In this document: piece by piece, positions 1-64,000 of the stretch
Layout: each line of letters begins with the position of its first letter
How positions within the stretch are numbered: position 1 is the stretch's first letter
Assembly (NCBI RefSeq): GCF_000784835.1
Contig: NZ_JSFH01000009.1
Location: 124,001-188,000 of the forward strand
Direction: 5' to 3'
DNA from: Thermotoga sp. Mc24
GTDB taxonomy: Bacteria; Thermotogota; Thermotogae; Thermotogales; Thermotogaceae
DNA: 64,000 nt
Made by a program: the position numbers and the translations under genes
Notes under the pieces: generated by a model
What the model was told of the DNA's origin: nothing
Databases searched by the model: none
What the model saw: the letters and a program-made list of their open reading frames with translations, nothing else

Positions 1-560
1 CTGAAACCTTCTTCCTTCACAAGTTTTCTCAAAAAGCCCTTCTCCGGATCTGTTGTGATGAGCATGTGTTCTCTTGGATCGAGCCCATAAGCCTCGAGGA
101 TTCCGCGCGCTATCGAATAGGTTGCCATTACTTCGGCAGTGGAACCGGATTTCGAAATCACGTTGAAAAGAGTTGTTTTGGGATCAATTCTATCCAGAAC
201 AGAGCTCATGAGATCTGGATCCACATTGTCCACCACGAACACTCTGGCGTACCCATTTCTTTCCTCTCTGGTCATCTCGTTCCAGTTCAAAGGCCTGAGG
301 GAGTAGTGGAGAGCTAGGTTCCCGAGTCCAGAACCACCGATTCCCAGCACAACGACCGTATCGAAGTTTATTATCCAGTCTTCGAGAGATTTAACAGAAT
401 CGATCCAACTTCTGTCCAGCTTTGCAAAATCGGGAGTGTTTTCTACAAAGTTTCGAACCGCACTTGTAACTCTCTCCTCTACGCTTTTTACGTCCTCATC
501 TGTCAAACCACCGGAGATGTTCGGTTCGAAGAGGTTGGAAAAGTCGAATTTCAAACTCAT
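1..560 (-). CDS. pgi: Glucose-6-phosphate isomerase, N-terminal part (runs off the left edge)
   Basis: Interconverts glucose 6-phosphate and fructose 6-phosphate in cytosolic glycolysis. The minus strand is open from the ATG at 560 to base 1, about 186 codons. It begins [11 protein letters not shown] and reads [15 protein letters not shown] about a third of the way in, the sugar-phosphate-binding GIGGS motif of the PGI/SIS fold. Further in it reads [15 protein letters not shown], also typical of the family. The C-terminal part lies outside the window. A weak AGGTGAAAG ribosome site precedes the ATG. The apt gene ends 11 bp upstream on the same strand, so the two are probably co-transcribed. 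Identification is firm; only completeness is unknown. Confidence 0.95.
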
Positions 561-571
561 ACTTTCACCTC

Positions 572-1084
572 TCAGTAGACTATCAGAGTTTTAACATCGT
601 AACCTTCCAGTCTTTTCCTTGGTTCTAGGTATGAGAGCTCAACGAGGAAAGCAAGAGAAACCACTTCTCCACCGAGTTTTTTAACCAGTCTTATGAGCGC
701 CTCCGCTGTTCCCCCCGTTGCGAGCACATCATCCACTATGATCACTTTCTGACCTTTTTCTATGGCATCCTCGTGGATATGGAGCTGTTCAGTGCCGTAC
801 TCCAGCTGATATTCCTCGTGCACAGTTTTGTAGGGGAGTTTTCCAGGTTTTCTCACTGGAACGAAGCCCTTTCCCAGTTTGTACGCCATGGCAGCTCCGA
901 GGATGAAACCCCTCGCTTCGGGAGCCACCACGAGATCGAACTCCCTGTCAGAAACGAGTTCGCACATTCCGTCGATCGCTTCTTTGAAAGCCTCCTGATT
1001 TCTCAAAAGGGGAGTTATGTCGCGAAATACGATGCCTTTCTGTGGGAAATCCGGTATATCTCTTATGAAACGTTTGAGATCCAA
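572..1084 (-). CDS. apt: Adenine phosphoribosyltransferase
   Basis: Salvages adenine: adenine + PRPP gives AMP + PPi, in the cytosol. From the chosen TTG at 1084 the product has 170 residues, the usual length. The PRPP-binding loop [13 protein letters not shown] lies near residues 115-127, and VAPEARGF near 53-60 is the conserved purine-pocket segment. The frame stays open further upstream. I chose TTG 1084 because GGGAGGT (1092-1098) sits seven bases before it and the longer version would run deep into ispE. The ispE stop is two bases upstream, so translation is probably coupled. Confidence 0.93.
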
Positions 1085-1085
1085 C

Positions 1086-1901
1086 TTAAACACCTCCCAC
1101 AAACGAGTAATTTCCTTTGTCCAGAGGATAGAGAGCGAAGAAAGCACTCCCGCTTCCCGTCATCATTTTCACAATGGAACCGTCGCCAAAGTTCCTCAGT
1201 TCATTCATTACCTCCGGGTGTTTTTCTAAGAACACCTTCTCGAACACGTTGTAAGAGAGCTCCTTTATCTTTTCGTAATCTCTTTCGAGATAAGCCCTGT
1301 GCAGTTCCTCTACTTTGCCAGGTCCTTTCCTGTACATTTCTGGTGTGAGAGACCTGTACATCTCTTTCGTTGAAGAGTGGATGCCCAGGAAGAACAAATC
1401 GACAGAGTATCCTTCGATATCCTCGAGTTTCTCTACGATTTCTCCTCTTCCCCTCACAAGGGCGGTTCCTCCGTAAAGGAAAAAAGGCACATCGCTTCCC
1501 ACTTGAGACGCTATATTCAGAAGGTCCTCAAGAGGTGTTTTGAAAACTTCACCAAGGTACCTGAGAATCGCTGCAGCATTAGAACTTCCCCCGCCGAGGC
1601 CAGAACCCAGCGGGATCTTCTTTTTCAACGTGACTTTGAGGCCGAATTCTTCTCCTGTATTTTTCCTGAAGATGTCCCAGGTTCTCTTTATCGTGTTGTC
1701 CGGGGGTAGAGCTACGTTGCTTTCCAAGTGGAAATCTCTATCACAGATTTCTACAATGAGTGTGTCGTGAAGAGAAATCGTCTGAAACAATCCCACTATC
1801 TCGTGGTATCCGTCTGATCTTTTCCCAAGTACATCCAGGTAGAGATTCAGTTTTGCGTACGAAACAAGTTCAACAGAACCGTTGCCGATATTTTTGACCA
1901 A
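1086..1901 (-). CDS. ispE: 4-diphosphocytidyl-2-C-methyl-D-erythritol kinase
   Basis: ATP-dependent kinase of the non-mevalonate (MEP) isoprenoid pathway, giving CDP-ME 2-phosphate. It is a GHMP-superfamily protein of 271 residues from TTG 1901. The substrate segment [15 protein letters not shown] is near residues 14-28. The glycine-rich ATP loop [14 protein letters not shown] is near 97-110, and the C-terminal GHMP motif [12 protein letters not shown] is also present. The frame is open to 1955, but AGGAG followed by ten bases fits TTG 1901, and the shorter protein starts like other IspE proteins. The 5' end overlaps the Nudix gene by 55 bp, which suggests translational coupling. Confidence 0.93.
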
Positions 1902-2446
1902 CCTTCCATCACTCCTGAGAAATTCTCCAGTTCTTCGAGTTTTATGAGCTTCCATTCGAACAGATCTTTTTCTTTTACAGAAAAAAACCTTCCCCTGCCA
2001 AGGAACAGAGCACCAAGGTGTACTCTACTCACTTCGGTCACTGATGAATTTATGAGTCCGAGAAACTCCAGTTCTTTTAGCGAAACATCTACCTCCTCGT
2101 TCACTTCGCGTTCGAGTCCTTTCAAAAACGCTTCCCGTGGCGTTGCCCCATCTTCTTCTCTCACATGACCACCTATTCCAAGAGAATAAAGATTGTGAAG
2201 CCTCTTTTCGGATTGTTTGGTTGTTCTTTTCGTGATGAGAACCCTATCACTGTCCATGATAACCACGTAAGGTATCACCTGTTTTGTCGTTTCATCGTAT
2301 TCCGCTTCGTCTCTTTCCCGGAAAAATCCATACTGGTCCAGAATATCCAGAAAGTCCTCGAGGTTCACTTTCATGAATCCTTCGAATTCGCCAAACTCCT
2401 TTAAAAAGTCTTCCGTTTTCACGACCAGTATTCTTTCATTCTTCAT
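1847..2446 (-). CDS. Nudix hydrolase family protein
   Basis: A 199-residue protein with a Nudix fold. Nudix enzymes hydrolyse nucleoside diphosphates linked to another group; the substrate cannot be read here. The Nudix box is visible at about residues 97-119 as E-x7-REV-x-EE in [17 protein letters not shown]. The first glycine of the canonical box is displaced by one residue (DGATPRE), a mild departure. The helix with REVNEE supplies the metal ligands. The start is the ATG at 2446, directly after the TGA of the upstream gene, with GAGGAGAG as ribosome site. It is co-oriented with ispE, apt and pgi. Confidence 0.85.
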
Positions 2447-2836
2447 TCAATCTCTCCTCATCTCGTGACCGGGTCTCTTGAAGAAGTCTGTTTTTTCCTC
2501 ATCGGCTTTGAGCTGTTTCCATCTGTGTGTTGCCATCTCACAGAATCGCTGAAGAATGGCCGGAAGATCGCTCTTCTTGAGAAGATCTTCCCCTATCCTT
2601 TCCTTCAGACGTTCGCTCAGATTGTAGCTCTCTTTTTCTGGTTCGAAAGCGATGTCTTCGGTGTATTCTTCAGGTTTGAAGTCTTCCAGAACCTTTTCAA
2701 GGAATCTGAGGGCGAACTCGATGAAAACATCTCCAACTTCATCACTTCTCTTGACGTCATGAAGGCTTTTTCTGTAGTCTTCTATCAATTCTTTTTCTTG
2801 CTTGACAAAAGAGAGGATTTTTTCGCCTTTCTTCAT
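2447..2836 (-). CDS. Conserved hypothetical protein, helical and charged
   Basis: I do not recognise a characterised family. The 129-residue product is soluble, rich in Glu, Lys and Asp, has no signal peptide or membrane segment, and looks almost entirely helical. The C-terminal stretch FCEMATHRWKQLKADEE is its most distinctive part. It starts at ATG 2836 behind GGAGGTG and ends directly against the start of the Nudix gene. Its place between rsmE and the Nudix gene suggests a housekeeping role, but nothing in the sequence says which. Confidence 0.75.
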   Translation of the reverse strand: MKKGEKILSFVKQEKELIEDYRKSLHDVKRSDEVGDVFIEFALRFLEKVLEDFKPEEYTEDIAFEPEKESYNLSERLKERIGEDLLKKSDLPAILQRFCEMATHRWKQLKADEEKTDFFKRPGHEMRRD

Positions 2837-2852
2837 GTGTAAACACCTCCGT

Positions 2853-3520
2853 TCAGATTTTTTGTTTTTTTAAAGCGATGTATCCGATGGTCAATATCGC
2901 AGCTGTTTCGAATCTGAGTATCTTCTTCCCAAGGCTCACAACGGTTGTAGAAGACCTCAATAATTCTCTTTCTTTCTCAGAGAAACCTCCCTCAGGGCCA
3001 ACCACCACCGTTATCGAGCCTTCTAAGTTCGCGTCGAGCAGGTTTTGAAAGGCATCCAGATCCAGTGTTATCACGTTTCCGCTGAACTCTAATTTCTCCA
3101 GGAAATCTACCTTCGGAAAGAGATATCTTTTGCACTGCTTGGCTGCCTCTCTAACAACGATTTTTGTCTTATCCAGGCTGAGCTCGTACTGGGATCTTTC
3201 GAATTTGTGAAAGAAGATCTCATCCACTCCGAGTTCAACACACTTTTCTATGAGAAAACGTGTTCTTTCCCACCTACCGATTGGAACAACAACGCTCAAC
3301 TTCTCCACGGGTTCTTTTTCTTTCTCTTCCACCTTTACGATCCTGGCTGTGGCCGTTTTTTTCTTCAGGTTTTCGAGAATACACGTGTATGAAAAGCCAT
3401 TCCCATCTGTCGCTTCGATTACATCCCCTTCTTTTAAGCGTACAACCCTCATGTGGTGTGTTTCTCTTTCGTCGAATATCACCTCACCGTTTTGAGCCAC
3501 TCCATAAAAGAGGTGAGGCA

Positions 3521-3521
<1 letters not shown>
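2853..3521 (-). CDS. rsmE: 16S rRNA (uracil-1498-N3)-methyltransferase
   Basis: SPOUT-class methyltransferase using SAM to methylate U1498 of 16S rRNA in the 30S subunit. The 222-residue length is normal. An N-terminal PUA-like part (HHMRVVRLKEGD, about residues 22-33) is followed by the SPOUT domain. The C-terminal knot carries VVVGPEGGFSEKE near residue 173 and LGKKILRFETAA near the end, both RsmE signatures. The start is a GTG at 3521 whose G is also the last base of the serS TAG stop, a 1-bp overlap that implies coupled translation. Confidence 0.93.
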
Positions 3522-4822
<1,301 letters not shown>

Positions 4823-4825
4823 CTA

Positions 4826-5596
4826 TCAGAAGATGTATCTCACAAATTTTCTGAGCACAAAACCGATCAGGATAGTCCCAGCAATCATGAAGGTGGAAAT
4901 GGCATTGACTGTGGGTGAGATACCGAACCTTATCATGGAATAGATTTGAATCGGAAGGGTGGTAGATCCTGGACCTGCCACGAAAAAGGTGATCACGAAA
5001 TCATCTATAGAAAGTGTGAAAGCAAGAAGGAAGGCGGCCACTATACCGGGAACAAGGTTTGGAATGATCACCCTGTAAAACACCTGGAAGTCTGTGCTTC
5101 CAAGGTCGTAAGCTGCCTCTATGATGCTTTTGTCGAAATCCTGAAGTCTGGAATGAACGATCATCATAGTGTACGGAATCGAAAAGGTTACGTGTGCGAG
5201 TGTTATGGTGAAGAGTCCCAGCTGAATCTTGAGCATCGAGAAAAGTAAAAGCAAGGAGATACCAATGATCACATCAGGTACTACGAATGGAAGATACGTG
5301 AGAAACCAGATAGAATTTTCTAATCTGCTCTTTCTCCAAAAGAGCTCTGTTGCCGTCAGGGTTCCAATCGCTGTTGATACAGCGCTGGAGGCGATGGCCA
5401 CGATCAGTGAGTTTTTGAACGCATGCCAAACCGAATATTCTCGGGTGAACAGTTCCAGATACCACTTGAGTGTGAAACCACTCCAAACAGGAGATTTCGC
5501 GGAGTTGAAGGACATCAACACCACTATGAAAAGTGGCAAATAGAAAAACACCATTGTCAGGATCACGATGGTTTTTACGAATCTTCCTGGTTTCAA
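4826..5596 (-). CDS. potC: Spermidine/putrescine ABC transporter permease PotC
   Basis: Inner-membrane permease of a polyamine importer, pairing with PotB, the PotA ATPase and the PotD binding protein. It is 256 residues with about six hydrophobic helices. The EAA loop that docks PotA reads EAAYDLGSTDFQVFYRV followed by IIPN. The start is a TTG at 5596 overlapping the potB TGA (TTGA), with GGGGAGAG upstream. The overlap makes coupled translation likely. Confidence 0.92.
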   Translation of the reverse strand: MKPGRFVKTIVILTMVFFYLPLFIVVLMSFNSAKSPVWSGFTLKWYLELFTREYSVWHAFKNSLIVAIASSAVSTAIGTLTATELFWRKSRLENSIWFLTYLPFVVPDVIIGISLLLLFSMLKIQLGLFTITLAHVTFSIPYTMMIVHSRLQDFDKSIIEAAYDLGSTDFQVFYRVIIPNLVPGIVAAFLLAFTLSIDDFVITFFVAGPGSTTLPIQIYSMIRFGISPTVNAISTFMIAGTILIGFVLRKFVRYIF

Positions 5597-6381
5597 CGTT
5601 TCTCTCCCCTTTTCATCACAAGGATGATACTCAGGAGAGCGATCAGGGTCAGAATGTTGGACATTGCAGACGCGACGGGCCAGTTTCTGACGGTCAAAAG
5701 TTGCCTTACGATCTCGTTTCCTATCATCTTGGAGTTCACGCCACCGACAAGATCCGGTATGGCGTAAGCTCCAAGGGCAGGAATGAACACGAAAACGAAA
5801 GCTGTGAGAAGGCCCGCTTTGACGTTGGGAAGAAGGACTCTGACGAACGTGTACATCCTGCTGGCTCCAAGGTCCAGAGACGCTTCAAGGATGCTTTCTT
5901 CTACCTTTTCCATGGCAGCGTAAAGAGGAAGTATAGCGAAAGGCAGGTAGGTATAGACTATCACCAGTATGACGGCGAAGGAGTTGTAGAGAAACTGAAC
6001 GGGGTCGATACCGAACAACCCGAGAAACTGGTTTATGAGTCCGTTGTTGCCAAGGACTATCTTCCAGGCGTAAATTCTGATGAGAGAGTTGGTCCAGAAA
6101 GGTATGACCGTCAAAAGCAGAAGAAAGTTTTTCAGCTTGCTTCTGGCTATGTAGAAGGCAACTGGAACCGCCACAGCGAGGGTGATGAGCGTCGCAACAC
6201 CAGCGATCCAAACAGATCTCCAGATGAGTGCCAGATACCTTGGAAGATAGCCGTACGCTTCCAGGGAAAAGTTCCACTTGACCCCACCGTAGATCTGTGG
6301 CTCCAGAAAGCTATAAATGAAAACTATTGAGATAGGGAGGATAAAGAGAAAGAGCAACCACAGAAAGTAGGCGTACTTCAT
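5593..6381 (-). CDS. potB: Spermidine/putrescine ABC transporter permease PotB
   Basis: Second membrane subunit of the polyamine importer, 262 residues with six predicted helices. The first helix starts at about residue 4 (FLWLLFLFILPISIVFIYS). Its EAA loop is EASLDLGASRMYTFVRV then LLPN. The ATG at 6381 overlaps the potA stop by four bases (ATGA) and the gene overlaps potC by four. Substrate is inferred from the four-gene operon, which has the standard Pot subunit composition. Confidence 0.92.
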   Translation of the reverse strand: MKYAYFLWLLFLFILPISIVFIYSFLEPQIYGGVKWNFSLEAYGYLPRYLALIWRSVWIAGVATLITLAVAVPVAFYIARSKLKNFLLLLTVIPFWTNSLIRIYAWKIVLGNNGLINQFLGLFGIDPVQFLYNSFAVILVIVYTYLPFAILPLYAAMEKVEESILEASLDLGASRMYTFVRVLLPNVKAGLLTAFVFVFIPALGAYAIPDLVGGVNSKMIGNEIVRQLLTVRNWPVASAMSNILTLIALLSIILVMKRGEKR

Positions 6382-7484
6382 TCTTTAAGCACCTCTACAA
6401 TGAAGCTGTCATCTGGATTCCAGGCGATGAACACTTCATCTTCCCATTTTATGATCGGTTCATCGAGTATGTACCTTGCGTGTTGCTTGTAAACTTTCAT
6501 TATGTAGCCTTCATCGAGCCGAACGAAGTACTTCGTCTGGTGCCCCATGTATATTTCTTCTTCTACGATTCCGTGAAACACGTTGAAAATCTTACCGGCC
6601 TGAAATCCCATTTTCGATATTCTGATCTTTTCTGGCCTCAGGGTGATGAGCAACTTATCACCTTTCTTCGCTTCCTTGTCTCTGTAGCATCTGAACCGGC
6701 CGATCTCAGGACTTTCTACAATGTAGTAATCGTTTTCTACTTCAACAACTTCTGCTTTCATGAGATTCGTTTCTCCAATGAAAGTCGCCGCAAAAACGTT
6801 GACCGGGCTCTCATACACCTCGTAGGGAGTCCCAACCTGAACAATTTCCCCTTCGTTCATGAGAGCGACTCTGTCTGAAACACTGATCGCTTCAGCCTGA
6901 TCGTGTGTCACATAAATGAAAGTGATACCGACTCTGTCATGAAGGTTGTCAAGCTCAACAAGAAGTTCCTGCCTCAGTTTCGCGTCGAGAGCACTCAGCG
7001 GTTCATCGAGAAGGAGGACCCTCGGCTCGTTGGCGAGGGCCCTCGCTATCGCTACTCTCTGTTTCTGACCACCAGACAATTGAGAAGGCATTTTCTGAGC
7101 GTGTTCTTCCATTCTTATGAGCAAAAGCAGTTCGTTCACTCTCTGGTTTATTTCGCTTTCGGATAGTTTTTTGAGTTTCAACGGGAACGCGATGTTTTCA
7201 AAAACCGTGAGATGAGGAAACAAGGCGTAGTTCTGAAATATGATGTTCACGGGCCTTTTGTTTGGAGGCAGATTCAGTATCGATTTTCCATCCAGAAGAA
7301 CGTCTCCGCTTTCCACTCCTTCGAAGCCTGCTATCACACGAAGAAGCGTCGTTTTTCCACATCCCGATGGTCCGAGTATGGAGAAAAACTCTCCTTTCCT
7401 TATATCCAGTGAGACGTTCTTCAAAACCTGGAAATCATCGAAAAATTTGTTGATGTTCTTTATTGAAACTTCTCCACCGATCAA
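6378..7484 (-). CDS. potA: Spermidine/putrescine ABC transporter ATP-binding protein PotA
   Basis: Cytoplasmic ATPase that powers PotBC, 368 residues. Walker A GPSGCGKTT is at residues 38-46. The ABC signature LSGGQKQRVAIARAL is near 136-150, Walker B VLLLDEPLSALD follows, and the H-loop is in YVTHDQAEA. The last ~130 residues form the TOBE-type regulatory region usual for the PotA/MalK group. The start is TTG 7484 with GGAGTGAG upstream. It lies 14 bp after potD. Confidence 0.94.
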   Translation of the reverse strand: MIGGEVSIKNINKFFDDFQVLKNVSLDIRKGEFFSILGPSGCGKTTLLRVIAGFEGVESGDVLLDGKSILNLPPNKRPVNIIFQNYALFPHLTVFENIAFPLKLKKLSESEINQRVNELLLLIRMEEHAQKMPSQLSGGQKQRVAIARALANEPRVLLLDEPLSALDAKLRQELLVELDNLHDRVGITFIYVTHDQAEAISVSDRVALMNEGEIVQVGTPYEVYESPVNVFAATFIGETNLMKAEVVEVENDYYIVESPEIGRFRCYRDKEAKKGDKLLITLRPEKIRISKMGFQAGKIFNVFHGIVEEEIYMGHQTKYFVRLDEGYIMKVYKQHARYILDEPIIKWEDEVFIAWNPDDSFIVEVLKE

Positions 7485-7498
7485 TTTCTCTCACTCCA

Positions 7499-8509
7499 TC
7501 ACATGATGATCTCGAGCCATATTTTGTTGTAAAGTTCGAGGGCTTCTCCCACGTCTTCAATGAATTCACAGTTTTTGAGATCTTCTACAGTGTAAATAGG
7601 TTCTGTCTGCATGTACTTTCTGGCTTCCACGTTCGGTGAGGGAAGACCAAGATAGTCTGCTATCTTCGCCGCGTTTTCTGGTTCGAGAATGAAGTTGATG
7701 AACTTGTACGCGAGATCCACGTTCTTTGCTCCTTTGGGGATCACCATGTTGTCGATCCACAACGTACCGCCTTCTTTTGGTATGAAGAAGTCGAAGTATT
7801 CTTCTTCTCCTTCAGGTATCCTCTGGAAGACGTTTTCCGCGTATCCGTGCACCACCCAGTACTCACCAGAAACAATACCATCAGCGTATGAAGAGGCATC
7901 GAATTTGGCTATGTTCTTCTTCCATCTGAGAACAACCTGTTTCGCTTCTTCCAGTTCTTTCGGATTTTTCGTGTTGACGGAGTAACCGAGATACTTCAGG
8001 GCAGCACCAAGGACTTCCCTCATGTCATCGAGGAGAGTCATCCTTCCCCTGAGATCTTCCCTATCGAAAATAGACCAAGATTTTTCGTACTCTTTCACGT
8101 ATTTCCTGTTCACGATAACGACGGTAGATCCAATCATGTAAGGAACGCTGTACTCATGGTTGGGATCGTAGGTGGTCTTCGTGAGAATGTCTTTATCGAG
8201 ATATTTGAAATTCGGTATCTTGGAAAGATCGAGTTTCTGGAGCATTCCTTCTTTTTTCATTATCGAAACATAGTCGCCGGAAGGGAATATCAAATCGTAG
8301 CCTTTTCCACCACCGGCTTTGAATTTGGCGTACATCTCTTCGTTTGAAGCGTAGGTGTCATATACCACGCGGCAATCGTACTTCTCTTCGAAAGCTCTGA
8401 TCACGTCTTCAGGAATATAATCGGCCCAGTTGTAAATGTAGAGGGTGGCTTTCGCGAAGATCGAGATTGACAGGACTACCAGCATGGCAAGAAGCACCTT
8501 TTTCATCAT
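7499..8509 (-). CDS. potD: Polyamine-binding periplasmic protein PotD
   Basis: Extracytoplasmic solute-binding protein that hands polyamines to PotBC. The 336-residue product begins with a signal peptide (MMKKVLLAMLVVLSISIFAKA, with cleavage likely after AKA). The mature protein opens LYIYNWADYIPEDVI, the hallmark of the PotD/PotF family. The frame is open upstream to 8644, but that stretch is tRNA-Cys and its terminator. GGGAGGT just before ATG 8509 (or ATG 8506) sets the true start. It is the first gene of the potDABC group and has almost no room for its own promoter. Confidence 0.93.
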   Translation of the reverse strand: MMKKVLLAMLVVLSISIFAKATLYIYNWADYIPEDVIRAFEEKYDCRVVYDTYASNEEMYAKFKAGGGKGYDLIFPSGDYVSIMKKEGMLQKLDLSKIPNFKYLDKDILTKTTYDPNHEYSVPYMIGSTVVIVNRKYVKEYEKSWSIFDREDLRGRMTLLDDMREVLGAALKYLGYSVNTKNPKELEEAKQVVLRWKKNIAKFDASSYADGIVSGEYWVVHGYAENVFQRIPEGEEEYFDFFIPKEGGTLWIDNMVIPKGAKNVDLAYKFINFILEPENAAKIADYLGLPSPNVEARKYMQTEPIYTVEDLKNCEFIEDVGEALELYNKIWLEIIM

Positions 8510-8524
8510 CAATACCTCCCTTCT

Positions 8525-8558
8525 TCCAATATAAAAAGCCAGGCCGTGTAGCCTGGCT
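8525..8558 (-). terminator. Rho-independent terminator of tRNA-Cys
   Basis: Perfect 8-bp stem AGCCAGGC (8537-8544) / GCCTGGCT (8551-8558) with a six-base loop. On the minus strand it is followed directly by a T-rich run (TTTTTATATT). It lies four bases after the tRNA-Cys 3' end and 28 bases before the potD start. Confidence 0.85.
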
Positions 8559-8561
8559 CTC

Positions 8562-8638
8562 TGGAGGCGGCGGTGGGATTCGAACCCACGAATAGGGATT
8601 TTGCAGACCCCCGCCTTAGACCGCTTGGCTACGCCGCC
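8562..8638 (-). tRNA. tRNA-Cys (anticodon GCA)
   Basis: Cloverleaf of 77 bases with encoded CCA. The acceptor pairs GGCGGCG with CGCCGCC, the discriminator is T, and the T arm carries GGTTCGAATCC. The anticodon loop CTGCAAA gives GCA. It is transcribed on the minus strand from its own promoter and ends in a strong hairpin. Confidence 0.97.
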
Positions 8639-8651
8639 GTCCACATAGAAT

Positions 8652-8679
8652 ATGATACCACATATGCAGGGGTGTTCAA
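8652..8679 (-). promoter_or_regulatory. Promoter of tRNA-Cys
   Basis: Minus strand: -35 TTGAAC (8674-8679), 16-bp spacer, extended -10 TGG-TATCAT (hexamer 8652-8657), about 13 bases before the tRNA 5' end. The -35 lies inside the last codons of the upstream phosphatase gene. Confidence 0.75.
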
Positions 8680-9281
8680 GATTCCTTAAGGTGACACGTG
8701 TCGTTCAACAAAACGAGTCTCGGTTTGCTCTCTATTTCCACCACGCTGATAGACGCGTTGTCCAGCTTGAAATTCCTGTGAAGGTAAAGCGGAAGACCGA
8801 GAACCCAGCAGATGAAAGCTCTCAAAGACAGAGAGTGTGATACGATGACCACGTTCTCTGAACCGTTCAACCTTTCCTGTGAGACGATCTTCATGATCGC
8901 CTTCACCACACGATCCTGTACATTTCTCATGGACTCTAAACCCTTCATTCCAAAATTCGGATCCGACGACCACTTCTTGAACTCCACAGGATACTCCCTG
9001 ATGGCCTCTTCCACCGTGAGACCGTTCCAGAGGGATATTTCACATTCTCTCAGGTCTTCTTCGACGATGATTTCTTTTTTGAAACGCTTAGCGATCTCTT
9101 CTGCTGTCTCGAGGCTTCTTTTGAGTGGGCTCGAGTAAATGGCATCGACTCTTTCCAGACTGTTTGCCAGCTTTCTTGCCTGTTCTTTTCCCTTTTCGTT
9201 GAGAGGAACATCCGTGATTCCCTGCCACAGGCCCTTTTCGTTCCAGATGGTTTCGCCGTGTCTTATAAGATAAAGCTTCAT
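8676..9281 (-). CDS. Histidine phosphatase (phosphoglycerate mutase-like)
   Basis: A 201-residue branch 1 histidine phosphatase, an acid-phosphatase or cofactor-dependent mutase-like enzyme. The catalytic motif LIRHGETIWNEKG is at about residues 5-17, with the phospho-accepting His in RHG. SSPLKRSLETAEE and VSHSLSLRAF supply the other phosphate-pocket residues, including the second His. The substrate cannot be told from sequence. The frame extends to 9293, but AGAGGT about ten bases before ATG 9281 favours this start. Its 3' end contains the tRNA-Cys promoter. Confidence 0.88.
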   Translation of the reverse strand: MKLYLIRHGETIWNEKGLWQGITDVPLNEKGKEQARKLANSLERVDAIYSSPLKRSLETAEEIAKRFKKEIIVEEDLRECEISLWNGLTVEEAIREYPVEFKKWSSDPNFGMKGLESMRNVQDRVVKAIMKIVSQERLNGSENVVIVSHSLSLRAFICWVLGLPLYLHRNFKLDNASISVVEIESKPRLVLLNDTCHLKES

Positions 9282-9328
9282 ACTTCCACACACCTCTTTG
9301 TGCTAAACTCTGATTGGAGGTGATCGGG

Positions 9329-10315
9329 TTGAGAAAACTTTCAATCGTCTTTTTGATAGTCGTTTCCGCCATTGTTTTCTCCTGGAGCGGTCACGAGGGT
9401 TTGACCTACTACATCGTGAAAGATATTGTACCAGATGAAATGGTCGCCATCACACCGTACAACTATCAGGAAAACAGAGTTTACAATCTCTCAAAACTCG
9501 TTCTCGAGGATGTATGTGGTCAAAACACGATGTCGGCCTGGGAAGGAGCCATTTTGCCTCCAAATCCCCCTCCTGAAAACGGAAAGGTCCCCGCCTGGCA
9601 GATCCTAACCGTGTACTCTTCGGAGCCAGATTGGGGAATGGACCAAGGTCTCGATCTATCACCGTATCAGTTCCTCATAGGAAACAGTCAGGGTGTGCGC
9701 CACATGAAGTATCGAATCCTTGGCCTTGAATTCTTTGAAGCCGACAAAAGCTTTTACTACTTCCACGATATGGCGAAGGAAGCTTTTAGAAAGGGAGACA
9801 GATACTGGGGATACAGGTTCCTCGCCAGGGCTTTCCACTATATCGAAGATCTATCACAGCCCTATCACAACACTCCAGGTGAAACAGGAGAAATCTTCCA
9901 GGCACTCTTCGACAGATCCATCATGAAGATGTTGATGAACGCCCATTACGTGTACGATGATTATTTAGCGTATCTCATATACTCCGGAGATGAAGAAACG
10001 ATAAAGACGATCGAAGGAGCCACCCCCGTATTTTTGAAGTCCGAGTGGCACCTCGTTCAGGAAGTGAGAAAGCTCGCTTTATCGTACTTTCCAAAGGTCC
10101 ACAGAGAGATAAAGAAGGTCTTTGGAGAAAAACTGAAAGAAAGAACGGGTGATCTGGAAAGCTTCACCGTCGTCTCTGTTGAAGAGTTCAGAGAAGCGGA
10201 TCAAAGAGGGGGCCTCTCTCTTTTGAAGCGCTACACCCTTGAACTCATAGGGAAAGTATCATCGTATCTGAAGGGATACCTCATAGATTTTCTCAAGACC
10301 GTGAAATCTTTTTGA
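9329..10315 (+). CDS. Secreted zinc-dependent phospholipase C / P1 nuclease-like protein
   Basis: Predicted exported hydrolase of 328 residues. A signal peptide (RKLSIVFLIVVSAIVFS) ends just before W19. In the zinc phospholipase C / P1 nuclease superfamily the mature N-terminal Trp is itself a zinc ligand, followed by a His a few residues on, and here W19-S-G-H22 fits. The HxxxD motif with a later His appears as FHYIEDLSQPYHN, the second ligand group. The trinuclear zinc site is inferred from these matches. The start is TTG 9329 behind GGAGGTGA; an in-frame TTG at 9314 overlaps that site and is rejected. It converges on sufU with a 23-bp overlap. Confidence 0.82.
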   Translation: MRKLSIVFLIVVSAIVFSWSGHEGLTYYIVKDIVPDEMVAITPYNYQENRVYNLSKLVLEDVCGQNTMSAWEGAILPPNPPPENGKVPAWQILTVYSSEPDWGMDQGLDLSPYQFLIGNSQGVRHMKYRILGLEFFEADKSFYYFHDMAKEAFRKGDRYWGYRFLARAFHYIEDLSQPYHNTPGETGEIFQALFDRSIMKMLMNAHYVYDDYLAYLIYSGDEETIKTIEGATPVFLKSEWHLVQEVRKLALSYFPKVHREIKKVFGEKLKERTGDLESFTVVSVEEFREADQRGGLSLLKRYTLELIGKVSSYLKGYLIDFLKTVKSF

Positions 10316-10709
10316 GGGCTTCTTTCAAGGTTTTCCAGGCAAGAATGAAACATTTCACCCTTGCGGGGTAGTTCTTTATGTCCGACATGAGTGTTACGTT
10401 CTTCAGCTTTCCCTCATCGAAATTCTCACCCCGGCTCATTTTTTCTGCCTCTTCGATGAGGGGAATTATCTCTTCCACCCTTTCTCCGATGATCCTCTCC
10501 AGCATCAAAGAAGCCGAAGCCTGACTGATGACACATCCCATTCCCTCGAACTTGGCATCTTTCACAACACCGTCTTCCACTTTCAGGTAGAGTGTGATTT
10601 CATCGCCACAGGAGATGTTCTTTCCCTCTTCGATAACGGTGGCATCGTCCAGTTTTCCTCTGAATCTTTTGGAATTCGCGTAATCCAGGATGGCTTCCGA
10701 GTACATCAT
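10293..10709 (-). CDS. sufU: SUF system iron-sulfur scaffold SufU (IscU-like)
   Basis: Cytosolic IscU-fold protein, 138 residues, that accepts sulfur from SufS during Fe-S cluster assembly. The three conserved cysteines are in [16 protein letters not shown] and VKCFILAW, and the Asp after the first Cys is present. It starts at ATG 10709 (or 10706), overlapping the sufS TGA, and is the last gene of sufCBDSU. Its 3' end overlaps the convergent phospholipase gene by 23 bp. Confidence 0.92.
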
Positions 10710-11947
10710 CTTGAAAACCACTCCCTTACTTTTTTCACACCTTCAACGAGAATTTTAACATCTTCTTCCGTGTTGTAGATGTAAAAACTGGCTCTACAGG
10801 TGGAATTTGGAAACTCAATCTGAGAGTGTTCTTTCAAAATACTCATCAGAGGCTGCGCACAGTGGTGTCCACTCCTTACGGCTATGCCAAATTCCTGATC
10901 GAGAATGTGGGCTACATCGTGTGGGTGTACTCCCTTTATATTGAACGAGACTATCCCGTGCTGTCTTTTGTCGAGAGGTCCGTAAATCTCCACTCCGTCG
11001 ATTTTCATCATCTCTTCCAGAGCCATCCGGGTGAGCTGTTCTATCTTTTCATGAACCGCATCGAAACCTATTTCCTTCAGATACCTCAAGGCTTCCCTGG
11101 ATGCGACTATATCTGCTATGTTCGGAGTTCCCGCTTCGAATTTGTAAGGTAATTCGTTGAATGTGACGTCTTCGAGGGACACTTTGTCGATCATCTCTCC
11201 TCCGTAGAGAAATGGTTCCATCTGTTCCAATAGCTCTTTCCTTCCGTAAAGTACACCGACACCAGTGGGGCCGAGCATCTTGTGAAGTGAAAAAGCGAGA
11301 AAATCTACTCCTATATCTTCCGGTTTCACCCGTTCATGAGGTACCAGCTGGGCGCCGTCCAAGAGAATGATGGAATTCGGAAAGACGTTCCTCAGTTCTT
11401 CAATGGGTATTCTCTGGCCGGTCACGTTGGAAAGGCCTGTTATGGCAACAACTTTTGGGTTTTTATTCATGTGTTTCAGCAGGTCGTCCATCTCGAGTGT
11501 CCCGAATCTTCCTGAGGGTCTGATGAAGCCGATTCTGTATCCGTGAAGTTTCGAAAGTCTGAGCCAGGGAACAAAATTCGCGTGGTGTTCCAGAAGCGAG
11601 ACCAGAACCAGATCGTCCTCTTTCAGAATACCACTCCTCAAAAGAGACACAACGACAAGATTTATGGCCATGGTGGTACCCGAGGTGAAGATTATCTCCT
11701 GGGGAGAAACCCCCAGGAACTCTGCAAATTCTTCTCTGGTTTCCTCGAGTTCGGTGGTGGCGCGCACGGCGAGAGTGTGGACAGCTCTGTGAACATTCGA
11801 GTAGCTGTTGTAGTAGAATTCTTCCAGTCTTTTCACAACCTGCTTTGGTTTCAATGTAGTGGCTGCGCTGTCCAGATAAACGATCCTTTTTCCATTAATC
11901 TTCATCTTCAAAGTTGGAAAGTCTTCATACAATCTTGTTGACAACAC
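10706..11947 (-). CDS. sufS: Cysteine desulfurase SufS
   Basis: PLP enzyme that takes sulfur from cysteine for the SUF pathway, 413 residues. The PLP lysine is in [13 protein letters not shown], and the catalytic Cys is in [10 protein letters not shown], the SufS (group II) arrangement. [13 protein letters not shown] near the N terminus is typical. The start I give is TTG 11947, 23 bp inside the end of sufD, with a weak AGAAGGTG site; the TTG five codons later is an alternative. Confidence 0.94.
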
Positions 11948-13031
11948 CTTCTACCTCTCCCTTCATTGACTCGTCCAGTTCGTCGAGCAGTTCGTTGAAC
12001 ACTCCCCGAACGATCAGTTTCTTGGCTTCTATCTCGTCAATACCTCTGGTCATCAGATAGAAGAGTTCGCCTTCGTCGAGAGAGGAGGAACTCGCGGAGT
12101 GTGAGGCGGTGACATCGTTCTCGTCCACCCAGAGACTCGGAATGGCATCCATTCGAGCCTCTGGAGAGAGAATGAGTGTGTGTTCTGTTTCTTCTGCGAC
12201 GATGTTCTTAGAACCCCTTTTCACATCCAGGATTCCGCGAAAAACGATCTTTCCTGCACCATCCACTACGCCGTTTCCCTTCAATTTCCCTTCGGCGTCT
12301 TCTCCCTCAAATCTCATAAGATAGAGCAAATCGGCTACTCCTGATCCGTTCTGGTAGAAGAACGACTTTATGTCTGCCTTGCTCGCTTTGTTCAATTTCA
12401 CAAGAATGTACCCCGCTTTTCTGTGACCGAACGCTTTGAAGTCTCTCAACGTGAGTCTTGCACCTTCTTCGAGAACGATGAACACGTTGTCGAAGGAAAA
12501 ATTCCCAAAAAAGTCCAGATTGAAGAACTTCAGCGATGCGTTCTTTTTCACCAAGATCCTCATCACCGTATTTCTGAATCGATCCGTGCTGGAGAGTTTG
12601 TAGATCTCCGCCTCTTTTTCGACGACCACAAGCACGTTTTCGATCCCGTCTCCGTCGAATCTCACCACGTGTTTTCCATCGCTGTATACTTTGAAATCCG
12701 TGAAGAACGTGTCTCCAAGAAGAACGAATTTCCTGTGAGTACCTTCGAAGTCCAGCTTTTCAAGGAGAGAGACATCAACGTCGAGATCTATCCGCTTGAA
12801 AGACAATTCCGGAAGAGCCATACCATCGAGATTACACCTTTTCCATCTTGGGAATCCCCATTCCCTGTACTCCTGGTATTTTTTCTTTCTCCACTCTCTC
12901 AGAAGATCACTGGTGTTTTCCAGGGCTTTCTCAAGCACTTCGTAGTCGTAATCGTTTTCGGAAAAAATCTGAGGAGTTTCCCAAACGACCGCTCTTTCAC
13001 CGTCATGTTCTATCACCAGAGTCTTTTCCAT
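11925..13031 (-). CDS. sufD: SufD, Fe-S assembly scaffold subunit
   Basis: SufB/SufD-fold protein of 368 residues that forms the SufBC2D scaffold with SufB and SufC. The C-terminal part has the family pattern: EAEEARM-like [18 protein letters not shown] followed by [19 protein letters not shown]. The middle is a beta-helix of regular hydrophobic repeats. GAGGTG precedes ATG 13031, which I prefer to the GTG at 13040 that sits inside the ribosome site. It is 10 bp downstream of sufB. Confidence 0.9.
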
Positions 13032-13041
13032 AATGAACACC

Positions 13042-14436
13042 TCACCCTATGCTCTTCTCTATTTCCAGTTCGAGTAACTTGTTCAACTCAACAGCGTATT
13101 CGAACGGGAGTTCTTTCACCACAGGTTCAACGAATCCTTTCACTATCATTGCTTTTGCTTCTTGTTCAGAGAGTCCCCTGCTCATTAGATAGAAGATCTG
13201 TTCTTCGCCTATTCTTCCGATCCTTGCCTCGTGTCCAACGTCTGCCTTGTCTGTTTCCACTTCTATGATCGGAACGGTATCACTCTTCGATCGATTGTCG
13301 AGCATCAAAGCTGCACACTCGACGGAGGCTTTGCTCTTTACGGCTTCCCTTGTAATCTTCAAAAGCCCTCTGTAGAAAGCCCAGCCTCCACCGAGAGAGA
13401 TGCTCTTTGCGCTAACGAGCGAACTCGTGTATGGAGCAAGATGAACAACTTTGGAACCAGTATCCATGTGCTGTCCCGGCCCTGCATAAGTGATGGACAT
13501 GCTCTCTGCCCTTGCACCTTTTCCCTTGAGTATGGTCATTGGATACAGCATTGTCTTCTGACTTCCCAGTGAGCCTGAGACCCAGGTCATCGATCCTTCT
13601 TCGTCGACTATCGATCTCTTCGTGTTGAGATTGTAGGTGTTCTTGCTCCAGTTCTGAATGGTGAGGTACTTGACTTTCGCACCTTTTTTGACGTATATTT
13701 CCACCATCCCAACGTGAAGATTGATGACGTTGTACCTTGGAGCAGAACAACCCTCTATGAAAGTGACTTCACTGCCTTCTTCAGCGACTATGATGGTGTG
13801 CTCGAACTGTCCCATACCGGGATTGCTCATCAGAAAATACGCCTGAAGCGGCATGGGAATTTTCACGCCCGCTGGGACATACAAAAAGGTTCCGCCGCTC
13901 CATATGGCTCCATGAAGTGCGGCGAACTTGTGATCGGTGATGGGAACGAGTTTCATGAAATACTTCTTCACAAGATCAGGGTACTCCCTAACAGCACTTT
14001 CCATATCGAGGAAGATAACGCCCAGCTTTTCAAGCTCTTTCTTCATGTTTTGATAGACGATCTCCGAGTCGAGCTGAGCTCCCACACCTGCGAGGTACTT
14101 TCTTTCCGCTTCCGGTATCCCGAGTTTATCGAAAGCCTCCTTCACTTCTTCTGGAACTTCGTCCCAGGAGGTACCCTTCTTTGCGTCAGGCTTTATGTAG
14201 GAAACTATCTTTCCGAGATCGAGGCCGGATATGTCCACACCGAATCTGGGATTGTGCCACTCGCTGAACACTTTGAGTGACTCTAATCTGTGCTTCAACA
14301 TCCACTCCGGTTCATCTTTCGCACGGGATATCTCTTTTATCAGCTTCTCGTCGAGACCGGGGGGTGCTTTGTAGGCGGTCTTCACCTTCGGTACAAAATC
14401 GAACCGGGAATCGTCAATTATCAGTCTTTCCATCAT
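13042..14436 (-). CDS. sufB: SufB, Fe-S cluster scaffold protein
   Basis: Core scaffold of the SufBCD complex, 464 residues. Typical SufB segments are visible: GVDISGLDLGKIVSYIKP, WSGGTFLYVPAGVKIPMPL, FIEGCSAPRYNVINLHVG and VGHEARIGRIGEEQIFYLMS. Cys residues are in EGCSAP and VECAALM. ATG 14436 overlaps the sufC TGA (ATGA) with GGAGGG upstream. Confidence 0.96.
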   Translation of the reverse strand: MMERLIIDDSRFDFVPKVKTAYKAPPGLDEKLIKEISRAKDEPEWMLKHRLESLKVFSEWHNPRFGVDISGLDLGKIVSYIKPDAKKGTSWDEVPEEVKEAFDKLGIPEAERKYLAGVGAQLDSEIVYQNMKKELEKLGVIFLDMESAVREYPDLVKKYFMKLVPITDHKFAALHGAIWSGGTFLYVPAGVKIPMPLQAYFLMSNPGMGQFEHTIIVAEEGSEVTFIEGCSAPRYNVINLHVGMVEIYVKKGAKVKYLTIQNWSKNTYNLNTKRSIVDEEGSMTWVSGSLGSQKTMLYPMTILKGKGARAESMSITYAGPGQHMDTGSKVVHLAPYTSSLVSAKSISLGGGWAFYRGLLKITREAVKSKASVECAALMLDNRSKSDTVPIIEVETDKADVGHEARIGRIGEEQIFYLMSRGLSEQEAKAMIVKGFVEPVVKELPFEYAVELNKLLELEIEKSIG

Positions 14437-15173
14437 CTCACACCCTCCAGGGAGTAGCCCTTTTCCTCTATTTCATCTGCCAGCTCCGGACCGCCGCTTG
14501 TGATTATGTGTCCATCCACATAAACGTGAACCCTGTCTATTCTCTTCAAATGATCGAGAAGCCTCTTGTAGTGTGTGATGATGAGAAGGGTCACTCCCTC
14601 TTCGTTCAGTCTGGCTATCAAGTTCGCTATCGATCTCAACGCGTCAACGTCGAGACCCGAGTCTATCTCATCGAGGATGAGCAGTTTCGGTCGTAGGAAA
14701 AGACTCTGAAGAATCTCGGACCTTTTCCTTTCCCCACCAGAGAATCCGACGTTCAGGTACCTTTCGAGGAAATTTTTGTCTAAACCAAGTTTTTCGGCAG
14801 TTTCTTCGAGTTCTTTTCTCAACTCCAGATAGTTTTTATCCTCTCCGTGAATTCTTCTGTGGGCTGTGATGAGAAACTGAGAAAGTTTCACTCCTTCGAC
14901 TTCGTATGGATTCTGAAAAGTCATCATTATACCGAGTCTTGCTCTCTCGTTCGTGGGCAGATCCTTTATAGACCTCCCTTCAAAAAAGATGTCTCCTTCT
15001 GTTACAATGTACCTGGGATTTCCCATGATGACGTTCGCGAGGGTCGATTTCCCGCTACCGTTTGGACCCATGAGAACGTGTACTTCTCCATTTTTTATCT
15101 CCAGATTCACACCCTTCAATATTTCCTTGTCTTCGTCTCTCAGCTTTGCGTGCAGATCCACAATCCTGAGCAT
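14433..15173 (-). CDS. sufC: SufC, ABC-type ATPase of the SUF system
   Basis: Cytosolic ATPase subunit that drives conformational change of SufBD, 246 residues. Walker A GPNGSGKSTLA is near residue 36, the signature NVGFSGGERKRSEILQ is near 140, and Walker B LLILDEIDSGLD follows. It is the first gene of the sufCBDSU operon, with GAGGAGGGA before ATG 15173 and a -10 TATAAT about 30 bp further upstream. Confidence 0.96.
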   Translation of the reverse strand: MLRIVDLHAKLRDEDKEILKGVNLEIKNGEVHVLMGPNGSGKSTLANVIMGNPRYIVTEGDIFFEGRSIKDLPTNERARLGIMMTFQNPYEVEGVKLSQFLITAHRRIHGEDKNYLELRKELEETAEKLGLDKNFLERYLNVGFSGGERKRSEILQSLFLRPKLLILDEIDSGLDVDALRSIANLIARLNEEGVTLLIITHYKRLLDHLKRIDRVHVYVDGHIITSGGPELADEIEEKGYSLEGVR

Positions 15174-15204
15174 TTCGTTCCCTCCTCTTATGTTTTCCTA
15201 ATTG

Positions 15205-15213
15205 ATTATAACA
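15205..15213 (-). promoter_or_regulatory. Extended -10 promoter of the suf operon
   Basis: Minus strand TGT-TATAAT with the hexamer at 15205-15210, 32 bases before the sufC ATG. No good -35 is seen, as expected for an extended -10 promoter. Confidence 0.65.
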
Positions 15214-15276
15214 CATGCACGGTTATTATGAAGAAGTTCTGAATTTTGTAAGGTTGAAATAATCTTTCTGTCGATG

Positions 15277-15285
15277 TGGTATAAT
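15277..15285 (+). promoter_or_regulatory. Extended -10 promoter of tRNA-Leu
   Basis: TGG-TATAAT with the hexamer at 15280-15285, ten bases before the tRNA. A TTGAAA at 15254 is three bases too far for an ideal -35. Confidence 0.65.
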
Positions 15286-15295
15286 AAAAAAATGA

Positions 15296-15385
15296 GCCGG
15301 GGTGGCGGAATTGGCAGACGCAGCGGACTTAAAATCCGCTGGGGTTTATAACCCCGTGTCGGTTCGAGTCCGATCCCCGGCACCA
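15296..15385 (+). tRNA. tRNA-Leu (anticodon TAA)
   Basis: Class II tRNA of 90 bases with a long variable arm (TGGGGTTTATAACCCCG) and encoded CCA. The acceptor is GCCGGGG/CCCCGGC with discriminator A. The anticodon loop CTTAAAA gives TAA. Confidence 0.97.
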
Positions 15386-15388
15386 TCC

Positions 15389-15420
15389 GGGCACCTCCAA
15401 AAAGGTGCCCTTCTTCTTTG
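15389..15420 (+). terminator. Rho-independent terminator of tRNA-Leu
   Basis: Stem GGGCACCT (15389-15396) / AGGTGCCC (15403-15410) followed by TTCTTCTTT. It sits three bases after the tRNA and 25 bases before the next start codon. Confidence 0.8.
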
Positions 15421-15434
15421 AGGAGGGAGCGAAC

Positions 15435-15808
15435 ATGAGAGTTGAACTCCTCTTTGAAAGTGGAAAATGTGTGATAGATCTCAATGAGGAATACGAGGTC
15501 GTCAAATTGTTGAAGGAAAAAATTCCATTCGAAAGTGTCGTGAACACTTGGGGCGAGGAGATATACTTCTCAACTCCTGTGAACGTTCAGAAGATGGAAA
15601 ACCCAAGGGAAGTAGTTGAGGTAGGGGACGTTGGATACTGGCCTCCGGAAAAGCGCTGTGTCTGTTCTTTGGGAAAACTCCCATGAGCGATGACAAAATT
15701 CAACCAGCGAGTGCTGTAAACGTGATAGGAAAGATCGTGGAAGGGCTGGAAGATCTGAAAAAAATAAAAGACGGCGAGAAGGTCGCCGTCAGATTTGCAT
15801 CCTCATGA
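15435..15808 (+). pseudogene. Cyclophilin-like (DUF369-type) protein, broken by a one-base deletion
   Basis: From ATG 15435 (site AGGAGGG) the frame reads [20 protein letters not shown] and stays family-like to DVGYWPP. It then shifts at about 15647 and stops at 15686. Restoring one G (CCG GGA AAA in place of CCG GAA AAG) gives an uninterrupted 124-residue protein ending VAVRFASS at TGA 15806-15808. That is the length I remember for the T. maritima homologue, whose structure is cyclophilin-like. The downstream part keeps normal codons, so the lesion is recent or a sequencing error. The biochemical function of the family is not established. The restored 3' end overlaps fliE tail to tail. Confidence 0.85.
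15757..15790 (-). terminator. Terminator of the flgBC-fliE group, inside the opposing gene
   Basis: Perfect 8-bp stem GACGGCGA (15770-15777) / TCGCCGTC (15783-15790). On the minus strand it is followed by TTTTATTTTTTTC. It contains the last bases of fliE and lies within the restored 3' coding region of the convergent cyclophilin-like gene. Confidence 0.8.
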
Positions 15809-16076
15809 TGTCTCTGTAAGCTTCCACGATTCTGTTTCTTACTTCGACGGTGAGCCTCAACGCTATGGAAGCCTTCTCGGCTTCTATTATAACCTCGTGT
15901 ATGTTGCTTATCCTGCCCTGGGCGAAATCATCCGCTGCCTTCTCGGCTTTCTTCTGTATGTCGTTTACCTTTTCCAGGGCTTCTTTCAGCGCTTCTGAAA
16001 AGTTGTTTTCATTTTTCTTTTGAGTCTTTCCACTCTGGCTCAAAGGGCCGAGCCCCTCTATCCTGTCAACCATCAC
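15789..16076 (-). CDS. fliE: Flagellar hook-basal body complex protein FliE
   Basis: Small rod-adapter protein (95 residues) linking the MS ring to the proximal rod. The C-terminal half is typical of Fli[21 protein letters not shown] then [14 protein letters not shown]. The N-terminal part contains a lysine/asparagine-rich linker. It follows flgC by 3 bp in the usual flgB-flgC-fliE order, and its stop codon lies in a terminator stem. Confidence 0.93.
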
Positions 16077-16079
16077 CCA

Positions 16080-16502
16080 TTACCCCCTTCCTATCTGAAG
16101 GGCGCTGTTCACCATAGCCTTTGTCACATTGAAAGCCGCCACGTTCGCATCGTATGCTCTCTGCGCGTTTATTAGATCCACCATTTCTCTAACGATATTC
16201 ACGTTGGGCATCCTCACGTATCCGTTCTCATCCGCGTCAGGGTGTGCGGGATCGTACACGAGTCTGAACGGTGAAGGGTCTTCCTCTATTTTTACAACTT
16301 TCACCCCAGCGCTTTCTATTTTACCATTTGGTGTTCTTCTCAGATACTCGGCGAACACAGGTACCTTCCTCCTGTAAGGTTCTCCTGTTTCAGTTCTGGT
16401 GGTTTCAGCGTTCGCTATGTTTGTTGAGACGATCTCGACTCTGAGTCTCTGAGCGGACATTCCAGTTGCGCTGATGTTCATGATCTCGAATTCGCTCATC
16501 AT
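16080..16502 (-). CDS. flgC: Flagellar basal-body rod protein FlgC
   Basis: Proximal rod subunit, 140 residues. The N-terminal rod motif is NISATGMSAQRLRVEIVSTN then IANAETTRT. The C-terminal helix VREMVDLINAQRAYDANVAA is the usual polymerisation segment. ATG 16502 overlaps the flgB stop (ATGA). Confidence 0.94.
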   Translation of the reverse strand: MMSEFEIMNISATGMSAQRLRVEIVSTNIANAETTRTETGEPYRRKVPVFAEYLRRTPNGKIESAGVKVVKIEEDPSPFRLVYDPAHPDADENGYVRMPNVNIVREMVDLINAQRAYDANVAAFNVTKAMVNSALQIGRG

Positions 16503-16882
16503 CTGACACCCCTCAGTACAGCATTGTACCTATCTATGTTCATCGACATGAGCCTGGAGAGCACCTGATACCTGAGTCCGTTCTTCACAAGCTGGACCAT
16601 CTCGTAATCGATATCAACGTTGTTTCCATCGTTTCTCATGGTGGTTGTGTTGTCCACAAGAACACGTGGTTCTACGACACTCTTTGAACCGATGAGGTGC
16701 TTTTCGTTTGTCTTCGAAAGCTTCAGTTTCATTTCTGATTCCTTCAAGAGTTCCTCGAATGCCACGTATTTTCTCTTGTAACCGGGTGTGCTCACGTTCG
16801 CTATGTTCAGTGAGTGAACGTTCTGTCTCAAAAGAGCAACGTCCATCGCCTGTTTTAGCGTGTAGAAGTTCGAGTTGAACAT
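16499..16882 (-). CDS. flgB: Flagellar basal-body rod protein FlgB
   Basis: Proximal rod subunit, 127 residues. The N-terminal signature LLRQNVHSLNIANVSTPGYK matches the ANxxTPGY rod motif. The frame extends two codons to a GTG at 16888, but GGAGGTG followed by seven bases fits ATG 16882. It is first of flgB-flgC-fliE and lies 16 bp after prfA. Confidence 0.93.
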   Translation of the reverse strand: MFNSNFYTLKQAMDVALLRQNVHSLNIANVSTPGYKRKYVAFEELLKESEMKLKLSKTNEKHLIGSKSVVEPRVLVDNTTTMRNDGNNVDIDYEMVQLVKNGLRYQVLSRLMSMNIDRYNAVLRGVR

Positions 16883-16898
16883 CTTCACACCTCCACTA

Positions 16899-17927
16899 TT
16901 ACTTTTCTTCGACTGAGGCTCCGATTCCTAAAACTTCCTCGAGGTTGTTTTCTATGTCGTGTTCTATGAGCTTCGATATGATTTCGTCCAGGTCTCCATC
17001 GAGGATCTCCTGCAGTCTGTAAGAGGTGTAGTTTATTCTGTGATCCGTAACTCTGTTCTGGGGGAAGTTGTAAGTTCTGATTTTTTCACTTCTCTCACCG
17101 GTTCCTATCTGCGATTTTCTCTTCTGTGAGATTTCCCTTTCTTTTTGTTCTTTCTGTAACTGATAGAGTCTTGCCCTGAGGATCCTCAAAGCGGTTTGCC
17201 TGTTCTGATACTGAGATCTTTCGTTCTGACACGACACCACTATTCCCGTTGGAATATGTGTGATCCTTACAGCGGATTCGGTCTTGTTGACGTACTGTCC
17301 ACCGTGTCCCGATGCCCTGAAAGTTTCTATCTTCAAGTCTTCCGGCCTGATTTCTATATCCTTTTCTTCAATCTCTGGAAGAACGGCAACGGTAGCGGTG
17401 GACGTATGGATCCTCCCTCCAGACTCCGTGACAGGAATTCTCTGTACTCGATGAACACCGCTTTCGTACTTCAGTATACCGTAAGCGTTCTTTCCTTTTA
17501 CGAAGAAGACCACTTCCCTTATTCCACCGAGATCTGTTTCGTGGATTTCAGCGACTTCGAGGTTCCAGCCTTTTCTTTCTGCGTACCTGGTGTACATTCT
17601 GAACAGATCCCGTGCGAAGAGAGCGGCTTCTTCTCCACCTGCGCCGGGTCTGATTTCTACGATTGCTTTATCACCCACTTCTGAAGAAAGAAGCAAGAGA
17701 AGTTCTTGATAGAGCTGATCGAGTTCTTTCTCGTACTTTTCTATCTCCAGTTCATTTTCTCCTTCTTCTCTCAAGAGTTCGATGAACTCCTGAGTTTCTT
17801 TTATTCTGTTTGCGATGTTCTCTATTTCTTCTATCTTTGCGTATTCTATCCCGTAGTTCTTCATCTGTTCGGGAGTCAGATCTGGCCTGGCGAGGAGCTT
17901 TTCGATCTCTTTTTTCTTTTCTTTCAC
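16899..17927 (-). CDS. prfA: Peptide chain release factor 1
   Basis: Recognises UAA and UAG stop codons and triggers peptide release. It is 342 residues. The codon-recognition tripeptide is PVT in [20 protein letters not shown], and the catalytic GGQ is in [18 protein letters not shown]. The N-terminal third is a charged helical domain. The start is a GTG at 17927 with no obvious ribosome site, so translation may depend on coupling with pilT 17 bp upstream. Confidence 0.95.
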
Positions 17928-17944
17928 TATCGAGGAGATCTTCT

Positions 17945-19027
17945 CTACGAGGGCTTCATTCCTAATCTTCGAGCCACCTCCTCATGGTTCCTGGCAAACT
18001 GCAGAGCGGATTCTAAGGATATATCACCTTTGAGTGCCGCTTTCACGAGTGCGTCATCGAAGAGAACCATTCCGTGCCTTGCACCAGCCTGTATCAGAGA
18101 TTCGAGCTGGTGGATCTTGTTCTCTCTTATCAGGTTCCTCACGGCAGGAGTTCCCACCATGATCTCCAGGATCGGAGTAAAACCTATTCCGTTGGCCTTC
18201 GGGACAAGCCTCTGATAAATCACGGCGATCAAGGTGTTCGCAAGCTGAAGAGCGATCTGTCTTTGTTGATGTGCCGGGAAAACATCTATGATTCTCTCGG
18301 GTGCGGAAGCTGCAGAGTTCGTGTGAACCGTGGCAAGGACAAGATGTCCTGTTTCCGCCGCGGTGAGAGCGAGAGCCATTGTTTCAAGGTCTCTCATTTC
18401 TCCCACGAGGATCACATCCGGGTCCTGCCTCAGAGCGTACTTCAGTCCGTTGTAGAAAGAGTCCGTGTCTGAACCGAGTTCTCTCTGGTGAATCACGGAT
18501 TTCTTGTTTGTGAAAACGTATTCTATCGGGTCTTCTATCGTTATTATGTGGTATGGGAAATTTTCGTTGATGTGATCTATCATGGCGGCGAGTGTGGTGG
18601 ATTTTCCGCTTCCTGTGGGACCAGCCACCAATATCAAGCCGTACTTTCTCTCAACGAATGTTTTCAAGATCTCTGGTAGTCCCAGTTCCTGGAAAGTTCT
18701 GATCTTTTTTGGTATCAACCTGAAAGCGAGAGCGGGGTTTTTTCTCTCGTAATAGAGGTTTCCCCTCACCCTTATCGCTTCTGCCACGGTGAAGGAAAAA
18801 TCCACTTCTTTCGTTTTAGGTGGGAACGGCTGTCCGATCTCAGCGAACAGATCTTTCAGGGCGTTCATTATGGTCTCTTTTGTGAGTTTTCCGTACTTTT
18901 CCTGAGGTACAAGGTCCCCATCTATACGGTAATAAGGAGGGCAACCCACCGAAATGTGCACGTCGGTTGCCCTCAAACCGTACGCTTCTGTGATGATCTT
19001 CAGAAAAGAAACTTTCATGTCTTCCAC
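17945..19027 (-). CDS. pilT: Type IV pilus retraction ATPase PilT
   Basis: Hexameric cytoplasmic ATPase of the GspE/PilT family, 360 residues. Walker [11 protein letters not shown] is near residue 131, the Asp box [11 protein letters not shown] follows, and Walker B is [15 protein letters not shown]. The His box is [14 protein letters not shown]. The AIRNLIRE-type C-terminal segment (VRNLIRENK) favours PilT over PilB. It lies 4 bp after ileS; no pilin gene is in the window. Confidence 0.92.
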
Positions 19028-19031
19028 GCTG

Positions 19032-21794
19032 TCACTTCCTCTCTCCTTTCAAAACTGTCAGACACCTTGGACAAACCCCCGGAAAATCTTCAGAAGCAGA
19101 GATCTCCGTTGTGTATTTCCAGCACCTCTGACATTTTTCACCCTCTGCGTGTTTGACGGTCACCTCTACCAGTTCTCCTTTCAATTCTCCCGAAGCGTCC
19201 GAAAGGGATACCTTCGATACTATGAAGAGTTCTTCGAGTATGTCTCTGTATTTTTCCAGAAGCGCTTTGATGGTGTCATTTTTGGGTACAAGTACGACCT
19301 CAGCGTCGAGAGAGTGACCGATCACATCTTGCTGTCTCTTCTCCTCGAGGGCCTTCAACACGTCTTCTCTTATGGAGAGGAGTTTTTCGAAATCTTCCAT
19401 GAGCTCTCTATCGATGAACTCTTCTTTGTACTCTGGCCAGTATTCCGCCTGAACCGTCTTGTATTTTCTGTCCTTTTCATGAAGGTGGGAGTAAACCTCT
19501 TCCATCGTGAAAGTCATGATGGGTGCAAGGATCTTCATCAGGGCAATGAGAATTTCGTGCATCACCGTCTGCGCCGATCTTCTGTATATTGAATCCTTCG
19601 CTTCCACGTAGAGTCTGTCCTTTACGACGTCCAGGTAGAGGGAGCTGAGTTCTGTTGTGCAGTACTTCACCACGAGATTGTAAACCTTCGAGAATTCGTA
19701 GCTGTCGTAATATTCGGTGGCGCGTTTTATGATCTCCTGCAGTCGTCCAAGGGCCCATCTGTCGATCGTCAAGAGTTTTTCATAAGGAACTCTGTCGAGT
19801 TCAGGATCAAAGCCCTCTAGATTTCCAAGGAGGAATCGGAACGTGTTTCTTATCTTCCTGTAAACTTCCGTTTGTTGTTCGACGATCCTCATGGATATCT
19901 TTATGTCGTTGAAGTAGTCGCTGCTCGCAAGCCACAGTCTCAGAATCTCGGCACCGTATTTTTCCACCACTTCCATGGGATCCACTACGTTTCCGAGGGA
20001 CTTGCTCATCTTTCTTCCCTGTTCGTCCTTTATGAATCCGTGTGTTAGCACTTCTTTGTAAGGTGCGGACCCCCTCTTTGCGACGGCAAGGAAGATGGAA
20101 GAATGGAACCATCCCCTGTGCTGATCGCTACCTTCAAGGTACATGTCGAGGGGGAACGGGTGATCTTCTCTCTTCGTGGTTATGTATTCGAAGGAGGCAC
20201 CAGAATCTATCCATACGTCGAGTGTATCCAGCATTTTTTCGAAAGATCGCTTGCCGCATTTTGGACACACGAAATCTTCGGGGATGAGTTCTTCCACCTC
20301 TTTTTCAAACCAGGCGTTTGTACCTTCTTTTTCAACGATTTTCATGAAGTGTTCTATTACCTTCGGATCGAGTACCACTTCTCCGCATTCTTTACATTTC
20401 ACCGCTGGTATGGGAGTTCCCCAGACACGCTGTCTTGAGATACACCAGTCGGGCCTTTCCTCCACCATGGATCTGATTCTGTTCCGGCCCCATTCCGGTA
20501 TCCACTTCACCTTGTCTATTTCTTCCAGCACTTTCTGCCTGAGGTTGTTGTGATCCACAGAAATGAACCACTGCTCAGTTGCTCTGAAGATCACAGGCCC
20601 CTTACAGCGCCAGCAGTGTGGGTAGGAGTGTGTTATGGTGGATGCGTGAACGAGTATGCCTTTTTCTTTCAGGTCCTCTATGATCACCCTGTTGGCATCC
20701 TCTATGAACATTCCCCTGTACTTTCCTGCTTCATCGGTGAATCGTCCTTCCTCGTCAACCGGAGAGACGATGGGAAGACCGTATTTCACATGACCGTAAA
20801 CGTAGTCTTCTTCACCGTGCCCCGGAGCGATGTGGACACAACCCGTTCCCGTTTCCAGAGAAACGTAATCTGCCAGTATCACGCGAGAGGTCTTATCTTC
20901 AAAAATAGGGTGCTGGAACTCCTTCCCTTCCAGATCTTTACCCCTTATCTTTTCCACCACTTCGGAGCAGTCAACGCCCGTTTCTCTGGAAAAAGTCTCA
21001 AGAAGATCTGTGGCGATCACCCATCTTTCATCTCCAACCTTCACGACAGAATACTCGAAATCGGGATGAAGTGCTATACCAACGTTTGCAGGAAGGGTCC
21101 ACGGGGTAGTGGTCCATATCACGATGTAGAGGTTTGGATCATCCTTCGATCTGAACTTCACGTATATGGAAGGAGATCTGTGATCGTGGTACTCGATTTC
21201 CGCTTCTGCAAGAGCGGTTCTACATCTTGGACACCAGTAGATGGGTTTCAAAGATCTGTAAACGTTTCCCTGTTCGACGAGTGTTTTGAATACATCGAGG
21301 ATCTTCACCTCGTAGTCCGGTTTGAGAGTGATGTAAGGATTGTTCCAGTCTCCACGCACACCCAGCCTTTTGAACTCTTCCTTCTGTATTTCAACGAATT
21401 TCAAGGCAAACTCTTCACACTTCTTTCTTATCTCAGCAGGTGACATCTCTTTTATCCTGTCACCGAGTTCCTGAGACACCCTGTGTTCTATGGGAAGACC
21501 ATGAGTATCCCAGCCGGGAACGTACGGTGCCCTGTATCCTCTCATCGTTTTGTATTTGACAACGATGTCCTTTAGGATCTTGTTCAGAGCTGTCCCGATG
21601 TGGATGTGGCCGTTTGCGTAAGGAGGTCCATCGTGCAGAACAAAAAGAGGTTTTCCTTTCCTCTGCTCGAGTACGTAGTTGTAAAGATCCATCTTTTCCC
21701 ATTCTTCAAGAAAAACTTTTTCTTTGCTCACCAAGTTTGCCTTCATTGGAAATGAAGTTTTCGGTAAGTTCAGCGTGTTTTTGTAGTCCATCAA
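19032..21794 (-). CDS. ileS: Isoleucine--tRNA ligase
   Basis: Class Ia synthetase of 920 residues. The HIGH-type motif [13 protein letters not shown] is at residues 55-67 and [10 protein letters not shown] is in the second half. The editing (CP1) domain shows [13 protein letters not shown]. The C-terminal zinc finger [10 protein letters not shown] ... CPRCL is the bacterial type. ATG 21794 follows AGGAGGTG. No T-box leader fits in the 18 bp between it and the response-regulator gene, so control must act upstream or at translation. Confidence 0.97.
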
Positions 21795-21812
21795 CTCTTT
21801 ACACCTCCTGTG

Positions 21813-22163
21813 TCACGAAAGTAACTTCTTCACTTTCTCTTTCAGTTCATCGAAATTGAACGACTTCACAACGTATTCATCCGCTGCCCACGAAGAAAGA
21901 TCGGCTCTATAATGAGAATAGGCCGTGAGCAGAATGATCTTTGCGTCTTTCTTTTTCTTTCTGATCTCACCGGCTACCTCCAGTCCACTGATACCGGGCA
22001 TCTCTATGTCGAGAACCACCAGGTCGTAATTTCCGGAGAAGAATTTTTTCAAGGCTTCCTGCCCGTTTTCTGCCGTGTCAATTTCGTAACCTTCTTCCTG
22101 AAGTTCCTCCTTTAGAAGTTCCCTTATGTTCGGCTCATCGTCGACAACCAGTATCCTTTTCAT
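21813..22163 (-). CDS. Single-domain response regulator (CheY-like)
   Basis: A 116-residue receiver domain with no output domain. The acidic pair D8-D9 is in LVVDDEPN, the phosphoacceptor D52 is in VVLDIEMPG, and K100 is in EYVVKSF. The frame is open to 22256, but GAGGTGAGAG just before ATG 22163 and the family N terminus MKRILVVDDE set the start. It follows the histidine kinase gene by 4 bp, so the two are very likely partners. The output must be through protein contacts. Confidence 0.92.
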   Translation of the reverse strand: MKRILVVDDEPNIRELLKEELQEEGYEIDTAENGQEALKKFFSGNYDLVVLDIEMPGISGLEVAGEIRKKKKDAKIILLTAYSHYRADLSSWAADEYVVKSFNFDELKEKVKKLLS

Positions 22164-22167
22164 TCTC

Positions 22168-24435
22168 TCACCTCTTTTCTGGTGTCTTTGGAATTTCGAA
22201 GATAAAAACAACCCCGTTTTCTCTGTTTTCTGTCCATATTTTTCCCCCGTGTTCATCCTCTATGATCTTTCTGCAGATTGAAAGTCCTAAACCTGTTCCC
22301 TGAGTCTTTGTGGTGAAGAACGGTGAGAATATCTTTTCTTTCAGCTCCTCCGGTATGGGAGGACCCGAATTCCAGACACTCACTCTCACTCTGGTGTACA
22401 TATCTTCCGACGTTATCTTTATCTTACCATTTTCCTCTGTCGCTTCTATTGCATTTTGAACAAGGTTTATCAGTACCTGTTTTATCCTCGTTCTATCGGC
22501 TTCAATCCTGAGGTCTTCGTTGTCCGTTTCAAAGCAAAAGTCTATGTTCATCTTTCTGATCTTTTCCTCGAATAGAACGTAAACCTCTCTTATGAGTTCG
22601 TTCAAATTGAACTCGGTGAATTCAAGCACCTGCCGTTCTTTGCTGTATTCTAAGATTTCCTTGACGATCGTTTCAAGCCTGGATAGTTCGTTCGTTATTA
22701 TGTTGATGTATTTTTTCAGTGTCTCTGGATCGTCAAGATGTTTTTTCATGCGCATTATGAAGCCACCTATTATCGTTATTGGGTTCCTTATTTCGTGAGC
22801 GACTCTCGCGGTCATTTCTCCCAGTATGGAAAGTCTTTCTCTTCTTTTTCTTTCCTCTTCGTATTTGTACAGTTCTGTAACATCGTCGATCGTGATGATG
22901 GCTCCCTCAAGCAACTGTGTTTTGGCGTTTCTGAAAGGGGAGAATCTTATGTTGAAATAATTTTCTCCGAATTTGTAGAAGTTGAGAAACACGGGTTCTT
23001 TGTTTTCAAAAACGCTTTCTGCGACTGATCCGATCTCTTCAAAGTCGGGGAGATCTTTGAGCCTTCTTCCGAGTACGTTTTCTTTCTTCAGACCAAACAG
23101 TTGTTCGGCCTTTTTGTTCCATTCGGTTACACGTCCTTCTTTGCTCAGCGTTATGATGGCTGTTTCTAAGCTCTCCAGAATGCTTTCACTGAAGTTCCTG
23201 AGGTGTTCCACAAGTTCGTTTTGACGTTGAAGATCCAGTGTTTTCTCTCTCAAACTTTCATAATTGTACGCGTTCTCCAGAGCAAGACCTGCACTTTCAG
23301 AGAAAAGTTTGAGCACGTCCAGATCCAGATCGGTGACTTCCTTTTTGCTGAATTTGTTGTCCACCACCACAACACCGAGAGTGTCCCATCGCCCAACAAG
23401 TGGAAAGACTATGAACTCATCGTTTTCAAGGATACTTATAACATCTTCTATTTCGTACCTGATTTTTTCGAGAGTTTCTCTCGAAGTCCTCACTATACTC
23501 TTTCTCAAAACCACCCTTTCGAATATCGGATGTTCTCTGTAGTAAAATCTCTTTCCCCTTATTTTTTCATTGAACTTCGTTTCAAACGAGAATGTGAGCG
23601 CCTCCTCCCTTAAAAACTGTACCAGATCTGTGTATCTCAAGGTTCTTTTTCTGAGGTATCTCTTGAGTTCTTCGTGTTCCTGAAGTGTATCGCCACCCAC
23701 CGCGGAAACGACCATCAGAGAGCCTGTACCTTCATCTTTTTTGAGAAGAACAGCACGGTCGAAATTGAATCCTCTCTCTGAAACAAGGCTGAGCAAAATC
23801 ACACGGTAAAGGTTGTTCGGATCATAAACAGATCTCATGGCCTGGCTGACGTAATAAATTATTCTCATTTTCTTTATGTGTTCTTTCTGTATCTCTGAAA
23901 CTTTCAGCTGTTCTTCGTACGACTTTTTCAATTTCTGGACTTCTTCTTTAAGCCTCCAGAGTTTTTCTGATACGTTTCCGATGAATTCTAAAAGTTTCGT
24001 ACAGAGTACCTCTTCTTCTTCATCGAATGCGCCTTCGCGAACCACAACAAGATGCAGTTTGTTCCTCCACTCTCTCACACTCGCCCCTGGATGTTTCTTT
24101 TTTATCTCATCGATGGAGAGTTTCTCTCCCTTCGAAGAATAAGAAGCATCGCCCTCTATCAGATAGACTTCTTCCGCATCCAGAAATTCTCTGACTTTTT
24201 TGAGGGAAAACCTGAGAGCTTCCTCTTTCGGGTGAACACATATTGAATCCACAAGAGAGAGCAACAGCTCATAAACGGTGAGCCTTTTGTAGAGTCTGAC
24301 GATTTCGAAAGACTCTTCATCATTTGCCACAACTGTATGCTTTCCAAATCTGCAGGTGAAACCTTCCTGAGGGATTTCATCCTCGCTTTCCAGAATCCTT
24401 ATTCCCTTTATCTGTTTCAGTCTCTCCGGAACCAT
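22168..24435 (-). CDS. Soluble sensor histidine kinase with GAF-like and PAS domains
   Basis: A 755-residue kinase without signal peptide or membrane helices. The first ~130 residues are unassigned. A coiled coil near 150-190 is followed by a GAF-like region (about 200-400, with FIVFPLVGRWDTLGVVVVDN) and a PAS region (about 405-520, with ETAIITLSKEGRVTEWNKKA). The phosphoacceptor H547 is in RVAHEIRNPI, the N box N661 is in LVQNAIEA, and the G2 box GTGLGLS is at 713-719. The G1 box is altered to WNSGPPIP. It lies upstream of its probable partner receiver. The first 59 bp overlap the end of the preceding gene, and ATG 24435 has only a weak ribosome site. Confidence 0.9.
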   Translation of the reverse strand: MVPERLKQIKGIRILESEDEIPQEGFTCRFGKHTVVANDEESFEIVRLYKRLTVYELLLSLVDSICVHPKEEALRFSLKKVREFLDAEEVYLIEGDASYSSKGEKLSIDEIKKKHPGASVREWRNKLHLVVVREGAFDEEEEVLCTKLLEFIGNVSEKLWRLKEEVQKLKKSYEEQLKVSEIQKEHIKKMRIIYYVSQAMRSVYDPNNLYRVILLSLVSERGFNFDRAVLLKKDEGTGSLMVVSAVGGDTLQEHEELKRYLRKRTLRYTDLVQFLREEALTFSFETKFNEKIRGKRFYYREHPIFERVVLRKSIVRTSRETLEKIRYEIEDVISILENDEFIVFPLVGRWDTLGVVVVDNKFSKKEVTDLDLDVLKLFSESAGLALENAYNYESLREKTLDLQRQNELVEHLRNFSESILESLETAIITLSKEGRVTEWNKKAEQLFGLKKENVLGRRLKDLPDFEEIGSVAESVFENKEPVFLNFYKFGENYFNIRFSPFRNAKTQLLEGAIITIDDVTELYKYEEERKRRERLSILGEMTARVAHEIRNPITIIGGFIMRMKKHLDDPETLKKYINIITNELSRLETIVKEILEYSKERQVLEFTEFNLNELIREVYVLFEEKIRKMNIDFCFETDNEDLRIEADRTRIKQVLINLVQNAIEATEENGKIKITSEDMYTRVRVSVWNSGPPIPEELKEKIFSPFFTTKTQGTGLGLSICRKIIEDEHGGKIWTENRENGVVFIFEIPKTPEKR

Positions 24436-24871
24436 CTGGTATCACTTCCTTCACCCAGTCTAAATGAGATCCTCTCCAAAAGATTCTTCCGCAGCTGGGA
24501 CATCTGGAGAATTTCTCTGCGTTCAGAAAAACGTACAGAGGCACCTTTTCAATCACTTCCTCACGTGGAGTCGGCAAGAGTTCTCTGTTACAGTACGGGC
24601 ACCTTGCACGTTCTGGTTTCAGTTTAAAATGTTCTATCACCCTTTTCAAATCTTTTTCATCTTTGATATAGAAGACTTTCTGCCCATATTTTTCGAAAAA
24701 TTTTATAAGAGAACATTTCTTTGTGAGAAGAATTCTACCCTCTTTCCTGCATATCAGAAGGACTTTCCCGGGTTCTTCAGAGTAGCAAACCTTCACATCC
24801 ACCCCGAGGATTCTCAACTTTTTTGCAAGCGGTACCAGCGAGGCATCGACAGCGAATCGAACCTCACTCAT
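24377..24871 (-). CDS. Mut7-C RNase-domain protein with zinc ribbon
   Basis: A 164-residue protein of the Mut7-C family (PF01927), a PIN-like putative RNase domain followed by a zinc ribbon. The N-terminal RFAVDASLVPLAKKLRILG matches the family start with its conserved Asp. The ribbon is formed by CPYC near residue 95 and CPSC near 127. The tail is charged and disordered. Activity is inferred from the family only. The ATG follows GGAGGATAGATT. It is divergent from rtcB with 50 bp between them and overlaps the histidine kinase gene by 59 bp. Confidence 0.82.
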   Translation of the reverse strand: MSEVRFAVDASLVPLAKKLRILGVDVKVCYSEEPGKVLLICRKEGRILLTKKCSLIKFFEKYGQKVFYIKDEKDLKRVIEHFKLKPERARCPYCNRELLPTPREEVIEKVPLYVFLNAEKFSRCPSCGRIFWRGSHLDWVKEVIPDGSGETETDKGNKDSGKRG

Positions 24872-24921
24872 AATCTATCCTCCACTATTTAATGATAAAC
24901 TAAAAGTGGGAGGGATAAATT

Positions 24922-26346
24922 ATGAAGATAGAAAGACTCGATAAATACATCTGGAAAATTCCAAAAGAGGGAGATATGAAGGTTGACGCGATCATATTCA
25001 CGGACGCCGAGAGTGTGAACGATCCTCAGTTCAGAGAAGCGATGAAACAGCTCATGAACGTGGCCACGCTTCCCGGCATTGTGAAATACGCCCTCGCCAT
25101 GCCGGACATACACTGGGGTTACGGCTTTCCAATAGGAGGAGTCGCCGCTTTCGATGTGAAAGAAGGAATCATTTCGCCGGGTGGTGTGGGTTTCGATATA
25201 AACTGTGGAGTACGCCTGATGAAGACAGATCTCACCTACGAAGATGTGAAAGATAGAATGAGGTCTCTTGTCGAAGCTATATACGAATTCGTTCCCGCGG
25301 GTGTTGGTTCAACGGGAGACATCGTTCTCGGCAAGAAGGGGCTCAGGAAAGTTCTCGTTGAAGGTGCGGAGTGGGCTGTCAAGTCAGGGTACGGTCTTGA
25401 GGAAGATCTGGAAAGAATCGAAGACGGTGGAAAGATACATCCAGCGGATCCCTCGTACGTATCGGAGGAAGCGTTCGAGAGAGGAAGTGACGAGCTCGGA
25501 ACTCTCGGTGCGGGAAACCACTTCGTGGAGGTTCAAATGGTTCAGGAAATATACGACGAAGAACTCGCTGAATTTTTCGGTCTGGAGATCGGTACCATCA
25601 CGGTGATGATTCACTCCGGAAGCAGAGGATTCGGACATCAGGTTGCGACCGACTACATAAGGCTCATGAGGGATAATCTGAAGGAACACAACAAAAATCT
25701 ACCCGACAAACAGCTTATAAACGCTCCGTTCGAACATCCACTTGGACAGGCCTATTATTCTGCCATGAATTGTGCAGCGAACTACGCGTTCGCGAACAGG
25801 GAGATCCTCGGGCATCTCGTTAGAAAAGCTTTCTGGAAAGTGTTCGGGAGAGACACACGTGTTGATCTCATCTACGACGTTGCTCACAACATCGCAAAAG
25901 TGGAAGAGTACGAAGTTGACGGAAAAAGAAGAAAACTGGTCGTCCACAGAAAGGGTGCCACACGTTCTCTTGGTCCCGGAAGCGAAAAGGTTCCTTCGAT
26001 CTACAGAGAAGTGGGACAGCCCGTCATCATACCGGGTGACATGGGGACTGCTTCCTATCTTCTGGTAGGAACAAAGAAAGCCGAAGAAAAGACCTTCGGT
26101 TCCACCGCACACGGAGCGGGGAGAGTCCTTGGAAGGTCCGCTGCCCTGAAGAAGCTGGATTACAGGGAAGTTCTCGATGAACTGGCAGAAAAAAATATTG
26201 TCGTCATGAGCAAGAGTAAAAAGACTCTGGTTGAAGAAGCTCCTGAAGTTTACAAAGACGTGGACAGAGTGGTGCAGATCGTTCATGAGATAGGTATTTC
26301 GAGAAAAGTAGCCAGGATGATTCCTCTTGGTGTTGTGAAGGGGTGA
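24922..26346 (+). CDS. rtcB: RNA-splicing ligase RtcB
   Basis: GTP- and Mn-dependent ligase joining 2',3'-cyclic phosphate or 3'-phosphate RNA ends to 5'-OH ends. It is 474 residues. Metal and GTP motifs are visible: GVGFDINCGVRLM (metal Cys), LGAGNHFVEVQ, MIHSGSRGFGHQ, IPGDMGTASYL and the guanylylated His in AHGAGRVLGR. The ATG follows GGGAGGG. The opposite-strand neighbour is a putative RNase-domain gene, which may hint at a shared RNA-repair or processing theme. It starts a long plus-strand run. Confidence 0.95.
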   Translation: MKIERLDKYIWKIPKEGDMKVDAIIFTDAESVNDPQFREAMKQLMNVATLPGIVKYALAMPDIHWGYGFPIGGVAAFDVKEGIISPGGVGFDINCGVRLMKTDLTYEDVKDRMRSLVEAIYEFVPAGVGSTGDIVLGKKGLRKVLVEGAEWAVKSGYGLEEDLERIEDGGKIHPADPSYVSEEAFERGSDELGTLGAGNHFVEVQMVQEIYDEELAEFFGLEIGTITVMIHSGSRGFGHQVATDYIRLMRDNLKEHNKNLPDKQLINAPFEHPLGQAYYSAMNCAANYAFANREILGHLVRKAFWKVFGRDTRVDLIYDVAHNIAKVEEYEVDGKRRKLVVHRKGATRSLGPGSEKVPSIYREVGQPVIIPGDMGTASYLLVGTKKAEEKTFGSTAHGAGRVLGRSAALKKLDYREVLDELAEKNIVVMSKSKKTLVEEAPEVYKDVDRVVQIVHEIGISRKVARMIPLGVVKG

Positions 26347-26362
26347 TACCATCGTAGAAAAA

Positions 26363-26743
26363 ATGTATGTTCGAGAAGTGAAAGACGGGAAAGTGGTGGT
26401 GACAAAAGCTAGAACGAGCGCTTGTGGGAGTTGCCCGGCAAAGAACATCTGTCTTTCCGACAACGAGATAAAACTCGAGATAGACTGGAACGGAGAAGAT
26501 TTGAAGCCCGGTGATGAGGTTATGGTAGACATACCCGAGTACGATCCTTTGAAGGTATCAACACTCGTTTATTTTCTTCCGCTTGTGATATTCGCGGTGA
26601 CTGTGATAACTGGATACCTTTTTAGGCTGAAAGATTGGGTAACCTTCGTACTTGCGCTGGGAAGCGTTTTCGCCTATTATTCTCTGTTTCGTTTCAGAAG
26701 AAAAGACAGAAAACCTCCTAGAATTCTCAGGAAGGTCTCTTAG
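26363..26743 (+). CDS. RseC/MucC-like membrane protein
   Basis: A 126-residue protein of the SoxR-reducing RseC family. A cytoplasmic cysteine motif SACGSCPAKNIC (CxxC-x5-C) lies at about residues 20-31. Two adjacent membrane helices follow (LVYFLPLVIFAVTVITGYLF and VTFVLALGSVFAYYSLF) with a basic tail. In other bacteria RseC-like proteins sit with Rnf electron-transfer genes or sigma-E regulators; neither is here. The first ATG (26363) has no ribosome site. GGGGTGAT overlapping the rtcB stop is better spaced for the in-frame ATC at 26351, so the true start is unsettled. Confidence 0.8.
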   Translation: MYVREVKDGKVVVTKARTSACGSCPAKNICLSDNEIKLEIDWNGEDLKPGDEVMVDIPEYDPLKVSTLVYFLPLVIFAVTVITGYLFRLKDWVTFVLALGSVFAYYSLFRFRRKDRKPPRILRKVS

Positions 26744-26754
26744 GAGGTGTTTGC

Positions 26755-27105
26755 GTGACAATAGAAGAGATCGCCAGAATCGTAGAAGGAGAGATCCTTT
26801 GTGGAAACAAAGATCTGAACATAGAAAGAGCCGTTGCCACAGATCTCATGAGTGATGTTCTCGCGTTTGCTGAGCCGAACGTTCTTCTGATCACAGGACT
26901 TCACTCTCCACAGGCCGTGCGAACCGCCATGGTGGTGGGGATACCCGCTGTTCTCTTCGTCAGAAAAAGAGATATTCCTGAGACTATAGTCAATTTTGCG
27001 AAAGAATGCAACATCACCGTTCTTGCAACGAATCTTTCCATGTTCGAAACTTGTGGCAGACTTTACATGAACGGTTTGAAGCCCGTCAGGAGAGCGATAG
27101 AATGA
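26755..27105 (+). CDS. DRTGG-domain protein 1
   Basis: A 116-residue single-domain protein of the DRTGG type (named after a short motif and often found beside CBS domains), inferred from overall pattern. It opens TIEEIARIVEGEILCGN. It continues with ATDLMSDVLAF and LLITGLHSPQAVRTAMVVGI, a Rossmann-like alpha/beta pattern. Function is unknown. The start is GTG 26755 behind GGAGGTG. It overlaps the next gene by four bases (ATGA). A shorter relative lies two genes on. Confidence 0.78.
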   Translation: MTIEEIARIVEGEILCGNKDLNIERAVATDLMSDVLAFAEPNVLLITGLHSPQAVRTAMVVGIPAVLFVRKRDIPETIVNFAKECNITVLATNLSMFETCGRLYMNGLKPVRRAIE

Positions 27106-28067
27106 GCGTTTCCATCATAGACAGATTGCAAGCCATCTTCCAGGATGTCAGAGTTTCCGAGTTCATGAATCCGGATGTGATATATGTAACGCCGGACAAG
27201 ACACTTCTTCACGTGAAAGAGATTATGAGGATAAAGAGGATCTCAGGTGTGCCCGTAGTGGATGACAAAAAACGGGTGGTGGGAATCGTCAGTCTGGAAG
27301 ACATCATAAAGGCCCTCGAGGGAAGTTACATAAAAGACAGTGTTGAAAAGCGCATGACGAAGAACGTGGTATGTCTGAAAGAAACAGACACCCTTCAGGA
27401 CGCCGTCAAGATCTTTGAAAAATACGGTTACGGGAGATTTCCCGTTGTCGACGATGAGGAAAAACTTGTGGGGATCGTGACAAAGCATGACATCATCTAT
27501 TTTCTTCTGGCAAAACTCGGCATCATGTATCTGCACGACAAAAGGATGGAAGAAGTCCTGGAAAAAGGAACCTCACTGATCACGGGAGAGGTCCTGGAAA
27601 AAGGAAAAGCGGATTTTGTTTTCCACATAGATTACTTCGATGTGAACATGATCGGGATAGGGGCTTCCAAATTGAAGAGGTTTCTCTTAGAGCGAGGGGT
27701 GGATGAAGAACTGGCAAGAAGAATAGCAATAGCTACTTACGAAGCGGAAGCAAACGTTGTCATCCACAGCGAATCCGATGGATACATATACTGCTTTATC
27801 GACGGTGAGAAAATCACGGTGAGGGTAGAAGACAGGGGAAAAGGGATAGAAAATCTGGAACTCGCGATGAGAGAAGGTTATTCAACGGCTCCAGACCACA
27901 TAAGGGAACTCGGCTTTGGTGCAGGGATGGGGCTTCCAAACATGAAAAGGTACTCCGATAAGATGGTCATCATTTCAGAGGTGGGAAAGGGTGTAATCGT
28001 TGAGATGGTGTTCTTCAGGAGGGATAGAGGTGAGGATAGGGGAGATAGTGGAAAAACTGGGGCTTGA
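27102..28067 (+). CDS. CBS-domain pair fused to an anti-sigma-type HATPase domain
   Basis: A 321-residue protein. Two CBS domains fill about residues 15-145 (VSEFMNPDVIYVTPDKTLLH and later FPVVDDEEKLVGIVTKHDI). They normally bind adenosyl nucleotides. From about 165 a SpoIIAB/RsbW-like ATPase domain follows: IATYEAEANVVIHSE (N box), VRVEDRGKGIENLE (DxGxG) and GFGAGMGLPNMKRYS (G2). I infer a regulator that reads energy status and binds or phosphorylates a partner. The upstream frame is open, but ATG 27102 overlapping the previous TGA is the natural start. The 3' end overlaps the next gene by 38 bp. Confidence 0.85.
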   Translation: MSVSIIDRLQAIFQDVRVSEFMNPDVIYVTPDKTLLHVKEIMRIKRISGVPVVDDKKRVVGIVSLEDIIKALEGSYIKDSVEKRMTKNVVCLKETDTLQDAVKIFEKYGYGRFPVVDDEEKLVGIVTKHDIIYFLLAKLGIMYLHDKRMEEVLEKGTSLITGEVLEKGKADFVFHIDYFDVNMIGIGASKLKRFLLERGVDEELARRIAIATYEAEANVVIHSESDGYIYCFIDGEKITVRVEDRGKGIENLELAMREGYSTAPDHIRELGFGAGMGLPNMKRYSDKMVIISEVGKGVIVEMVFFRRDRGEDRGDSGKTGA

Positions 28068-28359
28068 ACATGTGTGCGGTGATCTGAACACGGAAGTGGA
28101 ACACGGTTTCACCTGTGACCTTTTGAGTGAAGTGTTGGGGAAAGCCCAGCCTTCAACGCTTTGGATCACAGTTCAGTCTCACGTCAACATAATAGCGGTT
28201 GCCACGGTTGTCGGAATAAAGGGGATCGTTCTCTGTGACGGTCACGAATACGAAAAGGACACTGTGAAGAAGGCAGAGGAGAACGGAGTGGTGCTCCTCA
28301 AATCCCAGGAGAACTCCTTCATAGTTTCTGGGAAGGTGTACGAGCTGGGGTTGAGATGA
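28030..28359 (+). CDS. DRTGG-domain protein 2
   Basis: A 109-residue relative of the DRTGG protein two genes upstream. Shared features are GEIVEKLGLEHVCGDLNTEV at the N terminus, CDLLSEVLGKAQPSTLWIT and VNIIAVATVVGIKGIVL. Function is unknown. AGGAGGG with six bases of spacing sets GTG 28030; the longer frame to 28000 lies inside the upstream gene. It overlaps the PHP gene by four bases. Confidence 0.75.
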   Translation: MRIGEIVEKLGLEHVCGDLNTEVEHGFTCDLLSEVLGKAQPSTLWITVQSHVNIIAVATVVGIKGIVLCDGHEYEKDTVKKAEENGVVLLKSQENSFIVSGKVYELGLR

Positions 28360-29054
28360 AGGCGGATTTACATGTGCACACGTGTTTGTCACCGTGCGCA
28401 GATCTGCTCATGATACCGCCCGTTGTGGAGAGGGCATCGGGAGATGTACAGATTCTCGGCATAGTTGATCACAACAGCGCAAAAAACGTTCCTGCTTTTC
28501 TGAAAATGAAGAAACTCGTTGTCCCTGGAATAGAGATACAGACAGTGGAAGATGTTCATGTGCTCGGCTTTTTTTCCGATATCGAAAGCGCATTGAAAGT
28601 CACGAAGATCGTTTATGAACATCTTCCATCGGTGAAACACGATCATGAGAAAATGGGCTATCAGCTCTTTGTAGACGGAAAGGGGAATTACACGGGCTAT
28701 GAAGACGTTCCGCTCGGTTTTCCTTCAGATCTCACACTGTCTCAGGCTGTAGAGCTGATTCGATCATTTGGAGGGATACCGGTTTACGCGCATGTTGAGA
28801 AGAGATTCGGTGTTCTCTACCAGCTCGGTTTCTTTCCAGATCTCGAGGTTCCTGTTGCTGAAGTGGTGAGTAAAGAAGGAGAAGAAAATGCCCAGAAAAA
28901 GAATCTCAGGGTGATAGTGACATCGGACGCCCATTTTCCCTCTGATATAGGAAGAAGGTACATCGACATATCTGGAGTGCCACATTCACCCGAGGAAGTA
29001 CTGAAGAAGATCCTTAACAGCGAATACACACTGGGAGGTGTTCCGAATTGGTAA
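28356..29054 (+). CDS. PHP-domain metal-dependent phosphoesterase
   Basis: A 232-residue PHP-family protein. The metal ligands are visible as [14 protein letters not shown] (residues 4-17), [37 protein letters not shown] and [14 protein letters not shown] proteins hydrolyse phosphoesters with a di- or trinuclear metal site; the substrate is unknown. ATG 28356 overlaps the previous stop. The end overlaps gltX by seven bases. Confidence 0.87.
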
Positions 29055-30457
29055 GGGTGAGATTCGCACCGAGCCCCACTGGCTTTCTCCACGTTGGAGG
29101 AGCTCGAACCGCTCTGTTCAACTTTCTTTTCGCACGGAAAGAAAAAGGAAAGTTCATCCTCAGAATAGAAGACACCGATTTGGAGAGATCTGAGAGGGAG
29201 TACGAAGAGAAGCTCATGGAATCTCTCAAGTGGCTTGGTCTTCTGTGGGATGAAGGACCGGACGTGGGAGGAGACCACGGTCCATACAGGCAGAGCGAGA
29301 GAGTGGAGATATACAGAGAACACGCTGAAAGGCTTGTAAAGGAGGGGAAGGCCTATTACGTTTACGCTTACCCTGAAGAGATCGAAGAGATGAGGGAGAA
29401 ACTCCTCTCTGAAGGAAAGGCACCACACTACTCCCAGGAGATGTTCGAAAAGTTTGATACTCCCGAGAGAAGAAGGGAATACGAAGAAAAGGGTTTGAGG
29501 CCGGCTGTGTTTTTCAAGATGCCCAGAAAAGGCTATGTGTTGAACGATGTGGTGAAAGGTGAAGTTGTGTTCAAGACGGGAGCAATTGGGGATTTTGTGA
29601 TAATGAGAAGCAACGGTCTTCCCACCTACAATTTTGCCTGCGTGGTGGATGACATGCTCATGGAGATAACACATGTTATCCGTGGAGACGACCATCTCTC
29701 AAATACACTGAGACAGCTCGCTCTCTACGAATCGTTTGAAAAGGCTCCCCCCGTTTTTGCGCACGTTTCCACCATACTGGGACCCGATGGAAAAAAACTG
29801 AGCAAGAGACATGGAGCCACTTCTGTGGAAGCGTTCAGAGACATGGGATATCTCCCGGAGGCGCTTGTCAACTATCTGGCACTTCTTGGATGGTCTCACC
29901 CAGATGGTAAAGAACTCCTCACTCTCGAAGAATTGATTTCTTCGTTTTCTCTGGACAGGCTCAGCCCGAACCCTGCAATTTTCGACCCACAGAAGTTGAA
30001 ATGGATGAACGGTTACTATTTGAGAAACGTGCCGATTGAGAAGCTCGCAGAACTGGCAAAGCCGTTCTTTGAGAAAGCCGGGATAAAAATAATCGATGAG
30101 GAGTACTTTAAAAAGGTACTGGAGATCACAAAAGAGAGAGTGGAGGTGCTTTCAGAATTTCCTGAAGAGTCCCGCTTCTTCTTTGAAGATCCAGCACCCG
30201 TTGAAATACCGGAAGACATGAAAGGAGTGTTTTCACAGCTCAAAGAAGAGCTCCAGAACGTTCGGTGGACCATGGAAGAAATCACACCTGTCTTCAAGAA
30301 AGTACTGAAACAACACGGTGTAAAGCCCAAAGAATTCTATATGACGTTGAGAAGAGTTCTGACTGGTAGAGAAGAAGGTCCTGAACTCGTCAACATTATT
30401 CCTCTTCTTGGAAAGGAGATCTTTTTGAGAAGAATAGAAAGATTTCTGGGGGGATGA
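29048..30457 (+). CDS. gltX: Glutamate--tRNA ligase
   Basis: Class I synthetase of 469 residues. The HIGH-type motif is in [19 protein letters not shown] at residues 6-24 and the KMSKS-type motif is [25 protein letters not shown] is the usual adjacent element. Whether it is discriminating or charges tRNA-Gln too cannot be settled here; T. maritima has two GluRS genes. The start is TTG 29048 with GGAGGTG inside the end of the PHP gene. Confidence 0.95.
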
Positions 30458-31233
30458 GAATGAACATCCAGAAACACGGAGAAGACTGGAAAGGTACGGT
30501 TGTGATCGTACACGGTCTCGGTGAACACTCCGGGAGATACAGGAGACTTGTGAGAGAATTCGTTTCAGAGGGTGTTCAGGTGATCACTTTCGATTTACCG
30601 GGTCACGGCAAGTCTCCTGGAAAAAGAGGGCACCTTCGTTTTGATGACGTTTTTAAAATATTGAACGAGATCACGAAAGATCTGGAAAGGTTCGTGCTCT
30701 TTGGTCACAGTCTCGGTGGATTGATAGCTATCAGGTTCACTCAGATTTTTCAGCCAGAGAACCAGAAAGGGTTGGTGGTGTCGGCCCCCGCTATCCTGCT
30801 TCCAGATACCCATTCTCCAGTCCTTGAATTCATGGTGAGGTTTCTGTCCGTTTTTGTTCCATTCCTCACGATGAGCAACGGAATAAATCCAAGCGATCTT
30901 TCCAGGAACAGAGAAGCGGTGGAAGCGTACATAAGAGATCCCCTCGTTCACGACAGAATCTCCTTCAAGCTCGCTTCAGATATGCTTTCCCATATGAAAA
31001 AGGTTCTCAAAGACGCCGAAAGGATAAAGGTACCAGTTCTCATTCTTCACGGAACCGATGACAGGGTGGTGTCTTTTGAAGGAAGCAAGAAGTTTTTCGA
31101 AGCGCTGAACACAGAGAAAAAACTGGTGAGCTTTCCTGGAGGATACCATGAACTTTTTGAAGATCCAGAGCACCAGAAAGAGTTTTTCAAAACGATAGTC
31201 GAGTGGAGTCTCGAAAAACTCGGAGGGAAATAA
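30454..31233 (+). CDS. Alpha/beta hydrolase, monoacylglycerol lipase / lysophospholipase-like
   Basis: A 259-residue serine hydrolase of the Hydrolase_4 (monoglyceride lipase) group. The oxyanion loop [13 protein letters not shown] is near residues 17-29 and the nucleophile elbow LFGHSLGG is near 86-93. The catalytic Asp is in [13 protein letters not shown] and the His in GGYHELFED. There is no signal peptide, so it is intracellular. ATG 30454 overlaps the gltX TGA. Confidence 0.88.
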
Positions 31234-31234
31234 G

Positions 31235-32247
31235 TTGAAGGAGTTCAGGAAGATCTTAGAGGACAAAGCTTTTTTCTTCACGACACTGTACATATTGATT
31301 TCATTTCTCGTATTCAAGATTTTCCCGGATGTCTTTGCAGTGATTGTGTTGATGGTGTTCTTCACGCTCCTTTTGGATCCGGTCATTCGTTTCCTGGAGA
31401 AGCTGAAATTTGGAAAGTACTTCTCCAGGATAGCAGCGCTTCTTCTCTTCTTTTTCGTGATGGTTTATTCGCTTTACATGATCATTCCTCCTGTTTTCAA
31501 CGAGTTTGGGAGTTTCATCGAATTCATGACAAAAGTTTTTGAAAGCAAGATATGGAAAGACTACATAAAATCTCCTGAATTGATGCCGGTATTCGATAAA
31601 ATCATGAATTTTCTTGAACCAAAGCTCACAGATTTCCTGAACTATGTCTTTTCGCTCGTGACAACGAATTTTGTCTCTGTTACGACGATAATTGTTTTCA
31701 CGCTTTTCGGACTCGGCTACACCCTGTTCTATATTCGCGAAATAGCCAGCTTCTTTGTCCTCATCTATCCAAAGAGTGCAAGAGCGGAAGCGAGAGAGTT
31801 TTTCCGTGATGTGTACGCGAGTATGGGAAGGTACATAAGGGTCATCTTCATAAATGCTGTGATAATAGGACTCTCTTACTGGGTTGTTTTCGAAGCTTTC
31901 AACTTGAAGTACAGCGCCATCATAAGCCTCTGGGCTTTTGTGACCAACTTCATTCCAATCGTTGGAGTGGTCCTGGAATACATCCCTGTACTTCTTTTTT
32001 CTCTCACTCTCGGTGTGAAAGGTGTTCTTCTCATAGCTCTCTTTGCGATCCTCATACATGCCGTTGCCTTCGTTGTCTTCATTCAGCTGATGAAAGGCCT
32101 CGAAAAGCTGAATCCTGTTTACATAATTTTGTCCATCCTGTTCTTTGGGAAACTCTTCGGATTGTTCGGGTCTTTTGTGGGAGTGCCGCTCGCTCTGTTT
32201 TTCAAAGTCTTCTGGAGGAAATTTCTCAGGCCTCTTTTTGAGGCGGG

Positions 32248-32251
<4 letters not shown>
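31235..32251 (+). CDS. AI-2E family transporter (PF01594-like membrane protein)
   Basis: A 338-residue polytopic membrane protein with about eight hydrophobic segments in the AI-2E layout: two N-terminal helix pairs, a long soluble section near 90-130, then a C-terminal block. The motif GLGYTLFYIREIASFFVLIY and LWAFVTNFIPIVGVVLEYIP match the family. AI-2 export is the eponymous claim, but members also act as Na+/H+ antiporters, so the substrate is open. The start is TTG 31235, 9 bases after GGAGGG. Confidence 0.82.
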
Positions 32252-35969
<3,718 letters not shown>

Positions 35970-35998
<29 letters not shown>

Positions 35999-38096
35999 GC
36001 TGAGTGTTTTCCCCCTCTGTGACACGTTTGAACTGCAGTCTTCCGAGGTCATCTATGTTGATCACCTGTACCTTTATGGTATCACCGACTTTCACCTTTT
36101 TCAAGAACTGCCTCATATCTTCTCCTACTTTGCTCTGATGGAGGAGGCCTATCTTACCCGGTCTCACCTCTATGAACAGCCCGTAAGGTTCTATCCTTGT
36201 GACCTTTCCTTCCAGAACTTCTCCCACTTCTATTTCTTTGGCTATTTCCCTTATGAGTTCGATGGCCTTGTCAACGTTTTCTTCAGAACTTCCAACGACC
36301 TTGACGAGGCCTGTTTCGTCGTCGATCTCCACCTTCACATCGAAGTCTTTTATGATCTTCTTTATCACTCTGCCTCCAGGTCCTATGACATCTGCCACTT
36401 TTTCTGGATCGACCTTGGTTACCTTTATGATCGGTGCATACTTGGACAGATGCGGTCTTGGAGCAGAGATGGTTTCATACATCCTGTCGAGAATGTACAT
36501 TCTCGCTTCCCTTGCCTGCATGAGCGCTTTCATGAGGAGTTCATCTGAGACACCTGAGACCTTACAGTCCATCTGAAAGGCGGTGATTCCGTCTCTTGTT
36601 CCAGCCACTTTGAAGTCCATATCACCGTAGTGGTCTTCCATTCCAATGATGTCTGTGAGTATGATCTCGGCGTCTTCTTCGAGAATAAGCCCCATCGCTA
36701 TTCCTGCAACGTGCTTCTTGATAGGAACTCCAGCATCCATCAGCGCCAGGGATCCTGAACACACCGTGGCCATTGAGGAAGAACCGTTGGACTCCAGGAT
36801 CTCAGAAACCACTCTTATGGTGTAGGGGAACTCTTCTTCGGGTGGAAGCATGTTCTTCAGAGCTCTTTCTGCCAGATGTCCATGCCCGATTTCCCTTCTG
36901 CTGGGACCTCTGAGCGGCTTCACCTCTCCTGTACAGAACGGAGGAAAGTTGTAGTGCAGCATGAACCTCTTAACGCCTTCTTCGAGGAGTGTGTCTATGA
37001 TCTGAACGTCCATGGGAGCGCCGAGAGTAACGATGCCGAGACTCTGTGTTTCCCCTCTGGTGAAAAGAGCAGAGCCATGTGTTCTCGGGAACAATCCAAC
37101 CTCGCAGGAGATGGGTCTGATCTCGGTCGGTTTTCTCCCGTCCGCTCTAATGCCCTTCTCCACTATCAATCTCCTCATTGTTTTTTTGACGGCATCTTCA
37201 TAGAGTTCCGAGACAAAGGGTTTGATTCCTTCCAAATCGGTTACGGACAATTTTTCTGCAATCTGATTCAGAAGCTGTTCTTCGTACTCTTTGAGGGCCG
37301 CTTCTCTTTCCTTCTTCACCTTTACGAGGATTCTTCTTTCCAGTTCTTCTTTGTTTAGAAGATCTTTGAAAGCCTCAACGAGGCCTTCAGGTGGTGTGGG
37401 CTCGACAACGGGGATTTTCTCCACGTTGAACTCTGAGAGAATCTCTTCCTGGAAATCGACGAGTTCTTTTATAACGGAATGCGCGAATCTCAGGGCCTTC
37501 ACCATATCTTCTTCTGCTACTTCTTTCGCCTCACCTTCGACCATGGTGACAGCGTCTTTTGTTCCAGCAACGGTGATATCCATCAGGCCCTTTTCTATGT
37601 CTTCCTCACTGGGTAAGGCTATGAACTGTCCGTCTCTGTAACCAACCCTGATACCCGCCACTATACCTTCAAACGGTATCTTTGAAACGTTCAATGCGAG
37701 GGACGCGGCAAAAATTCCCACAACGTCCGGTGGAACGTTCGGATCCACCGAAAGCACGGTCACGATAACCTGGACCTCGTTTCTGAGTTTTTTTGGAAAG
37801 AGAGGCCTTATCGGTCTGTCGATGAGGCGGGCTGAGAGAATAGCGGATTCGCTGGGTTTACCTTCCCTCTTTATGAAACCACCGGGGATCTTTCCGGCAG
37901 CGTAGAACCTTTCCTGGAACTCAACGGTGAGAGGTACAAAGTCGATTCCTTCCACTGCTTTGTCTGAAATGTTTGCGGTTGCCAGAACAACTGTGTCACC
38001 AAACCTCACCAGGGCTGAACCACTCGATTGTTTCGCTACTTTTCCGTACTGAACTACGAGTTCTCTTCCAAGGATGTTACGTCGCCATTCCTTCAT
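35970..38096 (-). CDS. pnp: Polyribonucleotide nucleotidyltransferase (PNPase)
   Basis: Phosphorolytic 3'-5' exoribonuclease of mRNA decay, 708 residues. Two RNase PH cores are joined by a helical domain. The second core has [20 protein letters not shown] and [20 protein letters not shown] domain ([14 protein letters not shown]) and an S1 domain ([20 protein letters not shown]) follow. GAGGTGATAGG precedes ATG 38096, set within a longer open frame. It sits behind rpsO with a strong hairpin between, the classic rpsO-pnp arrangement. Confidence 0.96.
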
Positions 38097-38130
38097 ATTC
38101 CTATCACCTCTACCCAATCAATTTAAATCA

Positions 38131-38155
38131 GGAAGCGGGCAACAAGCCCGCTTCC
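38131..38155 (-). other. Hairpin between rpsO and pnp
   Basis: Perfect ten-base-pair stem GGAAGCGGGC (38131-38140) / GCCCGCTTCC (38146-38155) with a five-base loop. On the minus strand the bases after it are TGATTTAAATT, a poor T-run, so it is at best a leaky terminator. It may instead be an RNA-processing or autoregulatory site like the one before pnp in E. coli. Confidence 0.7.
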
Positions 38156-38169
38156 CCCTCCTTAGAATT

Positions 38170-38442
38170 TTATTTCCTGATTCCTAACTTGGCGATGAGT
38201 TCTCGATAAACTTCCGGTTTCTTGTGTCTCAGGTACTTCAACATTTTTCTTCTTCTTCCGATCATCTTCATGAGTCCTCTTCTGGAGTGGAAATCCTTTG
38301 GATGCTTTCTCAGGTGCTCTGTCAAATGTTTGATCCTCGCAGTGAGAAGAGCGATCTGCACCTCAACGGATCCTGTGTCGTTCTCGTGGATCTGGAATTC
38401 CTTGATGATTTCGTTTTTCTTTTCAGGGTCGAGAGACACCAC
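38170..38442 (-). CDS. rpsO: 30S ribosomal protein S15
   Basis: A 90-residue S15 that binds the central domain of 16S rRNA. Typical segments: [55 protein letters not shown] and [12 protein letters not shown]. The start is one of two tandem GTG codons (38442 or 38439) behind GGAGGTG. Transcription probably starts at the extended -10 near 38507. Confidence 0.97.
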
Positions 38443-38506
38443 CGAACACCTCCATTTTATCAGTCTCCGCCAGCCCAGGTTCTTCCCCAGACTGGGGTCA
38501 AGGATG

Positions 38507-38515
38507 ATTATACCA
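38507..38515 (-). promoter_or_regulatory. Extended -10 promoter of rpsO-pnp
   Basis: Minus strand TGG-TATAAT with the hexamer at 38507-38512, just beyond the T-run of the tRNA-Gly terminator and 65 bases before rpsO. Confidence 0.6.
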
Positions 38516-38542
38516 CAAAAACATACCCCGGCATGTGCCGGG
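38513..38542 (-). terminator. Terminator of tRNA-Gly
   Basis: Stem CCCGGC (38527-38532) / GCCGGG (38537-38542) with a four-base loop. On the minus strand it is followed by GTATGTTTTTGT. It begins three bases after the tRNA CCA. Confidence 0.75.
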
Positions 38543-38545
38543 TTG

Positions 38546-38621
38546 TGGAGCGGGCGACGGGATTCGAACCCGCGACCCCCAGCTTGGGAAGCTGGTGCTC
38601 TACCAGCTGAGCTACACCCGC
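38546..38621 (-). tRNA. tRNA-Gly (anticodon CCC)
   Basis: A 76-base cloverleaf with encoded CCA. The acceptor GCGGGTG pairs with CGCCCGC (one T-G pair), the D arm carries GCTCAGCTGGTAGAGC, and the T arm carries GGGTTCGAATCCC. The anticodon loop TTCCCAA gives CCC. Confidence 0.96.
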
Positions 38622-38634
38622 TCGTTCGTTGATT

Positions 38635-38664
38635 ATTTTATCATACATTGGGGAAACCTTTCAA
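38635..38664 (-). promoter_or_regulatory. Promoter of tRNA-Gly
   Basis: Minus strand -35 TTGAAA (38659-38664), 18-bp spacer, extended -10 TGA-TAAAAT (hexamer 38635-38640), 13 bases before the tRNA. Confidence 0.7.
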
Positions 38665-38677
38665 GAGTTTCTCCCTC

Positions 38678-38706
38678 TTGACAACCTAACGGGGTGATGC
38701 TATATT
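38678..38706 (+). promoter_or_regulatory. Promoter of initiator tRNA-fMet
   Basis: Perfect -35 TTGACA (38678-38683), 17-bp spacer and -10 TATATT (38701-38706), 20 bases before the tRNA. It is the best consensus promoter in the window. Confidence 0.85.
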
Positions 38707-38726
38707 ATAAAAACGGGATTAGACGG

Positions 38727-38803
38727 TGCGGGGTGGAGCAGTCTGGCAGCTCGTTGGGCTCATAACCCAAAGGTCGTGGGTTCAAATCCCACCCCCGCTA
38801 CCA
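38727..38803 (+). tRNA. Initiator tRNA-fMet (anticodon CAT)
   Basis: A 77-base tRNA with encoded CCA. The anticodon loop CTCATAA sits on three consecutive G-C pairs (GGG/CCC), the initiator signature. The acceptor end is unpaired at 1-72, as initiators require, but as T1 against T72 rather than the C-A pair of E. coli. The D arm GGAGCAGTCTGGCAGCTCG and T arm TGGGTTCAAATCCCA are standard. Confidence 0.95.
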
Positions 38804-38818
38804 GATCGATATGAACAG

Positions 38819-38850
38819 CCCGGCCGTTTTGGCCGGGTTATTTTGTTTTT
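38819..38850 (+). terminator. Terminator of tRNA-fMet
   Basis: Seven-bp GC stem CCCGGCC (38819-38825) / GGCCGGG (38831-38837) with a five-base loop, followed by TTATTTTGTTTTT. Confidence 0.88.
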
Positions 38851-38957
38851 ATGGGTTCTTGCCTTAAGTGTTCGTGGATAGAAAAGGATATGACTGTATC
38901 CAGTGAAAGAAAACGAAGGCATGAGAACGGGGTAAACCAGAAAAGGTTCGTATCCAT

Positions 38958-39395
38958 TCAAGGGAAGACTCCTTTTTCCCAGTGTTCTACTTTTCCCTCG
39001 ATGATCAGAAACACAGGACTGGCGTGGATATCCTTTTCGCTTTTCAATGTTTCATATCGCTCTGGATCTCTTTTCTGAAGTTTCTTGAGGAGGTGGTGAA
39101 ACTCATATTCAAGTTGGCCCTTCGTGACCGGGATCTTTTCCTTGAGTTCCACTACCTCTATCTTCCTGATGTCAAAGCGGTAGCCCCTCCTTTCCGCTTC
39201 CCTCCATACCTCAAAGAGGTAGGCGTTTATGGCCTTTAACGGCTCTGAATGGTTTTTAAAACGTTCAAGCTGCGGGTGGTTTCTGTACCCCCTGGTCTTT
39301 CCTTCGAGCACTTTTTTAGCCAGTAAACTTTCCCTCCAGAGTGCCACGAGCCCTTTGGCGTCAAGGTATTTTGGGTGGAGCGACCAGAGACGCAG
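38958..39395 (-). CDS. Pyrimidine dimer DNA glycosylase family protein, apparent CTG start
   Basis: A 145-residue protein of the T4 endonuclease V-related family (PF03013) that excises UV-induced dimers. From CTG 39395 it reads LRLWSLHPKYLDAKGLVALW. It continues with ARRESLLA-like WRESLLAKKVLEGKTRGYR and HPQLERFK, the family core. No ATG, GTG or TTG is available before the GTG at 39347, which would remove the conserved RLWSLHPKYLD start. GGAGGTG with five bases of spacing points at the CTG, so a non-standard start is likely. The ribosome site overlaps the CPBP stop. It is last of a three-gene minus-strand group. Confidence 0.82.
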   Translation of the reverse strand: MRLWSLHPKYLDAKGLVALWRESLLAKKVLEGKTRGYRNHPQLERFKNHSEPLKAINAYLFEVWREAERRGYRFDIRKIEVVELKEKIPVTKGQLEYEFHHLLKKLQKRDPERYETLKSEKDIHASPVFLIIEGKVEHWEKGVFP

Positions 39396-39399
39396 GTTC

Positions 39400-40092
39400 T
39401 CACCTCCACAGGTATGGTACTATGCTATAGCCCGTCCAGAAGAGCGGGCCGAGGTTCAGAAGAAAGTGTGGTATGAACGTGAAAACCATGTTTCCGGACT
39501 GACGCCATACCACTATGTGGATGAACCCTGAAATGGTCGTCATCAGCACAAACGCCACCCCAAAGAATCCCTCGGGACTTGCTACATGGAGGAACTTTGT
39601 CCAGAACATCGTGTGTATTAGCCCCACGAAGGCGGCGAAGAACACCAGGCCTGCAAGGCGATATCTGAGCCTGGGTTTTTCAGGGTACAGGTCCCATGAA
39701 TCAAACAGGTAGAGCCAGAGTATCTGTTCGGTCGAAGCATTCACCGGAGCCCACAAAAGTGCCGTAAGGAGAACACCAAACCGGTCAACTTCCTCAACTC
39801 TAATCCGTGCCTGGTAGGCAAAGAATAGGGCCGTGAGTATTACAAGGACGTTCACATAGAACCACTTGGGAGGCTTTTTCGGGAAGGGTGTTCCATAGCC
39901 TACAACGCCTCTTCTCAGCTTCACAAGGCCCCAGGCGAGGGAGTAGTAGATAAGCATGGGAATGAGGACCCCGCTCAGATCATAGAGCCATCCCGCCACA
40001 GCAGGGAGAGAGAAGGCTATTACAGCTGAAAGCAGGAGGTCAAGGTGCTTTGGTCTCCATGAAGTCGGGTCATAGGTTTTCACTCCGGACAT
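39400..40092 (-). CDS. CPBP-like polytopic membrane protein
   Basis: A 230-residue membrane protein with about seven hydrophobic segments, resembling the CPBP (CAAX protease/bacteriocin-processing) family. The usual EE motif is only partly kept as STEQILWLYLF. The His-bearing helices appear as VGLIHTMFW and SGFIHIVVW. With the first motif degraded, protease activity is doubtful and the assignment is tentative. GGAGGT precedes ATG 40092. It starts one base after the Rieske stop and is translationally coupled to the glycosylase gene. Confidence 0.62.
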   Translation of the reverse strand: MSGVKTYDPTSWRPKHLDLLLSAVIAFSLPAVAGWLYDLSGVLIPMLIYYSLAWGLVKLRRGVVGYGTPFPKKPPKWFYVNVLVILTALFFAYQARIRVEEVDRFGVLLTALLWAPVNASTEQILWLYLFDSWDLYPEKPRLRYRLAGLVFFAAFVGLIHTMFWTKFLHVASPEGFFGVAFVLMTTISGFIHIVVWRQSGNMVFTFIPHFLLNLGPLFWTGYSIVPYLWR

Positions 40093-40093
40093 C

Positions 40094-41059
40094 TCACTGA
40101 CCTCCACCAAACAGGAAATCAATCAGTTTCTTTTCCTTATAAAGCCTTTTGCGAAACTCCATTATGGGCAGGTCACCCTGGACGAGGACATCTTTCCTTA
40201 TGTCCCTCTCCTGGGTCTCCACAACTCTCCTATCCTGGTGGAGGATTATCCTGTTTAAGGGCATGCTTAAACGGGCTATGATGGAATCAACGGGTTTCAA
40301 TCCCGTCATTTTCACGTAAAAGCGGAGGTATATCATGGTTTTCTGCCTGTCCACGGGAACAAAAAAGGCTACCACTCTCGTACCTTCACTTATGTGGTTC
40401 TGCCAGAGGTTGGGAAATATGAACTCAAGGTAAACCCTCGACTCCTCCCCGCTGAGTTCCTCGGGTCTTTTGACCCTCTGCCCCCTATCGACCTCGTTGA
40501 ACACGTAAAAAATGAAACTGTCTTCGTCTATCCACTTGACGACGGGGCCGTGGACCAGGGTCCTGTTTCCCCGGCCTATGGTGGTTCTGTGGACGAAAGG
40601 TAGGTGCATGACGTCGAGCTGGTTCTCAACCGCCCTCGGGAACGGGACGTTCCAGAGCTCCCTGAACTCCGCATAAGCGAAGTCCTCATCTATATCATCG
40701 AAGAACTTTGGCTCCTTCTCTGGCTCTCCTTCTCCGAACCAGAGCCATATTATGTTATTTTTTTCGTAAACCGGGTATGAATTAACCCTAAATCTATCAG
40801 GAACTTTGTAGTTCTTCCCGAGGGCCGGTATAAGCCTCACCCTGCCGTTACCGTCGTACTCAAACCCGTGAAAGGGGCACTGGATTCTATCGTTTATAAC
40901 CTTCCCCGCTGAGAGCCTAGCCCTCCGGTGCACGCAGAAGTCTTCCAGGGCGTAGACTTTTCCCAAGCTGTCCCTCCAGAACACCAGGTCTCTCCCGAGT
41001 CGCCTAACTCCAACGGGTTTTCTCCTCACCTCATTCGATGAAAGAACTGCAAACCACAT
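40094..41059 (-). CDS. Rieske non-heme iron oxygenase, alpha-subunit type
   Basis: A 321-residue oxygenase-like protein. The Rieske [2Fe-2S] motif is CVHRRARL ... CPFHGFEYD (CxH and CxxH) at about residues 38-66. The mononuclear iron motif is in NQLDVMHLPFVH (D-x2-H-x4-H) near 150. This is the layout of pheophorbide a oxygenase / vanillate demethylase-type enzymes that hydroxylate or demethylate with O2. That is odd for a strict anaerobe; the substrate is unknown. ATG 41059 has only a weak ribosome site. It is first of the three-gene group next to tRNA-fMet, and I infer transfer, perhaps from a hyperthermophilic archaeon. Confidence 0.85.
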   Translation of the reverse strand: MWFAVLSSNEVRRKPVGVRRLGRDLVFWRDSLGKVYALEDFCVHRRARLSAGKVINDRIQCPFHGFEYDGNGRVRLIPALGKNYKVPDRFRVNSYPVYEKNNIIWLWFGEGEPEKEPKFFDDIDEDFAYAEFRELWNVPFPRAVENQLDVMHLPFVHRTTIGRGNRTLVHGPVVKWIDEDSFIFYVFNEVDRGQRVKRPEELSGEESRVYLEFIFPNLWQNHISEGTRVVAFFVPVDRQKTMIYLRFYVKMTGLKPVDSIIARLSMPLNRIILHQDRRVVETQERDIRKDVLVQGDLPIMEFRKRLYKEKKLIDFLFGGGQ

Positions 41060-41111
41060 TGAAGACACTTCTTGCGGCGCCCCCCCATCGTCCGTTGTTT
41101 GTTTTTTCTTA

Positions 41112-41120
41112 ATGATACCA
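41112..41120 (-). promoter_or_regulatory. Possible promoter of the Rieske group
   Basis: Minus strand extended -10 TGG-TATCAT (hexamer 41112-41117), the same form as the tRNA-Cys promoter, about 53 bases before the Rieske ATG. No clear -35. Confidence 0.4.
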
Positions 41121-41182
41121 TAGTTTTGGAATTGGAAAAAACGAGAGTGATCTCAGAACGGTCGAATGAGGAGGTGATTGTG

Positions 41183-41485
41183 GTGATAAGGAAAACTGTG
41201 AAGGGTACAGACGGCAGAGAGTACACTTTTGTAGCAAAAGAAGGAACGTTTGAAGAGCTTACAGGGCTTGGTACGACCATCAGAGGGCACATACCTGGAA
41301 CGGACTCACCTTTCTACGGCATTTTAGAAGACGGAGAAGAAGGCCTCAGAGCCTGGATTATGACGTTTCGTGTTGTAAACCGTGTTCCCATCGACAATGA
41401 GACAGAAGAAGAACTTGTTCGTCTCTTTTTACCACTTGTGGAACGAAGAAGAATAGACCGCTCTATCTTGCTGTACGTTGAATGA
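41183..41485 (+). CDS. Conserved hypothetical protein, about 100 residues
   Basis: I do not recognise a family. The protein is soluble and strand-rich (TVKGTDGREYTFVAKEG, then LTGLGTTIRGHIPGTDSPFY and ILEDGEEGLRAWIMTFR). It ends in an acidic/basic helix (RLFLPLVERRRIDRSILLYV). The frame is open to 41072, but AGGAGGTGA sets GTG 41183. It stands alone with its own terminator between two minus-strand groups. Confidence 0.7.
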   Translation: MIRKTVKGTDGREYTFVAKEGTFEELTGLGTTIRGHIPGTDSPFYGILEDGEEGLRAWIMTFRVVNRVPIDNETEEELVRLFLPLVERRRIDRSILLYVE

Positions 41486-41492
41486 ATAGGAC

Positions 41493-41526
41493 AGCCCGGT
41501 CGAAATGACCGGGCTTTTTGTTTTTT
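41493..41526 (+). terminator. Rho-independent terminator
   Basis: Nine-bp stem AGCCCGGTC (41493-41501) / GACCGGGCT (41507-41515) followed by TTTTGTTTTTT, seven bases after the hypothetical gene. Confidence 0.88.
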
Positions 41527-41608
41527 ACTTGCCAAATTGTTCCAGGGCTGAAAGGAATGTTTGGTATCACGGTCTTTTGATTACACTCAATTTTAATATC
41601 TCAACCGC

Positions 41609-42781
41609 TCACCCCTCAAACCTCTGAAGAGAAATCAACACACCTCCTGCGATGAGCGCCATGGAAGTGGTTATGAAGATGTGCGCCGTTGCAACGTAAC
41701 TGGAAAGAAATCCAAAGAAACCATAGGAAACGGGCAGTAGCGAGAAAGATACGGCTGAGATCAGAGAAAAGATCTTTCCTCTCATTTCCTCAGGTATTGC
41801 CAGTTGAAGCAGTGTGATAACGTTTATGTTGAAAAGGGTTTGAAAGATTCCAATGAGGAAATACATGGCAAACATAAGCCAATGGTTACCCGTCATGGCA
41901 AACACGAAAACAGCCAGCCCGTATCCCATCAGATTCAAACCCAGGGTTTTCGCACTGGCTCTTGTTTTTATCGTTGCCATCAGAAATGTAACAATCAGCC
42001 CTCCAAACGACAGCATACTCATCAACGTTCCATAAACCCACTCGCTCTTTCCCAGTTTCGAGACGTGCTCAGGTAGCAGAACGTGCATTGAACCTGTGAA
42101 GAAGTTCATGATGGCAATGACCAGTATCGTCACCAGGATGAACCTCACCGATCTTATGTACAAAAGAGCAGATTTTATGTCCTGCCACATCTTCCTTTCT
42201 TTTGATACTTTCTTCAGATGCTTTTCTTCAACCTTTATGAACATCTCAAAGATTCCTGAGATCAAAAAGGACAGAGAATTTATGAGAATCACTCCTGCAA
42301 GTCCCACTACCTTCAGAAGGAAGCTTCCAAGGGCAGGTCCAAGTATTTTTGAGAGGTTCTTCAGCAACCTGTAGAGTGAATTCGCTCTGACCAGGTTTTC
42401 TTTTCTGACCAGATCGGGAAGCAGGGAATCAACTGCTGGATTGAAGAAAGAATCGAACACAGAGACAAGGACGGTGACGATCAAAAGAAGCGCCATCGTT
42501 AACTCTGAGAGGTACTCCATGAGAAACAGACTCATAAACAGAACTCCTCTGAGAAGATCCATAACGACCATCATGTTTCTTCTGCTGTGCCTGTCCACCA
42601 CCGTTCCAGCGAAGGGACTCACTATTATGGCAGGAAGAAAAGAGGATATCATGAAGAGGCCCACGTATTCGCTCGAGCCGGTTTTCGAGTAGAGCCACCA
42701 CGCCAGCGCAACCTGATAGATCCTGGTGCCGATCAGCGAAACGAACGAACCGGCGGCGAAAAGAAGGAGGTTTCTGTTCAA
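41609..42781 (-). CDS. MFS transporter
   Basis: A 390-residue major facilitator with about twelve membrane helices. The A-motif loop after helix 2 reads GTVVDRHSRRNMMVVMD near residues 59-75. The sequence resembles the macrolide-efflux / enterobactin-exporter (DHA3) group, with a long cytoplasmic central loop (EKHLKKVSKERKMWQ). Substrate is unknown. As last gene behind a radical SAM enzyme and a caspase-like protein it may export a peptide or small product (inference). The start is TTG 42781 behind GAGGGGGTG. Confidence 0.85.
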   Translation of the reverse strand: MNRNLLLFAAGSFVSLIGTRIYQVALAWWLYSKTGSSEYVGLFMISSFLPAIIVSPFAGTVVDRHSRRNMMVVMDLLRGVLFMSLFLMEYLSELTMALLLIVTVLVSVFDSFFNPAVDSLLPDLVRKENLVRANSLYRLLKNLSKILGPALGSFLLKVVGLAGVILINSLSFLISGIFEMFIKVEEKHLKKVSKERKMWQDIKSALLYIRSVRFILVTILVIAIMNFFTGSMHVLLPEHVSKLGKSEWVYGTLMSMLSFGGLIVTFLMATIKTRASAKTLGLNLMGYGLAVFVFAMTGNHWLMFAMYFLIGIFQTLFNINVITLLQLAIPEEMRGKIFSLISAVSFSLLPVSYGFFGFLSSYVATAHIFITTSMALIAGGVLISLQRFEG

Positions 42782-42796
42782 CCCCTTTCACCCCCT

Positions 42797-44725
42797 CTAT
42801 ACGTTCTTCAATCTGAAGGTGTAGGTGCTGACACTGAGATTGAAGTCTTCAAACCAGTAAACATAAAGGCAGTAGGTCTTGTTGATTCTCTGATCCGTCT
42901 CTTTCAGGGCCACCTCGACTTCGAACTTTTCCTCCCCACCAGGCTCAAGCGGAAAGATCTGAAAATCTCTGCTCAAGTAAATATTCTCCATCTCGCTTCT
43001 GTTTTCACACCACAGGTTGAAACACACCAGGTTGTTCGTGGTGTGGGCATTTTCGTTCCAGACTTTCACGGAGAAGATCTTTCTGTCGGGTTGCTCGTGA
43101 ACAAGGGCTATCTCAGGATACTTCGGGGGCTGAACGCTCTCGGTGTCAAAAACGTTGTGACAGTTGCTGCAAAATCCAGAGTATCTTTTCACAGGTACGA
43201 GAGTGTTTTCGCTCTCCTTTATCGATAGGTAATTACCGCAGTACGGACACCTGGTGATTTTGTGAAGGTCTTCTTCTGCGCATCTGATCGTCATGTTTTC
43301 GCCGTACACCTCTATGAAGAACTTCGGATTCTGTGAAAGAAGATGATCAGCTAGGAATTTATAGATTCTTTCCTCCACCATCGACAGATTCTTATTCAAT
43401 CTGTGCAGATCGAAGTTCTTCAGGTTTCTGTTTGCTTCATCCAGAACCTCCGTCTGCTCGTTTATCTTCGAGAAGTAATCGTGAACCTGATTCTGGATCT
43501 TCTTGTGCCTGAATCCCAGAAGTTCCAGTTTTCTCATGTTGAAATATCTTTTTGAATACACATCTACTCTTGGCTTTTTCCCCACTCCAAAGATAATTCT
43601 CAATGGCCCATTCACTTCTTCCCAGGAATACAAAAAGAGTTTGACACTGTTTTTGAGCGGATAGGGTATCACCGAGTAGAACACGTCTTTCTTTATCTCA
43701 TTGTTGGAAAACACATAGAACCGCCTTTTCAATACTTCATTGAGAATGTCTTTCTCTGCATGAATCTCCAGAAGCCTCATTCCAGGAATTCTGTCGATAT
43801 CTACAACTATTTCGTTTTTTTCCATTCTCAGCCTGTCTATTTCCAGTTTTTCTGGATTGGTCACCTTTGCGTTCGGAAAGCCATAGAGTATGTATGGGAA
43901 ATAGTCCGAGCAGTGGTTGTAGGAATTCGTGTTCAGGATGTAGAGCACCTCTCCTGCTTCGAATCCATGAGAGATGAGATGGTGGAAAAGCAGAGCCTCA
44001 CTGGTATAGCCTTGCTTTGGTCTATAAGAGCTGATGAGAACTTTCGCGTTCTTCAAAAAATTCATGCCGACATTTATGTAGTCTCCCTTCTCTGAGGTGG
44101 AAATGAGAGTGCTTGAACACGAGTCCATGAAGATACACTCGGCCTGGACATCCTGAGCGTAAACCCTTTTATATTCACAGTTCTGACAGTCCGGGAAGTG
44201 TCTGTATATCTCTTCCAGAGGGATGTCTCTGTTGATTCCGCAGATCTTTCCGTCACTCAGATGCAGATGCCTTCTGTTTCCATCTATCACCATGCTCAAA
44301 CAGAGCTTTTTGTGCTTCATCCTGTCGAAGTTGTTCACCGTGCTTTCGTATCGCGTGAAAACTTCCGCGTTAAGTCTGTGTTTTATACTTTTGTTTTCCT
44401 TCCTCAAGATTATGAGATACTGCTGGGGATCAAGTGCGATCTGTTCCTGATAATTTGCGAGTTTTTCTCTCAGCAGATCGATGGAGAGGGCAGATATGAC
44501 TCCAAAGTAAATGCCCCTGTCTCTGGAGTATTCATATGCCTTCCTCAGGAAATTCTCCGTCAGCAGTTTTGGATCGCACACGATTATGAAGTCATTTTCT
44601 ATCTCTTCCTTTCCTTCGAAGCTATCGGGGGACATTTCATGGATTCTGAATTCATCGAGAAAATCAGCCAATATCCTGGCTGAAAGACCATATTCATCCC
44701 CTCTGAAAGTCACAACCTCAAGCAT
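42797..44725 (-). CDS. Caspase-like (CHAT/C25-type) protein with zinc ribbon
   Basis: A 642-residue protein I cannot place in a named family. Residues ~140-285 look like a caspase-fold domain: HLHLSDG (H153/H155), then ECIFMDSCSS (C203). KVLISSYRPKQGYTSEALLF and FPYILYGFP follow, the pattern seen in CHAT and gingipain-type domains. I infer a Cys-His dyad. A zinc ribbon (CPYC ... CSNC) is near 495-525. The last ~100 residues form a beta-sandwich-like tail. There is no signal peptide. It overlaps the radical SAM gene by eight bases and precedes an MFS gene by 15, so the three act as one unit. The role may be peptide cleavage. Confidence 0.65.
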   Translation of the reverse strand: MLEVVTFRGDEYGLSARILADFLDEFRIHEMSPDSFEGKEEIENDFIIVCDPKLLTENFLRKAYEYSRDRGIYFGVISALSIDLLREKLANYQEQIALDPQQYLIILRKENKSIKHRLNAEVFTRYESTVNNFDRMKHKKLCLSMVIDGNRRHLHLSDGKICGINRDIPLEEIYRHFPDCQNCEYKRVYAQDVQAECIFMDSCSSTLISTSEKGDYINVGMNFLKNAKVLISSYRPKQGYTSEALLFHHLISHGFEAGEVLYILNTNSYNHCSDYFPYILYGFPNAKVTNPEKLEIDRLRMEKNEIVVDIDRIPGMRLLEIHAEKDILNEVLKRRFYVFSNNEIKKDVFYSVIPYPLKNSVKLFLYSWEEVNGPLRIIFGVGKKPRVDVYSKRYFNMRKLELLGFRHKKIQNQVHDYFSKINEQTEVLDEANRNLKNFDLHRLNKNLSMVEERIYKFLADHLLSQNPKFFIEVYGENMTIRCAEEDLHKITRCPYCGNYLSIKESENTLVPVKRYSGFCSNCHNVFDTESVQPPKYPEIALVHEQPDRKIFSVKVWNENAHTTNNLVCFNLWCENRSEMENIYLSRDFQIFPLEPGGEEKFEVEVALKETDQRINKTYCLYVYWFEDFNLSVSTYTFRLKNV

Positions 44726-46547
44726 TCGACATTCCCCCCTGATAGTTGATCATCGATATATCGATACATCGATTCGAGCATCGGGAACAATTTAACTTAC
44801 ATTCTTCATTTGTTGGTATAAAATTCAAAGCCTTAGAATATTCTCTTAATAGATAATCCTCTGATATTAAAGTTTTCTGGATCTTCCAAGGACAGTATTT
44901 ATCAGTATATTCCTCAAAGTACCACGCTGCATTTATACCAAACTCATTCAGGAGATTCTCAAGATCACTGACAGTATTGAAGTTTTTGCTGTGCAAATAG
45001 TGCAATAAGAAAGCTATTTCTAATCCTCCCCTTGAAATCATTGGTTGGAGTAAAGAAATTGGATGAAACACCGTTGTTTCAAATTTTACAAGCGACTCAT
45101 CTTCATTTTCATCTTTTTGTCTTTTTTCCACTTTTTCGTCAACAACATCATTTGATATAACCACAGGAAATCCTTCTTTCTTAACTTTCTCTACGATGTA
45201 AAGGAATCTGTCTCCAATATCCTTAAGCGACGGAAGTTTCACATACTGGAAAGGAGTGAAAGGTTTAGGATATAAAGGATTTATACCTATTTCCAAGCGC
45301 CCATCAGTATTCTTTAGTTTGTTCATTTGATGCCGCACCTTTATTATAAGATCTGCTATCTTATCTAAATCCTCAAATGTCTCGCCAGGTATGGCTAAGA
45401 TAAAGTAAAGACCGAAATCTGGTATGCCATAGAGAGAAGAGATTTTAACCACTTCCAATATTTCCTCATCCTTTATTTCATGTTTACCAATTGCTTTGCG
45501 TAATCTTCCGCTCGTTTCTGGTGCTACAGTTATCTTTCTTTGGCCGGAAACTGCAGCAATCTCTATTATCCGCTTCGACAATTTTTCTAATCTCTGAGAA
45601 CCGATTCTCACTCTTCCTCCTTTTTTTAAAATGTATTCAAGATAATGTTCTACAATCCTAGTTTCTAGTCCTTCATAGAAGAGTTTAATTATTTCCACAT
45701 TAAACTGATCAATTGCTAGATCAACTATTTTCTTGAATGTTTCCCATCTTAAAGTCCTAGGTGGTTTTAACCTATGACCCATATAACAAAATCTGCATCT
45801 TTGGGTACATCCTCGTCTCACTTCTATAGAAAAAACTCTTTCCTCGTAAACGGTATTTTTAGTAACGAATATACTATGTGCTGGATGTGCGTTTATGTCA
45901 ACAGGACTGGTTTGTCTCACCACACCCTTTTGAAAAAAACCGTGAATACAAGGCACGTAAACCCCTTCTATCTGAGAGACAGCCTGCAGGAATTTCACAC
46001 GCTTTCCTATCACATTTCGATAAACTTTGTATAAATCTATGATTTTATGAATAACCTCTTCCGCTTCTCCTAAGACGATGATATCGCAAATTAGAGATAA
46101 TGGCAGCGGATTATAATTAGCTATGGGTCCTCCACCTACTATAATAGGATCATTTTCTTCTCTGAGAAGATTGATCAATGGTATAGAACCCGCTTTCAAA
46201 ATTTTGAAAGCATTTAACACGATTCCTTCATATTGAAAACCAATACCTATGAAATCACTATCTTTTAACTTGAAACCGTATTCGAAAGAAAAAGGCTGAT
46301 CTTCATCTGTGTAACACCTATCAACAGCAACATCATCTCTAAAATACAGCTCTTTATACAGAGTCTGGATTCCTAGATTCGGCAAACCATACTTGTACAT
46401 GTCAGGAAAAGCTAGAATGAAGATGATTTCATTGCCTTTTAAATTTTTGGAAGGAAGTATTCTCTCTTCTTCCTTATAAAGAAGAGAAGTTCTCATGTTT
46501 TCATCCCCCAAAATGACCCATTTCTTGTCCTTTGTACAAATTTTCAT
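44718..46547 (-). CDS. B12-binding-type radical SAM protein
   Basis: A 609-residue protein resembling the TIGR03960-type radical SAM group. The N-terminal half (about 38-170) has the cobalamin-binding-like fold (IIFILAFPDMYKYGLPNLGI, IIVGGGPIANYNPLPLS). The [4Fe-4S] motif is RRGCTQRCRFCYMG with C247, C251 and C254. A C-terminal cluster CKLNCSRCSNRC (C583, C587, C590, C594) could hold a second cluster. Base use is clearly more AT-rich than in both flanks, which suggests recent acquisition. AGGTAAAGG precedes ATG 46547; ATG 46493 is an alternative. Reaction unknown; methylation or thioether chemistry on a peptide is possible. Confidence 0.8.
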   Translation of the reverse strand: MKICTKDKKWVILGDENMRTSLLYKEEERILPSKNLKGNEIIFILAFPDMYKYGLPNLGIQTLYKELYFRDDVAVDRCYTDEDQPFSFEYGFKLKDSDFIGIGFQYEGIVLNAFKILKAGSIPLINLLREENDPIIVGGGPIANYNPLPLSLICDIIVLGEAEEVIHKIIDLYKVYRNVIGKRVKFLQAVSQIEGVYVPCIHGFFQKGVVRQTSPVDINAHPAHSIFVTKNTVYEERVFSIEVRRGCTQRCRFCYMGHRLKPPRTLRWETFKKIVDLAIDQFNVEIIKLFYEGLETRIVEHYLEYILKKGGRVRIGSQRLEKLSKRIIEIAAVSGQRKITVAPETSGRLRKAIGKHEIKDEEILEVVKISSLYGIPDFGLYFILAIPGETFEDLDKIADLIIKVRHQMNKLKNTDGRLEIGINPLYPKPFTPFQYVKLPSLKDIGDRFLYIVEKVKKEGFPVVISNDVVDEKVEKRQKDENEDESLVKFETTVFHPISLLQPMISRGGLEIAFLLHYLHSKNFNTVSDLENLLNEFGINAAWYFEEYTDKYCPWKIQKTLISEDYLLREYSKALNFIPTNEECKLNCSRCSNRCIDISMINYQGGMSNA

Positions 46548-46872
46548 CCTTTACCTCTCACTTGAGCCATCGGTCTTTTTCGCTTCTCCTAAAAGTATAT
46601 TATATACACTCTCTCAAAAAGTTTGCATTTCGCTCCCTGCATCTGTCCCGCCATCAGAATCAAAATCCTCCTCAACAATTCAGGAACCTTCCCACATCTG
46701 TACGGTGCCAATATTTCTCCCTCCGAGCAGATGGTAAAACACCCTATATGGTTTTCAAGTTTTAAAGAAAATTCCTCAATGATTTGAAAAGGACTTACAG
46801 AGCTGTTTTTTAGATCGTAAAATTTCTGTGAGCTTAAGTAAAAATGATTCTTTATGTATAGCAGAACGGGGG
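46548..46872 (-). other. Gene-free stretch with decayed or unusual reading frames
   Basis: No normal gene is visible. One minus-strand frame is open for about 100 codons, ending at a TAG near 46590, but it has no ATG/GTG/TTG until late. Another frame in the same region is interrupted four times, always by TGA, with protein-like stretches between (for example FYHLLGGRNIGTVQMWEGS and ESVYNILLGEAKKTDGS). A -10-like TATAAT lies at 46599-46604 on the minus strand, about 50 bases before the radical SAM gene. I read it as remnant sequence. Confidence 0.4.
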
Positions 46873-47056
46873 TTAGAAACCCTGACTTTCAACAGTTAAA
46901 TCTTCCGAGTGTGACTTCTCCAGCAGGAGAGTGTGAACAACAGTTTTTTCCCTTACTGTCGTTTGATAATCATCAGAAGGACTGGGAAACACGAGCGTGT
47001 ATAAGAGAGAAAGCAGAATAACTATTGTGAGAATGATCCTTACTCACGATTTTCAT
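46873..47056 (-). other. Candidate small exported-peptide gene, copy 1 (needs a frame change)
   Basis: Behind a conserved promoter, translation could start at ATG 47056 or GTG 47047, giving MKIVSK, but that frame soon runs into unrelated residues. Dropping one G at 47038-47039 joins MKIVSK to a frame reading IILTIVILLSLLYTLVF then PSPSDDYQTT and about 30 more residues, stopping at TAA 46873-46875. The result is a textbook signal peptide with a short tail. Copy 2 at 55.5 kb preserves LYxxVFPSxxxDYQTT in the same shifted frame. It is divergent from the TPR-HTH regulator and upstream of the radical SAM gene. It may be a frameshifted peptide gene, a recoded one, or decayed. Confidence 0.4.
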
Positions 47057-47067
47057 CCCCCTTCTTC

Positions 47068-47096
47068 ATTAGAACAGATCTTTTGTGACCTTCCAA
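47068..47096 (-). promoter_or_regulatory. Promoter of the copy 1 small-peptide transcript
   Basis: Minus strand -35 TTGGAA (47091-47096), 17-bp spacer, -10 TCTAAT (47068-47073). The same elements at the same spacing occur in copy 2 (55575-55603), supporting function. Confidence 0.55.
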
Positions 47097-47107
47097 ATCT
47101 TCCTGAT

Positions 47108-47127
47108 TTTGAAAAGCCCTTTTCAAA
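47108..47127. promoter_or_regulatory. Palindrome upstream of the peptide promoter
   Basis: Nine-bp arms TTTGAAAAG (47108-47116) and CTTTTCAAA (47119-47127) around a 2-bp centre. It is imperfect in copy 2 (one changed base). Possible operator. Confidence 0.4.
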
Positions 47128-47167
47128 GCGTTCTGCGATAGAGGATTTTCATTGAGATTTCATATTT

Positions 47168-47195
47168 TGTGTAATTTCACTCCTAACGTTACACA
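47168..47195. promoter_or_regulatory. Inverted repeat, candidate operator of the TPR-HTH regulator (copy 1)
   Basis: TGTGTAA (47168-47174) and TTACACA (47189-47195), separated by 14 bp, just upstream of the regulator start and its weak -10 (TAAAAT, 47205-47210). Present unchanged in copy 2 at 55675-55702. Confidence 0.5.
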
Positions 47196-47241
47196 GCAGT
47201 GTGATAAAATAGCGTAAAATGAGAATTTTGGAGGGAAAGAA

Positions 47242-48849
47242 TTGAAAAGTCATCAACTTTTGAAGGCACTATTTCAGTATGGATTTCTCTTCTCACGGCC
47301 ACTTGTTACATACTGCTTCAAAACATGCCACGATGCAGCCTGGAAACATTACATAAGATTTCTGAAATACCGTCATGAAAAACTCTATGAGGAAGCTCTT
47401 TCAGAAATAGATAACGCAATAAAGGCTTGCAACTCGATCGCCTTTCGCTACTTTCTTCTTTCAGAAAAACTCACCGTGCTCGGTTATATGGGAAAACACG
47501 AGGAAGGAATAAAACTTTACTCTCACTTACGCGGTAGAACGAGAAACGTTTCACCAAAACTCAGGAGTATATTTATTGGGAACCTTCTGAACTATTGCTC
47601 CATGTATCTACACAATGCTTTTGAATGTTTAGGAAGAATAAAGCCAGAGACTCATCATCTGGAGAAAACCTCGTATGCTTTTATACTGATAGGAAAAGCA
47701 AGATATATGGCAAGAACAGGGAACGTCAAAGAAGCGATAGAAGTCTACGAAAAAGCACTGAAAATACTGCAAAAGATTCCTCATCCTTCTGGAACAATCG
47801 CCTGTCTTAACGATATGGCATGGTATACAAAGGAGAAGGATCCAGGAAAAGCTAAAAATATGGCAAAAGAAGCACTCTACTGGAATGGATACTTTTTTGA
47901 TGCTCCGCGATTCTATGCACTGGACACACTGTTTGAGATTCAAAGGGCGACTTTTGACCCCGCAGTTGTTGAAACTGCCAGGCTGATTGTGATCGCTTCT
48001 GAAGGGTTAAAAGACAACGCAAATGATCTCTTGAAAAAGGCACGGAGACTGTGTTTGAGATTGAACAATTCCCTCTACAAAAACACAAAATCTCTCCAGA
48101 GATTTCTGAAGAGAAACACCACATCCATCAAATACCTCTCAGAAATGACGGGTATCGCAAGAAACAGACTGAGCGACATATTAAACGGAAAAACACAAAA
48201 GATCAGGGGAGAAACGTTAAGAAAAATAGCAAAGGCTCTTGAAAAATCCAACATTTTGTCTTTTCCTGCACCCCTGTTAAATGAATGGGTGAAACTGAAG
48301 ATAGAAGAGAATTTCTCGGCTTCATTGAGAGAAATAAAGACAAAAATTTTAGAGGAAAGACAAATCCTTTTTCTTGCCACCTACATGGCTCTTCTTGATA
48401 GAAAATTCCTTTCAAGGAAAGAAAGACTCAAAAAAGCATATACACTTCTTGAAGATATTGAGTCGTTCGCTGATTTCATGGCAAAAGATCACCAGACCAT
48501 GGAATTTGTTGTTTCAATGGTGAAGGCTCATCCTTTCATTGAAGGAAGAAAAGAAGCGGTGAAGAAAGCCCTTGAAAGGATGAAAAGAAAGAGACTGGAA
48601 AGATTCGCCCTGAGATACATCGAGATGAAAGAGCACGACAGAAAACTTCTTGATAGATTTCTGAGGAACTACGGAAGGTACAATGGGGTGAGGTTTGGTG
48701 TCAGGCTAAAGGGCCCGGATGTAGTAAGGGAGTTTGCAAGGAGGTACTCTCTCAAGGTTCAGCCTCTGTTTGTTGCCTTCTGGTGCGAAGAGGACGGCAG
48801 AGTGAGAAGAAGACTGGAAAGAATCTTGAGGCATATGGTCCTGAATTGA
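47242..48849 (+). CDS. TPR-repeat regulator with an internal helix-turn-helix
   Basis: A 535-residue protein without membrane segments. TPR-like helical repeats cover about residues 35-275 (GNVKEAIEVYEKALKILQKI is a clear unit). A helix-turn-helix of the Xre type lies at about 295-335 (SIKYLSEMTGIARNRLSDIL then GKTQKIRGETLRKIAKALE). A basic helical C-terminal part ends in a conserved block (KLLDRFLRNYGRYNGVRFGV). TPR plus HTH recalls peptide-sensing RRNPP regulators, but there the HTH is N-terminal, so the order here is unusual. The start is TTG 47242 behind GGAGGG. It is divergent from a candidate peptide gene and a truncated copy exists at 55.75 kb. Confidence 0.8.
   Translation: MKSHQLLKALFQYGFLFSRPLVTYCFKTCHDAAWKHYIRFLKYRHEKLYEEALSEIDNAIKACNSIAFRYFLLSEKLTVLGYMGKHEEGIKLYSHLRGRTRNVSPKLRSIFIGNLLNYCSMYLHNAFECLGRIKPETHHLEKTSYAFILIGKARYMARTGNVKEAIEVYEKALKILQKIPHPSGTIACLNDMAWYTKEKDPGKAKNMAKEALYWNGYFFDAPRFYALDTLFEIQRATFDPAVVETARLIVIASEGLKDNANDLLKKARRLCLRLNNSLYKNTKSLQRFLKRNTTSIKYLSEMTGIARNRLSDILNGKTQKIRGETLRKIAKALEKSNILSFPAPLLNEWVKLKIEENFSASLREIKTKILEERQILFLATYMALLDRKFLSRKERLKKAYTLLEDIESFADFMAKDHQTMEFVVSMVKAHPFIEGRKEAVKKALERMKRKRLERFALRYIEMKEHDRKLLDRFLRNYGRYNGVRFGVRLKGPDVVREFARRYSLKVQPLFVAFWCEEDGRVRRRLERILRHMVLN
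48611..48840 (+). repeat. Direct repeat A, second segment (regulator 3' end)
   Basis: The last ~77 codons of the regulator match 55930-56160. In the right copy this segment is joined directly to the first 60 codons, so about 1.19 kb (47421-48610) is missing there. Confidence 0.85.
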
Positions 48850-48882
48850 ACCCGGAGTTTCAGCCTTAGAATCTCTTTTTCC

Positions 48883-48891
48883 TGGTATAAT
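48883..48891 (+). promoter_or_regulatory. Extended -10 promoter of hicBA
   Basis: TGG-TATAAT with the hexamer at 48886-48891, 54 bases before the hicB start. Confidence 0.65.
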
Positions 48892-48945
48892 TTAATCGAA
48901 ATTGCCATATCATTTGTCATGATGGAAAAATGAGGGGTGAAAAAC

Positions 48946-49164
48946 ATGCGTAAAATTTTCACAGCTATCATTGAATACGATCCTGAAACAAAGCAATATG
49001 TTGGAATGGTTCCGGACGTTCCAGGTGTGCATACTGTAGGTAGTTCCTTAGAAGAAGTGAGAAGGAATTTAAAAGAGGTGCTTGAACTCGTATTGGAGGA
49101 AGCAGGAGATGAAATAAATCACCAGGAATTCGTGGCTCTTGAGATGATAGAGGTGGAAACTTGA
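48946..49164 (+). CDS. hicB: HicB-family antitoxin
   Basis: A 72-residue UPF0150/HicB-type protein. It opens with [20 protein letters not shown] then [20 protein letters not shown], the degraded RNase H fold of HicB. It has no C-terminal DNA-binding domain, so it is the short form. HicB binds and neutralises HicA. GAGGGGTGA precedes ATG 48946 (a GTG nine bases earlier is less well placed). It overlaps hicA by four bases. The antitoxin comes first, the reverse of the commonest hicA-hicB order. Confidence 0.88.
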
Positions 49165-49391
49165 GTTATCTTCCAATAGTTGATCCAAAAACTATGGAAA
49201 AGGTTTTACTGAAACTTGGATTTCAACGTGTTCGCCAAAAAGGAAGTCATGTGTTCTACAGGCACAGCAATGGCAGGTATACGACCATCCCATTTCATGC
49301 AAGAGACTTGCCCAAGTCACTTATAAGAAAAATCATCCGTGAAGCGGGTATATCAGTGGAGGAATTCAAGAAAGTACTTGAAAATCTGTGA
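49161..49391 (+). CDS. hicA: HicA-family mRNA interferase toxin
   Basis: A 76-residue HicA (YcfA-like, dsRBD fold) toxin that cleaves mRNA. The catalytic His is in [19 protein letters not shown], near residue 30, and the tail [20 protein letters not shown] is the usual HicA C terminus. It starts at TTG 49161 overlapping the hicB TGA (TTGA). The likely trans partner is the adjacent HicB. Confidence 0.9.
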
Positions 49392-49413
49392 TCTCCTCAG
49401 GGAGGTTGGGAAG

Positions 49414-49729
49414 ATGGAGACGCAAAAGGAGATGGTCTTCATCGCCATGGAATCGGAGGACGGAGGATACATCGCAAAAGCTGAAGGGTATTCGATATTC
49501 ACCCAGGGAGATACCTGAGAAGAGTTCCTTGAGATGGTAAAAGATGCGGACAAGTGTCACTTCGATGAGGATGTTCCAAAGTATATTCATGTTCATTTCG
49601 TAAAGGATGTGACGATCATGGTATTAAGCTTCCGGGAAGTGTTCCGGCAGATCGTTTGATAAGGCAATCCTGAGCGATGTAGCTGCGTGTCATGGAATCA
49701 GCATAGAGGAGATGGTCAAAAGACTGTGA
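49414..49729 (+). pseudogene. Decayed second hicB-hicA pair
   Basis: From ATG 49414 (site GGGAGG) the frame reads MVFIAMESEDGGYIAKAEGY, a HicB-like start, with a TGA at 49516-49518. It then continues in frame as EEFLEMVKDADKCHFDEDVP and KYIHVHFVKDVT. After about 49620 HicA-like pieces appear in other frames, ending HGISIEEMVKRL at 49729. One in-frame stop plus at least two frameshifts make it non-functional. It follows intact hicBA by 22 bp but is not a close copy of it. Confidence 0.8.
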
Positions 49730-49795
49730 GAGGGAAACATAAGCCATTGAACAACCGCCATCCTCCCTGGATTGGAAAGTTGTTGTAGATTGATT

Positions 49796-51538
49796 TCAGG
49801 CATCTTTATCAGCGATTCTTTTCGATTCATTCACGTACGTTTCTATTATCTTTCGGAATGTTGCGTTGTTTTGCATCAACTCTTCGAACCCTCCGACAGA
49901 CGAAACTTTTCCGTTTTCAAGGAAGATAATCTTACTCGCAACCCTGATGATGTTCGGTTTGTGCGATATCAGTATGGCTGTTCTTTCTTTCAAAAATTCG
50001 ATCAATTTCTCCAGCAAGGATTTTTCTGTTATCGCATCCAGATTCGTGAGAGGTTCATCCAGAACAACGACGGGCTTGTCTGCGTAGAAGAGCCTGGCAA
50101 GTTGTATCCTCTGTTTTTCTCCTCCTGAGACGAAGCTTCCTCCTTCTCCAAGTTTTCTTCCTTTCAGATGTTCTATTCCAAGTTCTTTTATGATTCTTTC
50201 GAGTTTTTTCTCATCGTACTCTCTTCCAAGGACTATGTTGTTTTCCAGTGTATCGTTGAATATACCGACGTTCTGGGAATAAAAAGCAACATGTTCGAAA
50301 ACAGCCGAGGGCATTACCTGCTTCAAATCGTTTCCAAAGAGTTTCACAACACCTTCGTAGTTCTGTTCCAGGCCAAGCAGTATGTTGAGCAGAGTGGACT
50401 TTCCTTCCCCGGAGAGTCCTACTATGGCAGCGATTTCACGGGGTTGAATCGTGAAACTGACCTGCCTTAAAATGGGTTTTCCTGGCTCGAAGCCAAAGGT
50501 AACATCCACCAGTTCGTAAACAGGGCTTCCCAGAACGGGTTTTATTTCACGTTTTTTGAAGGTTTCTTCGGCCCGTTTTACTTCATCGAAATAATCAAGT
50601 ACAGCATCGAGGTTCGCTGACACTCGTGTTATGACACGAGCCAGTTCTCTGAACATGTAGAGTGGTGCCGTTACAAAAGAAAAGTATGTCCACAGTGCCC
50701 ATATCGTTCCCACGGTCAACTTCCCGTCTATCACAAGGTATGCTCCATAGGTGAGAATGAAGAGCCGTGTGAAATATTCCGGCAGGTTCACCATCAGTTT
50801 GTCGAATCTTGAGCGGGGAAGCTCTGCCTTCAAAACGGTGTCCGCCACCTGCTGATACATCGTCTCGCACTCTTTCTGACGTTTCTTTTGAGCTTCTCCG
50901 GCAAGTACTTCGTGGATGTTTTCAAACGTCTCGGTGATGAAACCTGTTACACGACGTAGAATTTCATACATCTGTGCGTACGGCCGTTCGGTTACTCTGC
51001 CGATGATGTTCAGATAAATACCGACTATCACAGCGTTTGCCACAAACAGGCCAAAAAAGGCTTTGTTCCATACGAAGACGGTTGCCAGTATGAATACACT
51101 ACGTATTATCACCAGAACGTTCTGAAAAAATCCGTAATCCAGCAGGAAAAATGCGTCGTTGAGTTGATGGTTTATCAGAGTGGCATAGTAGGCAGAGCCC
51201 TGTTGTTTTAGCTTTTGCCAGGGAAAGAAAAACGACTGGCTGAAAATGCGACTGGACAGATCTGCTACGGCTCTGTACTTTGCTTTCAGGTAGATCTGGT
51301 CTCCAGCGTACGTAAGAACGAAAGACAGTGCATAGAGAAATCCAAGAAGGTAGATCGTGTTTAACCTCAGTTCCAGTCCGGCCAGCCCATCGATGACATC
51401 TCTCACAAGAAGAGGGATGAAGAAATCGAACACGACCGAAGACGTTGCAAGAAAGCCACCTATAACTATGAGCACCAGAAAACGCTTTCGAATCAGAGAG
51501 TAAAAGCGAAGAATTTTCTGGATACTCCTGAGATTCAT
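49796..51538 (-). CDS. ABC exporter, fused membrane and ATPase domains
   Basis: A 580-residue half-transporter of the MsbA/LmrA type. About six membrane helices fill residues 20-310. Walker A is GLSGEGKSTLL near 366, the signature is FVSGGEKQRIQLARLF near 480, and Walker B is PVVVLDEPLTNLD. The D-loop is present; the H-loop is in ILISHKP. Substrate unknown; such exporters move lipids, drugs or peptides. It is last in a minus-strand row of ABC-2 genes and may export the product of module 2. The ATG at 51538 has a GGGAGGG site. Confidence 0.88.
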   Translation of the reverse strand: MNLRSIQKILRFYSLIRKRFLVLIVIGGFLATSSVVFDFFIPLLVRDVIDGLAGLELRLNTIYLLGFLYALSFVLTYAGDQIYLKAKYRAVADLSSRIFSQSFFFPWQKLKQQGSAYYATLINHQLNDAFFLLDYGFFQNVLVIIRSVFILATVFVWNKAFFGLFVANAVIVGIYLNIIGRVTERPYAQMYEILRRVTGFITETFENIHEVLAGEAQKKRQKECETMYQQVADTVLKAELPRSRFDKLMVNLPEYFTRLFILTYGAYLVIDGKLTVGTIWALWTYFSFVTAPLYMFRELARVITRVSANLDAVLDYFDEVKRAEETFKKREIKPVLGSPVYELVDVTFGFEPGKPILRQVSFTIQPREIAAIVGLSGEGKSTLLNILLGLEQNYEGVVKLFGNDLKQVMPSAVFEHVAFYSQNVGIFNDTLENNIVLGREYDEKKLERIIKELGIEHLKGRKLGEGGSFVSGGEKQRIQLARLFYADKPVVVLDEPLTNLDAITEKSLLEKLIEFLKERTAILISHKPNIIRVASKIIFLENGKVSSVGGFEELMQNNATFRKIIETYVNESKRIADKDA

Positions 51539-51600
51539 GACTTTCCCTCCCTGGTGTTCTGGAAGATTTTTCAGAAAGGCCTTCCCATCACCAATGTTCG

Positions 51601-52370
51601 CTAATACATATCGATGTTTCCGTACTTTCTTGCTGCAAATTCAATCAACCGCAGTGTGAAATAGGCCAAAACGAGGTATGCAAGACCTACTGATGCTTCC
51701 CAGGCACTTGAAATCCAGGCCTTCATTTTAAATCCTTGCAGAGTGTATATTATGCTTTCGACCGAACGCGAAAGCGGCAAAAGCTGTGAAAGCCATCTGA
51801 AAAACACGGGCAGTCTTTCTACAGGAAAACTTGCACGCTTAAGATGAAAACCATCATCTCTGCAACACCAAGGAGCATGTTGATATCTCTCATCAGCAGT
51901 CCAAGAGCTGCCACCGTCATTCCGAAACTGCTCAGAGCCAGTACACCTATCGTCATATGGGCAAAAAGGCTCGCAGTAATGGAGGGATCGAGTTTTAAAA
52001 AGCAAAATGAAACAGCCAGTCCCAGAATCACCGTGGTCAGTGCATCGATTATGTGAAAAGGCATCTTTTTTAGCATTACTTTGAATTTCGATGAAGGCGA
52101 AACAACGAAGAAAATCAACGATCCCTGATCTCGCTCGGAGAAAAATATTATGCCGAGCCCTTTAAAAACGCTTATTGAAGACAGAGCCATGATATTTGCT
52201 ATTATGAAAGCTCTCGCATCGTGCAGCGTTTTATATCCATATGCAAGAAGTGTTGAGTAAAAGAGCAGCCGAAAAATCGGATTGATGATCTTTTCAGCGG
52301 CATAGGCTTTCCAGTTCAGCCACAGGGAAACCCCTTTGTACGAAATCCAAAAATGTCTGAGCAGCCTCAC
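51601..52370 (-). pseudogene. ABC-2 type permease, frameshifted
   Basis: The frame from ATG 52370 encodes about 180 residues of an ABC-2 permease (LNWKAYAAEKIINPIFRLLF ... MMVFILS) and stops at 51819. The rest of the protein (ASFPVERLPVFFRWLSQLLP ... LIEFAARKYG) lies in another frame to 51601. Adding one G near 51836 (AGC GGT GCA) restores a 256-residue protein, the normal size. It starts 3 bp after the end of the neighbouring permease. It is either a recent pseudogene or a sequencing error. Confidence 0.82.
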
Positions 52371-52373
52371 TTC

Positions 52374-52808
52374 TCAAACCAGCTCCCCTTCCGCTCTGCT
52401 TTTTCTTTCTATCTTTTTGAAAAGAACATGTCCTAAAAGAAAGTAAAAAAGCGTGAGTAAAAGTGCGTTGAAAATCAAATCCTTTCCAGCACTGCCAACT
52501 TCAAAGGAATCTCTCATCAGCGTAACTGACCAGCTTATGGGAAGGAAACTGGAAATCACTCGAATCCATTTTGGAAGAATGTCTATCGGAAAGAGCATTC
52601 CCGAGATGAAATACACCGGATACTGGATCGTTGACATCCATGAAAAGGCGTTCTTTGAGAGTGTCAAAAGCGTTGCAAAAACGAAAGAGGTGGAAATGAA
52701 GGAAAGGACCAGTATCAGAAACGAACAGGCAAACATCACGGGATTCGAAATGGCAAACTCCAACTTCAAGACAAAATAAGAATAAGCCACAACCACGGCG
52801 GCTTCCAT
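52374..52808 (-). CDS. ABC-2 type permease, C-terminal half only
   Basis: A 144-residue product with about four membrane helices matching the second half of ABC-2 permeases, including the ISGMLFPIDILPKWIRVISS segment that lies before the last helices. The first ~120 residues of a normal permease are missing. GGGGG seven bases before ATG 52808 could allow expression, but the upstream 200 bp hold a different broken frame. It is most likely a 5'-truncated remnant. Confidence 0.65.
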   Translation of the reverse strand: MEAAVVVAYSYFVLKLEFAISNPVMFACSFLILVLSFISTSFVFATLLTLSKNAFSWMSTIQYPVYFISGMLFPIDILPKWIRVISSFLPISWSVTLMRDSFEVGSAGKDLIFNALLLTLFYFLLGHVLFKKIERKSRAEGELV

Positions 52809-52822
52809 CTAATTCCCCCGCT

Positions 52823-53026
52823 TCAATCAATATCAGCGGATTCTGATAATGCAGAAATTTTTGCAAAGTAGCAGCCTCTGGCACTCTTTTCCAGAAAGAT
52901 TGCGACCACCAACACTGCCACCAAACCACCCGCTTGCACGAGACCTATTTTCATTTGATAAATTCCCACGGTGATTGCTACTTATCCACTGTTGAACAAT
53001 ATAGCAATGGGACGTGAAAGAATCAT
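52823..53026 (-). pseudogene. Remnant of a small membrane-protein frame
   Basis: From ATG 53026, overlapping the upstream permease stop (ATGA), the frame reads MILSRPIAILFNSG, then TAA (52982-52984). It continues in frame as VAITVGIYQMKIGLVQAGGL and VAVLVVAIFLEKSARG to TGA 52823. It contains one clear membrane helix. I do not recognise the family; it may be what remains of the 5' part of an ABC subunit. Confidence 0.5.
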
Positions 53027-53832
53027 CAAAAACCCTGCAACCCATTTTTCCTTCCTTTGGTTTGAAGTACCTTAAAAGAAATGGTGCCAAAAGCTAAGTA
53101 CAGTAAAGATAAAACAATCAAGATGATGAATTCTTTTTTCAAGTCAAGCAATGTGTTTGTTTTCATGAGAAAATAGCGTGTGAGGTCCAACCCCCACGTA
53201 AATGGAAAAGCATATGCAAGATATTCCAGCACTTTTGGAAGAACATTCACAGGAAAAAACATACCACCAATCAGAGGAGCGGCATTACCAAGCAAACTCA
53301 CCAGTTCGTCCCCTTCTTTGAATCTCAACGTGATGCCAAAAAACAGAAAGACAAGACCGAAAGAAGCGATTATGGAAAGAATAACAACACCCGCTGCAAG
53401 GGCAAACTCAACCAGGTTGAAGGTCATCAGATTCAGCAGCACTGCCAGGACGATTATCGGAACAGACTCCACGGTAACTTTCACAAGACCAAAAACCGAC
53501 CACGAGAGGATGTACCCTATGGAACTCACGGGCATGATGAACAGTTCTTCCAGCTGTCCTATTCTCATGTAGTACCTCAAAGCAAAGACAGATCCCCAGA
53601 GTACCTCAACGTAGTTCCAGTAAGCTGCCCCTAGCAGGAGGTATCCGATGATGTTCTTCGTGTTCGTCGCACCGTAGAAAAACCGTACAAGGCCTGATTC
53701 TGTGCCAAAGTAATAGAGCAGGACAACGGGCATTATCGTCAGAAGGGGTGTGAGGAAAGCTCCATACCAGTCTATTCTGTATCTTTTCGCACTCAGGAAA
53801 CTGGCTTTTGCAAGATACAGACTTCTCACCAT
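53026..53832 (-). CDS. ABC-2 type permease
   Basis: A 268-residue membrane protein with six helices. The conserved ABC-2 region before the last helices is GGMFFPVNVLPKVLEYLAYA. The membrane-interface start (SLYLAKASFLSAKRYRIDWY) is typical. Several ATGs are possible; GGAG ten bases before ATG 53832 is best spaced, and ATG 53841 is an alternative. It overlaps the next permease upstream, and with that and the ATPase forms a plausible transporter. Confidence 0.83.
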   Translation of the reverse strand: MVRSLYLAKASFLSAKRYRIDWYGAFLTPLLTIMPVVLLYYFGTESGLVRFFYGATNTKNIIGYLLLGAAYWNYVEVLWGSVFALRYYMRIGQLEELFIMPVSSIGYILSWSVFGLVKVTVESVPIIVLAVLLNLMTFNLVEFALAAGVVILSIIASFGLVFLFFGITLRFKEGDELVSLLGNAAPLIGGMFFPVNVLPKVLEYLAYAFPFTWGLDLTRYFLMKTNTLLDLKKEFIILIVLSLLYLAFGTISFKVLQTKGRKNGLQGF

Positions 53833-54587
53833 GATTCCCATTCTCCTTTTTTTCGAATCTCGTTTTCTGCCTTTTTAAGCAACCATACTCCGAGGATCAG
53901 ATAGGCAAAACTCAAACCTGTCAGTATCAGGAGTTGGGGAACAAAGCCACTCATGTTTCCGTTTTTTATTATGCTTCTTCCTATGGAGATGAGGTAGGTG
54001 AGCGGTATCATGTACGAGATGAGTCGAACGTAAGAAGGGAAATTCTCAACAGGATTGACCATCCCTGAGAGGACGCCAAAAAAGAATTGGGCAGTGGAAT
54101 TTATGCTTCTGATTCTCTTCTTCCACAACGACAACGCTGCGAAAAATATCGAAAAGAATGTTATGTAAACACCGCTCACCGCCAGCAAAAGAAGAAAGTA
54201 AAGATGGATCTCAAGATTTATACCGGAAAAGTAGAAGAAAAGCAATGTGAAGAATGTTATGTACAGGTTCATTAGAAACGTGTCAACGGCTTTTGAGAAC
54301 AAAAAAGCCAAAAGACTGATTGGAGCAAGTACCACGGAGATGAGGGCGCCTTCTTCTCTTTCTTCTGTGAATCCGTCTCCCACCCCAAAGAAGTACTGGT
54401 TCAGCCAGTACCAGAGCAGGGCTCCTATCAACACGTTCTCTGCAAGCGAGTTCACATCAGCGATTCTGGAAGAAAACACATAAGGCCCTATGATGAAAAA
54501 CGGAGTCAGAGCCATGTTCACCCACACGAACCTGTATTTAAGCCTTATCTTCATTTCCTTCAGAACCAGATGGAGTATCTTCCTCAT
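53826..54587 (-). CDS. ABC-2 type permease
   Basis: A 253-residue membrane protein with six helices and the ABC-2 segment GMVNPVENFPSYVRLISYMI followed by PLTYLISIGRS. Start ATG 54587 (MRKILHLVLKEMKIRLKYRF) lies 50 bp inside the end of the ATPase gene; the frame upstream is open to 54626 but carries no ribosome site. It overlaps the next permease. Confidence 0.83.
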   Translation of the reverse strand: MRKILHLVLKEMKIRLKYRFVWVNMALTPFFIIGPYVFSSRIADVNSLAENVLIGALLWYWLNQYFFGVGDGFTEEREEGALISVVLAPISLLAFLFSKAVDTFLMNLYITFFTLLFFYFSGINLEIHLYFLLLLAVSGVYITFFSIFFAALSLWKKRIRSINSTAQFFFGVLSGMVNPVENFPSYVRLISYMIPLTYLISIGRSIIKNGNMSGFVPQLLILTGLSFAYLILGVWLLKKAENEIRKKGEWESW

Positions 54588-55314
54588 CCATATTTCGCCC
54601 CCTGATGAGGTTTTCGAACACCTCATATACTTCGCTTCTTTCGCTGCGGATATCTTTGTATCTCACTTCCATCTGTACACGACCGTTTCTAAGAAGAACA
54701 ACGCTGGCATTCTCGGGAAGAACGTGAAGTACATGACTTATCATTACGATAGTCAATCCCCTCCTGTTCCGTTCATCCAAAAAACCGACCATTTCACGCA
54801 CCGACGGTGGATCCAGACCGTTGAGTATCTCGTCGATGAACAGTACCTCTGGATCGTGAATTAGCGCTTTACAAATCATCAACTTTTTCCTCATACCCGT
54901 TGAAAACTCTTCGACGGGTTTGTCTTTGTATTCGAACAGACCGAATCTTTCGAGAAGTTCTTCCATTCGTTCTCTTCTGACCTTTTTCGGTACGCCATAT
55001 ACACCCCCAAAGATATCGAGGTTTTCCCAGGCAGTGAGTTTCCAGTACAGACTTCTCTCGTTTGCAAGAACTACCCCTATTCTCGCAGATAGCTTCTTCC
55101 AGTGCTTTTTCACATCAACGCCGAGAACCTTCACTTCCCCATCGTCAGGAAGCAAGAGACCTATCATGATTTTCAGCAGTGTGCTTTTTCCCGAACCGTT
55201 CTCGCCGACGATTACCTTGAAGTCTCCCTCTTCTGCGTAAAAATCAACTTTATCGAGAACTCGAAGTTCTCCGAAGGATTTCCTGACACCGGACACTTCC
55301 ACGACTTTTCTCAT
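54538..55314 (-). CDS. ABC transporter ATP-binding protein
   Basis: A 258-residue ATPase of the ABC-2 exporter type. Walker A GENGSGKSTLLK is near residue 37, the signature is FSTGMRKKLMICKALI (TGM in place of SGG, common in this group), and Walker B VLFIDEILNGLD has Ile-Leu for the usual Glu-Pro. The Walker B change is worth noting but the catalytic Glu after Asp is kept. First gene of module 2 after the small reading frame, followed by at least three permease genes. Confidence 0.87.
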   Translation of the reverse strand: MRKVVEVSGVRKSFGELRVLDKVDFYAEEGDFKVIVGENGSGKSTLLKIMIGLLLPDDGEVKVLGVDVKKHWKKLSARIGVVLANERSLYWKLTAWENLDIFGGVYGVPKKVRRERMEELLERFGLFEYKDKPVEEFSTGMRKKLMICKALIHDPEVLFIDEILNGLDPPSVREMVGFLDERNRRGLTIVMISHVLHVLPENASVVLLRNGRVQMEVRYKDIRSERSEVYEVFENLIRGRNMDEEDTPSGSEGNEDKA

Positions 55315-55443
55315 ACCAACTTCACCCTTTCACGGAACTTTGAAAATAATCTCAAAAGTTCTGGAGAGGAGTTTTTTGGCACCTGTTTCTTTTCAACATT
55401 TCTAAATTATTTTATCCAATTTTTCAGGATAGAGGGAAGACTC

Positions 55444-55564
55444 TCAACCAAAGAATGTCACAGCAATGGTCTTCGTGTCAGATAGATCCATCATGGTCGT
55501 TTGATAATCATTGAAAAGGCTAGGAAACACGAATGCGTATAAGATAGCTTTTCATGATTTTCAT
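55444..55564 (-). other. Candidate small exported-peptide gene, copy 2 (needs a frame change)
   Basis: Behind the copied promoter, ATG 55564 or ATG 55555 (site AGGAAAGGG) opens a frame that ends after a few codons (MKSYLIRIRVS). Dropping one A in the AAAA run at 55549-55552 joins MKIMK to AILYAFVFPSLFNDYQTT and about 17 more residues, stopping at TGA 55444-55446. Copy 1 needs the same kind of one-base change at the same place. It precedes the ABC ATPase gene by about 130 bp. Confidence 0.35.
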
Positions 55565-55574
55565 CCCTTTCCTC

Positions 55575-55603
55575 ATTAGAACAGATCCTTTGTGACCTTT
55601 CAA
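55575..55603 (-). promoter_or_regulatory. Promoter of the copy 2 small-peptide transcript
   Basis: Minus strand -35 TTGAAA (55598-55603), 17-bp spacer, -10 TCTAAT (55575-55580); conserved with copy 1. Confidence 0.55.
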
Positions 55604-55674
55604 ATCTTCCTGGTTTTGAAAAGCCCATTTCAAAGCGTTCTGCGATAGAGGATTTTCATTGAGATTTCATATTT

Positions 55675-55702
55675 TGTGTAATTTCACTCCTAACGTTACA
55701 CA
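55675..55702. promoter_or_regulatory. Inverted repeat, candidate operator (copy 2)
   Basis: TGTGTAA (55675-55681) and TTACACA (55696-55702) with a 14-bp spacer, identical to copy 1. Confidence 0.5.
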
Positions 55703-55749
55703 GCAGTGTGATAAAATAGCGTAAAAATAATAGTTTTGGAGGGAAAGGA

Positions 55750-56168
55750 TTGAAAAGTCATCGACTTTTGAAAGCACCATTTCAGCATGGATTTCTTTTC
55801 TCACGGCCACTTGTTACATACTGCTTCAAAACGTGCCATGACGCATCCTGGAAACATTACATAAGATTTCTGAAATACCGTCATGAAAAGCTTTATGAGG
55901 AGGCTCTCTCAGAAATAGATAGCGCAATTTGAAATACATCGAGATGAAAGAGTCCGACAGAAAACTCCTTGACAGATTTCTGAGGAATTATGGAAGGTAC
56001 GATGGAGTGAGGTTTGGGATCAGGCTAAAGGGGCCGGATGTGGTGAGAGAGTTTGCAAGTAGGCACTCTCTCAAGGTCCAGCCCCTGTTCGTTGCCTTCT
56101 GGTGCGAAGAAGACGGCAGAGCAAGAAGAAGACTGGTGAGGATATTACACTGGATGACTCAAGAGTGA
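55750..56168 (+). pseudogene. Internally deleted copy of the TPR-HTH regulator
   Basis: From TTG 55750 (site GGAGGG) the frame matches residues 1-60 of the 535-residue regulator, then hits TGA at 55930-55932. The next segment (KYIEMKESDRKLLDRFLRNY ... VAFWCEEDGRARRRL) matches the last ~85 residues and ends at 56168. The TPR core and the helix-turn-helix are gone. Its end overlaps the convergent aldo/keto reductase gene by ten bases. It could still make a 60-residue fragment. Confidence 0.88.
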
Positions 56169-57016
56169 TCGAGTGGGAAAACGGGTGTCAGTTCCTGCGC
56201 TTTTTCTTTCAGTATCTGCAGTTCTTCCTCGCTGATTTTCGTTCCCTGATTTTCAACGATTTGACACATCCACCAGAGAAATTCCTGGTGACTTGGACTC
56301 ACAGCTGCGGTGACGGGCAGTGATAGTGTGAAGCGAAGTGCCATGGATGCTTCTTCGAAATCATCCACAGGATGATACCAGCATTTTTCCCAGCGTTTTT
56401 CTTCTCCTTCTTCCAGACGTCTTTTTGCCAGAGCCTTTATTGCCAGAATTCCCATGTTTTTCTCCCGGGCTTTGCTGTAAAGTCTTTTGCCAAATCCTTT
56501 TCCCAGCCAGCTTGCCCAGTTCAGTGGAAAAAGCACCGTATCGAAATCGAACCTTTCCAGCATCGAAAGTGCAGCTTCCTCACTGTGAGCAGAAAAACCG
56601 ATGTACCTTATCAGTCCTTCTTCTTTTGCCTTCAAAAAGGCCTCTATAGCTCCATTCGGTGAAAAGATGGCCTCCACCTCATCGAGCGTGGTCACAGCAT
56701 GGAACTGATAAAGGTCAAAGTGATCCGTCTGGAGTCTCTTCAGAGATTCGTTCAATTCTTTCCAGGCACCTTCTTTTGTTCTCTCCATCGTTTTACAGGC
56801 CAGAAACACCTGGTCTCTGTAAGGCTTCAGCGCTGAGCCAAGTTTTTCCTCGGCGTCTCCGTAGGAAGGAGCAACGTCGAAGTAGTTTATGCCCCTCTCG
56901 ATCGCTCTGGCAACTATCTTTTTTGCAGATTCCACGGACTCGTTCATCACAACGATTCCGCCGAATCCGACCACAGAGAGCTTTTCACCTGTTTTCCCCA
57001 GAACTCTTTTTTCCAC
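56159..57016 (-). CDS. Aldo/keto reductase
   Basis: A 285-residue TIM-barrel NAD(P)H-dependent oxidoreductase. The catalytic tetrad pieces are visible: GINYFDVAPSYGDAEEKLG (Asp and Tyr), FLACKTMERT (Lys) and LYQFHAVTT (His). The C-terminal region contains GTKISEEELQILKEKAQEL. Two Cys residues near the end (WMCQIVEN and EKCWYHPVDD) do not make an obvious cluster. The substrate is unknown. GGGGGGA with six bases of spacing favours GTG 57016 over TTG 57034. Confidence 0.88.
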   Translation of the reverse strand: MEKRVLGKTGEKLSVVGFGGIVVMNESVESAKKIVARAIERGINYFDVAPSYGDAEEKLGSALKPYRDQVFLACKTMERTKEGAWKELNESLKRLQTDHFDLYQFHAVTTLDEVEAIFSPNGAIEAFLKAKEEGLIRYIGFSAHSEEAALSMLERFDFDTVLFPLNWASWLGKGFGKRLYSKAREKNMGILAIKALAKRRLEEGEEKRWEKCWYHPVDDFEEASMALRFTLSLPVTAAVSPSHQEFLWWMCQIVENQGTKISEEELQILKEKAQELTPVFPLDHS

Positions 57017-57128
57017 GGAAAATCCCCCCTTCAACGACTGGGTCTATTATACATCCAGGACCTTAATTTCTCCAAATTGTATCGATTTTAAATGGACATG
57101 GTATAAATGGGTTTGAGAGGTGATGAAG

Positions 57129-57797
57129 TTGGCAAAAAAATACTACGCTGTGAGGAAAGGAAGGGTACCAGGAATCTATGAGTCCTGGGAAGAGGCAGAA
57201 AAACAGGTAAAGGGCTTTCCGGGAGCAGAGTACAAAAGTTTTGAGAAGATAGAGGATGCAAAGGCATATCTTGAGGGAAAAGATGAATGCACCTGCCCGG
57301 AACTTGACGAAGAGACGATGATCGCCTATGTGGATGGGAGTTATGATGTGGTCTGTGGTTCTGGAGTGGTTCTGTGCTACAGGGGAAAGAAGGAAGAGTA
57401 CTACTTCTGGACGGACATCGATGAGTTCAAAGACTCAAGGAACATAGCCGGAGAGATCATGGCTGCACTTTTTGCCATGGACTGTGCTTTGAAGAAAGGA
57501 GCAAAAAGACTCATTCTCAGGCACGATCTTGAAGGGCTTGAAAAGTGGGCAACGGAAGAGTACAGAACAAAAGAGCCGGTGACGCGTGTTTACAAGTACC
57601 TTTACGAGCAGTTTTGCAGGAGCGGTCTTGAAGTGGTCTTTGAGAAGGTGAAGAGTCACTCTGGAGACTTTTGCAACGATGAGGCTGACAGGCTGGCAAA
57701 AGAAGCAGCGAAAAAAAGATCAAACGTTGAGTGGACTTTGAAGGATTTTGAGAGTACAATGAAGATACTGGATCAAAAGAGGAGATGGGCAGAATGA
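57129..57797 (+). CDS. rnhA: Ribonuclease HI with N-terminal hybrid-binding domain
   Basis: A 222-residue RNase H that degrades the RNA strand of RNA-DNA hybrids. The N-terminal 45 residues (YYAVRKGRVPGIYESWEEAE) form the RNase H1 hybrid-binding domain known from eukaryotes. The catalytic domain starts near 60: Asp in MIAYVDGSYDV, Glu in NIAGEIMAAL, Asp in LILRHDLEGL and the late Asp in HSGDFCNDEADRLAKEA. AGAGGTGA followed by five bases fits TTG 57129; the ATG at 57123 and GTG at 57120 overlap that site. Confidence 0.92.
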   Translation: MAKKYYAVRKGRVPGIYESWEEAEKQVKGFPGAEYKSFEKIEDAKAYLEGKDECTCPELDEETMIAYVDGSYDVVCGSGVVLCYRGKKEEYYFWTDIDEFKDSRNIAGEIMAALFAMDCALKKGAKRLILRHDLEGLEKWATEEYRTKEPVTRVYKYLYEQFCRSGLEVVFEKVKSHSGDFCNDEADRLAKEAAKKRSNVEWTLKDFESTMKILDQKRRWAE

Positions 57798-57949
57798 AAA
57801 AGATGAGTATCACGGGTGGAACGGCCCTGATAGGGCTTGGAGTTGGTTTTATTCTTTTCAAACATTCCGTGTTCTATTTCATTGCGTCTCTTTTCATAGG
57901 AATCGGTGTGGGTTTACTGATCGAGTATCTCACGAAAAGAGAAAAATAG
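57794..57949 (+). CDS. Small two-helix membrane protein
   Basis: A 51-residue product from ATG 57794, overlapping the rnhA TGA, with GGAGATGGG upstream. It has two glycine-rich helices (ALIGLGVGFILF and FIASLFIGIGVGLLIEYL) around a short loop and ends in KREK. Function unknown. The tight coupling to rnhA and clean coding pattern make it likely to be real. Confidence 0.65.
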   Translation: MKKMSITGGTALIGLGVGFILFKHSVFYFIASLFIGIGVGLLIEYLTKREK

Positions 57950-57956
57950 AAATCGT

Positions 57957-58688
57957 TCAGACTTTCTCTGGATTGTACACCAGAACTGCCGTGCCGCATG
58001 TTGCATAGAGACCCTTGAAGTTTCCATAGGGATACGGCTCGCCCTTCAGTGACCCATCGATAACACCTTCCACAGCCTTTATGAGGTCTTCCAGATAATC
58101 TGGTCCAAAAGGTTTCAACTGTGTGCCACTCAGATGCCCATGGTAGATCTTCTCGAAACCGTCGATCTCTCTGAGTTTTTTCAGGCTTTTAAGGTACTCT
58201 CTCAGTGGAAGACATCCCGGAAGATGCATCCAGGTGTGTCCTGCCCCCACCGAATCCCCGCTGAAAAGCAGCCTGTTTTCTCTGTCCAGAAGAGCGATCG
58301 ACCCTGGTGTGTGTCCCGGGACTTCGATCACCTCGAGCGTTCTTCCACCAAGATCGAAACTGTCTCCCTCTCTCACGTCCAGAAAGTTTTTGTAATCCAC
58401 CTGTATTTTGAACAGTTCTATGATCTGAAGGTCCCTGTGGTTGAGATACACCTTTTCGAACTGGTTTGCCTGCATGATGTGATCCCAGTGGGCGTGGGTG
58501 AGAACAACTTCGATGGGTTTTTCCGTGATGGATCTTATGAAACCTTTCAGGTCACCTTCTCCCATACCGGTGTCTATGAGGAGGGCTTTCTCTTCTCCCA
58601 CTACCAGGTACATACTGTCTCCCCTGTAGTCGGCGATGTGCCATACACCGGGCTCGAGCAAGGTGCAGGTGTACTCGTTTTTCCTCAT
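57957..58688 (-). CDS. MBL-fold metallo-hydrolase
   Basis: A 243-residue metallo-beta-lactamase-fold protein. The metal motif HAHWDH (HxHxDH) is near residue 65, and EVPGHTPGSIAL, FSGDSVGAGHTW and YHGHLSG supply the other ligands. It resembles the glyoxalase II-like group; the substrate is unknown. ATG 58688 follows GGAGGTG and lies four bases inside the end of the MMPL gene, so the pair is co-translated. Confidence 0.87.
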   Translation of the reverse strand: MRKNEYTCTLLEPGVWHIADYRGDSMYLVVGEEKALLIDTGMGEGDLKGFIRSITEKPIEVVLTHAHWDHIMQANQFEKVYLNHRDLQIIELFKIQVDYKNFLDVREGDSFDLGGRTLEVIEVPGHTPGSIALLDRENRLLFSGDSVGAGHTWMHLPGCLPLREYLKSLKKLREIDGFEKIYHGHLSGTQLKPFGPDYLEDLIKAVEGVIDGSLKGEPYPYGNFKGLYATCGTAVLVYNPEKV

Positions 58689-60769
58689 CTTTTCACCTCC
58701 AGAAGTTTTGGCAAAACCACAAGACTCATGAAAGAGCTCACGGTCATCGTGACCCACATGATTGCGACAAGATAAGTGTGGAACGTGAAGGGTGACAGAA
58801 TCAGAGCGGAAAGCCCCACAGAAAGACCAAAGGCGTTTGCCAGAATTGGTGTGGATGCGATCTTTACCGTCTTTTCCAGATCCCTGTAATATCTGAACAG
58901 CTCCGTCACATGTATGGCGTAATCTATTCCAACCCCGATCACTATTCCGGCCATGTTTGCCGTGATCAGGTTCAGAGGAATCCCAGAAAGCCCCATGAAA
59001 CCAAAAAGAGACACAAGCGAGATCAGAACAGGAACGATCGCCTTTGCTGGAATGACAAAACTTCTCTGAAACAGAACAAGAAGGAGAAAGACCATGCTGA
59101 CAGCAAGCACCACCGAAAGTACCTGCTGATGAACGATCGAGTCGTTCATCTCTTTTATGATGTAGGGAAGCCCCGTCACCTGAAAGCCGCTTTCTTTCAC
59201 TATGTGTTCCACTTCCTCGAGAGTGTTTCTGTCGAGGTTATCCAGAAAGATGAAAGCCCTTCCTGTGCTTTCGGATAGAAAGTTGTTCGTGTACTCCTCT
59301 GGAAGAAGTCTTTTGAGTATCAGCGCCCTTGCAAGGATTTTCGGGTAACCTTCTTCTTTGAAGAGATGTTCGTTCATCTTCACAAGGATATCGTAGACGG
59401 AAAAGGCATCGTATCCTTTGCTCTTCAGTTTTTCTTCCATCGAAAGGACCTTCCGGGCAAAGTCTGGAGAGAGCAGATTCTCTGACTCGAAAACGGCATA
59501 AACGGGCAGAGCCCTTCCGAAGATCTCTTCTATCTTCTCCACGTTCTTTCTGACCCTTGTGTAGCCTTTGTAGAGTTTCAGAATGTTGAGGTCTGCCTTC
59601 AGAAGGAATGTGCCTGGAAGGAAGGCGAAAAGAACCACCAGTGTGATGATCCACGCTCGCTTTGAAAGTCTTTGAAAAAGCCGGGCCAGGCTGCTTTCCT
59701 TCTTTTTGATCTCAACATCTTCCATTCCTGACAGTATTACGGGAAGTACGATCCACGTTGAAATTCCCGCAAGACCGATTCCAGCGGCGGCGAGGAGTCC
59801 CATCTGTTTCATGGACTGAGAGTTCAAAGTGAGAAAAGAGAGAAATCCTGCCATCGTGGTGAGTGTGGTGAGGATCATCGCCCTTCCAACACTCTCGAGA
59901 GTATCTTTGATGGCGTTGAACGTATTCTCTCCCTCTTTCTTTCGTTCCAGAAAGTGCGAGACGAAGTGAAGCCCATCGGCACTTCCCATGACGATGGTGA
60001 ATATGGGAACCAGAACCGTGATGATGGAAAGGTTCTGTCCCATCCATCCCATCACGTAGCCAAGCGTCCAGAGGGCGGCGAATCCCGCCGGTATCAAAGA
60101 TAAAATAGCGTACCTGAACCTTCCAAGTTGTACTCTGAAGACGTTCAGAAGAAGAACAACGGCGAGTGGAGGAAGCGTGAATATCATGAACAGAAGATAG
60201 CGAAATATCTGGTCTTCCAGATACTGTGTTCCAGAGAGGTAATGTTCATATCCTGAAAGAGCACTTTCGATTTCATCGGGATTTACACTGTTTCTGGGAA
60301 GTATCATGAAGAGGGAGTAGTATCCATCTTCCATTTTCCTCACGTTGAGGAAGTCTTTCATGTTTTCAACATAGTTTAGAAAGTCTCTGTACTGCTCTTC
60401 GGACATGTTTTTTGTCTCCACTAGCCTGAAGCCAGCGGGAAACTTCTCCGGAATGGGTGGTATGACTGTCTTTACACCTTCAACGGAGGAGAGTTTTTCC
60501 TTTATTTCAAAGATCTCATCTATTCCTTCTCTGCTCAGGGGATCGACGCTCGTCTTCACCATCACCACAAGCTGTTCTCCTGTTTTGAAGACACCGTTCA
60601 TCTTCTCGTATATCTCTTTCTGACGGGATTTCTGAGGCATCAGAATGGAAAACTCAGTTGTGAAGTGAAGCCTGAAAAGCCCAAAGAGTGCTAAAATGTT
60701 CAGTACCAGCACCACAGCGAAGATCTTCTTTCTGTTTTTGAAAACAAAAGAGGTGTACTCTTCGAACAA
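58685..60769 (-). CDS. MMPL/RND-family membrane transporter
   Basis: A 694-residue protein with the two-fold RND layout: a helix, a large extracytoplasmic domain, five to six helices, then the same again. Conserved helix-4-type segments are VLVPIFTIVMGSADGLHFVS and MAGIVIGVGIDYAIHVTELF, the second matching the G-x-D-Y signature of the SSD/MMPL group. Members export lipids or hopanoids; the substrate here is unknown. Start TTG 60769 is nine bases after GGGAGG; the GTG at 60778 is within the ribosome site. Confidence 0.87.
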   Translation of the reverse strand: MFEEYTSFVFKNRKKIFAVVLVLNILALFGLFRLHFTTEFSILMPQKSRQKEIYEKMNGVFKTGEQLVVMVKTSVDPLSREGIDEIFEIKEKLSSVEGVKTVIPPIPEKFPAGFRLVETKNMSEEQYRDFLNYVENMKDFLNVRKMEDGYYSLFMILPRNSVNPDEIESALSGYEHYLSGTQYLEDQIFRYLLFMIFTLPPLAVVLLLNVFRVQLGRFRYAILSLIPAGFAALWTLGYVMGWMGQNLSIITVLVPIFTIVMGSADGLHFVSHFLERKKEGENTFNAIKDTLESVGRAMILTTLTTMAGFLSFLTLNSQSMKQMGLLAAAGIGLAGISTWIVLPVILSGMEDVEIKKKESSLARLFQRLSKRAWIITLVVLFAFLPGTFLLKADLNILKLYKGYTRVRKNVEKIEEIFGRALPVYAVFESENLLSPDFARKVLSMEEKLKSKGYDAFSVYDILVKMNEHLFKEEGYPKILARALILKRLLPEEYTNNFLSESTGRAFIFLDNLDRNTLEEVEHIVKESGFQVTGLPYIIKEMNDSIVHQQVLSVVLAVSMVFLLLVLFQRSFVIPAKAIVPVLISLVSLFGFMGLSGIPLNLITANMAGIVIGVGIDYAIHVTELFRYYRDLEKTVKIASTPILANAFGLSVGLSALILSPFTFHTYLVAIMWVTMTVSSFMSLVVLPKLLEVKR

Positions 60770-60820
60770 AGGTGTCACCTCCCGTGGACTTTATTTTATC
60801 AGGAAGGACGGTGAAAAAGC

Positions 60821-61444
60821 ATGTGGGATGTCTTTGAACACTTCGTGAACGAGTACGAGGAGTGGTTCTTAAAGCATAAATTCGCCTATCTTTCTGAACT
60901 CAAAGCGGTGAAGACTCTTCTTCCAGAGGGAAGGGGAGTGGAGATAGGGGTTGGTACAGGAAGGTTCGCTGTTCCTTTGAAGATAAAGATCAGGGTGGAA
61001 CCTTCAGAGCGCATGGCAGAGATAGCAAGAAAGCGAGGCGTGTTCGTTTTGAAGGGTACAGCGGAGAACCTTCCCTTGAAGGATGAAAGCTTCGATTTCG
61101 CGTTGATGGTGACAACGATCTGCTTTGTGGATGATCCGGAAAGGGCGTTGAAAGAAGCCTATCGTATCCTCAAAAAGGGTGGGTATCTCATCGTCGGTAT
61201 CGTGGACAGGGAGAGTTTTCTTGGAAGAGAATACGAAAAAAACAAAGAAAAGAGCGTTTTCTACAAAAACGCTCGATTCTTCTCAACGGAGGAACTGATG
61301 GATCTGATGAGAAAAGCGGGTTTTGAAGAATTCAAAGTCGTCCAAACTCTCTTCAAACACCCATCGGAGCTCAGTGAGATCGAACCGGTTAAGGAAGGCT
61401 ACGGTGAAGGTGCTTTTGTGGTGATAAGAGGAACGAAGAAATGA
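60821..61444 (+). CDS. SAM-dependent methyltransferase (class I, type 11)
   Basis: A 207-residue Rossmann-fold methyltransferase. The SAM motif I is GVEIGVGTGRFAVPL near residue 39, motif II VEPSERMAEIARK follows, and motif III/post-motif is LKKGGYLIVGIVD. Between the strands, SFDFALMVTTICFVDDPERA fits family motif IV. The acceptor is unknown. It is divergent from the MMPL gene with 51 bp between. Confidence 0.87.
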   Translation: MWDVFEHFVNEYEEWFLKHKFAYLSELKAVKTLLPEGRGVEIGVGTGRFAVPLKIKIRVEPSERMAEIARKRGVFVLKGTAENLPLKDESFDFALMVTTICFVDDPERALKEAYRILKKGGYLIVGIVDRESFLGREYEKNKEKSVFYKNARFFSTEELMDLMRKAGFEEFKVVQTLFKHPSELSEIEPVKEGYGEGAFVVIRGTKK

Positions 61445-61495
61445 CTTTTCTTTGAATTTATTGAGAAATGTTCGCAATAATATATGTTTATGGTA

Positions 61496-61501
61496 TATAA
61501 T
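61496..61501 (+). promoter_or_regulatory. Possible -10 of the MinD-like ATPase operon
   Basis: TATAAT at 61496-61501 within an AT-rich stretch, 20 bases before the ATG at 61522. No convincing -35. Confidence 0.4.
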
Positions 61502-61521
61502 GAAACCGTGGAGGGATATGC

Positions 61522-62373
61522 ATGACGAAGATAACTGTTCTCAGCGGAAAGGGAGGAACAGGAAAGACCACCGTTTCTGTCAACATGGCAAAAGCGCTCT
61601 CGGAAAGTTACAGGGTGCAGCTTCTCGATGCGGACGTGGAGGAACCCAACGATCACATCTTTTTCAACGTCGATGTTTCTTTCGAAGAGCCAGTCCACCT
61701 GATGATTCCGGTTGTGGACAACTCCGTGTGTATTCGATGCGGTGAGTGTGCAAGCACCTGTCAGTTTGGAGCCATATCCGTCTTTCCGAGCGGAACGTTC
61801 GTTTTCGAAAGTCTCTGTCATGGGTGCGGTGCATGTTCTATAATGTGTCCCGTCAACGCGATCTCCGAAAGGCCAAAGGAGATAGGAAAGATAAGATTTG
61901 GAACGGCCGATGGAAACATCTCGTTCGGTATGGGGATTCTGAACATCGGAGAGCGAACGGGAGTTCCCGTCATCAGGAAGTTGAAAAAGCACATCGATGA
62001 GAAAGCGGATGTTGTGATCGTTGACGCTCCTCCGGGCACGTCCTGTCCTGTCGTGGAAAGCTTGAGAAACACAGATTTCGCTCTATTGGTAACCGAGCCG
62101 ACCGCTTTTGGCCTTCACGACTTGAAACTGGCAGTCGAGCTCACAAAAGAGATGGGGATACCCTCCGGTATCGTTGTCAACAGATACATTCCAGGTAACA
62201 CCATCATCGAAGAGTTCGCCGATGAAGAGGGAATACCTGTTCTTCTGAAGATACCGTTCAAAAGGGAGATAGCTTCTCTCTGCGCCGAAGGAAAGCTGAT
62301 TGTCGAGGCCTTCCAGGATATGAAAAAAGACTTCCTGGAGCTGTTCGAAAAGATCGAGGTGATGGTTCGATGA
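61522..62373 (+). CDS. MinD/Mrp-family ATPase with inserted 2x[4Fe-4S] ferredoxin domain
   Basis: A 283-residue deviant-Walker ATPase. The P-loop SGKGGTGKTTVSVN is at residues 8-21 with the signature Lys. The ferredoxin insert at about 63-115 carries CIRCGECASTC and CHGCGACSIMC. The switch regions are IVDAPPGTSCPV and TEPTAFGLHDL. Proteins of this type occur in pairs beside NifX-like proteins (as in the Desulfovibrio orange-protein cluster) and are thought to handle metal clusters. ATG 61522 follows GGAGG. It overlaps the second ATPase by four bases. Confidence 0.88.
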   Translation: MTKITVLSGKGGTGKTTVSVNMAKALSESYRVQLLDADVEEPNDHIFFNVDVSFEEPVHLMIPVVDNSVCIRCGECASTCQFGAISVFPSGTFVFESLCHGCGACSIMCPVNAISERPKEIGKIRFGTADGNISFGMGILNIGERTGVPVIRKLKKHIDEKADVVIVDAPPGTSCPVVESLRNTDFALLVTEPTAFGLHDLKLAVELTKEMGIPSGIVVNRYIPGNTIIEEFADEEGIPVLLKIPFKREIASLCAEGKLIVEAFQDMKKDFLELFEKIEVMVR

Positions 62374-63219
62374 AGCAGATCGCTGTCGTGAGTGGAAAAG
62401 GTGGAACAGGGAAAACAACGTTCACCGCGTCTCTCGGGGTTCTTCTTGAAAATTCCCTGCTCGCAGATTGTGAGGTCGATGCATCCAACCTTTACATCCT
62501 GTTTCCTGGAGATCCTGTGGAAGAGCACGAATACTACGGTGGAAAGGAGGCCATTATAGATCAATAGAAATGTGACAGATGTGGTATTTGTGAAAAGGTG
62601 TGCAGATTCGATGCAATAATCCAGGGCGAGAAATACAGAGTTGACCAGTACGCTTGCGAAGGGTGCAACGCGTGTGTGGTTTCCTGTCCCAGAAATGTCA
62701 TTACTCTGGTTCAATTTCTCTGGAAGGTATTTCTTCACCTGGTCTGGGGACAAATCCATTGTTTACGCTCGGCTGAGCCCTGGTGAAGAGGATTCTGGTG
62801 GACTCGTAGCGGAGGTTCATAAGCTCGCTTTCGAGAAAGCGGAAGAACTGAAACGAGACTATGTGATCATAGATGGGGCTCCCGGTATAGGGTGCTCTGC
62901 CACGTCGTCTATCGTCGGAGTGAACTATGTGGTTGTTGTCACTGAGCCAACCATGTCCGGACTTCACGACCTCAAGAGAATCGTGGAAACGTTGAAGTGT
63001 CTCAAGAGAGAATTTGGAATAGTGATCAACAAGTACGATATAAACTCGGTCGTGTCTCGAGAGATAGAGGATTACTGTTTGAATGAAGGGCTCGATCTAC
63101 TGGGAAAAATTCCGTTCGACGAAACGGTGGTAAAGGCTTCTATGGAGTGCAAGTCGGTGATTACGTACGAAAGCAGTCCCGCGGCAGAGTCCATAAAGAA
63201 GCATAGTGAAGATAGTTGA
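62370..63219 (+). pseudogene. Second MinD/Mrp-family ATPase with ferredoxin insert, broken
   Basis: From ATG 62370 the frame has the P-loop VSGKGGTGKTTFTAS, then an in-frame TAG at 62565-62567 exactly before the first cluster motif CDRCGICEKVC. It continues through CEGCNACVVSC. At about 62715 an extra T shifts the frame; the remainder (YARLSPGEEDSGGLVAEVHK ... VVVTEPTMSGLHDLKRIV) runs to TGA 63219. All domains of a full-length protein of about 280 residues are present in pieces. The TAG cannot be a homopolymer error, so this looks like a true but young pseudogene, unless a base miscall. Confidence 0.85.
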
Positions 63220-63256
63220 GAAGATCATCGAGAAAATTTCTTGAGGAGGAGGCACT

Positions 63257-63608
63257 ATGTCAAAGGTAGCGATTCCATCTGTGGGGAAGGATCTGTCTTC
63301 CATGGTGAGTGATAGATTCGCCAAGGCAGAGTATTTCATCATCTACGACACGGAGTCTGGAAACATGGAAGTTGTTGGGAACACCATCGCCGATACACAT
63401 GGGACGGGTCCAGATGTTGTTCAAAGTCTTGTTTCGAAAGGAGTAGAGTATCTCATAGCCCCGAACGTCGGCAGAAACGCGTTTGAGACTTTAAAGGCAG
63501 CTGGGGTGAGGGTCTGTCGGTTCGTAAGGAGGGACGGTTCAGGAGGCACTTGACGCTTTCAGCGAAGGAAAACTCGAGGAGTTGACGACTTTCACCAGAG
63601 AGGGGTAA
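63257..63608 (+). pseudogene. NifX/NafY-like (dinitrogenase Fe-Mo cofactor family) protein, frameshifted
   Basis: ATG 63257 (site GAGGAGG) opens a protein beginning SKVAIPSVGKDLSSMVSDRF. It continues with family motifs GPDVVQSLVSKGVEYLIAPN and VGRNAFETLKAAG. An extra T at about 63525 (TTC GTA AGG for TTC GAA GGA) shifts the frame to a stop at 63553. Removing it restores GGTVQEALDAFSEGKLEELT and an end at TAA 63606-63608, 116 residues, the length I recall for the T. maritima homologue. These small proteins bind metal clusters or act with MinD-type ATPases. Confidence 0.85.
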
Positions 63609-63612
63609 GGAT

Positions 63613-63852
63613 ATGCCTTGGGTGAATTCGAAGTGTGTTGGCTGTGGAAATTGTGTCAGGGTGTGTCCAGTTGAAGGTGTAATTAGAATAGAGAACGGAA
63701 AGGCCGTTATCGACAACTACAAGTGTATTCGATGTGGAAAGTGCTTCGATGCGTGCCCAGTTGGAGCCATCAGACCGAATTATGAAAATCCCGCGCTGAG
63801 AGGAATGGGAAGAGGATACGGTAGAGGGCGAGGAAAATGGGATGAGTTTTAA
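63613..63852 (+). CDS. 2x[4Fe-4S] ferredoxin
   Basis: A 79-residue ferredoxin with two cluster motifs, [12 protein letters not shown] near residue 8 and [12 protein letters not shown] near 38. The tail is unusual: glycine/arginine-rich ([15 protein letters not shown]). It starts at ATG 63613 behind AGGGGTAAGG, four bases after the restored NifX-like stop. It belongs to the ATPase / NifX-like group and probably passes electrons to one of them. Confidence 0.9.
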
Positions 63853-64000
63853 CGGCCGTGTGTACGGAATCTTTCTCTCCAGGAGGTTCGACAGATCTCT
63901 CGGTGTCTCCTCTATTCCGTTCAAAATGTGCACATATTCGTGTGTGTACTGCCAGCTTGGAAGAACAACAAATTTCACTGTGGAGGGGCAGATGTTCTTT
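63842..64000 (+). CDS. Radical SAM protein, N-terminal part (runs off the right edge)
   Basis: Open from ATG 63842, which overlaps the ferredoxin stop by 11 bases, to the end of the window (53 codons). It reads [20 protein letters not shown], then the radical SAM motif [11 protein letters not shown] (CxxxCxxC). The early position of the motif and the GRVYGPVxSRRxGxSLG-like start match the family of short radical SAM proteins related to wyosine or pyruvate-formate-lyase activators. Function unknown. Confidence 0.85.

Follow-up and report, generated by a model that had tools for sequence, protein, structure and literature searches.

A candidate caspase-like cysteine enzyme family in export-linked gene cassettes of Thermotoga and haloarchaea

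The described families closest to the protein considered here are peptidase family C25 (gingipain-like, PF01364) and the CHAT proteins (PF12770), accepted relatives within clan CD, whose profiles aligned with each other at an hhalign score of 36.6 and a probability (Prob) of 20%. Two traits of the clan are a cysteine nucleophile placed after a hydrophobic strand and a catalytic histidine followed by glycine. The CHAT proteins of haloarchaea (L054-L073, about 580-730 aa) have, in addition, an invariant cysteine about 8 residues past the catalytic histidine in 20/20 sequences. Two other systems resemble genes that accompany the family. One is the radical SAM family TIGR03960, under which name nothing was found in the open-licence literature; it is characterized by a CxxxCxxC motif, a four-cysteine tail and a Radical_SAM_N2 domain, and proteins like it occur in 44/101 Thermotogota genomes at E <= 1e-40. 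The other is the agrocin 84 cluster of plasmid pAgK84, annotated with agnA (agrocin 84 synthetase), agnB2 (resistant LeuRS), agnC5 (MccF-like) and agnG (efflux); the agn gene names searched for are absent from the main text of PMC6429109.

The window, i.e. the whole stretch of 64,000 nucleotides of Thermotoga sp. Mc24 DNA that was analysed, contains the gene of the caspase-like protein P0001 within a compact cassette (Table 1). The reading frame of P0001 was found exactly where a preliminary description, made from the sequence alone, had placed it, and so was its 8-base overlap with the radical SAM gene, the common bases being 44718-44725. The comparison genomes of the genus are taken by us to be those of T. 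maritima, T. neapolitana and T. petrophila, and the T. maritima counterpart of the cassette is presumably TM1335-TM1339, TM1338 included, judging by gene order. Relative to the T. maritima copies, dN/dS amounted to 0.12 (P0001), 0.18 (radical SAM) and 0.09 (MFS). These are real genes under selection.

Table 1. Positions in the window of the features of the Thermotoga cassette and of the P0001 protein
Feature	Position	Strand	Basis or remark
Caspase-like family protein P0001, 642 aa	42797..44725	-	ORF from ATG start
Predicted catalytic half, residues 115-292	43850..44383	-	C25/CHAT-like profile similarity
H153, sole invariant histidine of the family	44267..44269	-	11/11 rows
C162, invariant	44240..44242	-	11/11 rows
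C180 and C183, invariant, between H153 and C203	44177..44188	-	11/11 rows
C203, predicted nucleophile	44117..44119	-	11/11 rows; falls on the catalytic Cys in C25 and CHAT
Zinc ribbon C493-x2-C496 ... C519-x2-C522	43160..43249	-	11/11 rows
C-terminal tail (residues 535-642), a probable beta-sandwich	42800..43123	-	Weak Fn3-like matches; strands in a model of low confidence
Radical SAM protein P0002, divergent TIGR03960 relative	44718..46547	-	CTQRCRFC motif, four-Cys tail; likelier start at 46496
MFS exporter (MFS_3 / TIGR00900 type)	41609..42781	-	15 bases downstream of the P0001 gene
Divergent TPR + helix-turn-helix regulator	47242..48849	+	N-terminal part strongly diverged from T. maritima
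Probably replaced or exchanged tract	41553..46904		93.4% identity to the T. maritima cassette, with a flank at 99.1%; sequence comparison
Frame for a small hydrophobic peptide	46873..47043	-	Lacks an ATG/GTG/TTG start; an ORF of 65 aa occupies the equivalent place in T. maritima

The earlier statement that the family is unknown holds for the libraries searched: Pfam, NCBIfam, PADLOC and the PDB sequences offered nothing convincing. PF01364 gave no match to P0001 and was not among the 25 Pfam families most matched by 11 members of the family (E <= 10); PF12770 was absent from the same tables, and P0001 does not reach the Pfam cut-off of either. Weak matches were obtained with zinc ribbons (residues about 480-530) and, over the helical segment, with coiled coils; a PDB profile search aligned part of C5a peptidase with the C-terminal tail (E 0.09), and PHROGs gave a single marginal match, over the zinc ribbon. 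The Rfam search of the whole window yielded four tRNAs and nothing else. No description of the family was found in the open-licence literature, and P0001 belongs to an undescribed family whose proteins, of about 640 aa, are probably cytosolic.

Concerning distribution, the genome-by-genome search covered the Thermotogota among bacteria, and samples of archaea. Full-length members were found in four Thermotoga genomes and, as nine proteins, in six haloarchaeal genomes. The Thermotoga copies represent 4/103 Thermotogota genomes and 4/7 within the genus, and a close ortholog of P0002 (92% identity or more) is present in the same four. A fifth Thermotoga genome contains a short fragment of P0001 with three stops (single-protein search), and the profile search of Thermotogota gave two genomes matching in the C-terminal domain only; none of these three was counted. 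The haloarchaeal members came to light in several ways: a tblastn search of plasmids gave two haloarchaeal records with 23-25% identity, a scan of genome contigs showed that Halorussus litoreus carries a member, and in an even sample of the class 9/391 genomes matched, five with full-length proteins (E < 1e-150) and four with short, weak matches that were not counted. Within one haloarchaeal family (that of G103) 4/28 genomes have a full-length copy. In the archaeal phylum sample of 392 genomes, the six matches comprised two full-length genomes already known and four weak partial ones. Viral contigs, phage records and further plasmids gave no family member beyond the two haloarchaeal plasmids. 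Two partial copies (L089 and L090) lie on a replicon, presumably a plasmid of Halorussus salilacus, that also bears an intact copy.

The similarity to clan CD was evaluated by comparing the family profile with profiles of 20 haloarchaeal CHAT proteins and of archaeal C25 proteins (30 loci, of which 27 rows were used from the comparison of residues 115-292 onwards, three rows shorter than 250 aa being left out). With the full-length family, hhalign gave scores of 27.6 against C25 (P 0.018) and 29.6 against CHAT (P 0.02), and both alignments set C203 on the catalytic cysteine. With residues 115-292 the scores were 25.3 and 28.3, and they exceeded those of 200/200 column-shuffled alignments against each family (C25, mean 13.3, maximum 23.4; CHAT, mean 15.3, maximum 28.0), the closest CHAT null (27.98) being nearly equal to the observed value (28.29). 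Reversed alignments scored 13.5 and 15.6, and nine unrelated families reached at most 23.5 with the domain query and 22.8 with the full-length query, below C25 and CHAT in every case. Because the family outscores shuffles and controls, although its absolute hhalign probabilities are just 2-8%, a clan-CD core (caspase, gingipain C25 or CHAT-like) with C203 as the nucleophile is considered likely on profile similarity. The low probabilities, together with the lack of a convincing library match, would also suit a chance match around the cysteine strand of some other alpha/beta fold; this is unlikely, as two independent families align the same cysteine and do so better than all the shuffles and the nine controls.

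Structure prediction contributed little to this question. AlphaFold models built from 3-row alignments had a mean pLDDT of 40.6 for full P0001 and 40.9 for residues 1-304, and in the latter values of 50-73 were reached only at about residues 1-90, in an alternating beta/alpha unit. A Foldseek search with this poor domain model returned 0 matches at E <= 0.001, with designed Rossmann folds at the top, a result taken as meaningless for the catalytic half.

The caspase-like core proposed earlier was borne out to a moderate degree. C203, placed after a hydrophobic strand, is conserved in 11/11 members and by alignment falls on the catalytic cysteine of both CHAT and C25 (27/27 rows of the latter); the family and the haloarchaeal CHAT proteins have similar nucleophile strands of the FFLNACGS type, R235 falls on the arginine of the C25 motif G-S-S-R (18/27 rows), and G282-x-P284 falls on G-D-P (25/27 rows). 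On the other hand, no HG is conserved: H153 is invariant and never precedes a glycine, and the GH of CHAT (20/20) has no conserved equivalent in the family. The family differs from C25 also in escaping detection by Pfam, in its zinc ribbon and in its export-cassette context, and from CHAT in its flanking domains.

The conservation of single residues was studied in an alignment (A4) of 11 bacterial and archaeal rows with about 20% identity, from which the orthologs of T. maritima and T. petrophila were omitted (they share 98.6-100% identity with that of T. neapolitana). Invariant positions (11/11) include G149, H153, C162, C180, C183, C203, R235, E259, N265, G282 and P284, as well as the four zinc-ribbon cysteines C493, C496, C519 and C522. 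By comparison of such distant sequences, the identity of H153, C203, G282, P284 and the ribbon cysteines across all rows is more than chance. The preliminary description had pointed out H153, H155, C203, the segment YILYGFP (residues 278-284), a zinc ribbon and a beta-sandwich tail. The residues and the segment are where it had put them, and the ribbon was found as described; H155, however, is histidine in 2/11 rows, both from Thermotoga, and was rejected as catalytic because it is not conserved. C162, C180 and C183 had been missed. The tail fared less well, as the evidence for it consists of weak Fn3-like matches (2/11 members, best E 0.07) and a low-confidence model. Along the chain, the clan-CD core would be succeeded by a helical segment, then by the zinc ribbon and by a probable beta-sandwich.

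The proposed H153/C203 dyad is putative: both residues are invariant, and the registers disagree on the canonical histidine. An extension of the C25 alignment puts the C25 histidine near D158; by our own count of the HG-loop spacing against the caspase-1 motif, D148 would presumably occupy that place; the CHAT alignment with an insertion removed places it at H153; and in another CHAT alignment GHC...C lies opposite the C180/C183 region. This bears on a somewhat doubtful explanation in which the fold is clan-CD-like and the protein is no classical protease: the canonical histidine would have been lost, H153, C162, C180 and C183 would form a metal site near C203, and the protein would be a metalloenzyme, an acyl-transfer or ligase variant, or a dead scaffold. 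The four putative ligands are all invariant, and the canonical-histidine registers 148 and 158 hold histidine in just 2/11 and 0/11 rows. However, one register does put H153 on the catalytic histidine of CHAT, with C162 close to the cysteine invariant in the haloarchaeal CHAT proteins, and C203 is kept in every member.

Concerning the radical SAM partner, P0002 belongs to the superfamily, as its CTQRCRFC motif at 247 is of the CxxxCxxC type and PF04055 matched with 57.7 bits, above the Pfam cut-off. The cluster motif was present in 16/16 relatives compared, and a similar four-cysteine tail in most of them. P0002 shares with TIGR03960 both of these features and the Radical_SAM_N2 domain, but its score of 224.6 bits over residues 33-594 lies below the curated cut-off of 462.3 bits. 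It is a divergent second TIGR03960-like copy, 32% identical to the other copy of its host genome; of 101 genomes searched, only four, all of Thermotoga, contain it. In the three orthologs the extra N-terminus is interrupted by an in-frame stop, and because of this the translation of P0002 probably starts at the ATG at 46496. The DxHxxG motif is that of the cobalamin-binding domain. The earlier label of a B12-type enzyme finds backing in the family resemblance to TIGR03960, while the B12-binding match in Pfam is below the cut-off (E 0.059) and the P0002 sequence lacks DxHxxG; because of this lack, the use of cobalamin is regarded as putative.

The cassette seems to have a history of its own. 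Relative to T. maritima and T. petrophila, identity drops from 99.1% on the 35-41.5 kb side to 93.4% within the tract listed in Table 1, and in T. neapolitana the cassette is flanked by other sequence; because of both facts, it has probably been exchanged between Thermotoga strains. In three Thermotoga genomes the MFS gene is followed by the gene of a 258-aa protein of tandem WQKTLGG repeats (L044:12392-13168), which is missing from the window, where the junction lies at about 41553; it was dropped as a candidate substrate of the cassette because of that absence. Outside the exchanged tract, at 40094-41029, the window encodes a Rieske/VanA-type oxygenase-like protein. When precursor peptides of the RiPP type were sought, a single small hydrophobic ORF was found upstream, the window copy of which lacks a usual start codon, and no convincing precursor emerged.

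In the region 46548-48849, the TPR-HTH regulator is 18-42% identical to its T. maritima counterpart in N-terminal blocks and 86-90% in C-terminal blocks, and the small ORF with a hydrophobic start beside it also differs between strains. This looks like a peptide-sensing pair with strain-specific variants, which we presume to be RRNPP-like. A 79-aa remnant of the C-terminus of the same regulator (55929-56168), 83-86% identical to other Thermotoga copies, lies beside ABC transporter genes. The regulator next to a CHAT-like core might also bring to mind a defence or signalling effector of the CHAT type under TPR-HTH control. The PADLOC search of the 11 members gave no convincing match (best E 0.0091, in one member), and because of this P0001 was rejected as a defence system; the linkage to exporters is a second argument that makes such an effector most improbable.

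That linkage emerges from the haloarchaeal neighbourhoods. The eight stretches correspond to seven loci, since L047 and L048 (91% identical proteins) were counted once; their genes were called by a script, and some were identified by Pfam, NCBIfam or record annotation. An exporter is found within three genes in 6/7 loci: of MFS type at L006, MATE at L007, ABC-2 with its ATPase at L047/L048, and MFS_3 type at L050, L051 and L052, these three being 46-50% identical among themselves. At L049 there is none within three genes, and the copy adjoins adenylate kinase and pilus-type genes. For reference, 150 kb of annotation from one of the haloarchaeal plasmids lists 136 features, and three of them are of exporter type (MFS, MATE, EamA), or six when an ABC importer set is counted. 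With an assumed 20% per locus, the probability of at least 6/7 loci would be 0.0004, a value to be read as post hoc, given that the three-gene window was chosen after looking at the data. Near the haloarchaeal copies there are also S66 and M32 carboxypeptidases, an amidase, aminotransferases, an O-methyltransferase and an AsnRS-like enzyme. L006 sits among sugar genes, and it has amidase and sugar-type genes in common with L052; because of these the contexts are viewed as mixed. The preliminary description had seen in P0001 and P0002 a distinctive peptide-maturation pair. Their adjacency is a fact in Thermotoga, while no gene was identified as radical SAM among the part of the genes searched in the eight haloarchaeal stretches, and no convincing precursor was found; judging by these neighbourhoods, the pairing looks lineage-specific, being seen only in Thermotoga.

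The most surprising lead is the agrocin-like context of L047/L048 (L047:10796-17914 and L048:10630-17749). The order there is AsnRS-like protein, ABC ATPase, ABC-2 permease, S66 peptidase and caspase-like gene, with an archaeal-type LeuRS gene divergent from the operon. These loci combine an AsnRS-like synthetase, a LeuRS and an MccF-like peptidase, a set that is absent from the Thermotoga cassette. They share with the pAgK84 cluster the AsnRS-like synthetase, the MccF-like/S66 peptidase, the LeuRS and an exporter. They differ from it in that the ABC-2 exporter is inside the operon, that the AsnRS-like protein, with just 24.5% identity to AgnA, resembles AsnA more, and that they include the caspase-like gene, of which hmmsearch found no relative in the pAgK84 stretch. 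A Xenorhabdus plasmid also brings together an AsnA-like gene, an LD-carboxypeptidase, leuS and an MFS gene, and hmmsearch of the stretch of it that was covered found no caspase-like relative either. No agrocin-like gene set in haloarchaea was found in the open-licence literature. The two genomes (G107 and G195) have two further LeuRS-like genes each, by our reading. Since several LeuRS forms are known from haloarchaea (PMC3436685), that the LeuRS of the cluster is a dedicated spare is something we infer.

The aminoacyl-tRNA synthetases might instead be taken, with the TIGR03960-type partner, as signs of tRNA or ribosome chemistry, the zinc ribbon binding RNA. The wide occurrence of TIGR03960-like proteins in Thermotogota and the AsnRS-like enzyme and LeuRS beside L047 would fit an enzyme linked to translation or RNA, yet the distribution of the family is patchy and accessory (see above for Thermotogota and the family of G103), exporters are linked to it, and the synthetase pair is better explained as antibiotic synthesis plus self-immunity. 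Such a role is very unlikely.

The preferred reading, to which we would give a probability of roughly 0.4, is that P0001 is a clan-CD-like biosynthetic cysteine enzyme, with C203 as nucleophile, in an export-coupled metabolite or peptide cassette. Gene order, the 8-base overlap, conservation, purifying selection, co-occurrence within the genus and exporter linkage are established; we infer the fold, the nucleophile, the substrate and the order of steps. The family would travel in accessory, export-linked cassettes, the one of Thermotoga being made up of the radical SAM enzyme, the caspase-like enzyme and the MFS exporter, with the divergent TPR-HTH regulator. The radical SAM enzyme would modify a small peptide or an amino-acid-derived precursor, P0001 would cleave this precursor or transfer its acyl group via a thioester at C203, the zinc ribbon and the tail may serve to bind either that precursor or some carrier, and the MFS pump would export the resulting product. 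A bolder version is quite unlikely in all its details: a new caspase-fold family serving natural products in Thermotoga and haloarchaea, rather than general proteolysis or cell death, with an agrocin-84-like LeuRS inhibitor and a spare LeuRS in haloarchaea, a radical-SAM-modified exported product in Thermotoga and, possibly, a Cys/His metal patch that stands in for the usual histidine.

If the preferred reading is true, an undescribed family of cysteine enzymes would join the caspase/gingipain clan, this family would be tied to cassettes for small-molecule export in both bacteria and archaea, and there would be a handle on the radical SAM enzymes of the TIGR03960 type. The comparison further suggests that haloarchaea have a set of agrocin-like antibiotic genes.

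Follow-up and report, generated by a model that had tools for sequence, protein, structure and literature searches.

A Thermotogota-wide family of TPR-HTH regulators encoded beside small secreted-type peptide genes and modified-peptide operons: a probable intracellular peptide-signalling system

Descriptions of RRNPP-type signalling come from Firmicutes and the mobile elements of these bacteria, and a survey of these systems covered Firmicutes and viruses (PMC10075063). RRNPP/RRNPPA receptors (Rap, NprR, PlcR, PrgX and AimR) carry a helical TPR superhelix and are encoded next to a small exported propeptide, which sometimes contains tandem repeats of the pheromone (PMC11343458). With the exception of Rap, these receptors place an N-terminal HTH ahead of their C-terminal TPRs. 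A closely comparable arrangement is the Rgg/SHP control of streptococcal RaS-RiPP operons (PMC13361665, PMC8092268), in which a TPR-containing HTH regulator lies divergent from a small peptide gene with a hydrophobic leader, and radical SAM RiPP and exporter genes adjoin. Within the literature collection consulted, a search for RRNPP together with Thermotoga found no report.

A locus with a similar layout lies in a stretch of 64,000 nucleotides from a Thermotoga draft genome (contig positions 124001-188000), hereafter called the window. A sequence-only reading of this DNA had described a TPR regulator with an internal HTH, divergent from a tiny hydrophobic frame, and had proposed that downstream genes for a radical SAM protein, a ‘caspase-like’ protein and an MFS exporter could modify, cut and export a peptide. 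The features of the locus, together with a second regulator copy in the window, are as follows.

47242-48849, plus strand: TPR-HTH-C-terminal domain regulator, 535 aa, intact, with a TTG start and a GGAGGG ribosome site
47242-48066, plus strand: N-terminal TPR superhelix, residues 1-275 (TPR_12; helix pairs in the model), the proposed peptide-binding domain
48088-48243, plus strand: internal HTH, residues 283-334 (HTH_3/HTH_26; AlphaFold2 model)
48259-48849, plus strand: helical C-terminal domain, residues about 340-535; paralogues are closely similar here, and no known fold matches with confidence
47057-47241, no strand assigned: divergent promoter region of module-1 type, between the regulator and the small ORF
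46873-47056, minus strand: small signal-peptide ORF, frameshifted in the window strain; start at 47056, hydrophobic frame 46873-47043
46875-46904, no strand assigned: recombination junction, 30 bp common to the module-1 and module-3 halves (blastn against genome G006; alignment)
46731-46758, minus strand: conserved promoter TTGAAAACCATATAGGGTGTTTTACCAT of module-3 type, preceding the radical SAM operon
44718-46547, minus strand: radical SAM protein (Radical_SAM_N2 E=7e-31, Radical_SAM E=2e-15)
42797-44725, minus strand: 642-aa protein, genus-restricted
41609-42781, minus strand: MFS exporter (MFS_1 E=4e-40)
55750-56168, plus strand: second regulator copy, a remnant in which residues 1-60 and 457-533 are left and about 61-456 are missing

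The regulator is confirmed as a TPR protein with an internal HTH by Pfam matches to TPR_12 at residues 148-212 (E=2e-9) and to HTH_3/HTH_26 at residues 285-336 (E about 1e-7) and by the positions of these matches. Likewise, the radical SAM and MFS assignments are upheld by the domain matches given above, with the radical SAM protein resembling TIGR03960, below cut-off, and not belonging to the SPASM type. The 642-aa protein has no match in Pfam, NCBIfam or PDB sequences, and it is found only in four near-identical Thermotoga genomes, an alignment too shallow for a useful fold. Its caspase-like identity, and with it the cutting of a peptide, is thus left without support.

Several other genes in the window were noted. 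A HicB/HicA pair lies directly 3′ of the regulator (48937-49391) and is 96.9% identical to positions 1340418-1340925 of genome G006, where the DNA follows a different regulator copy. Given this near-identical pair beside another copy, HicBA seems to travel with the modules. A Rieske/VanA_C-type oxygenase-like protein (40094-41068; Rieske E 9.5e-24) is encoded in this genus of strict anaerobes, and permease frames beside ABC genes at 51601-52808 look split into overlapping pieces (51819-52370 and 52374-52808), possibly by frameshifts.

An AlphaFold2 model of the regulator (pLDDT 89.8, pTM 0.89) shows a TPR superhelix (residues 1-275), the HTH (283-334) and a helical C-terminal domain (343-533). 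Comparison by VIA-align gives matches to Rap (8rtc, Z 16.0), NprR (5dbk, Z 14.8) and PlcR (3u3w, Z 14.8), and many eukaryotic TPR proteins tie with these receptors at equal Z when the TPR model is used, such that the predicted fold is compatible with peptide binding without proving it. A profile of 25 family members searched against the PDB matched no RRNPP structure, the sole match being an HTH at E 0.06.

Modelled alone, the C-terminal domain reaches a pLDDT of 95.5. Foldseek returned no match for it below E 1 (best E 2.5), and VIA aligned it with a microtubule protein at Z 7.2. The last ~90 residues align with sigma region 4 of AlgU/WhiG at Z 4.1-4.5, a weak likeness in the model that we treat as a lead only. 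Among paralogues within one genome, the C-terminal domains are ~80% identical and the TPR domains ~32% identical, as if the former had been homogenised by gene conversion.

In its proposed mode of action the system resembles the Rgg/SHP control of RaS-RiPP operons. The HTH of Rgg is N-terminal, whereas that of the Thermotogota regulator is internal and followed by a further C-terminal domain. The Thermotogota propeptides are also longer than those of the Rgg/SHP systems, are of Sec/SPase type and come from a different phylum. Because the HTH comes after the TPRs and is followed by a 190-aa domain, the regulator also fails to conform to the RRNPP order. By architecture, then, we regard the family as RRNPP-like and not RRNPP, perhaps as a result of convergence.

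The hydrophobic frame divergent from the regulator does exist, and in relatives it is an intact ORF of 57 aa that begins MKIVRRIILTIVILLSLLYTLVFPSPSDDYQTT, but it is frameshifted in the window strain. The window frame at 46873-47043 has no ATG, GTG or TTG upstream of its hydrophobic core, and the start at 47056 and its ribosome site are out of frame owing to 1 inserted nt that three sister species lack (GTGAGTAAGGATC in the window strain, GTGAGAAGGATC in relatives). This insertion lies outside any homopolymer run, which makes a simple sequencing error less likely.

Nor does the operon beside this frame belong to the same module. By blastn, window positions 41596-46904 align to G006 1358152-1352826, and positions 46875-49663 align to G006 1335284-1332493. 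Between the two matched segments lie 17.5 kb of G006 that are absent from the window strain. From module 1 come the regulator, the promoter belonging to it and the small ORF; the genes for the radical SAM, 642-aa and MFS proteins derive from module 3, together with the TTGAAAACCATATA promoter at 46731-46758. The junction of the two halves falls inside the 3′ end of both modules’ small ORFs, and module 3’s own regulator is lost from the window strain. As judged from these alignments, a 17.5-kb deletion between two modules is the event that placed the module-3 operon next to regulator 1. Contrary to the picture of one intact module, a deletion hybrid with a frameshifted peptide gene is probably mis-wired or dead, and the window-strain module can probably not signal to itself. 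The intact modules of sister species are therefore preferable for study; T. maritima and T. neapolitana have intact modules. The second copy (55750-56168) is also degraded, and little of the hydrophobic core remains in its small ORF. The same type of remnant is present in sister species, and hence this loss looks ancestral.

A search with a 25-sequence profile finds the regulator family in 60/103 Thermotogota genomes, where copy number reaches about 15. A scan of 84,980 species, which relied on two C-terminal motifs, revealed no relatives beyond Thermotogota, and none was found among the plasmids, phages and viral contigs searched.

The idea of a paired small ORF was formed on a first set of copies and was tested with similar fixed criteria on copies outside it. 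These criteria specify a divergent ORF of 22-115 aa within 600 nt, with a basic N-terminus and a hydrophobic core. Such an ORF accompanies 32/42 test copies and 14/20 copies of a second set, or 46/62 combined. Controls yielded 16/156 for other genes at the same loci, 4/42 for the opposite strand and a mean of 1.05/42 for shuffled sequence. The comparison of 46/62 with 16/156 gives a Fisher P of 4e-20 for copies that are related to one another. After clustering of the regulators, the small ORF is retained in 26/38 clusters at 70% identity and in 20/28 at 50%. About a quarter of copies have no detectable small ORF under the criteria used, and at least one of these ‘negative’ copies (L141) was missed by the hydrophobicity threshold alone. 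The expectation that the small frame would be conserved beside regulator homologues was thereby borne out, and the RRNPP-like layout with an internal HTH that the sequence-only reading had proposed is supported across the phylum by these ORFs, but strict RRNPP membership is not.

The small ORF is a coding gene: pN/pS is 0.07 in Thermotoga and lies at 0.38-0.68 across a further five groups; in the f11 group (n=2) the value exceeds 1, with few changes. It looks like a gene for a secreted peptide with a leader and a short tail, of which the tail is the less conserved part in several groups. A core with the loose pattern D/N-x-x-T-[HDN]-S recurs in tails from many genera (ADKVKTDNETHSW; GDDKSNSTTHSTNPQ; ADGGDDPKDQTDSTLPPV), and modules of the module-1 type have neither this T-[HDN]-S core nor the common promoter motif. 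In two f11 genomes the tail is an exact tandem repeat of 13 aa (ANDPPDVDNLESV; DYDPPDGEVVDGV).

L101, 4233-4484, minus strand: repeat-bearing small ORF, DNA of the repeat copies differing synonymously only
L131, 4233-4454, plus strand: repeat-bearing small ORF, DNA of the repeat copies differing synonymously only

Nucleotide differences between the repeat copies are synonymous in 7/7 and 5/5 cases (12/12 over the two modules), and the 13-aa units are direct candidates for the mature signal.

Variation in the tail also tracks that in the TPR domain of its neighbouring regulator. Distances between mature parts correlate with TPR distances at r=0.81, and the partial correlation given the C-terminal domain is 0.49; the corresponding value for HTH distance given the TPR domain is -0.02. 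This pattern is what a receptor-ligand pair predicts, and shared descent may account for part of it.

In about half of the modules, a conserved promoter precedes the small ORF. The 14-mer TTGAAAACCATATA occurs in the intergenic region on the peptide strand, and in genus g1 its exact genome matches all lie in modules. Aligned sites consist of TTGAAA, a 16-nt spacer opening with AYCATAT, and a TATNAT-like -10 (also written TANNAT); the sequence ahead of the small ORF is also given as TTGAAAAYCATAT. With up to 2 mismatches allowed, 38/76 modules carry the motif; the opposite strand yields 1, and shuffles predict 1.2. Across the 103 genomes the full pattern is matched 77 times and the reversed pattern 0 times. 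At least 51/77 matches fall in listed modules: at least 43 have a listed regulator within 500 nt, and at least 8 further matches have one within 12 kb, in the same divergent run. Since the conserved element lies inside the -35/-10 spacer, repression that is relieved by the peptide is suggested. Five promoter copies in one genome (G096:C1 719269, 721837, 1128562, 1433542 and 1436696) lie away from regulator starts, several of them near radical SAM genes, and these are possible distal members of the regulon.

Maturase and exporter genes are linked to the regulators. Among 83 genes that follow the small ORF are 25 for radical SAM proteins, 20-21 for ABC transporters of the peptide-exporter type and 7 for MFS proteins, and 20 of the 25 radical SAM genes match SPASM RiPP maturase models. 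Conversely, 30/44 strong SPASM maturases from 12 genomes are divergent from and within 7 kb of a regulator, where 0.36 are expected. Clear RiPP precursors are present in some modules (three MEFLN... Cys-rich ORFs in L037, and a 31-aa ORF in L033, L036 and L039). Cys-rich small ORFs were rejected as general RiPP precursors because they are not enriched (15 modules versus 13 on the opposite strand), and the RiPP assignment consequently rests on the enzymes. Neighbouring genes that would modify and export a peptide are a supported part of the layout across the phylum, unlike the cutting step once proposed with them.

In genome G006, a 31-aa MQKMPKPVVPNDYLNPGKGCGGAGLVCGWCG ORF follows the small ORF of the module-1 orthologue. 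The T. maritima genes TM1315-TM1319, with the peptide TM1316, are very probably the intact orthologue of window module 1. Work by Frock et al. in 2013 reportedly found these genes strongly induced in stationary phase, and is said to have treated TM1316 as a possible bacteriocin, without proposing the upstream small ORF and the divergent regulator as a signalling pair. Such induction would fit a signalling model.

Taken together, we consider it probable that the small ORF, the adjacent TPR-HTH regulator and the modified-peptide operon constitute a Thermotogota-wide intracellular peptide-signalling family. In the mechanism that we infer, the small ORF would yield a Sec-exported propeptide, from which removal of the signal peptide, and perhaps further trimming, would release a short peptide with the semi-conserved T-[HDN]-S core that accumulates outside the cell. 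This peptide would re-enter via peptide permeases and bind the adjacent regulator at its TPR domain; the regulator's HTH would act at the promoter of the peptide operon. Binding is expected to lift repression, and the operon after the small ORF would usually make and export a radical-SAM-modified peptide.

Other roles for the small ORF must be weighed against this proposal. Its position as first gene of the operon, ahead of the maturase, would suit a RiPP precursor or accessory leader for the radical SAM enzyme that the regulator does not sense. We judge this improbable, because the ORF also occurs where no radical SAM gene is next to it (e.g. an MFS gene in L054), bears a leader of Sec type, in most cases lacks Cys, and has a tail that tracks the TPR domain, while separate Cys-rich precursors exist in some modules (L037 and L033). 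The adjoining radical SAM and exporter genes, together with the hydrophobic leader, could instead mean that what the regulator senses is the mature RiPP after export, or an intracellular precursor, and that the small ORF encodes a membrane or immunity peptide. This seems equally unlikely, given hydrophilic, repeat-bearing tails whose differences are all synonymous and that covary with the TPR domain beyond the remaining protein.

Readings that dispense with communication fare worse. The lack of a proper start in the window would accord with a chance frame or attenuation leader beside an ordinary TPR-HTH repressor, but the frequency of the ORF far above three controls and its coding constraint largely refute this at the family level, leaving it very improbable. 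We assign similarly little weight to the idea that the modules are mobile elements of conflict or addiction, tied to the neighbouring HicBA. The HicBA genes after two regulator copies and the multicopy, recombining nature of the modules speak for it, but the searched plasmids, phages and viral contigs hold no relatives, the cargo is a maturase and an exporter instead of effectors, and HicBA linkage is seen in Thermotoga only.

If the peptide-signalling proposal is correct, intracellular peptide quorum sensing would extend to Thermotogota, with a different receptor architecture. A bolder version, which we hold to be evenly poised between right and wrong, is that a receptor class composed of TPR, HTH and a new C-terminal domain, independently evolved or extremely diverged, is the usual means of communication in a deep-branching diderm phylum whose members are mostly thermophiles; a cell would then run up to about 15 channels in parallel, each controlling a modified-peptide operon of its own. 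The proposal would also explain what turns on the radical-SAM peptide locus that is active in stationary-phase T. maritima. Direct tests can draw on the repeat-bearing propeptides for short synthetic peptides and on the conserved promoter for defined DNA targets; regulator and promoter together offer a handle to mine modified peptides from hyperthermophiles.
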